A stretch of 64,000 bases of DNA from Owenia fusiformis. Taxonomy: Eukaryota; Annelida; Polychaeta; Sabellida; Oweniidae. The stretch spans positions 29,266,005-29,330,004 of the forward strand of contig CAIIXF020000008.1 of the NCBI GenBank assembly GCA_903813345.2, written 5' to 3'. Below are positions 1-64,000 of the stretch, one piece after another. Position 1 is the first letter of the stretch. Each line of letters opens with the position of its first letter. Under the pieces are notes generated by a model. The model was not told where the DNA came from, made no database searches, and saw only the letters and a program-made list of their open reading frames with translations. The position numbers and the translations under genes are program-made.

Positions 1-213
1 ATTATATCCACCCATGGGCATCAATATATATATCTTCACTCATTCTCTGCGCTCATTCATGAATATATCAATAACCAGTCATGGATAGAAATGATATTTT
101 TTCAAAACCATAGGATATTCCTATGATATCTTATCCGGAAATAATTCAATCTTGATTGTATTGTATTCGTGACATTTAGTTCGCCGAAAGCATTTTTACA
201 TCATTCTACGCAC

Positions 214-520
214 CTGTTTTTAAGTGACCAGTCCTCCATCCATTTGCGCTTATAAGTTGAGAACAATCTACTGTATTATATAACTCACATCTGGCGGAGT
301 TGCCATGGTAGTTGAAACCATCACATATTTGTTTCTGTACACAGAGGAGGAGACAATGATTCCAAGTGCCAGTGTTCTCAATTGTCTCATACGGGATGTC
401 AGCGAGCTTAAAATCCTTTTCCTGTGTTGCAAATACGCCTGTTGTTTTTCCTTGTGCGCAAAACACATTTTTCACACAAACCGAGAAAAGATAAATACAT
501 GATATTACTTTCATTTTCAT
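214..520 (-). CDS. First exon of a secreted PAN/apple-domain protein (partial gene)
   Basis: The exon opens with a hydrophobic signal peptide (about residues 1-22, ending near VFCAQG). Cysteines spaced as in a PAN/apple module follow: CLLLCVQKQICDGFNY, then ARCELYN, then DC. PAN/apple domains are extracellular protein- or carbohydrate-binding modules, so a secreted or cell-surface role is inferred. The frame runs to a donor (CAG|GTGCGT) at 214, leaving phase 1 after about 102 codons; beyond it the frame stops at once. The remaining exons must lie to the left of the window, since bases 1-205 show no recognisable continuation. Partner domains are unknown. The apple assignment is from the cysteine pattern only. 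Confidence 0.6.
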
Positions 521-755
521 TTGGGTGTGATATCTGTTGTTTTGTGATTATTGTTAAATACTGAGAGCAAACCGATGCAATTGCCAACGGCCTCGAATTG
601 GGGTGTTAAGCAATCGATGTCTCCTTGTCTAACAGTTAAAACGATTTTTTGTCTGATTATAACAATTACTATAATAGTGTACAAGTACGCGAAATGGATA
701 ATCGATAGTATTGAGTGCTTATTGAATGAAAAGACAGGAAAGAGAAATTGAGACT

Positions 756-1004
756 GAGATCTAGAAATTGATAATGACCCAGCAAAACTGAATGATTTTT
801 TGTCAAAACAACTTTTACCTTCTACCTGGTGGTACCGATAGCAATGTTTTTATGCAAAATAGTCCAGTTCGGATAGGAGCTTGTTAACGTCGAGGGACTA
901 TTGTGCATAAGAACATTGCTATCGGTACCACCAGCTACAAGATACAAGTTGTTTTGACCCAAAAAATCATTCAGTCTTGGGTTATTATCAATGGATTTCC
1001 AGAT
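756..1004. repeat. Fold-back element with ~105-bp inverted arms
   Basis: Bases 756-862 and 895-1004 are near-perfect reverse complements; both carry GGTGGTACCGATAGCAATG and its partner. They are separated by a short loop of about 32 bp. This is the shape of a small hairpin MITE. No coding sequence is present. Confidence 0.8.
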
Positions 1005-3651
1005 CTAATTTTTCGCTACTCTTAAATCGTGACACTGTTGCCGAACTGTCATTAGGCAATGGTCGTCAGTTATCGAATACATGTATAATGTAATACTACA
1101 AAAGGACACAATTAAGATCTGGATTCCTAAGCCCAAAAGTTGTGCACTTGGTATATAGAAAGAAAATGAGAAATACATGTCCATGTCCATGTGCTATATA
1201 TGTCGCTAAAACTAGTTAAACTTGGAAGCCCGTTGTGTTGGATAGCTCTCAAAAATGCCAATTTTGATCCCACTGCGATCGTTTGTTTTATAAACGTCGA
1301 GAAATCGCGTTAAATTGTTCAAAACTATTAATTTAGTATTGAACGTATTGACTGCCGCTCGGAACCAGTTCGGAGCGAGCACAACTTTATTCTTGTTCGT
1401 TCATTAAAAGTTATGCGGACAGCATTTCCATTTTTATTTTGTTTTTAACTAACTCTACCTCATTCATTATACATCGTAGAGTAACACACCCCTCGTAAGA
1501 TCTGACTTCGACAATTCCGTTCTTAGTACGCAGATCTTGTTCAAACTACTTCGTCACTGGGTCTAATAGACTAGATGCGAGTAGAAATAATCTTGATTTA
1601 CGTCATTAAAAATTCAAAATTCAGTCAAACTGATGTCATATTAATTGACATGTAAAATAAAATCTAGAAATGTTGTTTGGAAAACAGTTTATCAACTTTA
1701 AAAATTTAATTTTCATTGAAAATGTGACTTCTAGGTCGGGGAGATACCCCATAGACCCCATGTTGTAAAATCATAAAAAGTGAAATTTATTTTCTTGTGT
1801 TGGGCAGATAATATGTTCTTTTACTGCATATATTTTAATTTGTAAAACTATCAGATACATAAGGATAATATGAAAAGTGAACCACTAAAACTGATGAATA
1901 TTCAAGTTTAAGGGAATTTTGTAAAACCATGCCATGTTATTTCCCCCGAATCAGCCAACTGGTGGCGAAACTGGTACCTACTCGCATCTGAGTAATTGTT
2001 CTGCGGGAAGGCCCTCAGAAAATGCCGAGCAGGGTCGCAGATTAGGAGCACCTTCCTATCAGACCAGGTCCATGAAGTTTGGAGAAAAGGACGAACAACG
2101 TTTAAGCCTTTTCGGCAATACGTTACAAGAACGTTGTGAGAACTATATTGTGAGCGGGAAGTACACTGTTAAGTGCCATATTTTTAGAGCGTATGGATGG
2201 TGTGTGTCACATATTTGAATAGATGGATTACAGTCACAAAATATAAATTTATACTTAACGGTCATTTATGAATTGATTTTATCATTCCAAAGAATGTTTG
2301 TGGGCTGAATCATTTGTATCGAACATGTTTATCTGTTATGTATCTCATCGAAAACGTGACTAACTCAGCAGAGGCCGAACTAATACTAACATAATACTAC
2401 TGCATCAATAATGCGTGTGGTATGAAACTATGAATTTAAAGTAAATTATATTTTCACTAATCATATATCTGGCAGATTATCAAAAATACAATTCACTTAA
2501 ATGATGGCGTAACAAGTGCGTTCCCTTATAGGATAAGAGGGTTTTAAATGTAAAATTTGTTGAATTGTTTAAACTTAATTGTTTTCTTACTGGAATTCGT
2601 ATAGGCACTGATGCAAGAACCCCTGAAACTTGGAATTTGATGGTTAAATTACAATCAAACTAAAGCCATCCAAAAAGTAAATGAGTAAAGAAAAATAACC
2701 AAATTCTCGCATCTCCAATACTCAAACAAAATCTTTAAAATGCAGTTTCAAGAATAATTGTAACGAATTGGCCGATCACTGAAAACCAGTTAAGTGAGAA
2801 ACAAATTTTGCAAAAAAGTGAAAAAAGCACTGGAGTATTTTTTTCAAATAGCCATGCGGTATGTATCTGCATACAGTTGTACACAAGTTACCAAAGACAT
2901 TGAAGTAAACTCCCAGGAAAAATAGCTGAATTTTCAAATTGAAATTAGGACCCGTCGCAAACGTGTCGATTTTCGTATATCCAACCCCTAATTAATATGT
3001 TAAACTATTCAAATTAGAGTGCAACATTTTCAAAAAACCAAGAACGTTCCTCATGTTGACTCTAGTGTCCCATAAAATCACAAATGAATTTGGACTACAA
3101 GCATTTCCTTTTTGATGTGCATCACTTGTGAACATGATACATTCTAATCCATCATTTTTCTTGATTTTTGGCTTGCTTTACGTTTTTTAATTTGAGTAAA
3201 ATAGGAAGGGTCGACTCCAATGAAACATGATTAGAGGCGATTGTGAAAAAGTATGCGAAATACGATTAGAAAACGATAAAAGTTTTATTGGGGAAGTATT
3301 GACCATTAGGCCAGTTAACTGTTTAAGGCGCGTGTCGATTTTCACAATAAAACCTTAAACAAATGGCAGTGAGATTAGGATCATTTTAGGGAGCGCTTAC
3401 TTGACAAATGGGCATGTTTGATATGCAGGACATGACTAGCTGGATTGAGAAGGTTTTAGTTAATATTTGTGTGTAAATATAGTTATCATTTCAGGCCAAA
3501 ACTTGACATAAACCATAAATTAAAGACTACAGTGTTTCATATTTATTCTACAATATCGTTAATAAAGTACGTATTACGTACACAATACAATCATCGCTTT
3601 GGCTATGAACTGAACATTATGTACAAAATGTATTTTCACTATTTTCAACAA
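1005..3651. other. Intergenic stretch with one weak coding candidate
   Basis: Mostly AT-rich sequence without recognisable genes. The only coding-looking piece is 1934-2218 (+): 94 codons, locally richer in GC than its surroundings, beginning MLFPPNQPTGGE and rich in polar residues. I find no family resemblance and no convincing splice partner, so it is recorded here as a possible exon or chance frame. Two copies of the TGTCGATTTTC motif discussed under the transposase (2964 and 3333) lie near the right end. Confidence 0.4.
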
Positions 3652-5967
3652 CTAAGTGCACAATTTACATGTAAATCTTTTTACACCAACTTTACCAGAA
3701 CATTGGACTGATTCGTGAAACCAGGATTTACATTTTTTACATTGGATCCATGGAATGACAGATGACATGTCGTCAAAATAATTCTTTTGACAACCTTGAC
3801 ATATGTTTTCCCTTTTATCTCTCATAACAGGTAAGACACTTTGATTTGATTGTACACTTTGAGTAACTTTTACTTTAGGTGCAGATTTAAGGGTATGCTT
3901 ACACCAGTTGCAGGGTGACGTAGTAACGTCCTTCCTGCATGCATCACAACAACAGGACAACTGTTTACTCCAAATGACATTAATAGCATTCGAATAAACG
4001 GCATGTATCTGAAATGTCCCTTTAACAGATTTCAGATCAACAGATCGCTCTTTAATGATATCTCTACTTAATTGCACGTCAGCATTTGAAAAATACAAGA
4101 AAGATATTGATGAATTATTGGAGTCTGACGTAGCCCAAGTATAAAAATCATCTGCACTCTGTATGGGGACGTTCCTCTTGACAGCATTATCTGCAGATCG
4201 CTTCACTGATGCCCCAATACCATCACAGGGACCTTTCCCATGACCACTTTCCAAATAGTTCCAGGAAGCAGTGATACCTGGAAAGTCTTGATGATGATAG
4301 GTTATGAACTGGAATATTGTTTTGTTCCGATATTGGGACGTAGGTGAATCAGAGAGGTAGTGAACATGAGAAAGGTTTGGGACAAGGTCTTTGATGGCTG
4401 GAATTAATTTTCCTACTATTGCCTGGACAGTACCAGCATCATGCTCAAGAACTGGAGAAACAATACACATTGACTTGTGCGTCATTTCTCCACCACTATT
4501 AAAATAGACAGTAGCTGGATGTAAAGTTACAAGTTCCTGGTTCCAGTAGGAACTTTGAATTTCCTCCATTGAGGAGCATGTATAGTTTTCACTAAAGTCA
4601 ACCCAAACCAATGCTTCGCTGTCATTTAGACTGTTTCTAAGTTTTCTTGTCTCTGAGTATTGTGTTTTTACGTTTATTATGTGCTGTCTAAATATGGCCA
4701 GTTCCTTAAGGAACAATGTAATAAAATCCTCTTTCGTGTTTTTGACATTAATCCGTTTCCAACGAAGTTTTCCTCTCTCTTCCACTCGTTTCCATGTTTC
4801 AAAGTTCACTTCCATGGGCAATTGCTGTAACATCTCTCTAGCCGTATCATCCGAAGTATCTTGAATGAAGACATCCGGATTCCTGGATGCATGTATCTTA
4901 TAACCTCGGATTGCTCTTAGCTTTAAAGCCATAGATTGGTGTTTGCTACAGAGACACCTCTGTTGTGTGCTAAATTTAAGGAGCATGATGTAATTTGGTC
5001 TTAATTTCTTAAACGTAGTAAAACTCATGTTTATCGCTGGGTTCTCAACTTTGAACTTGTCAAATATGTTGCTTAAGTAATCATTTAAGACGTATTTTTG
5101 TTGACACTGTTTTTTCTTCGAAATGCAGTCCCTTTTGCCTGGTAACATAGTACTATTATCTTCTCGTTCCAGAAATTCCGCGACATACTTTCCGTACAAA
5201 GCTCTCATACTCGTTTTTCGAGTTTTCTTTTTTGGTTTGTTTTCGGCTTTAATGGAATGTCTTGTTATCCCTGGAATAGAACTTATAACGCCTATGCATT
5301 TGTACTTTTTTAGCGACTGGTGAAAAAATGTTCGTTCGCGTAGGAAAGATGCCCTTATTGATTCATTTGCCACAATTAGCTTAGCTCTCAAGGTTTTCAT
5401 CCGATCTTTTGTCGTGCGAATTCCTTTTAAGTCTTGAAATGACTGTCTTCCTGGTGAATCTAAAGTTTCTTTAGTTGAACCGGTAGTGTTTATGTTGCTA
5501 TGTTCATTCTGAGATTTCTGTTTCAGGCGCCACAGTTTCCGCTTTAGAGAACGAATTTCTTTTTTCTCATTTTCGATTCCTTTTCTAAGGTTTCTGATCT
5601 CACCCCTCATAACTTTATTTAAACTCAATTGTTTCCTGTGTTTTTTTGTTTTTCTTTGAATTTGGGGAAGAATTATTTTCAATGGGGTGCCCCCGGTTCT
5701 TGTTTTTCGAGAAGCAGAGTACAATTCATCTCGCTTTTTTTGCCTCCATTGTCGCATGTATATTTTGTGTTTCAGGTTTCGTCTTGATAGTTCGGCTGGC
5801 GATATTTGTCCATGGGGAACGTAATTTTTTGCATTGCGCTCCTTACACTTTTTTGTATATTCTCGGGCATTGACTTGTTTTTGTCTTTCCCTGTATCTTT
5901 TGCAACGCATTGCATTTTGCGAAGGCATACTATGTCTAATAGACCACGTCGTAGTAACAGACTGCAA
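3652..5967 (-). CDS. Intronless transposase-like protein with C-terminal PHD finger
   Basis: A single 771-codon frame. The N-terminus is basic (about residues 15-110, many K/R) with a coiled coil at about 110-160. A conserved core follows: VWVDFSENY (D457), HYLSDSPTSQYRN (D540) and NYLESGHGKGPCDGIG (E573). These have the order and setting expected of a DDE/D triad, and the HGKGPCDG stretch recurs in transposon-derived proteins of invertebrates (family recollection, superfamily not assigned). A Cys cluster near 670-690 (CCCDACRKD, CNWCKH) is followed by a PHD-type finger at 723-771 with CQGC, WIQCKKC, WFH and FTCKLC spacing. The lack of introns and the flanking repeated 13-mers support a DNA transposon. 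No stop or frameshift interrupts it, so it may be recent or domesticated. Terminal inverted repeats were not identified. Confidence 0.65.
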   Translation of the reverse strand: MQSVTTTWSIRHSMPSQNAMRCKRYRERQKQVNAREYTKKCKERNAKNYVPHGQISPAELSRRNLKHKIYMRQWRQKKRDELYSASRKTRTGGTPLKIILPQIQRKTKKHRKQLSLNKVMRGEIRNLRKGIENEKKEIRSLKRKLWRLKQKSQNEHSNINTTGSTKETLDSPGRQSFQDLKGIRTTKDRMKTLRAKLIVANESIRASFLRERTFFHQSLKKYKCIGVISSIPGITRHSIKAENKPKKKTRKTSMRALYGKYVAEFLEREDNSTMLPGKRDCISKKKQCQQKYVLNDYLSNIFDKFKVENPAINMSFTTFKKLRPNYIMLLKFSTQQRCLCSKHQSMALKLRAIRGYKIHASRNPDVFIQDTSDDTAREMLQQLPMEVNFETWKRVEERGKLRWKRINVKNTKEDFITLFLKELAIFRQHIINVKTQYSETRKLRNSLNDSEALVWVDFSENYTCSSMEEIQSSYWNQELVTLHPATVYFNSGGEMTHKSMCIVSPVLEHDAGTVQAIVGKLIPAIKDLVPNLSHVHYLSDSPTSQYRNKTIFQFITYHHQDFPGITASWNYLESGHGKGPCDGIGASVKRSADNAVKRNVPIQSADDFYTWATSDSNNSSISFLYFSNADVQLSRDIIKERSVDLKSVKGTFQIHAVYSNAINVIWSKQLSCCCDACRKDVTTSPCNWCKHTLKSAPKVKVTQSVQSNQSVLPVMRDKRENICQGCQKNYFDDMSSVIPWIQCKKCKSWFHESVQCSGKVGVKRFTCKLCT

Positions 5968-7858
5968 ATGAATTTGATGAAATAAAATTAGAACATAAAC
6001 ATCGTTAAAATGCTATGCAATCGTTCATATTACAAACTAGACTTGTTGGTTTTTCTCTTTTTCCACTGAGAAGGGTGAAATCATTGAAAAGAAAACTGAA
6101 TCCAAACTTTAAAGAACTATATAATTGAAGTTAGCGATTCCCGGGAATACACTGCACGAAACGTTATTTTCAGTGGCTGAAAGATTTTGGTATATTATGA
6201 TCTTCATAGCGGGTTTTGTAGAGAAATTCTTTCGCTAAATTATGCTTATGTAATTCCAAAATAACTTCTCATTTGCTTGCATGTAACGTAATTTTGTAAA
6301 GACGTATAAAAGATAAAATGCACACTTACCAAAGAGAAAATTTGTTAGCGGCTATCGAAACCCTCTGTACAAGTTGATGTTATGCGTAATTATGGGAATA
6401 ACTGTTATACATGTGTTTTCAAAGGATTAGTAATCATATAAAATAGAACCAACCCCGCTGTGATTTATACAAATGGCTTATTTAATGCTTTGAGTTCAAT
6501 GGTATAATCATGTCGATTTTCACGCATGTCGATTGTCACAGTTTCACATCGAATTGGTCAATAAATGGGGTCATGCTGGTTCTTTCGAAATTTCCTTTTG
6601 CTATAACAGAATGGACATATTGTTTTCTAGAATAGTGTACCTTTTCACATTAAAGTGCTGTCAATGAATGAGTAACATCATGGTCGTTTTTCACAAGCAA
6701 AACGGTGATTTCCAAGAAGTTTTCAGATCATGCTCATTATAATCCAATCACAATTGCTATCAACATTTCTGACATGATGGTCTGATAAACTGAATTAAGG
6801 ACTTAATAACCACAGATAATTTTTGTTTCTAGGATTCCCCTCACGACGTGTGGGTGTGTTTTAACGACCATGTCGATTTTCACAGAATAAATTTTACACT
6901 TACTATATCGGGTCTATTTAATTAGTAATTGGTGGAGACAAAATACGGTGCTTACATCATACTCTGAATGGATGTACTCTATACCAACAAAACCAAATTT
7001 AAAAGATGCGACCATTTATTATTGAGATATGACATGTTTTAAGCGGCGTGCTGTCCTGTTACACGAGCAATTTCACGAAATTCCTAATCTTGGAGCCAAA
7101 TATCAAAGCGATTTACATTCAGAACAATCAAAAAGTATGCTGACGGATTTTAGATAAAGTCATTGTGTTTTGGAATACACAAAATGATGAGCAAAAATCA
7201 ATGTAGTTTCAGCTATTTTCATTACCATGAAAAAGAGCCATTTTAAACATTTATTTGTTTTCACTGCGATATACATTTAAACTTCAAGGCCGGTCGATCA
7301 CCCATCATTTCTTATATAGATCATACCCTTATACGATCCTCTCAAAATCTTAATCTTCGTAAATCCCTAAGCAACCTTGAACCCCGAATAATTTCCCTTG
7401 TCCAGAAATAAAGGGCAAATGCAAGTTCTCCATTTATAAGTGTATACCAAATTTGTGTCTTCCGTATTAATGTCAATTGTAGTTGAGATATAAATATGAA
7501 TAAAATGTATGACTATGTTCTCGATATACAATCATAAGGAAAAAATGCAAAGCAATTAAAACTAATGTTAAACTTAGTGGGAAACACTTTTCGAGCTAGG
7601 GGACCTTGCCCTTAATAGGATTAAAGATGAAACACTAGTCACTTTGGTCATCGATGAAAAATGCAATAGAAACTTAACTACACATGATATATGAGAGAAA
7701 CGGGGGTTAATTTACATACTGTAGAAATCAAAAACTAAGATCAAAATGTGATAATAAAGGAATACATAATGGCATGCGTTGATACACTAAACAAATAATA
7801 GAATATAAAAGGATAGGATTGAAAGATTCTGGATCTATGGTCGAAATACAAAAATAAC
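5968..7858. other. Intergenic sequence between transposase and ABC gene
   Basis: Apart from the iterated 13-mers, no gene, RNA or clear repeat was recognised. An in-frame TGA lies 39 bases before the ABC start codon, so 7859 is the first ATG of that frame. A promoter could not be identified by eye. Confidence 0.4.
6511..6883 (+). repeat. Iterated TGTCGATTTTCAC motif beside the transposase gene
   Basis: Exact or one-off copies of TGTCGATTTTCAC lie at 6511-6523, 6527-6539 (GATTG variant), 6682-6694 (degenerate) and 6871-6883. On the other side of the gene there are copies at 2964 and 3333-3345. All are in the same orientation. Such iterated short motifs near both ends resemble subterminal transposase-binding sites; that role is inferred. 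Confidence 0.5.
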
Positions 7859-10800
7859 ATGGAGTATCCAAGAGATGATCTAAATACTCAGAGAGAGGAA
7901 ACTAAAGTCCGTTTCTGGGAGTACAAAAGAATAAGCTGGATATCAAAATGGCTGTTCTGTTGGGTATCACAGTTAAAAATCAATGTGACTAAAGGACGAC
8001 CGGGGTTGACGTATCTAAACAAAGATGGGGATATGTGAGTAATAAATGATTTTAATATTAAAAGTAATTTTATCATTATTGCTTTGCACGGGCGTAGCCA
8101 GGGAGATCGCACCACCACAAGAAAAGAAAAAAGCAATTTTGTAAAAGTTGAAAAAAAAATTAACAAAGTATAGTTTGAAGTGCTTAAAATGGACCATATA
8201 CAATGTAAATCTTAAAAAATTCCTGGGGGTGAACCCCATACCTCCCTTTGTGGGGGTCTCGCTTCGCCCGCAGTGATGCAAACTCAAAAGTCGCACCCCT
8301 TGATAATTAGTGACTACGCTTCTGTTGTGTATAAATATTGATCAAATGCATATCAAGTTCATTTCATTTTCAAAATCAAATCAATCTTCACCTTATCTTG
8401 TGATTGTTTTAATGACATTGTAGTGATGATGAGACATCTTTATTGAAAATATTGTTCCGAAAGTCTGGAAGGAAATTGATACTCTCTGGACTCTTATTTC
8501 TTATATCGGTAAGTTACCTATTAATAGATATTTTAAGTTCAATTTAAAATGAAATGTAAGCACAATGTACTAAGCTATACGCAAAAGCATGGGTTTTAGC
8601 CAGATATGAATTAACGAAAAACAAGATATAAACAGGATGATTAATGCACTACCATTTTTTAAGAACACTCTCTTATATGATTTCAATTAGCCATGTAGCC
8701 TATTACTTTATATACCATTGACAAAGAAACTACATTAAGTATTATGGGAAAATAGTCTAAGCACAAATTGAAGAAGACGCAACCTTAGTGACAAATCGAG
8801 CAGTGAAGTGAAAAAGTTTTTTGATGAACAATACTTACTTTTTATGTTTGGTTCGGCCTAGGAACACTTAATATCCTACAAGTTTTGCTTAATTAATTAT
8901 ACTCCTCAAAAAAGTTAAGGACCAGTGGTTTTCCTCATAGGTTTACATGTTAACCCCCATATTTGTTTGAACGACTATTTTCTAAGCGGGGAACAAAGGA
9001 AATCCCAATAAAGTAAATAAATCTGTATCTTGATTCTGTTCCCTATAAAGTCCGCAACGTTTCAATGTTATATCTCCATTACATTGGGTCAAAATTTGAT
9101 GTCAAAATTGATGAATTTCATGAAATTTAACAAAAATGGCAACCACTGGTCCTTAACTTTTTTTTGAGGAGTATATTATGCACATACAGTAGAACCAGTG
9201 AAAGTGGAACACCTAGGGTACCTTTTAAAGAGTTCCACCTGAAGTTCCGACTTCCGAGGTTAATTATCTGTAAAAGTCAATTGGTTATGGAAATATACAA
9301 ATGTTCCAATTATGGAGGTGTTCTACATCACAGGTTTTACTGTAATATAGATATTTTTACGTTTACACTGGGGGATCCAGGGGGGTGGGCATGGGGTTTT
9401 TAGGGTCTCAAACTTTGTAGGGCCTCAAAATATGAGCCTTTTTTGGCATAATTTGGCCTTTTTATCAAAAATGGGCTTTGATTTTTAAAATTTGGGCTCA
9501 ATTTTTGGTTTTAGGGTTCAAAAATGTTAATTTCTGGATCCCCCACTGGTTTATTTGAATGCTGCACTGCCAATTGACGCTGAATATTTTTCATTTTCAT
9601 AGGAAAATGTATTATTGGGCTTACCAACATGCCTCAAACAGATCACGAGGTATATATCAGGTTCCGCCTCACTGGAAACTGCAATAATATGGTCCTGTGG
9701 TTTTCTCCTGCTTCTGTTGTGCCATGCTCTGCTGCATCATTATGCCCTGTTCGTGTCTAAGCATGTTGCTGGCATTATGGACTACACGTGTCGTCTACAT
9801 ATAATGAATAAAGTAAATTGTTCTTTCATTTGATAATGTGGATATTACTTGTCAGTGTCTGTTAAATTCTATTTTAATTTACATTACACAATAAGAAGGT
9901 TATGTTATGGTATAATACCAGTTTAATTCTTTTTTACTTTTTTTCTTACTTATAAAAGTATTTTAAAAGAGTTTCTTCAGTCAATAGTTATAACGTTTTA
10001 CCTGAGATGAAAAATGAAATGATAGCATTGAACTAGTAAAATGTTCAGTCAATAGTTATAACGTTTTACCTGAGATGAAAAATGAAATGATAGCATTGAA
10101 CTAGTAAAATGTTCAGTCAATAGTTATAACGTTTTACCTGAGATGAAAAATGAAATGATAGCATTGAACTAGTAAAATGTATAACGATTTCCAGCTATCT
10201 ACACGAACTGATAACGAAGGTGAAGATTTAATGGTGAAAATGAACGATGACCTCAAAAGAGTATCCAGTGGAATAAAATATATGCATTTCACGTGGGTGT
10301 ACGCTATACAACTACTAGTTATAGCAGTGCTTCTCTTCCGAAGTGTCAGCTATACTCTGATTATCATTTGTGTCATTGTTGTTGTCTCAGCACTTATACT
10401 TGCTGTGAAATCAAACTTGGCAGCTGGAAGGTATAAACTATAAACATTTAAATTATCTTATTTCGAGTTTGGCTAATAAGGTAAAAATACTTTTGTCACT
10501 GTTTCAATAGTGCAAAATTGTAGAACTAGGCAATTATTTTTATTTAGAAATGTCAGAGAATTCATATCGAGATTCAATACATGTATAAACAAATCTAGAT
10601 GTAGTGTTAGATACAAAATACCTTTTTGCTGCAATGTGAACGATAAAAATACGATGATGAACATATTTTTCAATGTGATATTGTCAGGAAAAAGATCACC
10701 AAAGCAAGAGAAGAACACGAGGAGGTAGGAAAGGGGATATTTGGAAACATGGAATTCCTAAGTCGAAGTACATGGCAAAAGCCCCTACTTCGTAGATACA

Positions 10801-13800
10801 AACGACTCAAAAGGTTAGAAGTGATAGAAGTTTTTAAAATGGCACATGTCTCAGTTGGGCATTGGTTAAATTTCAGTCATTCTTTTTCACTTCTTTATTC
10901 ATATTTTTTTACATGCGCCAGCATCATAATATATGCATTCGGACGCAGTCTAATCCGTGGGACTAATCTGGATGTTAACAAAGGGCAATTCTTTTCTAGG
11001 ATCTACCTTGGACTGGTTCAAACAAATACGATTGTCCGACTGTGTCTCAGAATCGCAGCCTTTGTTATGCCCCATATTGGGTTCAGCCTCGTTTTGGCAG
11101 TTTACCTCGGACAGAATACTCCCCCTACTTACACATTGATACCTGATATAGTCATATGGCTTATACTTTTTCAATACGGATGTACAAGAAGACTGCCAGA
11201 TGGAGTGTATAGTAGCATCCGGATGGTTGCATCAGTGAATAGGATCCAGGTAGGTACATATTATATGATACATTTTGTATATTAGTGTTGAGTCTAAGTG
11301 TAGGCATCATATCAGTTTTTTGAAAATGGGTCATCATCGGCAAAATGTGTCTCACATGTCTGTAGGTTAAAAAATGTTTGAAATGATCCATATAGCTTGT
11401 CATATCGTTCATAATTACCTTTCCCAATAATTAATATAGATGAGTCTCATCCTAGTTAATTCCGTTCATATATACAGGGTGAGCCAAAAATATAGCCCTA
11501 ACAAGCTCATTCATTCAGCATTGGTTTATTGTCGCCTTTGGCACAATTGAGCCTTGCTCAATATTCTTTCATTTAACGAAGTATTTTACTCGATTCAAAA
11601 ATAGACAAAAACGTGCACCAAGTGCTGAAACATGCCACACTCACCCTCCAGAGACAGAGACACCAAAGGAAAATGTTTTGTAAAATGACCAAAGAATGGT
11701 TGTGCCTATTATGACTTAATACCCATACTAAATGACTGAGCTATCAACAATTGTTTGGTTTACCTTTTTGGCTCACACTCTGATATTATAGACAAAATTA
11801 ATTTTTACTACTACCGTTGCCATTCCTAGAAGTTTCTAGTCAAGGCCGAAGACGTCAGGAACCCAATGCATAATGGTGAAGACACAGGGATGTATGACGT
11901 CATCCTTGAAAATGTATCCGGGTCATGGCAAAATAAAACTACAAAGAAAAATGTCGAAGATGCAGTATTTCTACTTCAGGACATTAATATTGAAATCAGA
12001 AAGGTGAATTTTGCCGTTTTTATTTTGAAACACAGATGTATCCGTACATTCTCCATTGCTTTTTCCTACACTTTAGGTGTATGATCTACAAAGACAATTG
12101 TACATAAACTGCAGAAAAGTAGTTTTCTGTACATGTTATTTTGCAATTGTCTTGCCACGCCGTATATACACAGTGTATTTATTGTAAGCATTGCCTCTAG
12201 TTATACCCAAGGACGGACGTTACCAAGATTATAATGATGCTTTAATAAAAAGTACCAATTGCTTCACCTGCTTTTCAGGGAGAAATGGTGTATTTTGTTG
12301 GCCCACCAGCTTCAGGAAAGGTATACATTTCTTACTCTATAACTTTAATTTATAAATTCAAGTCTATTTTAATGAATGAATTAACAACGAAGGGTTACAT
12401 GTATATACATTTTAGAGCACATTGATGGCCGCAATAATGGGGCAACTGCCCTTTACCAAGGGACGGGTATTTTGTACCAATAGCATCAGTTATGCCCCTC
12501 AAGATAACTATATGTTACCTGGTACTATTCGGGACAACATCCTGCTGGGAAAAGACTTTGACCCGGAGCGTTATGAAGCTGTCATCGAGGCATGCGTATT
12601 GGGAGATCAGTTGGGTGCTATGCAACGAGAGGATTTTACTGAAATATATGCGGACCAATCAGAAGTGGCGAATGATGTGGTTGTCAAGGTGAATATAGCG
12701 AGGTATGTAACCAAATACAAGTTAATTCAGTTTGCATAATTACATTCTACGCTAAACAATATACGCAAATTTACAAAATGTCAATTTTATAAAGATTAAG
12801 TTACATGTGGCAATTTGATACGACATAAAATAATGTACTATACATTTATAGGGTTTTGTATGCTGATACGGATATGTATGTGTTCGAAGATATATTTTCT
12901 TACCTAGACGAACCAGAATCGGTTGCAATATTCAAACGGTAGGTCGAATTGTAAAATGCTATATTTTTGCGATTCCGTCGTGTGTTACAACATTTCTGGA
13001 CTACCCACTGCTTATGGCTATTTTATGTAAAATTTTAGAAATGTTATTAGTTGATATAATTTTATTGTTTCTTGCCCTCTTTATGTACTCATTAATGATT
13101 TTACACCATTGGCCGTATATTTGGAATTTTTTGATGGACCCCGGTAAGTTATGCGTTTAACTAAATTAAAATATGATTCATGACCAACTGTATGAATAAC
13201 AATGAGATATTTTGTGAACACGTTTGTTGAAAATTTGATTTGATCATCTAAAGGTGCAGGTAGCCACTGAGGTTGCTTGTACTTTCAACCACCTGCATTT
13301 CAGGACAGTTTTGCGAATTGCAGAATAAAAAGATCGTTAAGACGTATGTCGTAATATCCCTCATCTATTTTAGGGGAGTACAGAGTTTCCTACATGGCAA
13401 GACTAGAATTATGATTTCTAGGACACCACCAACCATTCCTACGGAGGAAGCAAGAATCTGCTCATTTATCGAGGTAATCATAAAGTTTTTTTACAGAGTT
13501 AATTTCAGTACTTGCTTTGGATTCTCAGGTGTTTTTCTACTCTTTAATATTTAGAAATATATATGTACTTGCAAATGCTACTGCGATTAAGGTTGTGCAT
13601 CATGATAAACAATGACATCTCATTTTTCTCAGTCCTCGGGTGAAACAGAAAGATGCTATGAGTATCAGAATGATGGTTGTGTTGCGAGGCTTGATCAAAT
13701 GGCGCGTGGGATTTACACAGCAGTATTATTGCGAACCTATGTATTATGCATATTGATGCCTTTTCAGGGAACGCTCTTCATCAATGGACTGTACCAAGAC

Positions 13801-16800
13801 ATCGATGGCCAAGATCGCGTCAATCTCATAAACAATGTATTTCGCCAGAATGACACTAAATTAAGTGACATAACAAAAGAGGCAATATCAAGTGAAAATA
13901 AGTATATTCAATATGCTCACAAAAACATCTTAGCCAATGCACATCCTGAAAACAAGACACTAAGATTTGGCAAATTATCATCTGATGCCCCTGCAAGTGT
14001 AAGCGATCTCAATAATTTCGGCTATTGGTCTGAATTGTTGACATGTCGCTTGATTGCACTTATGTGTATGTTTATCACATCGGTAACAGTGTGTCAGGTA
14101 TGTTTTTAAAATAATGTTAATTGGGAGATTACATTGTAAATAAAGTTTAATGAATGATCATTTTATTTTGCTTATTAACATAGTTTATCAACAGTTAATG
14201 ACTCTTAGTTTTTCATCTCCAACCATTGATCAATAAATAAGAAATTCCATGCATTTCTGATTATAAAACAATATCGACAAAATATGAAACAATTAATATC
14301 TTTTGTAGGCCTGTTTATATGTTGGAATTTGGTGGATAATTACTTTGTGAGTATTAGTTAATCATAACTCAATCGCATTTTAATGTTTTCTTATAGTAGG
14401 CTTAAAGTATTTGTAATGCATCGTAACACCAGTCCGTGTCTGTAAACGTATTATCTTTATTTTATCAAGAAAAAATACGTTTTGTTTTGTGCTTTTTAAG
14501 ATACGAAACTAGTTCTGAGGATTTGCCACTAGTGATAACTGCAAAGGTCGAGAAGGATTTGCTGGACAAACAATGGAATGCAATATATATTTACATTGGA
14601 ATGACTGGTGGCTCAGTAGTATGCGGACTAATATCTGCCCTAGTTTTACCCTACATCATGCGTCATGTGTCACAGAGGGTTTACCTCAGTACCTTCAATA
14701 TATTGCTTAGAACAAACGGAAACTCTAGAGTGACATTGCACCAAGGTAAACATTTAAGTATAGAAATCCAATATGTATTATAGGGATAATGTCGATTTCT
14801 GACTTCGATTATTATGTCAGCTACGAGGATGGATGTTGGCCCTTGATAACGGTTATCGACCTTGAGACTGGATTATGTCTGTCCCGCATCATTTTAGACC
14901 GAATGTCCTATCTTGTTTGAAAACTAATGTCTGCAACTTTATTGATGGACTGAGTATTGCTTATCAATTTATATAAATTTATATTTATTCTTCAACATAT
15001 ATTGTAATGGCTTTTGAATGAATGAAATGACCTTGATTATAACAAAAGGATTTGTATGGTTGGGGAGGGGGTATTAGACATTGTTTCTTTTCACGTTGGA
15101 TTATGGTTTTGGATAAACTGGGTTTGCGTTTCTTATCACTTGTGTTCACTTCGATTTGGAACAATTTTTGTTTTTTTCTCCTTGTCACTCATGTGTACAT
15201 ATCTTTACTCCCTGAAACATTGATTTAATATACAATATGAGGCAATGTGCAAGCAAAGGGGGTCAACGACAATTTTTTAGTATAGATATGTTTGGGGAAA
15301 TATGAATACACACAAATGAAAAATGGAACATTACAAACATTGACAAATCGATATCAAATTAAGTAAGATTTAAAAAATCTTTAAATAAGTAAATTCTAAT
15401 TCGAAACTTATTTAATAAATGACCAACATAATTGAATCATTTTAGCCCTTGTGTAAATATTCACACGAGGACAAAATGTAATAATGTATTTTTGTTATAT
15501 CAGTTTCTTTTATTTATTAGATGAAACATGGCGGCATTGTAGTGTTTAAAGTGTAATAATGTATTTTTGTTATATCAGTTTCTTTTATTTATTAGGTGAA
15601 ACATGGCGGCATTGTAGTGTTTTAAGTGTAATAATGTATTTTTGTTATATCAGTTTCTTTTATTTATTAGGTGAAACATGGCGGCATTGTAGTGTTTTAA
15701 GTGTAATAATGTATTTTTGTTATATCAGTTTCTTTTATTTATTAGGTGAAACATGGCGGCATTGTAGTGTTTTAAGTGTAATAATGTATTTTTGTTATAT
15801 CAGTTTCTTTTATTTATTAGATGAAACATGGCGGCATTGTAGTGTTTTAAGTGTAATAATGTATTTTTGTTATATCAGTTTCTTTTATTTATTAGGTGAA
15901 ACATGGCGGCATTGTAGTGTTTTAAGAATAATAATGTATTTTTGTTATATCAGTTTCTTTTATTTATTAGATGAAACATGGCGGCATTGTAGTGTTTTAA
16001 GTGTAATAATGTATTTTTGTTATATCAGTTTCTTTTATTTATTAGATGAAACATGGCGGCATTGTAGTGTTTTAAGTGTAATAATGTATTTTTGTTATAT
16101 CAGTTTCTTTTATTTATTAGGTGAAACATGGCGGCATTGTAGTGTTTTAAGTGTAATAATGTATTTTTGTTATATCAGTTTCTTTTATTTATTAGATGAA
16201 ACATGGCGGCATTGTAGTGTTTTAAGTGTAATAATGTATTTTTGTTATATCAGTTTCTTTTATTATTAGGTGAAACATGGCGGCATTGTAGTGTTTTAAG
16301 TGTAATAATGTATTTTTGTTATATCAGTTTCTTTTATTTATTAGGTGAAACATGGCGGCATTGTAGTGTTTTAAGTGTAATAATGTATTTTTGTTATATC
16401 AGTTTCTTTTATTTATTAGGTGAAACATGGCGGCATTGTAGTGTTTTAAGTGTAATAATGTATTTTTGTTATATCAGTTTCTTTTATTTATTAGGTGAAA
16501 CATGGCGGCATTGTAGTGTTTTAAGTGTAATAATGTATTTTTGTTATATCAGTTTCTTTTATTTATTAGATGAAACATGGCGGCATTGTAGTGTTTTAAG
16601 TGTAATAATGTATTTTTGTTATATCAGTTTCTTTTATTTATTAGGTGAAACATGGCGGCATTGTAGTGTTTTAAGTGTAATAATGTATTTTTGTTATATC
16701 AGTTTCTTTTATTTATTAGGTGAAACATGGCGGCATTGTAGCGTTTTAAGTACCGTAATGGATGAGAAATTACCACAAGCTTTGTTCTCATTTACAATGG

Positions 16801-19800
16801 TATGTTATAGTTGAGATATTGATATATATATTGGTCATAATTATATATAATTTTAGTATCTAAATAAAACTAGAGCTATCAATATTACTTTACACACAAA
16901 CACATTTTAGAAATCATAAATTCAAATACAGCTATAATCAAATGATTCAAAGAGATACAACCAAGATTTTAATAATCACCTGTTGTTCGGGTAATAGCTA
17001 ACGACAGTGGACGATTTTACTACCGTGTCATATTTATTTTCAACTCTAGGCTATCAATACCACCATCGGAGCATTGGTACTGATTACGATATCACAACCA
17101 TGGGCGCTCATAGCACTATTAGCCACAGCAGTTGTGATTTCTCTCCTAGCTGTCAAAAGCGTACATTTTCTCAGGTTGTGTCGGATTACTGACTTTTGGA
17201 GTACGTAATATTTAAGTTATACATTAATCGAAGGGATTTTATGATAGATATATACAGGGCGTCAAATAAGTCTGTTCTCCCCCCTTAACTTTTTAATTTT
17301 TAAAGTTATCTTTTTATAGCTTATGGAAAATGCTGATCACCCTCAAAAAATCAATAATGAACTCCTCCTAATAAAATTGCTACAATGTTTCTTGAAAGGT
17401 TGTAGTTGACCTTTGATTACGTCAAAACAAGTAAAATTACCAGTATACATTATCACGGGGGATAAGCAAAACGAGGGCGAAGCCACGGACTGCGACTCGC
17501 GTAACTTTACACCGCAGCCCAGCGCCAAAATGGAGGGACATCCGGCAGTGCCTTCTGCTTGTTCCGACAAAATAGAGAAATCCAGGTATTTTAAATGCTA
17601 TCGTAGTGTCTAATCGGTGACCAAAATATTACTCTGTATCTATTGTTGGTCTGTAGATAAGAAAATAAGCAGTTGTCCAGATCAAGCTAAAACAGTAGCA
17701 AAGTTCTGATTTTACCTGTAAAATATGTGCATATTATTTAATTTACTATACATTTGAAAGGAGTTTTAACACGTTTCTGATACCTAAAGGTTAGTTGAGG
17801 CTCCGAGTATAATTCGTGAAAATGATTTGATAATAGAATGTGTTCATGAGGAGAAAATTAGATTCAAACTGCGCATTCATAGTGGACGCAGTCCAGTAAA
17901 CAAAGCTATTTCAACAACGCAACACAGCCTCCATTGATATTCTAAGCAACGCAGTCCAGCCGCGAACACGAAATAAATAAGATAGTGTAAACTATATTCC
18001 TGATGACAACGTAATATGTTTATTACAAACCAATTTGTGGATAGGGTTAAATATATAGATAATTGGATAGTGGTAAGACTTTTTATAAGAAGTAGAAATG
18101 CGAAACAATTAACTTTTTGATGATTGCAATAAAAGCTGTTGGGGAAGGGTACATTAACTAGTATTTAAGATATCAGGAAAATATCAAATAATTGGAGAGT
18201 TGGTGAGTTAATGTAATTTTGGATGATCTTTCCAACAGTCCATCAATATTGCTAGCTACCATAAATTCATGATTTCAGCTGTATTTGACAGCTTGTATAT
18301 ATTTGCAGAATGGATTGAGACACGATGTAGGTCTATTAAAATAGCCCTTTATATTCAATTTTGTCCAAAGTTGCTCCATTTCGGCCACACCTGTACACAC
18401 ATTGTGCTATCTACCTTTGGCTGTGATTGCGTTCAGCTTCAGATATAAAGCAACACTGAGTCGCGGACTGCGTTGGGCAGATGGATGGACTGCGACTATT
18501 ATAAATTCCAATTTTCTATGTAATTGTACGTTTTCCGCTTACCAAATATCACACGAAGATGTAATTGTAACAACACAACATGAATAATTATATTAATTCG
18601 ATGTCATTTCTGATTCCTTTGTTTAAATCGGTATATTAGGGACAAATATTGACAAAATTACATTTTTTGTGGCAGATTTCGAATTCATTTGTGTTCATGC
18701 TAAACTATTGGACAGCTGAGCACAAAGAATGCCATTGCAGGTGGAGTATGAATATGTTGATCACCGACTGGAACATACTAGCTATTCTGTAGAATATCCA
18801 AACCAATAATCTACCCCAAATCCTAACATGCCTTCCAAATTAAGTTTGGATTTACCGCCATTGTTCAGCTATAATGCGTTGTAACCTCGTTTTGAATTAC
18901 GCGAGTCGCAGTCCGTGGCTTCGCCCTCGTTTTGCTTATCCCCCGTGATTATGTTATGGTGAATGAACGGTGCAAAGTTGATATTGCAGTGACAATGCCA
19001 ACATTGGTTGATTTAGATATTTCTCAGTATGGTAAAAGAGTAAAATGTGTTACATTCAGGAAAGCATTTGAAACAGGGGCACCTTTCATCACAAAAAGTA
19101 GGTAACAACCAAAATTAGACGTTCAGAATGATTTGAACATATCGTATCCTCGTAGAATTGAGGCTGTCCCAGCTGCTGGGGGAAAACATACGGACCATAA
19201 AAAAGTGAAATATGAACATCACTAGAAATGCTCTAAAAAATTCAGAATTCAGTCAATCAATCTGAAATTTGGTGTTGGATCGGCAAATTAAATTCCCTTT
19301 AAGATGGTATATAACAATCCTATGTTCTCTCATAATTAAAAAAGTTAAGGGGGGAGAACAGACTTATTTGAGACCCTGTACTGATATATATCTTCCTGAA
19401 AAAAATCTCGACGGGGAAATTTCACGAAAAAGATAATTATACCAAAAATATTAATAATACGGGATGGATACTAGGTGTATGCTTATATGTATCTTATTTA
19501 TCATAGTAATTGCAGTAGTATTACACATTGAATTATATATTTAGATTTAAAGTACAAAATAGCTTAAATTTATAGGTTAATATCACAATAACTCTTACTT
19601 TCAGATAACACAAATTACATTAACTTTTGGACGCAGTCCCAAGCCACCGGGCCATGCACAAATTCAGTGAAGTCTTACGTTGTTGATAAACTAAAACGAA
19701 TGATACTTGCTGAAATAAATGGAAATATAAGTCTGCTAGGCTCCCTCAAATGGTTGTTTTTGCGGATCCAATTCATTGAGCTAATTGCAATAATAGCAAT

Positions 19801-22800
19801 ACTAATCATAGTTTTGCTACACCCTGGTATGTTCATTTATCACATTTTACAAATACTAGATGTTAACGTAAATGCTGTTCGCTTGCACTTACATTATTAG
19901 GGTTCGTTTTTATAGGTATATATTTGTTTTAGTTGCCGACACTTCGTAACAAAACAAATAGATATAGTTGAAAGAATTCTAAAATACTCGCTTGCCATCG
20001 AATAATTTCAAATGCACCATTACGATATCCCGGACAGCTCCTCATCGTATTATATGCTCAGGAATATAGTCAGGGATTATATGTGTATATTCGCAGGTAC
20101 CAATGTGGCGGGTCCTAGTCTAGTACTAACATTTATGATAGCTGCATATCTTAATGCACACGAAATGGTGAAATATGGATCCGAACTCGGGAACATGGTA
20201 AGTTATTTAGCAACTCTATCAATTATTGGTGTCATCACTTTAGGCAACAGCATCAGATCATGGTTAATGGTAGAATTTCATTTTAATAAATATAATTTAA
20301 ATAGATGAACAAAATAACATCCCAAATATATAAATAAGACTACACCAGACGAAATGCAAGTCGGGCAGTATGCTATAAACGCTATGGGAATATACAGGTT
20401 CTTATTTCGAGGGAATGGATCAATCAGAGAGTGTGGAATACAATACCATCGTTATCTATCATCATCTTCTTTAGATATCCTTACTTAATGACACAATTGA
20501 GAGACTGGATCTCAATAAAGTTCTACAGCCTCCGACCTACATACCAGTTTCCAAATCTTGGCCAGTGAGGACTACGCTGAACGTAGAATACAGGAACCAA
20601 GTATTACAAGAACCTTTGAAATGCATCTTTAGAGAAGGAGATATGGTAACAGATAGACTTCTATATTTTAGCATTTAGATGTTCAAAAGAAAAGTGCTAC
20701 ATACTAATTGCAATCGATTCAATACACCCCGCCCCAAAACAGAGGTTATGGTGACTAAGGGGAGAACGCATTGAGTAGTTGTACCATAGGCGACTGGTAT
20801 TGTACCTCTGGTTAGTCTTGCTTAAAAGACCCTGTACTCCCCCCCTTTATCCTTCTCTCTATTGCCAGGTAAAGAGAGTGAAGGTGGCGGGGGGGGGGGG
20901 TGGATACAGTCTTTGAGCAAGACTAGTCGATTACCGAATCATCTTGAAAGCATTGCTCCGGATCGGAGACGTACATTCGTACGTACGTTTTGGAATGGGA
21001 AGCTCTTGTTTACATACGTCCGAAATCTATGACTGGAGAATTTTTAAAAATCAATAAACATAGACATGCTTTATCACGTGGTCTGAAAGTGGACATTTGG
21101 TTTCCAAATATTTGAAGGGGATGTACAAAATCGATTGACTAATCGATGGTTTTGATTTGATATAGGTGTCTGTGTATGGCCAGAATTTTACGGACACTGC
21201 CATTTTTACTGAGCTGTTTTGTGGCAAAAACGACTCTGCCTCTACTGTGACGATAGATGGCGTGAATATAGCGACTGTGAATCCTAAAAACTTGAGCGAA
21301 GTTATTGCCATTATACCTAAGGTAAATGTCTGTTAAATTATTGATTTGAATTGATTCAACAACTTAAGGAAAATTAATATAGAAGTTAAAAGAAATGCGT
21401 CGGAAGGTGTAATGGCCTCAAGAAAGGTAAAGGTATAAACTGTGAAACAAAAATATCTTTTTCATGTGTTATATATGCTGCCTTTGTACGTTCTCAAGTA
21501 ACTTTAAATAATAACTTTTTTGCACTCCTCGATAGGAAATACCGATATTTAAAGCCACACTCCGCACAAACCTAGACCCGCTTCATGAGTACGCTGACAG
21601 CGAGCTTTGGCTGGCTCTGCAAGAAACTGGCCTGAAGCCAATGGTGGATGAATTTAAACATAAGCTATATACCTTGGTTGATGGGGATAGTTTCGATGTG
21701 TTGGAGAAGCAATTGTTATTGCTCACTTGTGCTTTGCTGCGAGAACAGAAGATTATTGTCATATGTGATGGGCCATTGTTGAATAGGTAATGAAAGAGAA
21801 ATGATTGTGAATAGACGGCGACCTTTGCTGGGTTGTATGTATTTACAGGCAGGTAGAATGCGATAAAGTACGGTAATTGGGGATATAAGGGAGTTTAAGC
21901 TTGCATATAAAATCGAAACGCCAACCTATACGTATGACCAATCGCCCATACGAATGCATTACTTAAATATTTCCGTGTCGTTTAGATTATGAAAAACATT
22001 GCAAGCTTAAACTCCCTATTACTTGAGAAGGTGAATGATTCGTCAGTTTTCAATGGAACGAATTTGCCACTCCCTTTAATGTAGCTACAATTCTTGATTC
22101 GATTTGTAAGTTATCGAATGCTATGCGATACCTGCAACTTTCTCTTTTTCTTCTCTCATTTCTTCTACTTGTTTATCAATTTCTTGATTTTTTTCTTTTG
22201 AATATTTAATGTTTAAGCATCAGCTGTCTATTTAAATATAAATGCAAAAAATGTACATTCAAGAGAATGTCAAGCAGAGATATGTAACTTATCAATGTAA
22301 TGAAAAGTATTGAATACCATCATGATAAACATATTATCATTCATCGATAAAACAAATGCATCGTACTTATTTTGATCATAGTTACAGTTATATATGCCAT
22401 ACTTTATTTATTTTAACAAACATAATGTTTGAAAATTCAATGTATAGTTTTTCTAGAATATAAATTATTTTAATATTCTCATTTCTTTTATTAGGTACTC
22501 TCCCTTATTAGAGAGCATCGTCGAACGTTCGTTTCCTAGATGCATTTTCTTCTTCGTAACAAAGTCTGCCTCACCGCTGGATATGTGTGACAAAATATTG
22601 GTAAGGGCTTTTTCTTTAGTTTTTTGGATTGCGAAAAAACAAATTAATGACATTTCTCCACTGGCAAACAATGTAAAAAACCACCAAGTTTCACAGAATG
22701 TTTTTGATGAATACTATTTCATTGACTGGTCATTCACTTTTATCAAATATTCTCTTAGAAAACGAGGTCCTAAAATATTGTGTTTTAACGTTTAGGTGAA

Positions 22801-24363
22801 TTTGTATTGTTCTGGATGTTAGTTTCTAACGTGATGACATTATAGTTACAATCACAGTTTTTTTTACTTGCAAGGCCGTTTTGTCAAGGGACTTCAGGTG
22901 TTTAAAATTTCAATGGGGTTTCAATGTTGACAATATTCAGCTAAAAATCACTTGTATATTGCTCAAAACTTTAAAAACTGCATGGTTTTGAAAGGCGATG
23001 GTCCTGCAGGTTGTAGAGTTTTGTAAAGTAATGTCTTATCAATCACGCGTGTCAATAGATATTTATGATTTGCTTATTTTTATTTTATAATGAAATATCA
23101 TGCTGAAGCGAGACACTGCATTTAAAAAGTAAAAACAGATAGCATATTGATTCAATCTTTTTGATTAAGGTTCTACATGATGGACATCCGATTGACATTC
23201 TCAGGACAAATGATTTAAATTCACAACGTGAAAACGTGGACGGCGCAATAATCAACCATGTTGAGCGAGGAAAGAAACCTTCCCATGTGAACACGATCAC
23301 CCACAAAAATCCCCACAACAGACTGGAAATGAAACACTTGAAGTCAATCGCATACGATTACAAATCTCGGCAAGTGAGATTCAATCAAAAGACTCACAAG
23401 TCTTCCTCTAGGGGTGAAAGTTCAGAAGACCAAGGCATATACAGTGCAGAATTGCAAGGCTCTGATAACACCAGCTCCGTATACTCATCCAAACATCGAG
23501 ACAAACCTTGGATTGAGCTTCACATTCCAGATGGGTATAACGGAATACACAATTTATCCGAACCAGAGTCAGTTTACATCAGTGATCAAAGTAACATTTC
23601 TCAAGTACATACGTCTGTAAATATTTCTCAAAAACAATCAATGACGCCTTCAGTCACGGACATTAAAGATGATCGGCGTGTCTATAACATTGAAGATCAG
23701 AGTGTTGCGACTTCTGTTGCTATTGACAGGAAAGGTCGTATATCGTCTAAAGCACGACAATCAATACTTGAAATGCTGCCAAGGGGTAATATAACAACCA
23801 GCAACGATGATTTGTCAACAGATGAGCAGAATGAAAGCAACACTGAAATCGATGGAATACAGGGTGCTCCGAACTTTGCATTGGAAGACGCCGAATTATC
23901 AGACGACTCATCGACTGGAAGTTTCGTAATCGAGTTTGGAGACTATACGGATGACCAACAGAAAAAATTGTCAGAAATACTCGGTGAAGATATACAGTAT
24001 ATAATGTATAGCAAAAAGAATAGTAAATCCAGAAGTAGTGATAGGAACACTTCGCAGACTTCTACTGGACTTGATACCCTTCATAAAAGTGGAGCTTTGG
24101 GCACGCGATTTTCCACTAGCAGAAATGTATCATTCGGCACAAGCAGACAGAGTTTATTTCGAAGCCAGAGTAGCAATGATAGAGCTTCTTCAACAGGATT
24201 GTCAACTTTCGCACCATCCGTACTTTCAAATTCCAGTCAAAATGAACTTCCGGTTCGACATTATCGTAAGCGGCATCATACCACGAGAGGGCGCTCTCAT
24301 CGTCTCTCGTCATCTTTCCAATACCAACGATCACACTCAGTTCGACGGGACTATCGAAATTAA
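7859..24363 (+). CDS. ABCC/CFTR-type ABC protein with degenerate ATPase sites (23 coding exons)
   Basis: Exons: 7859-8034, 8424-8508, 9603-9812, 10195-10430, 10688-10813, 11000-11249, 11830-12003, 12279-12320, 12416-12702, 12852-12938, 13374-13473, 13768-14097, 14309-14346, 14501-14745, 16720-16799, 17050-17200, 19605-19826, 20097-20197, 20475-20645, 21166-21321, 21536-21786, 22495-22600, 23170-24363. All have GT-AG borders, all phases fit, and they give 1605 aa. Order: N-terminal lasso-like segment (WISKWLFCWVSQLK), TMD1 (to ~361), NBD1 (~385-600), linker, TMD2 (~680-975), NBD2 (~1000-1215), and a Ser-rich, probably disordered tail (~1220-1605). TMD2 aligns with CFTR almost without gaps (WNAIYIYIG, TIGALVLITISQP, RIQFIELIA), so it is a short ABCC without TMD0. 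The ATPase motifs are mostly lost (see the domain entries), so active transport is doubtful; a channel, scaffold or regulatory role is possible. It may be a diverged CFTR/ABCC4 relative. Confidence 0.85.
8898..9175. mobile_element. Tc1/mariner-like MITE in ABC intron 2
   Basis: The terminal inverted repeats are about 33 bp: ACTCCTCAAAAAAGTTAAGG at the left and its complement at 9141-9175. TATA-type flanks are compatible with a TA target duplication. It is 278 bp long with no coding capacity. Confidence 0.8.
9366..9549. mobile_element. GGGCC-rich MITE-like repeat, copy 1 (ABC intron 2)
   Basis: It begins CACTGGGGGATCCAGG and ends GGATCCCCCACTGG, with an internal stretch of repeated GGGCTC / TTTGGGC words. 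Related copies lie at 45366-45670 and 59556-59727. The shared ends (CACTGGCGGATC-like) mark one dispersed family. Confidence 0.65.
9976..10179. repeat. Three perfect 68-bp tandem copies just before an ABC exon
   Basis: Units start at 9976, 10044 and 10112, each beginning TTCAGTCAATAGTTATAACG. The last ends 15 bases before the acceptor at 10195, so the duplication sits in the branch-point/upstream acceptor region of exon 4 without copying the acceptor itself. Confidence 0.9.
11473..11782. mobile_element. Short inverted-repeat element in ABC intron 6
   Basis: Left end TACAGGGTGAGCCAAAAA and right end TTTTTGGCTCACACTCTG form imperfect terminal repeats, about 310 bp apart. The CAGGG(T)-type end with TA flank resembles mariner-derived MITEs. 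There is no coding capacity. Confidence 0.6.
11830..13473 (+). other. NBD1-coding exons of the ABC gene (degenerate)
   Basis: Five exons encode NBD1. Walker A is conserved, GPPASGKST at residues 427-435, and is split between a 42-nt exon (12279-12320) and the next exon after GK. The Q-loop Gln (SYAPQDN, Q462) is kept. The ABC signature is gone: where CFTR has LSGGQ this protein has VANDV (517-521), in an ungapped alignment from REDFTEI to NIAR. In Walker B the usual Asp is Glu (VFEDIF, E541), and the following position is Asp. The H-loop position is Arg (MISRTPP, R574). Human CFTR NBD1 is also a degenerate site but retains LSGGQ; here the loss is wider. Confidence 0.85.
15476..16749 (+). repeat. 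17-copy 75-bp tandem array carrying splice acceptors (ABC intron 14/exon 15)
   Basis: Units start at 15476, 15551, 15626, 15701, 15776, 15851, 15926, 16001, 16076, 16151, 16226, 16300, 16375, 16450, 16525, 16600 and 16675. All are 75 bp except the 16226 unit (74 bp, one T missing). Each unit holds a pyrimidine-rich tract ending TTTCTTTTATTTATTAG, followed by GTGAAACATGGCGGCATTGT and ten further bases. These are the acceptor and first 30 nt of exon 15, whose genuine copy is the last unit (acceptor at 16719|16720). Unit length 75 is divisible by three and contains no stop in the exon frame, so reading through gives a 25-residue repeat containing ETWRHCSVL. A few units have A instead of G after TTAG. 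Confidence 0.95.
17255..19378. mobile_element. Tc1/mariner-like element with TA duplication, interrupted by a second element
   Basis: Terminal repeats of about 42 bp: left CAGGGCGTCAAATAAGTCTG, right the complement ending AGACCCTG, flanked by TA at 17253-17254 and 19379-19380. Without the nested insert it is about 625 bp. Near the right end a short frame reading RIEAVPAAGGKHTDHKK could be the remnant of a transposase C-terminus, but this is weak. It sits in ABC intron 16. Confidence 0.75.
17453..18948. mobile_element. Nested ~1.5-kb element with ~52-bp terminal repeats and TTA duplication
   Basis: Left TCACGGGGGATAAGCAAAAC and right the exact complement, continuing through the CTTCGCCCTCG and CGCGAGTCGC words. 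TTA flanks both sides (17450-17452, 18949-18951), as in PIF/Harbinger-type insertions. Words of the GGACTGCG/CGCAGTCC type recur inside at 17489, 17884, 17952, 18465, 18489 and 18906, resembling subterminal repeats. No intact transposase is seen, so it is probably non-autonomous. Confidence 0.8.
20813..20931. repeat. Hairpin repeat with poly-C/poly-G arms in ABC intron 19
   Basis: TTAGTCTTGCTTAAAAGACC with a C-run is matched by a G-run with TCTTTGAGCAAGACTAG about 80 bp later. Imperfect fold-back; no coding content. Confidence 0.6.
21884..22021. repeat. Small inverted-repeat element in ABC intron 21
   Basis: TAAGGGAGTTTAAGCTTGCA at the left is matched by TGCAAGCTTAAACTCCCT at the right, about 135 bp overall. 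MITE-sized hairpin without coding content. Confidence 0.6.
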
Positions 24364-24530
24364 AATTTACGGTTTAAATTTAAATATTAAGAATCATGTT
24401 ATGAACTAATTATCACCATTTGCGAGGCCTGTTCTCGGCGTGTTTTAAGACTATAGTAGTTTAGAAGGCTATATTTTACTACATTTACTTGAGCAATGGG
24501 TGGAGCCATATTGTCCATATGTGAATTATA

Positions 24531-25050
24531 CACCCTTGGTATACGCAGCTAACGAAAATTGACCGGTACGGGTCAAAAGCTGGACCGGTACGGGTTAACG
24601 GTTTTATTTGAATTTAAAATAGCCCTAACTTGCTCAATATTGACTTCCTCGTGTCTAATTTGAAATATATGATGCCTCCCGATGCTTTTAAGTACCCAAA
24701 TTTTTTACAGATTTTTAAACGGACCAAAACTCTCTAAATGCGCATTTATGCTCTTTTCTCTCGAGAACGACTGTCTCATTTTCACGATAACTTTTATTTA
24801 GTACTTCTAACATATAAGATCTATTTTTCCCCATCAAGGTATGATGTAAATGACATGCTATTTACATCTTGTGAGTTTCAATGACGCGCGTTTGATTTTA
24901 TAAAAAATGCCAAACTTTGTGACAAAGAATTTCATCTTGCAGCGAGAAGACGGACCGGTTCGGGGCAATCTGCTTGCAGCGAGAAGACGGACCGGTTCGG
25001 GGCAATAGCTGATGAAATTCAATTTTCGTTGGCTGCGTATACCAAGGGTG
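24531..25050. mobile_element. 520-bp MITE with 31-bp TIRs and repeated GGACCGGT words
   Basis: Left CACCCTTGGTATACGCAGCT, right AGGGTTG-type complement GCGTATACCAAGGGTG. TTATA flanks both ends (24526-24530, 25051-25055). Inside the left end GACCGGTACGGG occurs twice. Inside the right end a 31-bp unit ending GACGGACCGGTTCGGGGCAA occurs twice in tandem. No ORF. It lies just downstream of the ABC stop codon. Confidence 0.8.
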
Positions 25051-25055
25051 TTATA

Positions 25056-26932
25056 GTACCATGTTAAAATTGTGGATGTATAGTTATATAATTATTATGA
25101 AGAATATATTTGGTGAACCGCCTAACAATTAGTCAACGGTCGACGGCTCCCCGAGAGGCTGTTTCAAAACGTTTGATTTGTACTTAGTCTCCAAGATGCA
25201 ATGTTCAAGATTAGATGCATGTCATACCAAGGCCTGTGTTAAACACCAAATGCATGGTGGATCTTAGCTCAAACGTTTTTAAATGATTAAACAGTTCCAA
25301 GACGATTGATGGTATGACGATCAATTCAATTTGAAATGATCTACATTATACTCTATGAAGTACAAAGGAACAAGCTTAAACAATGTATTTCCTATTTCAA
25401 TGTGATGTTAAGGAGGATTGGCTCCCAGAGTGCAACATCGATATTCTGTTCCATATATGGGCATGTCCTAATACAAAATTTGAATTCAAACAGCCGCCAT
25501 TTTGTTCACTTCAACATTTGAATCTTGAATTTTGATCCTGATTCCTAACGAAAAATTCCAAAACTCACAAGAAATGATCGAGATATTGGTTCAAATCTTT
25601 GAACTGTTTATTTTGAATTTATGATCGGTTATAAATTAAGAAAATAACGACATTTCGACATTTTCATTGTTGGAAAATATCGAGTTTCGATCCTGTGAGC
25701 CAATTCTCCTTACGCCTGCAAATGAGCAATTATCATAAATACAGAAATACAGCACTGTTCACTAACTTAAAATATTATGTCACATGTTTCAATATTGTGT
25801 AACTTTATTATTGTAACTCTATTGATTAGAGGTGAATAAATATACAATACAATTTGAATGCTTTCAGGGCTTTTATAGACACTCATCCTCGAGACAAATC
25901 ATCATTTATTTCTTATGGTATGCATATATCTGGAGTGAATTTATCAGTTAACACCAAAGAGGCGCCTTATCTGTCCTTAGACATTGACATTTCATTCCTT
26001 TATATGGCTTTTTTATATTTATATTATTTATTAACTAATATCGAGGAATATATGAATACCTGAAATTGACACCAAGAGCTACTTAAGTGTACGGTATGCG
26101 CAAATATATAGATCCACAGTAACTAGCATAATGTACACAAATAATCAATACCTTAAGCCTCTTAAATTTGTTCTACAATATAGCTCACAAATTGGACACG
26201 AGTGTTAGGTGACTTGAACACCAAAAACACACGAGAAAAATAATTAACCGCATCAAGTTTTAAGCTTGTTGAAATTAGATAGTAAAGTTTATTTTAAACT
26301 AAAGGGCAATAGACACGATGCTTTAATTTTTAATTCATAGTGAAATATTAGCCTACACAATAATCTTTAAAATAAATGTGTAATATATCCCTAAAAATAC
26401 CGAAGCTTGGAGTAAATTCACCACAGGGTCTCAGCAAGCAATACGATGACAAGTTCCAACACATAGACCTAGAGCCTAGACAATTCGATTGAAAGGTCAA
26501 TTAAAACTGCTAGATGAACGATTTTTCTATAGAAGCTTCAATAATCATAGAAAATGATGTTTCTGACTACGTATGTCAATTGATTGTGTAATAAGTCACA
26601 TCAATCAAAATAGAATAGGTAATTTAGGATGGGGATTATTTGTCCGTTGCATACCATATATTGCACGTGATGTTTGAACACTGTTATCATTATCATTATT
26701 ATTGCTCTAGTATGTTTCATTCCGGGATCCCTGGTTGTGTTTAATTGATTTTGTTGTTTTGTTTACTTTCTCGCTAGCTCATATGCGGCACTTGCTTTAC
26801 CGAACAAAATATCAATAGGAATCGATGCTGAGCCTCTAGTAGACCTAGCAACAACAATAGCTACACCTGTTTGTTTCTCGACAGAGCCACAATTCTCATA
26901 CTGCAACGACGGAGACAAGTCTAGATTAAAAT
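25056..26932. other. Intergenic sequence, nothing recognised
   Basis: AT-rich sequence between the MITE and the TIR-like gene. Short frames here have no family resemblance. The last ~170 bases before 26933 are GC-richer and probably form the 5' untranslated region of the next gene. Confidence 0.4.
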
Positions 26933-28375
26933 ATGACTTCAGAAGGGAATTCAAATCAAACTCGCAGACTGCCAGATATTTTATTTCAAAGAAAACGAAA
27001 GAAACTCCCCGGAGGATCGTATCCCACGTTTAGCGGTGCGCTAGAATGGCTGCGTAGGCACAAAGATGAACTGGATACGGCACTCAGACTCATCTCGATG
27101 TATCCCAATCTTATTCAGGATAAAAGTGCAGACAGTCTTTGGGAGTTTTTGTCGCCGTTGGTATCACGGAATGGATTAGATTTCGACGGATTTGGTACAA
27201 CACAAAATACTCTTACTCTGCCTGACATGCACGATTCATTAATGAATGGCTCAGAAGATGGCTTTTCTGTGCTAAGGCAGGTCGTTTTATGCCATAACGA
27301 TCTAGAGGATGATTCTCGGTTGAAGACCCATCTTGACTCGGTCATTCACGCGCTGCTACCATGTTTTGCTGTCCGATGTTTCGCACCCGAAACAGTTAAC
27401 ATCGTGCCGAAACAAGACATACTTGAAAACGTCATGTATTGCAACGCTTTTATATTCATCATGAACGAAGTCACAATTGATAACGCCTTCTGCCTCCAAC
27501 TGCTGGACATCGCTGTCGAAAACAATGTCCCGATCGTCTCTATCCGAGAACCCGGTTTTAAAGTGCCGACTCCGCCGACGGAGATCAACCAATCGAATCA
27601 ACGTGATCTGGTCAATGGGAAACCAGTTGAAAAGTTTCCTGCTCGGAGGGTTATTCGAGAGTTTAGACGCACCCAGTCGGACGATAGTTTGATCTCAGGA
27701 AGGGGTTCACCCCTGTTGAATAGCCTCCAGCACGTTGACATTGACTTGCTCGTTGAAGCTTACCAAGAAGCATTGGTATACACCACAAATTTTCACGATG
27801 TTTGTATCGCAAAATTATATAACAAACTGTCACTCTGCTGCGGTACAGATATTCTGGTTCACCAAATGAACGAGCCAGAATATGCCTCTGGTGGGAAACA
27901 TGAAAGGGCTAGTCGTGAAACAACAAGAAACGGCATTGATTCATCGCATCCAGAAAAGATGTCAGGTTCTCCAGTTCCGAGATATGATTTTGAGAAAAAG
28001 CGACCGATTCAGTTGCCTCCTATAAAGGTCACCGTTAACACCCCTAGTACCAATGGTGAAAAGCAAAATGGCACATCTAATGCGAGAAGTTGTTCCCCGC
28101 GACGATATAGTGATGGGTTAGGGTTTGATGATTTTTCACCACCGCTGACACCAAACGGTAAAAAGACAACGTATCTAGTATTTCCACCTAAGGGATCAGA
28201 CTCTAAAGGAAAACCATATCTGATGAACTGGCCCCCTCCTTTATTTGAAGATCACCCCGATAGTCCACCATTGGGCGACGGTCGGGGTTCTCCGGAGATT
28301 ATAGAACTATCCGATATTAATCGTGGGCTTGAACTGCGACCACTATCCCCTGAGGCAGAAGATATGGCGACATGA
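26933..28375 (+). CDS. Intronless TIR-like domain protein
   Basis: 480 codons, starting at the first ATG of a long open frame. A helical N-terminus (about 30-85, ALEWLRRHKDELD) precedes a region (about 112-290) whose pattern fits a divergent TIR fold. It has VVLCHNDLEDD as strand A, AVRCFAPETVNIVP with the segment after it as the region of the BB loop, ILENVMYCNAFIFIMNE as the 'I..c...i.vmS' strand, and FCLQLLDIAVENNVPIVSIR as the 'C..El..A....k.iIpv' element. An insertion rich in polar residues (210-262) splits the last helix (DLLVEAYQEALVY). The C-terminus (310-480) is Pro/Ser-rich and probably disordered. Intronless architecture suggests retroposition or a lineage-specific expansion. I cannot place a catalytic NADase Glu. 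The TIR call is by motif only. Confidence 0.6.
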   Translation: MTSEGNSNQTRRLPDILFQRKRKKLPGGSYPTFSGALEWLRRHKDELDTALRLISMYPNLIQDKSADSLWEFLSPLVSRNGLDFDGFGTTQNTLTLPDMHDSLMNGSEDGFSVLRQVVLCHNDLEDDSRLKTHLDSVIHALLPCFAVRCFAPETVNIVPKQDILENVMYCNAFIFIMNEVTIDNAFCLQLLDIAVENNVPIVSIREPGFKVPTPPTEINQSNQRDLVNGKPVEKFPARRVIREFRRTQSDDSLISGRGSPLLNSLQHVDIDLLVEAYQEALVYTTNFHDVCIAKLYNKLSLCCGTDILVHQMNEPEYASGGKHERASRETTRNGIDSSHPEKMSGSPVPRYDFEKKRPIQLPPIKVTVNTPSTNGEKQNGTSNARSCSPRRYSDGLGFDDFSPPLTPNGKKTTYLVFPPKGSDSKGKPYLMNWPPPLFEDHPDSPPLGDGRGSPEIIELSDINRGLELRPLSPEAEDMAT

Positions 28376-28894
28376 TCCATGAAGATCACTGGCGGACCAA
28401 AAAATAACTCACGTATGCAATCGACATAGAGTCGGATCTATTGAGTCTTAGGAGGGCCTCGATATTCTATTGTCTAAATACGTTACCGTCATTGATCCCC
28501 ATATCCGCCTTTGGAACAGAAATAGATTATCCAGAGCATTCTTTAAACAAGCCTGTAACATAATACATGTGGTCGGCAGTATGATCTAAACTGCTGTCGA
28601 TTCTATAAATTTTTGATTACACAAAATGATGTATATAATATCCGAGAAGAATTAATCTATGTAGAGTAATGGCTATATTTAAACATAGTTGGAAGTTATG
28701 CAAGTCCATGGATATTAAACGCTGCGAGGCATCGAATTCAGATACTAACTCCCAGGTGGAGTTTATTGATCCAAAATTACAAGGACAATATCTCATTGAT
28801 GGACTCATCGCATTTATAGAAGCACACTGGCATTGGCATCCATTCATTTCTTATTTTATTTTGAGTAAAATATTGAAGCATTTATTACACATTG

Positions 28895-28900
28895 AATAAA
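28895..28900 (+). terminator. AATAAA polyadenylation signal downstream of the TIR-like gene
   Basis: A canonical AATAAA about 520 bases after the stop codon at 28375. The intervening 28376-28894 shows no other gene and is the likely 3' untranslated region. Confidence 0.5.
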
Positions 28901-29164
28901 ACATTTTGTTTATAACTGCATCAGTTTCTCCTGTGAGCTGTATACTTACTGCGGCTTAACTTTTATTTTGATTCTAAAATACACCAACTTCTTAAGAAAA
29001 ACATATATTCTGAAAAATGTTTACCCGTATCATATCTATATTTATTTCATACTTGGACGTGTTATAGGTACATAAAGCAGGTTTGTAACAACTTATACTT
29101 TCATCAACGAGCAGATATAGCTTTACGTCCCACTCCAAGCGGGCATGTATAGTATATCTATATC

Positions 29165-29780
29165 TGCCCGCTATGTCATAATCGCCGCTCATAATTTGTA
29201 TCGTTCGCGTAATTACTGTAAACGACAATGAAGAAAAACGTAGACAATCGCGATCTGTTTGATGGTTTAAAAAAGGGAAGGAGCATCCAGTTAATCAATC
29301 AGAAATTCGAGAAAATAAATGTGGGAATATCTGAGAGAACAGGAAAATCCGGCCACGGTCAAGAATACAAAACTGGACATGAATATTCTAAAAGTTCCAA
29401 CTAAACGGTTAAACGTGAACCAGATGACCAAGATTGGTATGGGATAAACATATTATCTGCCAGCGACGTCATAATCCCCGTTCGCACATTGGTTCATTTT
29501 GTAACGTTCGCAACTGTAAACGACAATGGAAAAACGCAGACAATTGCGATCTGTTTACATCTGTTTATGTGCGATGGATTACAGAAGGGAAAGAGCATTC
29601 TGTTAATAAACAAAAATTCTTTGTAGCTTGAATAAACATGTGGGTGAATATCTAACCACGGCCAAAAAAAACAAAACTGGACATGAATATTCTAAAATAT
29701 TTTCACGGTTTAATGGAAATTTTCTGAGCTGTGGCCAATTGAACAATGTGAACCAGATGACCAAGATCGGTTATAATATT
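29165..29780. repeat. Two diverged tandem copies of a ~300-bp sequence
   Basis: Words such as CTGTAAACGACAATG, GTGAACCAGATGACCAAGAT and GCGATCTGTTT recur in the same order about 300 bp apart (29214/29513, 29416/29748, 29250/29548). Non-coding duplication. Confidence 0.7.
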
Positions 29781-30639
29781 ATAATATATATCTACCCTCG
29801 GGACCTACGGCCTTTGGGCAGATATATTATATTGGCCTCGGGATAATCCAAATATCCTGACTCACATAGGATTATCTCTATTTATCCCATTGCCTGTGAT
29901 ATCGAATGACATATTTGAGTAAAAAATCCCCAAACCATCGAATATCACTTCTTCAAAAGTAATATGCGATGGTTTCAAAAGTGATATTCGATGGCTTTGA
30001 ATGATACAATTTCAAGAAAATTTATGAAATGCTTGTATGTGGAGTTATGATCAAAAATATATGAAAAACATTATTTTTCGTAATAAGTTGTTCAGTTTCA
30101 TATACCCCGTGCGCAGAGTCTAGGTCATATTGTAAACTACAAAGGCGGAGCTTTCTTTTACGAAGCGAAGTCGAACGAATGCAAATGTTATTTTTCATAT
30201 TTGAGCGAAATTTGTACACATTATTGATAATCAAATTAAGGTATTTGTACATTTTCATGCAAATTGATAGAATATTTGTAGAGTTATGATCAGAGAGATA
30301 TAAAAACAGTGATTTTTCCACAAAAATGTGGCCATTTTGAATCTTTACGACAGATTTTGGAAGATTGCGAATTAGCTAGCTATGTGTTGACAGACAGAAT
30401 GATGGACGAACGGACGGACTGACGGACATATTGACACAGAAGTGAACGATTAAAATAGCTAAAACAATGGAAACTAATAAGTGCAAATCAATACAAAAAT
30501 TGCCAGATAAGGCGCTCATTTATTAAATGTTTCAGGTAGATGTTTTATTTTGAGAAATAATTGTTGGGGTGCTGATACTTCTACACTAACATGACAAAAT
30601 GTCACCGCCTAGTTGCACACAATATTATGAGTTAAATAT

Positions 30640-32140
30640 TAAGTCATATTAAAATTGCTGAAAATTGTAGAAGATTTTGAAAAATTGAGTCAATTTTAAC
30701 CAAGTTTAAAAATACACTTTTTTTAGTCTGAGAATGTTATTGAAGGTGAAATCACAAATCTAACCTTGACCTTGGGAATGTCATTGATGGTCTAATCTAT
30801 ATAGATTTGAACTTTTGTGAACTTGTACATGATTTTGAAAAAAATTGGTCAATTTGAAGCAAGTTGAAAAATACCTTTTTGATCTTTTAAAGCTTTCTTC
30901 TTGGTGGTTTTAAAAAATTGAAACCAGTCTAAAAAGCATTTGTTAAGTTATTGAAAGTTGTATTAGAATTTAGTTACAGAAACCAACCACCAATCGATAA
31001 TCGCCAACCGCCGATCGCCAACCGCAATCACATAAAATTGAGACCAAAACAATGTCAACACTTTTTGGTGACATTGTGGGGTAGAAAAAGGCGATTTCGG
31101 CTAAAAAGATGTTTAACAAGATGATCTGATCTTCAATTTAAAAAGATGGTGCACAGTAGCTCAATTAATTTTATGCGAAAACAATCTTTAGGATAAATTT
31201 AATTCCTCTAGAAGACGCATGATCTAAGCAATTACTTTCGTCCTGCTCTAGAGATATTCCTAGCGAAGTATTGTAAATAAAATTTCGGTGAATCTAATAT
31301 AGACAACAACGCCATTCATTCCATGATGCGCCTTCGTATACTCTGAATTCACCGATTAATGAGATAAGTGATATTTTTATAAACAGATGTTATTATGTCA
31401 CCACCAAGAAATGGTGACATATTGTTATGGTCTCCGTTTTTGTGAAGGCGGTTGGCTGTTGGTGGTTGGCGATCGGCGGTTGGCGGTTGGCGTCTGTAAC
31501 AAATTCTTGAAACTTCCAATAACTTAACAAATACTGTTTGGACTGACTTCAATTTTTTTCCAAATCGTCTACAAGTTTTTAAGAGTTCAAATTTGACTTT
31601 AGATTTAAGATTTGACCTTCGATGACATTTTCAAGGTAAAAGTTTAAAAAGGTCTTTTTCAACTTGCTTCAAATATATATATTTTTTCAAAATCATCTAC
31701 AAGTTATCAGAAGTTCGAATCTGACTTTAGATTTAAGATTTGACCTTCAATGGCCTTCAAAAGGTCAAAGAAATGTCAAACAGGTCTTTTTTCAACATGC
31801 TTCAAATTGACCAATTTTTTTTCAAAATCATGTACAAGTTCTCAAAAGTTCAAATCTGACTATATAGATTAGACCATCAATGTCATTCTCAAGGTCAAAA
31901 GAGATTTGACCTTCTCAGGGTCAAACAGGTCTTTTTTCAACTAGCTTCAAATTGACCAATTTTGTTTCAAATTATCTACAAGTTCTCAGAAGTTTAAATC
32001 TGACTTAAGATTTGAGATTTCACCTTCAATAACCTTCTTAGGGTCGAAAAGGTATTTTTCAACTTGCTTCAAATAGACTACTTTTTTCAAAATCATCTAC
32101 AGAGTTCTCAGAAATTCAAATCTGACTTGAGATTGAACTA
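30640..32140. repeat. Large imperfect inverted repeat with internal ~115-bp tandem units
   Basis: The left arm (about 30640-31100) and right arm (about 31400-32140) are inverted relatives. CGCCAACCGCCGATCGCCAACC near 30995-31021 pairs with the GGTTGGCGATCGGCGGTTGG region near 31463. GTGACATTGT near 31070 pairs with a GGTGACAT word at 31412. The right arm repeats a unit containing TTCAACTTGCTTCAAATTGACC and ATCTGACTTTAGATTTAAGA about five times. Fold-back element or satellite-derived repeat. Confidence 0.65.
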
Positions 32141-32204
32141 AGTTCCCCATGCAGTCTTGTTTCTTGCAGACTGCATAGGACTATAAAATATTAATGCTTA
32201 GGAG

Positions 32205-32330
32205 CAGTAATAGTACAATAACGTCATTTCTGCGGGAAATATAGTGAAATATTGGACCAAGGACCGCAGGCCCAAGGTCCAATATTTCACTATTTTGCCC
32301 GCAGAAATGACGTTATTACTATTATTACTA
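32205..32330. repeat. Near-perfect palindrome, ~52-bp arms
   Basis: AATAACGTCATTTCTGCGGG at 32217 is matched by CCCGCAGAAATGACGTTATT at 32298. The arms continue to GTGAAATATTGGACC / GGTCCAATATTTCAC. The 17-base centre contains GGACCGCAGGCCC. A partial second copy begins near 32546. The structure would fold as a stable cruciform. Confidence 0.85.
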
Positions 32331-32499
32331 CCGTTTATGCCCAGGGCTGAAATAGCAAATTTGAAATAGAAAATCTTACGCACTGAACGATATCACTTTT
32401 CCCGGGAAACATAGCCGGGCGGATAATGTCATTATTGCCCGACTAAAGTCATTAACGCCCGACACAATATTGCTCACGTCAATATAGCAATTTAAATGC

Positions 32500-33130
32500 C
32501 TTCTCAACTAGTACTAAAACCCCTAGAACAGGCCCTGCAAGATGGTAATAATAGTACAATAACGTCATTTCGAAGGGCAATATAGTGAACTATTTTTCCT
32601 AGGGCCGAAGGCTGAAAGGCCCAAGGCTGAAACTGAATGATATCTAATTTCCCGGGGAAAATTGCCGGGCGTTAACCCTTTCCCGACGTGAATATAAGAG
32701 GAAAATCTTGGACCTGGTGACGGATAAGTAAGAGCAGTTTTTAGGGGAAAACTGCAAAATACCTACGCCCCGGGACCTATACCCTGAATTTTATCACTGA
32801 AATACAATTTTTAGTAAGGATCATCACATTAGAACAACTTGTCAAAATTTGGTGTAAAAATACTGAATAGAACTGGAGATATTGCCATTTCATTGATGTA
32901 TATAGATAAAAATAATGGTGCCAAAAGGAGCCTATCGTCCTGAAAGGTATTACATAATAGGGCTCCATATGGAGCCTATCGTCGTGAAAGGGTTAATGCA
33001 TTATTGGCCCGCCACTCCCCGCCACTATGACGTCACATATTGCCCAGGTCGATAGTAAAATAAATACCTTCTAGTCTTGTAGTAAAACCCCTAGAACAGG
33101 CCCGGCAAGGTGGTAATAATTGTAAAAAAA
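32500..33130. repeat. Dispersed repeat fragments (two copies of an AACCCCTAGAACAGGCCC segment)
   Basis: Segments at about 32512-32555 and 33080-33122 share AAAACCCCTAGAACAGGCCC and AGGTGGTAATAAT-type sequence. The DNA between contains no recognisable gene. From 33130 to 34025 nothing was identified. Confidence 0.5.
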
Positions 33131-34025
33131 TTGCTCATGAGTATCTGTTTATGGAGGAATATTTTAAAATTTGCGTTCTGGCCTTCTCTGTTTGATTAGA
33201 AGGCCTCTATACATTGCTATTTCCCACTCATTTCATTTATCTCCTGATTATTATAAATCAACGTATTATAAATCAACGTTAGCTAGGATCATAATAGTTT
33301 TGTATCTTTTTTAATTAGTCAATTGATCTGAGGAATAATATCGATCTTTGATATGACAATATACAAAGAGTGGTAGTATTTGGTGTACTGCTGAGAGTAC
33401 TCATCTGTCTACAAAACGTCTATGATATTGAAACATATGCTTCTGTGAGATATATGTGTGGGTTGGAAGCGTTTCTCAGTCTCAAAGAGATGTGGTCTTT
33501 ATCTAAAATCCAATTGGTTAAAGTACATTGGTATCCTTATTTGCAAAAAAGGTATTTATTAAGTAGTTTCTGAAAAACAGTTTTTCTCTCACATTCGTGA
33601 AGAGAACTCGATTTGCGAATACAAGGCGATTAATTTTGGTTTACCTTTAAATTCATAAGATATAATTAATATTGGCTCGATTTTCATGAAATCCAGATTT
33701 GAAAGGGAACTCTAATGTTATAAATTATAACAAAATTTGCTCATTCCCCAATGAGATGCAGTCTAGTGTTGCAAATTAAATAGAGATTTGACAGAACATT
33801 ACGGTACACTGAAGTTCAATAAACTACATAATATTAATCACAATGTAAAGAGGTAAATAATATAATCATTGAGGTGTCGCCTATGTAATATGTCTTACTT
33901 TGCTAAAACAAACGAACAATGCATATTCATGGTATGGCATAAAATGAAACAGATAAAAGCAATATTTAATGTATTCGATTTCGAAAACCCTTGGTAAGAT
34001 AAGAAATCACGTGGCTGCTGAAATT

Positions 34026-36495
34026 ATGTATATAAAAACAGCTTTTTTGATGGCGTTAGGGGTGGCCATAATCCGAGCACAAACGGAACCAGGTAAGATC
34101 GATAAAGATGTATTCATTATATAATCATAAAAAATTTTAAAATCAGGCAATATTGAATTTATTCTGATATCAGTCACAATAAAAATACTTTAAACCTGCA
34201 CATCGCTCCAAAACGCAATCTTGGGTTGTTTCGGGGGTGAACTCTATCATTTTGAGCTTAATGAAAGATTATAGAATGATGAACAAATGGGGCAAATCTT
34301 GTGTAGAAATACTTACGATAAATGTGTCATTTAAAAGATTTTTTATTGAATTGCTTCGATCGGCGCCGACGATTGATGATTTTGGAAAGGTTTCTAAATG
34401 AAGAACGTGACGTCACTTCCGAATCATAGCATTTAAAATAAGTAGCTTTTAATTACTCCCACCATTCTTTATAAGACGGTGGTGTAGCGGTAGAATTCTC
34501 GTATAGCACGCGGGAGGCTCGGGTTCGAATCCCGCAGTCGCCGTTTTATTTTTTTTAACTAAATGATTGTTTTTTGATATTACGCAGAAAAAACAATTTT
34601 TATTTACATAAACTTTATATTAGAGCTTAAAAATGTAAAAACAATATATGTCAACATATTGCGTTTTGGAGCGATGTGCAGGTTTAAACATTGCTTTGAA
34701 GTATACCCATAATCGACGTGGGGGGGGGGGGGAGATCTCCCAAAGTTCAATGTTGGTATTGGGTCACGTGGTATCCATGTGATAGGTCCATATAAGGCAT
34801 ATAGGACCAAATAGGAAATCCTACTTACTGCTGTACGCCATTTTTGGTGTCATGTGATAGATCCATATAAGGCTTGTGGGACCATATAGGGAAAGCAAGT
34901 GGGATTCCGCTAATACCAAAGAATTATAGAGCTACTCAATTCTTCTGCATAATCCAGGGAGGGTGATCATTATCAGAGCGCCGTGTGGACTTTATTCAGG
35001 AAGTAACTTAGCAGCAAGACGTATCACATCAACAGGAGAAATAAGCGACATAGTGGTGGGGATGAATTTCTTTCGAAATATAGGAATTAAAAGTCGACGA
35101 TTTAACCCGAAAACTTTACAACTAAGCAATGTTTTAGTTTGCTTTTCAACATCAAGATAGATGTAAAATATTGACAACTAAAAGCAAATCAATATGTATA
35201 GTATTTAGATAAAGTATGGTGAGGATTATTTGCGCGAAACGAAAAAGGTACGCGAAAGGGATAATTATGAAGTGAACTATAAATTATAGCTGATCAAAAC
35301 CTCTTTCTATAAAAATTCGATTTCTAGGTATGGAAATACCCTAGATCACTCTGACATGTTCTTTATCTACTGTACATACAAGTTTATGTACCCTCTAAAG
35401 GATTTTGATATTATTTCATAACATTTTTAATTGGTGGAGATGTAGGTGTGAGCTATTTGTCCCGCCCCTTTCCTTCTTTTCCCGTTCGTGTTACGAAAAG
35501 AGTTAGTCTGTTCTCAGATTAAAACACAGTCATTTAATATACGGAAATGAGATGTAAAATGACATACCCTCCCCTACATAAGTTTGACTACAGGAAGTGC
35601 CTTTTTGCATCAACGCCTGGTCATGTTTGGCCACACAAACATATTCACCAAAAGCCATGAATTTCCGATTGTCAGTACTTCATATTCTATTCAAGAATTC
35701 GTTCGATTGTAAAACTCATTGAGGGGAGTGTACCTTGAAGCTTGTTCATTCGAAATCAAAAATTGAATAAAAAGCAACTGAACTTCAAATTATACAAATT
35801 ATGTTCCAGCGCCTACCGATAAAGGAGAAATAATTGAATCGTGTGATAAGGACGTTTTCTTGGATGTCCTCATTATGCTTGACCACTCGCAAAGCATTTC
35901 CAAGGAAAACATCGTTATTGTTCGCGATGCCATGAAAGCATTGGTGGAACAATTCGTCAACGTCGGAAACAGTAATAGAACGGTCAAAGTTGCTCTTATA
36001 ACATATAACAAGAACGTGACGACTGAACTACTGTTTAACCAATCAGCGTCCAGCACAAAAGCAGGGACATTGGCCGCTATTGAAAACATGTCTATGATTC
36101 GCCAAAGAAGATCACGTGTAGATCTCGCGTTTGATTATGCAAATGAGGTTGTATTCACTCCAGGTGGAGGTGACCGACCATTGGCCCAGAATGTACTTAT
36201 TCATGTAACAGATGGTCGAATTCTGAAGGCTAAAATCCAAGCAAAAACATTAAAAGCTGGAGGTGCACTAAACGCAAGAGAGGACAAAGTGAACGTGGTT
36301 CTACTATACATTCCAAGTACTCTGCCCACATCAGATGATGATAAACCTAAACTGGACAATGATAGACCGAGGGTAATCGAAAGGAAAATCCCGGATGAAC
36401 CGAAAGATAGACATTTCAGATCATTTAAAGACATAAATAATATGTTGCCGTCGATTCCTGATATTGCGAGAAGAATATGTGCAATGACACGTTAG
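34026..36495 (+). CDS. Small secreted von Willebrand factor A-domain protein (two exons)
   Basis: Exon 1 is 34026-34092, encoding a signal peptide (MYIKTAFLMALGVAIIRAQ). The donor CAG|GTAAG leaves phase 1. Exon 2 is 35810-36495, giving 250 aa in all. Exon 2 opens with the vWA strand LDVLIMLDHSQSISKENI, which holds the DxSxS metal-site motif (D47, S49, S51). ALITYNKN and LIHVTDG (third-loop Asp) follow in the right order. The usual MIDAS Thr loop reads RRSRVDLAF, so Ser replaces Thr. After the domain the chain is acidic/basic and polar, ending without a transmembrane segment. A secreted matrix or plasma protein binding a ligand through Mg2+ is inferred. It shares no obvious function with its neighbours. 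Confidence 0.8.
34189..34688. mobile_element. 500-bp MITE with 31-bp perfect TIRs in the vWA intron
   Basis: The left end TTTAAACCTGCACATCGCTC, continuing CAAAACGCAAT, is exactly matched by the complement at 34658-34688. It contains the tRNA-like sequence at 34473-34546. A clear target duplication was not seen. A poly-G run and two similar 40-bp segments (CCATATAAGGC words) follow outside it, at 34720-34890. Confidence 0.85.
34473..34546 (+). tRNA. tRNA-like sequence (glycine-type body, AGC in the anticodon position), probably pseudogene
   Basis: The body GTGTAGCGGTAGAATTCTCG and CACGCGGGAGGC closely follows eukaryotic tRNA-Gly. The D arm and anticodon stem (CTCGT/GCGGG, closing with one G-T pair) form, and box B GGTTCGAATCC is exact. 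The seven-base anticodon loop ATAGCAC puts AGC (Ala) at 34-36 instead of GCC. The acceptor stem is poor: AAGACGG pairs with CCGTTTT only if about six extra bases are allowed after the T arm. A T-rich run (TTTTATTTTTTTT) that could stop Pol III follows at once. Confidence 0.55.
34689..35809. other. Remainder of the vWA intron
   Basis: Contains a poly-G tract near 34720 and an approximate direct duplication around CATGTGATAGGTCCATATAA (34776) and CATGTGATAGATCCATATAA (34850). No coding or RNA signal was recognised beyond the MITE. Confidence 0.4.
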
Positions 36496-37005
36496 TAATT
36501 TGAATCATGGAGTTGAAATTATATTTGAAATCTGAAATCAAATATCTAAATATAATAATTTACAATCATGGCATCGTGCTTTTCATTTAGATGCTTACAT
36601 AGTTTCACTGTGTGCATGTAATTTTATGCCGATATAAGTCTATTAGGAGAGACGCATCACACGTTATGTCAGTTTGACAGTCCTTACGTCCAAAATATGA
36701 ATCCTTCTCTTTTATATGGATTGCTTTAAAGATCGCTGAGGTTTGCTCAAACTGACAAACAATTATATTCGATGTCGTAAAATATAACATTTTCATTTCG
36801 AAATTAAAATGGTGAACATCGAATGGACCGTTTTGCTCCATTGTATATACATTGATCTGGCCTCCCCTACAAGTCTACGAATTCCTCTACAACTAAGTAT
36901 TTTTTATGCATAAAGACAACGCCCATACACTTTTAGCATTATTAATATCATTATAATTCTGTTGTTATAATGCATAGGTATGTCTGCTTAACACTACAAT
37001 GTGAG
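36496..37005. other. Convergent intergenic gap between vWA and GH65 genes
   Basis: About 510 bases between two stop codons on opposite strands. It holds the 3' untranslated regions of both genes; no repeat or RNA recognised. Confidence 0.4.
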
Positions 37006-40000
37006 TTAATATGAAACTATCATTGTAAAATAAACAAGTAGTATAACTACATAACTATTTAGTTTCAGATGATTGGAAAGCGATGGTATCTGACTTGGAC
37101 TAATAGTGCCCGTAAATTCCCTTTTAGTGGTTATCCTCACTGTTTGGTGCGATAGTTTTATTGGTATTCCCAACTCAAACTTGTTGCCGTGCGCGTTGGT
37201 ATTTCCGTAAGTAATATACATATCCGGGCCTCTGTTGGCTTCAATTGACGTCAAAGTCAATGTCATGTGATCGTTATCGACTATCAAATCAAAGATGGCG
37301 CTGCGATAATGTAAGCCTTTTATCTGCCAAAGCGAGGCTCCTGGGATCATTGCAGGGGAAATTTCCATTGAGTGTCCCCTTAGTCTGATACCACCATAGC
37401 CAAACACGACTGATTGTAACATTCCACCAGCCCCAGTAATAAAATTAGTGCATCGCATTCCTTCTTCCCCGTCGGCTGGTTTTTCGCTAAATATCTATAA
37501 ATAAAATAATGAAAAGATACAATTGTTAAAATGAGAACTACTGATTACTCGTGGCACGAATTGTGAAGAACAAAGGCATTCAATCTTTTATCGCCACGTT
37601 TCTATCAATCCTTTTTCTCGCTGATGTTACATCATTAAAAACAAAAAATGACGCCCATCGATTCTTCTGATTTTGGCGATATTCTAGAGCTGTCCACATG
37701 AAAGCATCTACACCTACCTTAAATGGCCCATTGACGTTTCTGAACATGACCTCAAACATCTCGTTGGCCTTGGTATAGTTGCCTAACTCTAGCCAACCAA
37801 CTGTATGCATGCTCCAAGTGCCAGTATCTGGACCATACTTATCTGTTAACTAAAAAGGTAATTAAAATGTTCACACAATACACTGTGTTCACACAACTTA
37901 AACTAAAAAGTATATTCTCAAAAACAATTTGCTACATATATTTCAACGCCGTCGAACAACCATTTATTACAATCAAGGACAATTTGGGATAAAAAAGTGT
38001 CCCCACTGAGAGGTTTTCCGATATATAGGTTTCATTATACATATACATTATATTGTATATCTCCCTCTCCCGTAGGTGACAGACTGTAGGTAAACCGGAT
38101 GGTTAACATTACCTCTTCATATATTACAAGGTCGTTTTTACGGACAGTAGGGGTCATCTCCATCATCAATGGGTATCCAAGAAGGACTACATCGGACTGT
38201 TTAATCGTAGAATCTGTAAAATCAATGCAATGAAGATTCATAAAAATTATCTTAAGTAAGTAAGCCATACGTATATCACATTTCTATTTACCTACTCTGT
38301 ATAGCCTGTATGAGCAAGTTGTTTTTAATTTGATCGGACATATTTAACAAAGTATGTAGGCTGAAAAAGCCTTTGAAGATTGTTGTTAACGATGTAACAA
38401 AATGATGACACCACTCAACTTATCCTCTATATATGAAGTGATAAGTTCATCAACATTCGCCGTACTTTTAATATCGAATCCATCAAACTGCGGATGATAT
38501 TGCGACTCTGAATCAAAGGGAAGGTACATCTTTGCTGCTTGTTCTAGCCACTTTGAAATCTCAACTTGCACCGAAGCAGGATAGGACCTGAAACATAAAG
38601 AAACAGTTTAGAAACATGCTTGATTTATAATTTATTTATTTAGATACATTATCATGAGAGAATCAGATGCTTTAAATATCAGTATATTCTCCTATATTGT
38701 TGCTAATTAAATCTTTAAGTTAGTAAAAACCACTAAATTTTGAAACAGGGATCATGCAAGGATGTTTTCTCCCCTGACACTTTTTTGTATACATGCATGT
38801 ATGCGTCACTTACATTCCCAGTGTATCTTGAATATAGCTTGGAAGTAGCAGACTCAGTTTGGCGTTATAGTTGGTGAAAATAGAGTTGTTCACATTGTAG
38901 TGGTATTCATCTGGACCCATCACGGCTGTGGAAACACAATATACGGGCTTTTCAATGTTAAATATGTGAGCAAAAGTTAAATGAAGGTAAAGTGCAAAAA
39001 GTGTCAAGTACAGACAGAAAAGAACATGCTATAAAGCAAAATAAGGGAATACCTACCATATATACCATATCCCTTCTCTGCGCTAATAAGCTTCGCGCGT
39101 TTGCTCCAAAATCTTGCAATTTCCACTGCCAACTTTCTACCCTTTCCTGTGCGTAAAATGTCGACGTCATTTGTGGCGTAAAGATATTGACGCAGGGCGT
39201 AAGAAACGTCTGCAGTAACATGCAATTGATACATTGAAGCTTTATCCCAGGGACATGTGTCATATCCTAAAACCACAATTTATGGTATAGAGAATGACGT
39301 TATCTTGACTGTTTTGTTGAATATTTATATGGATTATGAGCAAACATGCATTGATTAATGGCAATGTCATGTCACATACTTATTAAACAAGTGCTTTCTA
39401 AATGAAGATATAGCTATATTGTATATTTTCGTTTCCAGAATTCTGAATACCAGTATAGGCTTGTTCCCATGGGTAACGTATTCCATCATCCCCGCCCAGC
39501 GCAGCATGTCTTTTGACGGTGTCCATCACGCGCATGCGCGACTCAATCATTAGTCTCCCCATACCCGGATGTAAAAGCATTATAGGTGGCATGATCCACG
39601 TATCCATATCCCAGAACACATGACCAGCATAGTCATTATACGGCCCTCCTTTCTTGTCTGGTCGAATCTTGCCTCCCCTTGATAGACCACCTACGTGTAT
39701 AATGCAAGCAGTATTTACTAGGTAATTGTAGTAAATTGTTAAGCCCCGTTTTATCAATAAAATTTGAGGCTATTTGAGATTAACGCACTGTCTAGAGTAT
39801 AGGAGGGCCTGGGTTATGGTAAGAAAATAAATGTTTAAAATTGTACACACACACAAGTACGGAATTGAGCATCTTGCTCACACCTTGCGTCTAATCTCTT
39901 GAAGGCATCGTTATGATTGGGTAGACCTCAGAAAATTACCTGGAGAAAGACCAATGAATGGGTTCACATGGTCTCTGTGTGATGGCATCGATGACCAGAT

Positions 40001-42088
40001 ATGGTAGAGGCATGCGTTTATTGTCTGCTCTGTCTCTCTATTCCCTTCTACATGAATACTGCCACTCTCCCACAACGTATTCCACGCCTGCAAGGATAAC
40101 GCCTGTAGTTTATATTTTAAGGAGGCGCATAGTTTTACCGTTTACAAAGTTATGAATCTGAATTGACGTTCCATTTGGAATGAAATAAATGCAACTATAC
40201 AATGCGTAATGTACCTGTTGATGCGATGTTGTCAAGGTTTTAACACTTTGCATTCCATTTTGATATGAGGTCAGTGCATCGAGTTTATCAATACTCAATG
40301 ACGTCATGAAATACCACTTCTTGTTTTTATCCCCAGAGGTCAAGGTCAAAGTATTTGGGACGTCTGACGAGTAGTGGTGTATAGGTACTTTTGCGCTGGT
40401 GTTGGTCTCTGGCTCGTTTATCTCCCCATAAGCATATCTAAATCAAACAGATGGTAGTAGTAGTTTTTTGAGTTGACACATTGCCAGAGACATATCAGGT
40501 ATAGGATCTAAGTATGGATTGAAACCGATTAAACTTTACATGATGGGATTTCTTGATATATCCATGCAACCAAATCAGCCGATTTTTGATATAAGTTGAT
40601 AAATACGATTTGCAGCTTAGTGAGTAGGATTACGGTTAATAATACATACCTGGTGTTATTTTCCAAGATTTCTTCATCGAGGAAGGCAATGTCGGCACTT
40701 GTATTACCACGATTCTGGAGTAATCGAACAATTACGTCACCTAAGAATCCCCCAGTTCTCTCGAGCGAGATCTCGCATATCAATAACCTAGTCATGTGAC
40801 GATGCGCAAAATATCGTAATTCAATGTTCGCCTGGCTTCGAGATATCGTTTGGATGAACATCCCTGAAATATGTCAGTAAACATACGTTTACGTATAGGG
40901 ATAACACAACAAGATAATCGTTAATATTGCAACAGATATATCTGGAAAGACTTTAGGCGGCCGAAAATTCAATGGTCAGACAATATTTGAAATGACGTTC
41001 AATTGTGCAAAACCTGTATTTTATTGACAGTGCAACTTGTTTTTGAAAAAGGCCTGTCAAAATTATAAAATCGGAAATTTTGGTGAAATATCTATTTCTA
41101 TGTTGGATATTGTTTCTAGAATAAATCTCGAAAATTTCAATAAGAATGGTTGTTCCGTTGCAAATAATCTAATAACGAGATTTTGCGCATTCGAGAAAGC
41201 ATAACTTCTGTTTATGCATAAAGCTCATTTTAAGTATTAGTGAATTGAAAGTTAATGTTGCGCATTAAGATGTACGTATATATTTCATCGATCATGTCTG
41301 TTGTTCTTTTCACCAAGAATGAATTATTTTCGCTTATTGTTTATAAGTTGGATTGGATAATAATATGACATCAGGCCAAATATCTGTATGATTCTCACCC
41401 AATAGATCTAAACGGGATAAGTATCCACTCACACAAACGACGCAAATAAATTATACATACAAAAGGATAGAGCCGCACAACAAATGATGAATGCCGAATG
41501 CATTATTCAATTTGAAGTACGCAGACATCTGTTTGAAATACAATCTTAAATTACAGAATATTGTCCACAAATATACCTTAAATTTGTTGAATTAACGAGC
41601 GAGAAAACCAAAAAGTGTCTTCAAGACCGTTTTACAAACCGTCTTTCATATTGAGAATATAAGTCCTGTTTTCCCTCGTATCTTCCTTTACGACATCTAT
41701 TGCGACAGTTGACGGAATACGGGCTCGATGACTGTCGTCAGCGTATCCATTGAACACTCCATTCATATAGATCGTGTCACTGAGCACATTAGTGGCAATG
41801 TGCCCATTCCCAATTGGTGGGCGCAGTCGTACATCGTCTGGAAAACTAAATGAAACGATTTCACATAAGCAAGATTACCGCGCTATTGTCACAACGTTAA
41901 TTGTTACTTCTTAGACCACGTCTCCGAACTCAACGTTTTATCAAACCCGAAATGTTTTTAAATGGTAGATGTTACCTATTCGCTTTGAGAACGAATCCAT
42001 CGTCCTCGACATTTCTTATTCCCGAAGCAGTCTTTAAAAAGAATATGTTCAAGAACGCCAGCAACTGCGTGACAAGAAAACGATTCAT
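37006..42088 (-). CDS. PGGHG: GH65 glucosidase, PGGHG/ATHL1-like (12 exons, secreted form)
   Basis: Exons in transcript order: 42088-41976, 41845-41640, 40863-40650, 40437-40215, 40087-39940, 39690-39451, 39266-39057, 38925-38814, 38587-38466, 38213-38113, 37849-37718, 37494-37006. All phases fit, giving 769 aa. Family landmarks: RLRPPIGNGHIATNV (N-terminal sandwich domain), YNDYAGHVFWDMDTWIMPP (302-335), IRYPWEQAYTG, AVMGPDEYHYNVNNSIFTN (E458 in the place of the GH65 general acid), QSDVVLLGYPL, and a C-terminal NFITGAGGMLQSVVFGYGG. The human enzyme removes glucose from glucosyl-galactosyl-hydroxylysine of collagen. This version begins with a clear signal peptide (MNRFLVTQLLAFLNIFFLK) and ends in a hydrophobic segment after SNHLKLNS, suggesting secretion and perhaps a membrane or GPI anchor. 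Confidence 0.85.
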
Positions 42089-42737
42089 TCTAAAACAACC
42101 AAAATACAAGAAGTTTAACAGATAATATTCATCACAGCAATTGATAATCAAACCACAAAATGGAATTTTGCATATTTAGTTTAGTAATTAGAGAATTATT
42201 TTAATGATATTAACGAACTCAAATATGTTTTGGTAGAATGTTTAGTAAGTATTTGTAAGAGGCTTCTACAAATACTATGCATCTAATACAGATAACATTA
42301 TACTATAATAAATAGTTCAACATTAATAAAGATTCATGAAATATCTATCTTGGATCGAAGCAGTTATAATATTGAAAATACATTGAACTTACCTATCTGC
42401 AACTCATTTAAAACAAACTCTGTGAAATATGTCGACGTGGTCCTCAAAGGAAAGGAATGTAAAGACGTTTTACAGAAGTTGTAAATGAGACTATTTAGTA
42501 GGTTATCGTAGATAACAATGTTGATGTATGTCATACATGTATATTGTGATAACGAACCGTATTATAAGAAGCCTAAATAAAACGAACGTGAGCGAGGAAG
42601 AGGAAGGTGCATGTGTGCTTCCCGGGGTGTGCTTACACATTTGAGAGTTTACAAATATCGTAGAGTGACAACGCATATCATAAAACGTACAGAGAGATAT
42701 TTTCAATCCATTTGACTGATGAGATAGGCCGACCGAT

Positions 42738-43060
42738 ATCACTGGGGGGTATCGTGATGCAACAACACCGTGTTGTTGCATCAAGATGGCCAGACTTCCG
42801 GTGATCGATTTTCGTACGATGTTTTGTTTTCCCAATTTACACCCATTTCTAGGACGAGTTGCTCAATAATCATACACATGCAGTTAGCACATGATCTATA
42901 TTTTAAAAAACTGGCATTGGTATACATGTAGCATCATCAAGAAGCGATAAATTCGTGGTTTTAATTCCTCACTATTGATGCAACAACACCACTCTGTTTC
43001 TTATCGATGATGCAACAACACCAATGTGCTGATGCAAAAACGCCAATATAATGTATCATT
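42738..43060. repeat. Inverted long repeat, left copy, with palindromic TGATGCAACAACACC motif
   Basis: It carries TGATGCAACAACACC followed by its complement GTGTTGTTGCATCA (42756-42784, a perfect palindrome), further copies of GATGCAACAACACC near 42978 and 43010, and ACGAGTTGCTCAATAATCAT at 42854. The same content appears in reverse at 46084-46398. Confidence 0.8.
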
Positions 43061-43364
43061 GAACAACAAGAGAAACTGTTTTATGTTCTGTTTACAGGTG
43101 TAGGTCGGGACATGAATAAAACGCGTGAGTCAGTGGTCCATGGACGAAACGTATTTTGTTTGGTTTCTTTGTCTATATCAAAGTTAAAAGGATATACAAA
43201 GCAAACTAAATAAAGTACAGAATCCTCGGGAGGCAATCTCATTGATATTGTATCTGAAAAATAAAGATTATACATTTTCTAAATTGAATGCCCTTGATTT
43301 ACCGTATGGAAATTGCTTACAAATAACTAATATAATTTTGGAAAGACAACAGATATCAGTCATT

Positions 43365-43520
43365 TTGTGTTGTTAGTACCTCAATTGAAATACTCAATTC
43401 TGATTGGTTGATGAGCGGGCAACAAAATGTATTGTTAGTACCTCAACTGAAATACTCGATTCTGATTGGGTGATTAGCGGTCAAAATTATGTATTATTAT
43501 ATACCTCAAATGTATTCTAG
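43365..43520. repeat. Degenerate tandem duplication, ~65-bp unit
   Basis: GTTAGTACCTCAATTGAAAT at 43371 recurs as GTTAGTACCTCAACTGAAAT at 43434, and a weaker third copy begins near 43501 (ATACCTCAAATG). Both main copies contain ACTC(A/G)ATTCTGATTGG. Confidence 0.75.
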
Positions 43521-43799
43521 ATGCTCATTGGCTTATTCATGGTCACATGACATGGAATAGATGAACAAATTCCCTGGAAAGTCCTAAATCCCTGCTTTCA
43601 GGGAAGATGAATTGTACTAATCACCAGTTAGGTCATGTGACCAGTCAATAGTACATTTTATCTTCCCCCAAATCTGAGATTATAGGAGTTGAAAGGTAAA
43701 ATGCCTTTAAATGCCAATAAGAACCTGTGAACATTTGATATTGAAATGAAAAGACTTCTCATTTTGTTTTTGTTTACAGAGTACTTATCACTTTATCAG

Positions 43800-44800
43800 G
43801 TATATAATAAAACTTGTTCCCTCGGCCTGCAGCCTCGGGAACATGTCAGTGGACAGGATATTCCCTTGAGGAAAATATTTTGCACTATTTCCCTCAATGG
43901 CAGTCACTATTTGTACACTGTTGACCTGTTGACCGCTACTAGGTACTGTTGACCGCTACTTCTGAAAAAAGTTTCATGACGTCACAAAAAAACATGGAAG
44001 ACGGACATTTTGTAAGTGTTGATGAAAATGACTTTACTAGGCGACAAGTATAGCAAAAATACAAATAGAAACTTAAAATTAACATTAATTCACTAACGAG
44101 TACGCCGTGATGTGCCAAATACAGAGTTAAGCTTCTTGCACTGTCTCCATATTTTCTAAAAAAATATTGCTAACGTGGTTCGGAGAAAAGGTTGTGAAAT
44201 GAAGCCATGCCGATTGATGATCGTCGTCTATATGTGTATTATTAGTTTACTCGGACTAACAAAACAATAGTAGACCTCTCCATTCGATCAACCGTCAAAA
44301 TCATATACCTCGACTGTAAACCTTGAAACTACTGTTGACCTCGACCTTCGGTCTCTGTCAACAGTATTTTTTCGGTTTACAGTCTCGGTATACAATTTTG
44401 CCGGTTGGCCTCTGGGGAGGTCAACAATTGTAAACTGTTGACCACTACTAGGTACTGTTGACCCCTATTTTTGAAAAATTGTTTTTTTTAATGTTGAAAT
44501 TTTTTTAATTTTGAAAAAATAAGTTGTGTAAAAAATTACAAGTATTCGACGGCTTGGGGATTTTTGCTAAAATATGATACCTTTACTTATCAAATATGTT
44601 CACGTGATATTCGATTATATATTCGTCCAATTATTATATTATTTGGACTAACAGAATAATTGTTAACCTCTCTTTTCGGTCAACTGGCAAAAGTGTCCTC
44701 GACATCTGGTCTCAGTGATCAACAGTACTTTCAACGTTTACAGTATCGGTATACAATTTTGCCAGTTGACCTCAAGAGGGGTCTACAATTGTATATCCTT
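43800..44800. repeat. Cluster of GTTGACC-rich hairpin repeats
   Basis: CTGTTGACCGCTACTAGGTA (43918) recurs as CTGTTGACCACTACTAGGTA (44438). GTTTACAGT..TCGGTATACAATTTTGCC recurs at 44376 and 44737. Short palindromes with CCTCGGCCTGCAGCCTCGGG-type centres are frequent. No intact coding frame crosses the region. Confidence 0.6.
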
Positions 44801-45365
44801 TGTTATCCCACCCAAAGTATGATGTCATATATCAAGTTGAAGAGTTGTATACGCTGCTCAGGAGTTTACGCTATCCAGGAGTTGTACATCGTTCTCAAGA
44901 GTTGTATAGGATGAGTGTTGGTTTAATGATATTGCAGTTATACAATGCTATTATATAAAAGTTATTTACTGAGAGGGACTCAATATTGGTTTTATTTCGA
45001 GAGACAATATGATATTTCCCGAGGGCCCGGGATATCTGGGATAACTGTACCCCTATCAATTTACCTTTTTGGGCCCTAAATCTTATCACTTTTGTTTACC
45101 TTTTTACTCAGTCGGAGAGAAGGAATCCAAAGAGAGCAATAATTCTACATGTGCGTCGTGCAAGATTTCCATTAAACGTGTAACTAAACGGCCTCTCTAA
45201 TAAAGTCAATTAGACGTTTTTACACGTTGGCTTTCCAAATTGTAGGAAATAAAGAATCATGTCATATTATATCATAGATGAAGCAATCATCCCATCAACA
45301 TCAGCTCACGAATGTCACAGTTAAACTGTTTTAGTTATAATTTGATAAACAGTGGTAACGTACAT

Positions 45366-45670
45366 CACTGGCGGATTAGGGGGGGGGGGCCTGGGGGCTC
45401 AAAAAAAATTGGGCCCTAAAAAGATTTTGGGCCAAAAAAGGCCTTCAGGCCCCAAAAAGTGGGCCTTTTTGATCATTAATGGGCCTTTTAAGGCCTTATT
45501 TTTTAATTTCAGGCCAAATTTTGAAGAAAATGGGCCTCAAAATTTCAAAATTTGGGCCCACTTTTGGGTTTTAGGGGCCCAAAATTCTTTTCCCAGCAAG
45601 CGCGGACGTGTTTTTCTCTGACCTGAAATTTGGGCCCCCCCCCCTTGTTGGTTCCCAGATCCGCCCCTGT
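45366..45670. mobile_element. GGGCC-rich MITE-like repeat, copy 2
   Basis: Starts CACTGGCGGATTAGG and ends CCAGATCCGCCCCTG, with an interior of repeated TTGGGCC / GGCCTT words. Same family as 9366-9549 and 59556-59727. It lies between the two inverted long repeats. Confidence 0.7.
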
Positions 45671-46083
45671 ACATCTACTAGTTTATCACTGTTCCACAGA
45701 TGGATGACAGATAATATCATGATGATATCCAATAGCTCATCATGTTTACCGAGAACGAAAGATGTTTGTCCACCATTTTGAATGATACTAACTGGAGTCA
45801 GGGCCATCAAGCTATGGAACAGTGGTTTATGAAAATAGATTGGGTTACTAAAGCTTGCCATGTTAAAGGCGATTGAACTATGTTATAGAATAACGTCCAG
45901 TACATTATAATATGTAAAAGTATAAATTTTTGAAAATACATATAAAGGATCTTCGCCCACAGGACGTGTATTTTGAATGCCTTGAGAAGAACGCAAATAT
46001 GGGTAGGCTAATTGGTAACGGTATTGCAATAGTAGCATTTAAAAATCTGTTCCTCTCGAGATTTATGGTCTTCTGAAATTATA

Positions 46084-46398
46084 CTATTAATTGGTGTTGC
46101 TGCATCATTGCTCAAATCTAGAGGAGTGTTGTTGCATCTTCGGTTTGGTGTTGTTGCATCAATAGTGAGGAACTATAACCGTGAACTTATTGCTTCTTGG
46201 TGATGGTACATGTATACTAATGACAGTTTCTTTAAATATAGATCGTTCGCTAACTGCACGTGTATGGTTATTGAGCAACTCGTCCTAGAAATGGGTTTAA
46301 TTGGGGAAACAAAATATCGTACGAAAATCTATCACCGGAAGTCTGGCCATCTTGATGCAACAACACGGTGTTGTTGCATCACGATACTCCCCAGTGGA
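46084..46398. repeat. Inverted long repeat, right copy
   Basis: Reverse-oriented relative of 42738-43060: GGTGTTGTTGCATCAATAGT, TGAGCAACTCGTCCTAGAAA, CGGAAGTCTGGCCATCTTGA, and the palindrome again at about 46353-46381. The two copies enclose 3 kb with no intact gene. Confidence 0.8.
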
Positions 46399-46867
46399 TA
46401 TATAGTAACCGATTAAGCCAGGAACGCATGTTCTTGTATTTCAAAAAACGCGTGCATTATATCGCGTCGCCAACAAAGCAAAGAGTCTTGCATTGTGCTG
46501 TTTTCAGACAGAGCAAAATACTTTGAACAATATTTTTAATGCAGTAAATATACTTTATTTCAACCAAATTATTGGCATCACCATAATGAAATCTTGCAAC
46601 TTGTATTTAATATGTTTATCGAATTAAAACCAAATTGCTTTATAGAAACATTCGGTGAAAGCAAATTGAATTGGCTAGTAGACGCCAAATAACTATTGCC
46701 CATTAACCATTTAAACGTATAATGATTATCCATAAGCTTTTTATAAAGTCTGCAACTTGCATTTAGGAATGTGGTAATAAACGTATTTAAAAAACATTCC
46801 CCTAAACAATTTAAAACATATAACGTTTATCTTTTAACGCAGCGGCTTTTTGGCTTACAGTGTTTTT

Positions 46868-47701
46868 TTAATGTGCAGATAAACGTAATTCTTGAATTCG
46901 CGTGAGCTTCGGAGATTCCCCTGGGCTTGACGGAATATCTGGCAAAGATGCTGTTTTTCTAATGTCGGCTTTGCTCGAACTAACATCCAGTTGCATTCGT
47001 CGTTCCAATCTTGGCGATATAAGTGCAGAATTGTCACTTGCGTTAAGCTTACTCGTGTTTGTGGCAATCGATTTTTCCCTCCCGTAAAAATGCAGCTTAG
47101 GCTGGGAGCCCGGCGACGGTGGACTAAATGAAAAAGAAAATTTTGTCGGAAGAGCCGGGGTCGGTGGACGGGTGATACCTATGTGCTTCGATGACATAGT
47201 CTTTCTTAACAATCTAGGCGATACAGTGTTCGGTATTTTCCGATCAGTATTGTCGCTCTCCCTTAATGATAGCTCGTGTTGCCTGAGAGCATCTTCCGTT
47301 AATTTCCGTGCCATTTTTGGCGACGTCATCAACGAAGGCATAGATGACCACTTGTCACTGGAAGTAACCTGAACATTCATATTTGGATTCAAAGTCGACA
47401 AGTATCGATCAACTTTAGTCTCTAATTCAAATTCACGGAGATCTGTTGTCCGTTGATGCAGTTTCTCAAAGCTATTTGAAAGGGCAGACATTTCTCGGTC
47501 CAGTTTTGAGCAATTTGCTTTTGCCATGCGATCTAAGTCAGCGATGCTGCCTTCAAGACGTGATTGCTCTTTCTTATTTTCCTCTACACGCCTAAAACGA
47601 TCTGCCATCTTTTGTATCCTGCAATATCCAAATGATATCATTATTAATATCAAGAGCAATAATCCTAAGAGTACTTCCACTTCAAAAAGTTTAATAGCCA
47701 T
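46868..47701 (-). CDS. Intronless single-pass membrane protein with coiled coil
   Basis: 277 codons. The N-terminus has a strongly hydrophobic segment (about residues 8-27, VEVLLGLLLLILIMISF). A charged helical stretch of heptad character follows, about 30-95 (RFRRVEENKKEQSRLEG, FEKLHQRTTDLREFELETK). The rest (100-277) is Ser/Pro-rich with basic patches and repeated SP-type sites (SPRLLRK, SPRLERR, SSPGESPKL), probably disordered and phosphorylated. No enzyme motif is visible. The start is the first ATG and gives a signal-anchor topology. Neighbouring intronless genes to the right share the helix-plus-disordered-tail plan. Function unknown. Confidence 0.6.
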   Translation of the reverse strand: MAIKLFEVEVLLGLLLLILIMISFGYCRIQKMADRFRRVEENKKEQSRLEGSIADLDRMAKANCSKLDREMSALSNSFEKLHQRTTDLREFELETKVDRYLSTLNPNMNVQVTSSDKWSSMPSLMTSPKMARKLTEDALRQHELSLRESDNTDRKIPNTVSPRLLRKTMSSKHIGITRPPTPALPTKFSFSFSPPSPGSQPKLHFYGREKSIATNTSKLNASDNSALISPRLERRMQLDVSSSKADIRKTASLPDIPSSPGESPKLTRIQELRLSAH

Positions 47702-50700
47702 AGACGATACAATGTTGTTATTGCTAAAAAATTTAGCTTCAAAACTAATTGAATTGAATCTAAAAGATCTTATTGTATGCTATTAGTTTTCCATTATTAT
47801 ATCTCACCTTAAACACTTTTCACCTTTTGAAAGGATACTCTAAATGAATAAGTCCCTAAATCCTCAGGTCAAGCGTTGGTTACTTCAAACAGCTCCAGAG
47901 TCTTCTTTTAAGCTGCATAAACGACATCTTCCAAACCAAAATAGAATGACAAACACTAATGGAGTGAAGTTGTTGTGACACCAATGTAAATATTTATAAA
48001 TTATAAAAAGACAAACCATGTTTTAAACAAGATTTGTTTAGAGTAAGCCTACGCTTGGTATTTATGAAAACATCTGACAATTTAGCCAAATCTATTGTCA
48101 CAATTTGAATTCTAATAATTCAAAATGTGAATGAAACCAGAAGCGTTTTTAAAAGCTTATTTTATCTTTTGATACATTTTGGCAAATACTACATGTGTTA
48201 TTAAAATTTCATCTCATATTTCGAATTTTAATTCTGAAAGACATATTCTTTTTTGAATTTATTTTAAGGACAACGTACCTAGAAGTTACTCGGCTTCATT
48301 AAATCTCTATTTGGGTTGAGGAAGTTTAATAAGATGATCATTTTAAAATGTATTTTGAACGAATTAGGCTAAGAAAACGTTGGGTCAAGATTGCAGTAAA
48401 AATCCCATTGACGACCATTATACCGTTTCATTTCATAATATATTCGAGGCAAAGATCTAGCTCAGCGAAACAGTGCGCAGTGTTCATTGGAGTCTTGTTT
48501 AGCTTGCCGTTACAAAATAAGCATACGGTGACCACACCGTTTTTGAGCTACCACTGTAAAGCTACCTGTTTCAGAAAATTATTCTGCTCTACATAGTCTC
48601 AAAAATCACTCCGCCATCTCTAAAAATTCTGTTTCTAACCAAACTTGTAAATGTTTCCTGATAGATTAGTACTTACCCTATCGAGAATAAACCTTGATTC
48701 ATTTATCAAACACTAGATGGCGCTGCGACGGGACAGAAAAGGAGAAAAAGCTTTTTTATACAGAAAGCCAAATAAGTAACCGGTAACCGCTAGTATCCCT
48801 ACTCTGGACTATATTCGTTGTCGTTTTATTTGGTATCGTGTGATCATTTATAATTACAGTTTTGACCCAAGCAGCCTAATCAAGTGCAAACGTCATCGAG
48901 GACAACTATTTCAGAATTTGATCGGGCTTTTCCGTTACTCGAGTCATGTATTATCTTCATAATGTTTGAAATGTTTCGGCGCATGATCAAGCTGTCGACA
49001 TCAGAAAAGTTATGAAAGCAATGGCGTTGCGAGGCATATAAATGCCAGTACACTTAAATTCATTGCTTGGTTGTTTTGCAAACTCTTTCTATTGGTTTAT
49101 GTGTAGGTAATCGTCATTTTTACTAGGTAATATCTTTGATGTCTTCATATGTTTTTGGTAATTTCTTATGCAGCGTTGCTACAGATGACGTAACATTTTC
49201 TATTTCAACGATGGGTAACACTTTTCTTTTGTACAACTTTATATCATTTACCGAAACTAAACTTAAATGAAAATATATTTTATACGATTTTCATTTGCAA
49301 TCCTCTCTATTGTTTCGGCAGTCATGAATTTTGACCAAATCACTGTGGCCAGTCGATCTATGTGGATGCAGTCAGGCACATGTAATGTTTCGTGAGTGCC
49401 CGCCTCTGTACTTTTCAATGGAAGAATTTTGCACTTCTGTTTAGATAATCTATATTTACTCATCCGTGTATATCATACTTCATTGATTTACAAAACCAAA
49501 GCTACGCTATAAACACACATTCTCTGATATTTTTACGGAGAATAGATAACTCAAACGTGTTCACTCGACCAGTTTTATAATCTCGCTCATAGCTGTGAGA
49601 AGTATGTATAATTTGCCATATGTTTACCTTATAATGGGGAATAAAAAATTCAAGTAATATAATTATTTCACGTACACAAATATGTCTGTGTGAAGTAAAA
49701 TACAAATACAATGCGTTTTATAATATTTTTGGCGTTATGGTATGAAATATCCGTTTTAAAAAAGCAATTTAATTATGATGTATCATGTGGATTAATAGAC
49801 GTTCTTAATGGATTCAATGAACAGACTGGCTAGGTTTTAATTGAATCATTTTGAATGTATGTATTTTTAATATTTTAATGTCCAAAAACAATGATAATGC
49901 TATATTGGTAATTGGAAAGATTCCACCTACCATGATTTCAAAAAAGTTGTAAATAGATAATATTATTCTTGAATTTGGGTAGCAGACAAGATTTACGGAT
50001 GGTCTATCTGTTGGTTGCTCATTGTCACTTTTAAGGAATGTTAATGGCCTGAAACTTGTAGCTTTGCCCAAGTCGGTATTTATTTACTTATCTGATCTTG
50101 AATTATTACCACCTTGTACAATCCAATGCATCATCGCTGATATTATACTAAGTTATTCAGCGGTTCCGAGATTCCCATAATACCTATGCTACCTAAGGGT
50201 ATCGCGAAACCTTATTGATTGACAAGATCGCATGGACACGACCTGTGACTTAAGGCTGATTGACCAATCAAAACGTCATCCGATCTGATCGAGTGTTTCT
50301 TGAAAGTTACAATATTTTATGTCATTAAATGTACTTTGGAATGTAAGCAGTCATTAATACTTGTATAAATGAAATTATGCAATTCAATGTTGATTCAAAA
50401 TCAATTCTCGATGGCAATGCACGAAGACCTAGTCCGGCAATGTAGGGCCATCGTTGATTGGTCAAATTTTACTGACAAAAACATTGGGTCGGTAAAGCAC
50501 GTGGCTTTCTCTTGGGTACAAGGTGGTCATAATAGAAATCAATATAAGTAAAAGAGACCGACTTGGGCAAGGCTATGAAACTTGATTTGTGGGTATTCCA
50601 GTGGGTTGATAGGTTTTGCCTCTGATTTCACTTCATTGGCGAACTCATTTCAACATTTTCATTGTCATCATTACATGTTATGGACCCGTTTTTCAAATTA

Positions 50701-52064
50701 ACAGTATTAGGGATAAAACCATAGTTTTTTCATCTGTAATGGCATTTTCCAGTTGATGGGTTTATGTATAGTATTTTCAATTCTTCACGAGGGTGTCTTG
50801 TAATGGTGTGGCTAATTACTTTACTGAATGAGGAATGTTTATCCAAACAATGGATACAAAGAAAATCTGGCCAGTTGTCCATCAGTAAATAAATCATCAT
50901 GATAAAAGTATCTCCCCTATAACAGGAATATGGTAGCTGAAACTTTCACACATTGTCATAATATGTATATTGAATATGTATGCAAGATTTCAAGTCACAA
51001 TGTAAAGTAGAAACCCTGAGATCACTTACCTCGATTTGCTGTTATATTTTGGCAATGATCCCATTCCCTATAATGTACGCGAGCACCCACGATACATTGC
51101 ATATAAATGACTGCATCCACATAGATCGACTAGCCACAGTGAAATAGCTTTTTGAAGGCAGATACATGTATGCATAATTATTTCTTGGTCACATGTTTTT
51201 TTAACAAATACAGTTCATCCAAACGCACTTAAATCGCAAATTACGCTGTGGCAACCTTGTCGGGTGCTCGCGCGTGTCAACCGCGCCGGCTTGTGGCAAG
51301 TGCACCACAGGAGTTTGCAATAAACCGTGATGTCTTTCAAAATAATAACGTAAGTGTTAGTGTGCTTGAATAAGCTTTTTTGTTGAAAATACATGAGCAT
51401 GTCATGAGCACTGCAGGGCTTATTGTTCTTTTTAGTGATACCTGGGGATAAACCTCATTAAAACATTACGTAATTCACTAGCACCGCGGGCATACAAAAA
51501 TGCAGTCTAGGTCCCAAAAACAGTCCGCCTATATGTGTGCGATCAGCTTTATTGATTTGTTGCATTGTATTTCCTTGATGCAAAGTTTTTGAAAATATTT
51601 TCGAATTCATTGAAACACAATGTTCCAGTTTTTGCTATTTAATTTCCAAATGTTCTAATTTCCCACCATAACAAAAGTTTAGATTTCACCAAATAAATAG
51701 CATTACACTGTTTACATCTTATACACACTGTTTACATCATTTTTTACAATCCATGGAAAATATCAAGATTTAGCAACATTATTTATTATTATAACATTAT
51801 TTCAACCATTTTATTTCATTTTCACACAGAATACAAGATATGTTGTTGTTGCATTATTAAATTTTGTGATGATATCAGGTTGCGCCGTGATGTTATGAAG
51901 GATGTATATGATCTATATAAAAAATGTGTGATAGATCTTATTTCTCTTTAAATCGTTTCTATATATGCCTATATGCCAAGCGTTCAACATAGCAATACTA
52001 TTTGCTAATCTTGCACTGACACGATGCATCTACATGTAGATGTGTTCTCCCAAAATATGTTTTG
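47702..52064. other. 4.4-kb intergenic stretch, no confident gene
   Basis: AT-rich. Short open frames show no family resemblance. A weak inverted pair (TTTGCCCAAGTCGGT near 50064 and ACCGACTTGGGCAA near 50557), about 535 bp apart, may be an old MITE. Nothing else was recognised. Confidence 0.4.
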
Positions 52065-52763
52065 TCACAGTATTTCCTTAAGTCCACCTATCGGTGGCGG
52101 TGTCAGACATTTCCTCCTGGTAAGATATACATGCCCTGGAGTAACTGTATTCACAAATGTGGCTTTTGACTTTGATCGTGTCAATCTGACGTCAACATTG
52201 GCAATGTCACCTTTCGCTGTAAATGTTAGCGACCGGCGCATGTTTAGTTCTTCTAAGGACCTCGATACACGTTTATAAGTTTTTGTGCTTGTCGGAAATG
52301 GATCCCGGGTATCATTTGTAATAGTTTTTATGCTTTGATTACTGTTGGATGAGATGTTTTCCTTTGTTTTGATAGATGAATGTGGCGAAGATACGGCAGC
52401 ACCAGTCGTGATGAAAGTTGGCGACGTTCGCCCGTAATGGTCCCTACTCTCGTTCCCGATATTATTGCAAGATGTCAGTTTAATTCGATCACGTTTTACG
52501 ACCTTATTTTTAACATCCATATGCTTTGAATCACTTATGGATGAAAATGTCGACTCCCTCTTCGCTAATTTCAAATCGGTAAGACCTCGTGTGAGTTTCC
52601 CTATTTCCTTTGTCGCCTTGCGTTCATAGATTACCTCTTGTTTGTTCAAATATTTCAGTTGCTTTTCTAATCGGATCTGTTCCACGTTTCCAAGATGTTG
52701 AGCAATGTTCATCTTTGAAGATGTCCCCGGCGTCATCTCGACAACGCTTTGATTTGCCGGCAT
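52065..52763 (-). CDS. Intronless coiled-coil/disordered protein A
   Basis: 232 codons. After a short N-terminus, residues about 20-72 form a helical heptad segment (EQIRLEKQLKYLNKQEVI, then KEIGKLTRGLTDL). The remainder is Ser/Thr/Lys-rich and low in hydrophobics, with a conserved-looking SRSLEELNMRRSLTF and a Pro-containing C-terminus (CLTPPPIGGLKEIL). No signal peptide or membrane span. The helix has the pattern [IV][RK]LEKxL, sixteen residues, EIxxL, also seen in the gene at 53600-54121, so the two are probably diverged duplicates. Function unknown. Confidence 0.6.
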   Translation of the reverse strand: MPANQSVVEMTPGTSSKMNIAQHLGNVEQIRLEKQLKYLNKQEVIYERKATKEIGKLTRGLTDLKLAKRESTFSSISDSKHMDVKNKVVKRDRIKLTSCNNIGNESRDHYGRTSPTFITTGAAVSSPHSSIKTKENISSNSNQSIKTITNDTRDPFPTSTKTYKRVSRSLEELNMRRSLTFTAKGDIANVDVRLTRSKSKATFVNTVTPGHVYLTRRKCLTPPPIGGLKEIL

Positions 52764-53599
52764 GTTTAATCCCTAAGTACGTTAGCGGGGGCACCAACAA
52801 CTACACTTTTAGTATTCGTCTACACTGTATGTCGGCTCTATGAGTATTTCTTAATCATTATAATGACTCGAGGATGAAACAAACATCAAAACACTGTCTT
52901 TATTGATTTATAATATCCCCTGGTGAAAAACCAAAACAAGTAGCTTCTATGATTCCACATTTTCTCTCCACCGTGCTTTTAATAATTTATAAGACATCAT
53001 GTTTCTTGAGAAACATAATTTCCCAAACGTCCATTCATATTGAATTGGTACAGAGCATGATTGATTCTTGTTGTTGTGCGAATGTCAAGGCAACATCAGT
53101 ACCGACTCATTCCGTAAACAATAGACCTAGACATCCTTGCTGATCGTGGTGATTATCAATTTAGTTGTTATCCTTTCTTAAAAATCCTATAATTTCACAC
53201 GAGCAAGCCTCTCTATTTTAACGTTGAATATAAATCGACAAACCTTCAATGGAATGGTTCCTAACGAGCAGAGTGAAGTTTATTGACCCGTCATTGTTTC
53301 TTTCTAAAGAAAGTGATCCAGATATTGAAAATACCTAACAATTGTGTTAAACCATATTTAGAAAGGTATTATATTCTTTTATGTGTATTAAGAAAAGAGG
53401 AAAATACTTTACTTTGTCCATGAATTTTGTCCTCTTTTACTAACATTACTTATTGACCCTATATTAAAATAGAGAGGTATTGTTGACAGTTTATATATTT
53501 CAAAGTATCACTAGGAAACGGTGGCCTCTTTGATTCTCTTTGGCAATGACTAATTTGTTTTAAAATTAATCGTCGGTTAAATTATCTTAATTCATGGTT
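52764..53599. other. Gap between two same-strand intronless genes
   Basis: About 840 bases that should hold the promoter of the 52065-52763 gene and the 3' end of the 53600-54121 gene. No repeat or RNA recognised. Confidence 0.35.
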
Positions 53600-54121
53600 T
53601 TACTCCGCAATTGTATTGAATCTTTCTAGTAAGGGTACTTCTTGATTAGATTTGTCTTTACTATGATTTAGTATCGACCCATCATTTGGCCACGATTTGC
53701 TTCGGTGATGATGTCTTTCTCCGGCGCTGGTTGCAATTGTTCTTGGATCTATCTGTTTCTCAGGGCGTCGCCGCTTATATTTAGTATCACTTTTAGTTTT
53801 TTCTGTGTTACGAGTATCTGGTCTTTCAACGAGAATGTCCGCATTATGTTTCTTCGATCTCAAATCATAAAGTCGTTTAATGATTCGTTCAGCTTCGCTT
53901 TGAGGTGGACCTGCACCTTCAATTGTCTTTTTATCACCCAGCGATGGCGTTTTATCCTTGATTTTTCTGAAGTCTTCTCTCAGGTCAGCAATTTCATCAC
54001 TTAGAGTCTTTTTTCTGTTACTTTGAGCTTTTTTGATTGAGACTAGATCTTTTTCCAGTTTTACATTGTTCAGTTTGTTAAGTTGGGCTGCTCGCCTTTT
54101 TGCCTTTTCTGTGGTTGACAT
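53600..54121 (-). CDS. Intronless coiled-coil/disordered protein B
   Basis: 173 codons. The N-terminal 65 residues are strongly helical and charged (KAKRRAAQLNKLNN, VKLEKDLVSIKKAQSNRKK, DEIADLREDFRKIKD). The rest is basic and polar, with a KYKRRRPEKQ nuclear-signal-like patch and HHHRSKSWPNDGS. The LEKxL ... EIxxL spacing matches protein A exactly over 32 positions. No membrane span or catalytic motif. Function unknown; a structural or chromatin-associated role would be compatible but is not shown. Confidence 0.6.
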   Translation of the reverse strand: MSTTEKAKRRAAQLNKLNNVKLEKDLVSIKKAQSNRKKTLSDEIADLREDFRKIKDKTPSLGDKKTIEGAGPPQSEAERIIKRLYDLRSKKHNADILVERPDTRNTEKTKSDTKYKRRRPEKQIDPRTIATSAGERHHHRSKSWPNDGSILNHSKDKSNQEVPLLERFNTIAE

Positions 54122-56808
54122 TTTAAAGGCACGAGATTCATTAACATGATACTTCTCTATAACGTTATCATAACAGTGGTGTTCATCATTTCCGTCTCAC
54201 AAGCAAACGCTAGCCAAACTTACGCTCTAACTGCTGTCTCTCGCAATTCTTACAATTATATTGCAAATGACAAAAAAAGTTTGAAAAGAAATGAACATGT
54301 ATTTCTTAACTGAAACTAGTATACTTTCTTTACAAGGAACCTTGAAATGCATAATCAATGGATAGCAATGAACACCATTTATTTACATAAGCGGATACCC
54401 TTTATTGAAAATGGTACATTTAAAATATGAAGTGCATCGAATCATTGTTACTTATTTCTTAAATATTTTGAATTAAAAATGAAGAATTTATAGTGGTATT
54501 GACAATGCTCTCACTTAAAAAAGTGGTGTCATTGAAACTAATCACATTCAAAAACAAATAAAACCTTTTAAAAACGAACTTTAATATCTCACCTCTGAAC
54601 CGATGTCTGTGAACTCATTGTAAAATTTTGCACAGAATTCTTTTTAACAAGAACATATTTTTGAATGGTGAAAATTAATTAACATAATTTAGTGACTATG
54701 AATCTCGGATTTCTATATTTACCTTATCATATATTACTTAAAATGTAAAGACATTTATAAAATGCAACCACAGTAACCCAAATTTAACGTTCTTTAATTG
54801 TTACCGTAGTAATGTTTAATCACTAAAATTATCATTATCGATATCACTATGGGAACATGGTGATTTAAATTTTGTAATATTGACAACTTAGATAGTATTG
54901 CTACTAAAATGTGTAACCACATTGCAATTCAAGATGGTTAATATGGTAACATCATTTCTAGACGACATAGTAACCATTTTACACGAAATATTTGCGTCAT
55001 TTGAATGTCACATGGGCTCACATGTATAGTGAGAAAATTGTTTCGTACAGTGTACGAAGCGAGCATAGAAACCCATTTCATTTCAAATAGAGAAATTCAA
55101 TACCTTTCTTTCAATTTAATGTTTACTCGGGTTACGCGTATTTGAATTAGAATTCTCAATAACTAGTCAACACAATTGAACACTCTAAAGCGCTAACATA
55201 AAGTGATGTATCAACATGAACTTTGTAGTTAATTCCCGAATCAATTGCTTTTATATACTATTAGTACGTATGTGCATGGTTACTGGATGCACAGAGCTGA
55301 TGTTAAAGGCCCGGGTATTTCTTACATTTTGTCTATTCTCTAACATGGTCAAAATATAGTCTGACAAAATCCTCGGCAAGATGATGCACACGAGAACATG
55401 ATTTTTTCAAGGCGGCCTAGCAAGACAGCATATAACGTTAGGAATGGTAAGTAAAAAAGAATATAGATAATATATGTCATATAGCAATGTGGTTTAATAG
55501 AGACCTCGTAAAGCTTTTATTGTAAAATTGGATTAAAAATGTGATAATGATAAATGGGACTACATACAATCACACATTTACACAAACAGAACAGTATTAG
55601 ATGCTATAGAGTCCTGCCATATCTTAGGCTAGGAATAATCGTTCGAGTCTAATCATAAAGATAACATTGAACTTAAATCCGATTGTAAATCCTGTGATGT
55701 ACATACTTTCAGGCCATTGTTTAACGATTTGGAATAATATAGGAATGTTAGTATTGATATAGGAACTTAAATATTTCAATGTATTGAAAGAACCAAATGC
55801 TGAAACTTGTGTACTTTCTTAACCTCAACATTAACTTGAACGTTAAATCTGAAGTTTAAATAGAACAAGAGACACGTATTAATATAAAAGAACGAGCCAT
55901 TGATTCCTCATGGGTTATCCGGATACACTTTCCTGACAGATACAGTAGTATGCGGTGATCAATAATATCTCTAAGATACTCTCTCCAAACTACAAAACGA
56001 TGTCAATATAAAAATAAACAAACATATTGGATTAAGCAACGTAATATTCACGCAATTCAATAGAAAATGATTAAGCAGTTTCACGATGTACAGCAGTATT
56101 TTGATATTGGTATCTTCATATGAAAAATGGATATTAACTTGAGCATACAGTAAATAACATTGCACAGGTAAGTTAAAGCATAACCAGGAACTATACATAT
56201 ATAAATAATGGTGCTGTCACACTTATGGTATGTGGGCTCACCGTTCAGTACCATGTGATTGACTTTGGGGTAGACGTCGGGGCACGCCATGGATACAGGG
56301 TGGACAAAACGAACGCAGTTATACAGCAATAAATATCCCTTCACACGACATAAAAAAGATTAATATTCATCAAAGAGCAAATGCCCATGGTTGCGAACGG
56401 TGAGTCCACGTTGTTTATGTGACAACTCCTTTATACCAGCGCGACAAAATGTACTATACATGAACTAACAGAAGGCTTCAGAATACACACTATCAATTTA
56501 ATTAATTGAACTATCAATAATGTGTCAAATATAGATAGTCGCCAAGTGTACAATTTTCCTTTATTTTCAGGTTGTAGAATTATTTGCATATGGTGGAAGA
56601 ACAGTGAACAGCATTAACCGGATGATTACACAACTACTTCACTGACTACATTTATACAGTCCTAGAACTGAAACCCCTCGACCTCAACGAGTGTGGATAT
56701 TTAGATCTTTAAATCCATTATATGTGAAGCAAGTCGAAGAAAAAACTTTTCTTGAGAAAGTGCACTCAATTTAGCGTATAGATTTTGATATTCTATTTAA
56801 AACTTAAA
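54122..56808. other. 2.7-kb intergenic stretch, nothing firm
   Basis: AT-rich. On the minus strand 56230-56344 reads CVRFVHPVSMACPDVYPK and onward to a possible donor (AACG|GTGAGC). It could be a single exon of an unidentified gene, but without partners I do not call it. No clear repeat. Confidence 0.35.
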
Positions 56809-58963
56809 ATGGCGGAACGAGCACTAATCCGCGAAGCAATGATCAGACGAAGTCTCCGAGCATCCCATATTACACGGTGTATAACCCAAACGCTCCTACA
56901 TGCACGACGGAGCGTTTCATTACTGAAATTAAACAAAGAAACGCTCCGGAGTAGGAAAACTGGCTGGCGGGAATGATGAGCCGTCTGACGATTTCCCCAA
57001 TAATGGGAATAAGAGGTATGAGTTACATATTTCGAGTATACCATTCGATGGGTGTGATATTCATGTTGTACATGGCTGGCTGTTGAAGTTTGAAGCAATT
57101 AGGAAGAGCTATACGAAGCAGTATAGTTATCAAAATTCAAAAACGTATTTGTCATTCTACCGGTCAAAACCCCTTTTGTCGATACATGTGATTAGTTGAG
57201 CCAAGATTAGAGCACCAACGTATATTTTAGTCAAATTCCAATGCTTCAACGCACCATACATTATCGTAATACTGATTTGATGACCGAAAATCCAGTCTTA
57301 AAAATGATGACATTCTCATATTCAAGAAACGCTCCGATCTGATTAACACAGTGAACTGGAAACGCTCCGGTAGTCTAGACCAGTTTAGGAAATATATAGC
57401 TTGCCTTTCCTTTTCAGGAAGAGAAAGAAAAGATCCATTATACCCCTTGGCATCAATAGAAGAAAGATTAATTCACATATAAATTTTCGTTTTTTTCTAT
57501 AGTATTATGATTTAGCACATATGTAGGCATGACATCATCTAATGTATAGGCTTAAATCAGCTAGTTGCACGTTTAGCACCACCAGGTTCAGATGTTTCAA
57601 TTTGCCTAACAAGTACAACACGTTTTTAAGAGATAGATTCGATCCGGGACTCTACTCTAATAATCTGAAAATGATATCAAAACAAAATGGTAAGAGCGTT
57701 TCTAAAATTGTGTTCTAAATCGACGGAGCGTTTCGAGGAAAACAAGCGATTTCTCGAGAACAAGTAATGGATTTGGACTGGGATTTTAGGAAATGAGAAT
57801 ATACGAGATTGTGATCTACTACTTTAACAGAAAGATTAACGTTTTCATAGAAATACTAGTTTAATTCGTAATTTGTGGTCAAAACGTCATCTTCAGATTC
57901 GTTCGATCTACACTACGGAGCTTTGATCAAGCAAATAACAGTTTACCACCAGAAGTTGAATAAATAAGATCTTTGCTCACGGTATTGTTCATCGAATGGT
58001 ACATAATATTTCACCATAACATATGATATGTAAGAGAAACGAGAGAAACAATACTTACGGTCATAGTGGAATCTTCATTAGCCGCCATTTTATTTCGCTC
58101 CGGAGCGTTTCCGCGTAAATGTAACGCTCCGTCGTGCATGTAGGAGCGTTTGGGTTATACACCGGACACGAGAACGGAACATCGGAGAAAAGCTCACCTT
58201 GGACTCAAAGGTCCGACAGCTTGAAAAAACTCTCCAGAGGAGAAGGCGAAAAGTGGATAAGGAAATTGACCAGGTAAAGACAATGTTGGATAAATATCAC
58301 GATAATTCTAGCGGTAGTAGCGATGAGAGTGACAATGATGAATCAAATACTGCAATCCGGACACCCTACCATTCTCTCCCCTGTACTCCTAGTAGTGCGT
58401 TAAGAGCAGGACGCGATAATTCGAAAATGTCGTCTGCGTCTGCTAAAAGTCACGTGACATTCGGACGCACGAGTGTGCAGACGATAAATTCCGAGATGCT
58501 GCAATACCCTGAAACAGCGGAATTAAAATCACGACAACGTAAAAACAGAACATGTAGATTTGATTCAAAAACTGGCGAATGTGCACATTTTCCATGTACT
58601 ATACCAAAGCATTACAATACATTAGGTTACCAGATTATACCGCATCAGATGTTACCTTTGCTCACAAACTCCAACTCGAAAAGTGCTGATCTAATCAGAA
58701 CTGATATTATCAAAACAACAGCAAAGGCTAGAAAAGCGTTAAAGAAAGTTGTTGAAGATTGTGAGCTGGAATCGGTTAGAAGACCCCTTAGATGCAAGAT
58801 TGACCAAACCGATCTAAAGACGGAGGGTCTTACCAAGGCAATGGATCACTTGAGATATCAGAGTATAATTCAGAGACCACTGGGTCGTGAAGCAAAATAC
58901 GGGGAACCTTTTCCTAGAAAACAAGTTCTTAAAGCTGCCAGAGCTGTACGATCTGACTTTTGA
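56809..58963 (+). pseudogene. Intronless coiled-coil/disordered protein gene C, interrupted by a 1.29-kb element
   Basis: The coding sequence begins at ATG 56809 (MAERALIREAMIRRSLRASH), breaks at 56876, and resumes in the same frame at 58171 as ERNIGEKLTLDSKVRQLEK, running to a stop at 58963. Without the insert it would be 286 aa: a helical N-terminus (about 1-65), an acidic Ser patch (SSGSSDESDNDES), then a polar basic C-terminal region with a CRFDSKTGECAHFPC cysteine cluster. Reading from the natural ATG into the insert stops at 56976. The frame downstream (58199-58963) is open and could be translated from an internal start. A canonical GT-AG pair that would splice out the insert and keep the frame was not found. 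The gene has the same plan as proteins A and B. Confidence 0.65.
56877..58165. mobile_element. 1.29-kb TIR element inserted in a coding sequence
   Basis: Left end GTGTATAACCCAAACGCTCC (56877) and right end GGAGCGTTTGGGTTATACAC (to 58162), with the match extending through CTACATGCACGACGGAGCGTT to more than 40 bp. ACACG flanks both sides (56872-56876, 58166-58170); a longer 8-bp duplication matches at only 5 of 8 positions. AACGCTCCG words in both orientations recur inside (about 56910, 56940, 57329, 57361, 57723, 58097, 58119) like subterminal repeats. No transposase is present, so it is non-autonomous; hAT-like is a guess. Confidence 0.8.
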
Positions 58964-59555
58964 TATATTCTAAGTTAGGGATCATTGACAAGATAAAGTT
59001 AACTGCCAATACAGGTTTCATAATAAAGCGAGCAGTGCCATTTAGGGTAAGAGTGACGTTATCACAACGCATTATTGTTTCATAAAAAATGGACAATGCC
59101 ATATTTAAAAATGGTGATAGTATAGTTGAATTGCAATAAAGAACCCATCTTGATAATGTACTCGGATTAGTAAATGCACCCATGCTTTGAATTTTCAATG
59201 AAAAATAAACAGGATGCTCTATCCCTTAACCATCTTTTCAAGATTGATCTAGTCCGCCTATCTAGTAAGGTAGGGCAACTATGAATTTTTAAAAGATCGT
59301 TTAGAAAGAATACAATGGATTGAAGCAGATGTAACTGATTATTTGAAAGAGTATAAATCAACAAGTCACTTCAGGAAACTGAATGGTGTAAACCTTTCAA
59401 CAGTACCTACATACTACGGCCAAATACCTAACAAAGTATACAATATGATGAAGAATGCTGTTGCAGTTTGTAAACCAGGTTCAAAGCTAGTATACTATAC
59501 CCCATTTAACGAATTTTAAAAGCATACAATTTCCGGAAGAACTGATAAAACCGAA
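58964..59555. other. Intergenic sequence, nothing recognised
   Basis: About 590 bases after gene C with no gene or clear repeat. A short frame at 59300-59400 has no family resemblance. Confidence 0.35.
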
Positions 59556-59727
59556 AAAGTGGGCCCAAATTTTGAAATTTTGAGACCCATTTTCTTCAAA
59601 ATTTGGCCTGAAATTAAAGGATAAGGCCTTAGAAGACCTAGTAATGACCAAAAAGGCCCAATTTTTCTCTCTGGGCCAAACTTGGGGGGGGGGAGGGGGG
59701 CACCATGGCCCCCGGATCCGCCACTGG
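59556..59727. mobile_element. GGGCC-rich MITE-like repeat, copy 3 (reverse orientation)
   Basis: Ends in CCCCCGGATCCGCCACTGG with a poly-G run and interior GGGCCCAAA/AAGGCC words. Inverted relative of 45366-45670. Confidence 0.65.
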
Positions 59728-60064
59728 ATTGTCCAGTAAGATATAGGAAGTCCATAACTAGACCTGTATTCGGAAACTATACTCTACAGAAACGAAAACG
59801 AAAAACAGAACCCGTAAATGAAAGATGACACCAAAGAGATTAAATAGAGGTAGGGTGAAGTGAAAACTCTTCGCATGCGTTCCTGCATATAGATAGACTT
59901 GAATTAAAATGAATTTGAATACCGAGTTCTGATTGACTTGCTTTTTGATGTATCATGGCTAACTCCAAGTCATTTCAATATATTCAAATGTCTAAAAATA
60001 TATTTCCATATTCCACATGCGCAGCAGAGATAAGAATACACAATTCCTAACGAATTCCTAACGA

Positions 60065-60430
60065 TGTGATATATCGAGTTCTAGAGTTGATTATATTTTA
60101 GATGGCCATCTTCTGGTGGCCATTTTGATGGTTTTTCGATAAATCTTGTCATCGCCATTTCAGGAAAACGGCTCTGGAATACTTTCCAAATTCGCACACA
60201 TGATAGAGGGTATAAGTTCTAGAGTTGATTAACTTTTCGGAGTCATCTTTGTTTCTGATGGACATTTTGAAGGTTTTTCGATAAATCTTGTCATCGCCAT
60301 TTCAGGAAAACCAATCATTGGATTTTCTCCAATTTCGCAAACTTGATAGAAGATATCAAGTTCTAGAGCTTATTGACTTTTAGACGGCCATCTTGTTTTC
60401 TGGTGGCCATTTTGAAGGTTTTTCGATGGT
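60065..60430. repeat. ~141-bp tandem repeat, about 2.6 copies
   Basis: CGATAAATCTTGTCATCGCC occurs at 60138 and 60279. AAGTTCTAGAG(T/C)TGATT-type starts recur at about 60078, 60217 and 60359, and GGTTTTTCGAT recurs a third time near 60417. Non-coding. Confidence 0.85.
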
Positions 60431-61640
60431 GTGATTTCGTTCACGTCATGCGCCCTGTTATACCATGCTGTGTGTGTTTTTCACTTACTTGATGTATTGA
60501 GGTGGCCTATTTTTACAAATGGTTCATTGCCTCCGCAGGTCCCGCCCAATCTTATGTCCCAATATGAACACCATTACAGAGGGCACAGTTTAGTGATGAA
60601 ATTAGTTTGGCTCAAGACTGCAGAATCACCGTAAGAGTGAACTTGAGCAACAATTATAGCACATGATTATGGCAGTGATTTTAGTGGATTAAGAATATAA
60701 CTATGCTATTGAATTATAGACTATTATGGCTTATATTAAGAGTAATTGGTTACCTGCCTAGAATGTCAAGATGAGGCTTTCTCCATGGTAAGAAAGAGCA
60801 TTACCCCAAGCTCATTTGATATTTTGAATAATTGACTTAACAAGTTAGAAAGTTTGACCTACTTTCCAAAGTCAAAGGCTAATGTTAAAATTGGTCTGAA
60901 CAACATTCTTTATCATATTTTCACATTTTAGGTCTTATAAATGATGATTTTACACACACGAATTTTTATCGCCAGATATGCACTGACTTGACAAGTCACC
61001 ATGACCTCAATAACTACGCACCTGAACACTATGCAATTATTAACTCCTTTCCAAATACCATCGTATATTTCATAATGGTTTTATGAATGCTCTGGGGGGC
61101 ATTTTTATATACTGAGGGTGACGGATCTTTTATAATGATTCAGCCAACCATATTGAGTGCAGCAGTGACTGCAATATGGAAAGAAATTTTAGAATATTTA
61201 TTTTTGGATTTTGGTCGCTCATGTCACACCTGGTGTCAATCTCTGCCTCTAACTCCACAAGAAAAATAGCGTTTCTTTCAATCGGATGGTGCCATATTGT
61301 TTGATTTATCTTAAAATGGCATATAATACATGAAGTGGTTTTAAACTTGTGTGACAGGATGTTTTAGATTTTCAAACCCTACTGTGGAGAGTTATATTTT
61401 TATGTATTTCAATTATATTTTCAAACCCTGCTAGGAGAATAGCCTTGATTTACACACAGTGTGCACATGTAAGGGGATTAACCTTGATTGCATTTACTTT
61501 CCAAATCACCAGTGCTAGCCTTGATTTTGAACTGTAAAGGTTTCCTAAGTGACATCTATATTATTGAGTAGAGTGAATGTTTATTCTAAATAGGGAATTC
61601 GAAGTGGCCAGACGTACATTCAGCAGTGGTAAGCATATTT
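60431..61640. other. Intergenic sequence with one possible exon
   Basis: The plus frame 60431-60634 includes FTNGSLPPQVPPN and ends at a possible donor (ACC|GTAAGA) at 60629. It is not assignable to a family and is probably chance or part of an untranslated transcript. Nothing else recognised. Confidence 0.3.
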
Positions 61641-63095
61641 TGATTTACATCCCCGAGCAAGGGGCTAAAATAAAAGGCTTTGAGGGCCTAGAGATATAAT
61701 GCCCGAGCAAGGGGCTAAAATAAAAGGCTTTGAGGGCCTAGATATAAATGCCCGAGCAAGGGGCTAAAATAAAAGGCTTTGAGGGCCTAGATATAAATGC
61801 CCCAGCAAGGGGCGCCCGAGCAAGGGGCTAAAATAAAAGGCTCCAAGGGCCTGAAAATATATGCGCAAGCAGGGGGCAAAAAATATGAACCATAAGGGGT
61901 AATGAATAAAAGGCCTGGAGAGCCTAGATACAGAGATATATGCCAGAGCAAGGGGCTATTAAATATAACTATGAGACAATATAAGAGAAGTTTTCTGAGA
62001 GGCATATATTTGACAGAAACAAAGAAAAATAGAACATTGATGACATGAAAAATCTTGATAACATGGCCTTATAATGAACACTGGAAATTCAACGTGTTAA
62101 TAACACAGTAAAATTAGAGGTCATTATACAGTACGTTATAGACGAAAACAATGACACTCAGGTATAATCTCGTAATTGGCAATTGAATGAAAACTGGGGT
62201 TTACTCAATAGAAAGTAGGTTGAATTGTTTTGACATGACTGGATAACCTATGCAAGTGATTGGTTATGTAATGGTTTAATTCCATGTACCCTCTTGTAAA
62301 CTAATTTGAAAATGACTTGAGTTTGTAACATTTGAAACTTCAAACTGAAGTCTGATAAACAATTGGCTTCTCTTTACATCTAAAGTCCGGGAGCACTGAT
62401 CTCTTAGTGGTTTTAACCACGTGGGCTTCGGATGTGAGAGTTGTCTCTCCACAGTAGGAGGTAATTGGCAATTGAGGTTAATTACTCATGTTAGGGGACT
62501 GCTTTTTCCCCACCAGTAATTCATGAATGAAACAATGATATGAGGTCAATTTTAGGTTTTATTAGCTTCATAATTACATCATGGAAAACCATCTACTAGA
62601 ACTACTGGGAGAGATTGCTCTCAAATCCGATGTCCACGTTAGTTTTTTGTTAATTTTTTATTAAAGATTTGAGGATTGGGAGTAGTAAAAATTAACAAAT
62701 CACATTATTCAGGATGTAAATACACCGTAAAGGGTAAAATTAAATGTGTATTTCACCCAATCCTTTAACATGAAATCTACTTGAATGTATGGATGTCACT
62801 TAGGAAACATAGATTTCCTAAGTGACATCTATATTATTGAGTAGAGTGAATGTTTATTCTAAATAGGGAATTCGAGGGAGGTAGTCATTAGCGAATGGAA
62901 TGGATAATAGTTTACATATCATGAAATTTGGATGAAATATCATGAAATTGGGAAATGATTGAAAAATAAGTTACCCTCCCACCCAACCCATTTCCTGAGG
63001 CTGTACATTCTGGTGGGTTTCACTTAAATATGTATTTCACCCAATCCTTTAACATGAAATCTACTTGAATGTATGGATGTCACTTAGGAAACATA
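61530..63095. repeat. Dispersed copies of a TCCTAAGTGACATCTATATT repeat with a hairpin
   Basis: TTTCCTAAGTGACATCTATA is at 61541 and 62814. The inverse CACTTAGGAAACATAGA is at 62799 and 63078, and the segment from CACCCAATCCTTTAACATGA to there is duplicated (62755 and 63037). At 62797-62828 the two orientations abut as a 14-bp-arm palindrome. This suggests a short element that has duplicated locally in both orientations. Confidence 0.75.
61648..61965. repeat. ~49-bp tandem repeat (CCCGAGCAAGGGGC unit), about 5-6 copies
   Basis: Units beginning CCCGAGCAAGGGGCTAAAAT start at about 61652, 61702, 61751 and 61814, with decayed copies to about 61965. The first three are nearly identical and the rest are shuffled or truncated. 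Confidence 0.9.
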
Positions 63096-63776
63096 GACAT
63101 GGTAAGAAATTTTCATATATTTTTGTCACTTTTTACCCTTTAGAATATGCCAACATTATGCCAATTGTATTCATTTTATTCTCCATAACTTTAGCTCCAA
63201 TTTGATGTAAATATTATTTTGTATTTCAAATACTTTTGAGTAATTTCTTTGTAAAACTTGAACAATGTGTTGGAACAATTGTGCATAAGGTGATGTTCAT
63301 TTCATGCACCTGTGCGTTATTCATTTACAATTAAAACCACCATTTATGTCATTTCATATGACTTATCTTGGTACACACGTTTTACAGGAGACACTGTTTG
63401 CGTACTAAAGATGTATGGCTAGCACTCAGAGACTGTATAGCTTATTTTATAAGGTACATTCCACATTTTATTTTATATTGCTTAATTGTAAACCTTCATG
63501 GTACATTTTGCATAAAGTAACTAAATTATATTTACATTTGGAAATTTCAATAGAGAAATGTATGTAGTGCGTCAAGCACAGTATAAGGGTTTTCTTGGGA
63601 ACAGAATAAGGGCCCTTTAAGTCCCATAGCCCTTAGTACTAAGAAGTTTATCATAAAACTGTATGTTTCATTATTGTATTTTACCTGCTTTACAAACAGC
63701 TATTTGTACATTACTTTTATTTGCAGCTCTGGGGTGCAAACTAGGTGCACAGCCTTAAGCATTTGTGGTTTTGGTC

Positions 63777-63885
63777 TTAAGTGATTTAGGTAGCTTAAAT
63801 ACAAGATCAGTTAATGATTTAGGTAGCTTGAATACAAGATCAGTTAGTGATTTAGGTAGCTTGAGTATTAAGATCAGTTGAGAGA
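63777..63885. repeat. ~36-bp tandem repeat, three copies
   Basis: GATTTAGGTAGCTTAAATAC recurs with small changes at about 63783, 63816 and 63849, each followed by AAGATCAGTT. The window ends shortly after with no further feature recognised. Confidence 0.85.
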
Positions 63886-64000
63886 TTTAGCTCATTTGTA
63901 TAACATTTTGATCATTTGATTGATTATAGGGTTGAATACATTTTAAATACATTTTATATTCTTATTCTGTTTATTCGATTTGTAATGTAACCCACGTCCA

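Follow-up and report, generated by a model that had tools for sequence, protein, structure and literature searches.

A tandem array of 17 near-identical splice acceptors at one exon boundary of an ABCC4-like gene in the annelid Owenia fusiformis

Results

An ABCC4-like gene spans the locus. We analysed a window of 64,000 nucleotides from Owenia fusiformis (assembly GCA_903813345.2, contig CAIIXF020000008.1, positions 29,266,005 to 29,330,004 of the forward strand); all coordinates below count from its first letter, and a slash within a sequence or between two coordinates marks a splice junction. On the plus strand, at 7859 to 24363, lies a gene of 22 exons that we modelled by hand from ABCC homology and splice signals. 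The model runs from ATG to TAA over 1667 amino acids with no internal stop, and all of its junctions are in phase. Pfam recognizes in the spliced protein two stretches of ABC_membrane, scoring 47.2 bits, and one of ABC_tran at 49 bits, both above cut-off, and the solved structures closest to it are those of ABCC4 (best E 5.3e-70), followed by CFTR and further ABCC proteins. It shows the two ABC membrane domains and two ABC ATPase domains of an ABCC protein, the second ATPase domain being seen only through alignment to ABCC5 and others and not by Pfam ABC_tran. An initial annotation of this DNA, made from its letters alone, had recognized an ABC gene with 17 acceptor copies at one exon boundary, and this holds. 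The weakest modelled donor, GGA/GTACGT of exon 15, counts against the gene model.

In alignments the modelled protein leaves several catalytic motifs unmatched. Its first nucleotide-binding domain (exons 7–9, 12279 to 12938, plus strand) retains a Walker A motif, GPPASGKS, and has no match to the LSGGQ signature, while in the second (exons 19–21, 21166 to 22600, plus strand), as aligned to ABCC5, neither Walker A, the signature, the Walker B acidic pair nor the H-loop His was matched. The alignments thus leave the signature and the H-loop His unmatched in both domains and the set of catalytic motifs incomplete, so that, judged from its sequence, the protein looks like a catalytically dead ABC protein, though the modelled frame stays open throughout its 1667 codons. 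Searched with PF00664, the genome gave 83 scored matches (133 candidates), none of them at this locus, although the spliced protein passes the cut-off, which indicates that the gene is divergent exon by exon. Beyond the second ATPase domain the last exon (23170 to 24363) extends the protein by some 380 residues, a long polar tail. Within intron 15, a 2.1-kb stretch (17244 to 19389) is delimited by inverted repeats of 56 nt (86%) and encloses nested ones of 58 nt (98%); it may be a DNA transposon, or one transposon nested in another.

The array occupies the end of intron 13 and runs into the next exon. Exon 13 (14501 to 14745, plus strand) ends at the donor CAAG/GTAAAC, in phase 1, and splits a Gly codon (G/GT). 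Intron 13 (14746 to 16719, plus strand) is 1974 nt long according to the gene model, and its final 1243 nt belong to the array delimited by Tandem Repeats Finder. Exon 14 (16720 to 16799, plus strand) is entered in phase 1 at the acceptor 16719/16720 and left in phase 0 at the donor 16799/GTATGT. The same exon was numbered 15 in the initial annotation, which may count one exon that our model misses, without consequence here; its incoming phase of 1 and its placement of the start of the real exon within the last repeat unit agree with our model.

Seventeen copies of the intron–exon boundary stand in tandem. The array (15477 to 16751, plus strand) repeats a 75-nt unit 17 times, once with a length of 74 nt, and Tandem Repeats Finder describes it as 17.0 copies of period 75 with 98% matches and a score of 2473, which over 17 copies is not a matter of chance similarity. 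Our reading of the units one by one likewise recovered the 17 annotated copies of a pyrimidine tract, TTAG and the exon's opening 30 nt: each unit consists of 45 nt of intron-like, pyrimidine-rich sequence ending in ATTAG, followed by a 30-nt copy of the start of the next exon. A uniform unit of 75 bp had been proposed, and this is correct for 15/16 acceptor-to-acceptor spacings but not for the remaining one (16195 to 16269), which is 74 nt because unit 11 has lost one T before its acceptor (16196 to 16269, plus strand; evident both from the unit-by-unit reading and from translation). With tandem units of tens of bases and high identity the array has the form of a minisatellite, a candidate VNTR, and its unit, made of an intron 3′ end, an AG and the start of the adjacent functional exon, is that of a boundary duplication.

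Differences among the units are few. The AG of the acceptor is intact in 17/17 units, and each upstream unit differs from the first 30 nt of the exon at one to three positions. All 16 upstream copies depart from the real exon start at position +23, with T in place of its C. At +1, 6/17 units have A instead of G, so that the acceptor is followed directly by GT (AG/GT) in 11/17 units and by AT (AG/AT) in 6/17, and small private changes occur in units 1, 7 and 17. A block-wise duplication history, sought in the order of A- and G-units, was rejected, as the longest self-match (5, at a shift of 10) was reached in 88% of 2000 permutations. In 17/17 units a CAG stands 17 nt before TTAG (in unit 17, for example, at 16686 to 16702).

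The unit is confined to this locus, and long arrays are common in the genome. Searching the assembly (498,259,871 bases, 525 contigs) with the unit, by a method that skips very common words, placed 17/17 matches at E ≤ 10 inside the array and none elsewhere, and we saw no second copy or haplotype of the array within the one assembly. As a background sample we ran Tandem Repeats Finder on 160 kb of the genome (including 500 N), taken as 16 arbitrary stretches of 10 kb, and arrays with a period of at least 20 and at least 8 copies appeared in 4/16 stretches (7 entries, 66–94% matches). Against this background the length of the array is not exceptional, and its 98% matches suggest youth. With long arrays so frequent in an intron-rich genome, some would be expected to cross an exon boundary. 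A second tandem array within the same gene (9976 to 10180; 68 nt × 3.0, 100% matches) comes within 14 nt of the start of exon 4.

The repeated acceptors are of middling strength, and the donors that accompany them are mediocre or poor. We scored splice signals with position matrices built from the gene's own 21 donors and 20 acceptors, excluding the array intron for acceptors and scoring native sites by leave-one-out; these are small samples, for which pseudocounts of 5 and 10 were used, and an earlier acceptor matrix with a small pseudocount proved unstable and was replaced. The acceptor of a G-unit outscores 10/20 native acceptors, a middling rank, and that of an A-unit outscores 6–7/20. Acceptor 11 outscores 19/20, a high rank that it probably owes to the lost T, which would bring the pyrimidines into register. 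The CAG of unit 17 is itself acceptor-like, scoring above 7/20. Among candidate donors, the boundary of a G-unit, TTAG/GTGAAA (TAGGTGAAA), exceeds 5/21 native donors, with 7.3–7.8% of the 809 other GTs in the gene scoring as high, and CAAG/GTGAAA (AAGGTGAAA), the donor rebuilt when exon 13 is joined to such a unit, exceeds 8/21 (4.3% of the 809 as high). One native donor of the gene is AAG/GTGAAT, and GT directly follows 4/20 of its other acceptors. It had also been proposed that a GTGTAA after every 30-nt piece could act as a donor and make 30-nt microexons. The GTGTAA is present in 15/17 units, being absent after units 6 and 17, but it outscores only 0–1 of the 21 native donors and is equalled or exceeded by 47–52% of the 809 other GTs. 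Such microexons would be in frame when inserted (1677 aa), and we judge them unlikely on account of this poor score.

Most of the acceptors lead to a premature stop. We joined exon 13 to each acceptor in turn, read through to 16799 and continued through exons 15–22. Acceptors 1–10 (10/17) give truncated products of 866 to 1081 aa: reading from acceptor 1 ends inside unit 1, at an in-frame TAA in its exon-like piece (15521 to 15550, plus strand; 866 aa), and for acceptors 2–10 translation ends at acceptor 11, whose TAG comes into frame through the 74-nt spacing. Acceptors 11–17 (7/17) give full-length products of 1817, 1792, 1767, 1742, 1717, 1692 and 1667 aa, or 1667 + n × 25 with n = 0 to 6. 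From the region after acceptor 11 (16270 to 16719, plus strand), acceptors 11–16 would draw an in-frame addition of 450 down to 75 nt, or 150 down to 25 aa. The earlier claims that all acceptors join in the same phase with no stop, and that any upstream acceptor adds n × 25 residues, consequently hold at the exon-proximal end (7/17 acceptors in frame, with 6/6 of acceptors 11–16 adding the expected residues) and break down for acceptors 1–10. The proposal built on them, that acceptor choice sets the length of a variable protein segment, loses ground through the 10/17 acceptors that stop, although the six exon-proximal units are open in frame and extension by one to six of them is possible. The added repeat includes a 19-residue stretch with a mean Kyte–Doolittle hydropathy of 1.99. 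That a unit should be open is unremarkable, as 4/20 other introns of the gene have an open downstream frame across their last 48 nt, and a third of all periods are divisible by 3. Skipping exon 14 leads to an early end (904 aa), and use of the CAG in units 1 and 17, the two that were translated, leads to a stop at 862 aa.

Homology places the ancestral boundary at the last acceptor. Exon 13 joined to 16720 encodes LRTNGNSRVTLHQG/ETWRHCSVLSTVMDEKLP, which aligns with ABCC4 without a gap (32 protein letters). In the alignment the Gly of NPIG (NPIGR) in ABCC4 stands opposite the Gly codon that the junction divides; few residues at the junction are identical to ABCC4, so the gap-free alignment there rests on the flanks. 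We fetched 16 paralogous loci from 41 matches, several of those in the contig 9 cluster overlapping one another, and found the motif uninterrupted in 14/16. In one locus (L018, contig 4) an intron lies in that same Gly codon, in phase 1, with the donor G/GTAAGT and a single acceptor, TTTTAG/GTCGC, and in another (L020) the motif search found no motif. A single-acceptor intron in the same phase makes it likely that the boundary is older than the array and that the array is a later tandem duplication of it. A genome search with the protein around the array gave no close paralogue, with two weak matches off the locus (E 1.25 and 4.44). The cluster on contig 9 (24343115 to 24369383) consists of ABC membrane-domain matches and is apparently a set of tandem ABCC genes.

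Discussion

Taken together, we consider it likely that the array is a young minisatellite, derived by tandem duplication of an intron–exon boundary, whose upstream decoy acceptors the gene tolerates. The duplicated piece joined the last 45 nt of the intron to the first 30 nt of the exon, and each copy brought along a usable-looking acceptor. Homology supports the junction of exon 13 with the last acceptor, 16719/16720, as the one that would yield the conserved protein. Copies 1–10, acting as decoys, would produce transcripts that by translation stop prematurely and are probably degraded, while copies 11–16 would insert 25–150 residues with a hydrophobic stretch just after the NPIGR Gly, where the alignment to ABCC4 has no gap, and this would be expected to disturb the fold. 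Tolerance could come about if enough transcripts reach the last acceptor, or if whole units are later removed by way of the AG/GT present in 11/17 of them.

Several observations speak for this reading and several against it. The array as a whole keeps no frame, given its one 74-nt spacing and the in-frame stop in unit 1, and the joining of 22/22 modelled exons in frame indicates that the gene downstream of the array has escaped decay into stop codons. On the other side, the 17 acceptors are near-equal and nothing marks out the last one, the one that deviates, number 11, scores higher than the rest, and the six exon-proximal units are all in frame. Moreover, for NAGNAG acceptors, 3 nt apart, the intron-proximal site is reported to be favoured as a tendency (PMC3250501); if this carried over to the array, copy 1 and its stop would be favoured. 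The 17/17 intact AGs could be explained by selection or by youth.

Other readings of the array explain part of these data. Recursive splicing might remove the units stepwise, since joining to a TTAG/GTGAAA unit rebuilds CAAG/GTGAAA, which would erase itself at the next step and leave the final mRNA constant, with the six A-units (ATGAAA) as dead ends. The scores of TAGGTGAAA and AAGGTGAAA against native donors and the native AAG/GTGAAT are in keeping with this, as is the placing of a donor dinucleotide directly after the acceptor in 11/17 units, the juxtaposition by which ratchet points are defined (PMC8605326); tandem duplications containing AGGT are also described as able to turn into introns (PMC4974935). 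Nevertheless the donor is mediocre, with A at +5, the AG/GT juxtaposition is not special in a gene where GT follows 4/20 other acceptors, and a step of 75 nt is shorter than the shortest modelled intron (95 nt), multi-unit steps being possible; we regard recursive removal as unlikely. Improbable, too, is that upstream acceptors often win, so that many transcripts stop and decay and the number of units sets full-length output. The ten stop-giving acceptors are the ones nearest the donor, where the intron-proximal preference reported for NAGNAG sites would act (PMC3250501), and the CAG 17 nt before TTAG is acceptor-like in the scored units and gives a stop in units 1 and 17, but we see no sign of selection for such an effect, and the exons past the array, open over about 800 codons, argue that the full-length product has mattered. 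A copy-number-tunable ratchet, in which G-units step on and erase themselves while A-units (6/17) trap transcripts, leading to decay or, from unit 15, to a longer protein, with array length and G/A pattern setting output, strikes us as quite improbable.

Acceptor choice as a source of a variable segment of n × 25 residues, possibly a membrane segment (peptide MYFCYISFFYLL), was the reading of the initial annotation, and we now find it very unlikely. The in-frame joining of 6/6 acceptors from 11 to 16 and the hydrophobicity of the 19-residue stretch fit it, but the frame is lost at 10/17 acceptors, the insertion would fall where the alignment to ABCC4 has no gap, and chance leaves the last 48 nt open in 4/20 other introns. 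We would be most surprised if the copy number were an artefact of a collapsed, expanded or chimeric assembly: the array is known from one assembly alone, but its units carry private variants (units 1, 7, 11 and 17) and other sequence flanks it on both sides, so that a real array is likely, even should its number of units not be exactly 17. The tolerated minisatellite with decoy acceptors is thus the reading that we retain.

A repeat at an acceptor is known to affect splicing in another ABCC gene. In CFTR intron 8 a polymorphic repeat, (TG)m(T)n, at the acceptor of an ABCC gene alters splicing; it sits within one pyrimidine tract, whereas the array described here repeats the acceptors themselves. 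Among the papers listed by searches of open-licence full texts we saw no report of a multi-copy tandem acceptor array at a coding exon, and the 17-copy degree of the duplication may be new, its kind being already known. In the reported intron gain in the potato RdRp gene PGSC0003DMG402000361, the duplicated piece, as here, contained an intron 3′ end with its pyrimidine tract, the AG and the 5′ part of the exon (PMC4974935); that case had one extra copy, which activated a cryptic donor, GTAAG, and was proven by RNA-seq, in contrast to 16 extra copies and a mediocre donor here. The fission yeast genes SPOG_01682 and SOCG_00815 are described as having an array of several tandem 24-nt copies with an internal proto-splice site (PMC3629103). 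The intron there is made of the repeats, with EST and annotation disagreeing on its extent for one gene, and the repeats resemble nearby exons, with AGGC sites (PMC3629103), whereas the unit of the array in O. fusiformis holds a real intron end.

Other comparisons are more distant. Recursive ratchet points, like 11/17 units here, have an acceptor directly followed by a donor, but are described as lying predominantly in long introns (PMC8605326), in contrast to an intron of 1974 nt with a mediocre donor. NAGNAG acceptors likewise offer several acceptors per exon with a possible in-frame choice, but their AGs are 3 nt apart (PMC3250501), and those of the array, at 74–75 nt and each with its own pyrimidine stretch, are not of that class. 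Further reports describe a minisatellite upstream of a gene that turned into a promoter (PMC3039753), a deletion that removed an acceptor (PMC11018521), and novel intron positions arising via sliding or tandem duplication (PMC2891723).

The array is most likely a repeat tolerated by its gene rather than a means of varying protein length, and as a source of protein diversity it is probably unimportant. It nonetheless sets up a natural competition of 17 near-identical acceptors for one donor at graded distances, whose outcome is readable from cDNA. It could show whether the first, the last or all of the acceptors win and whether duplicated AG/GT boundaries leave as new introns, and in this way it bears on the origin of introns through tandem duplication.
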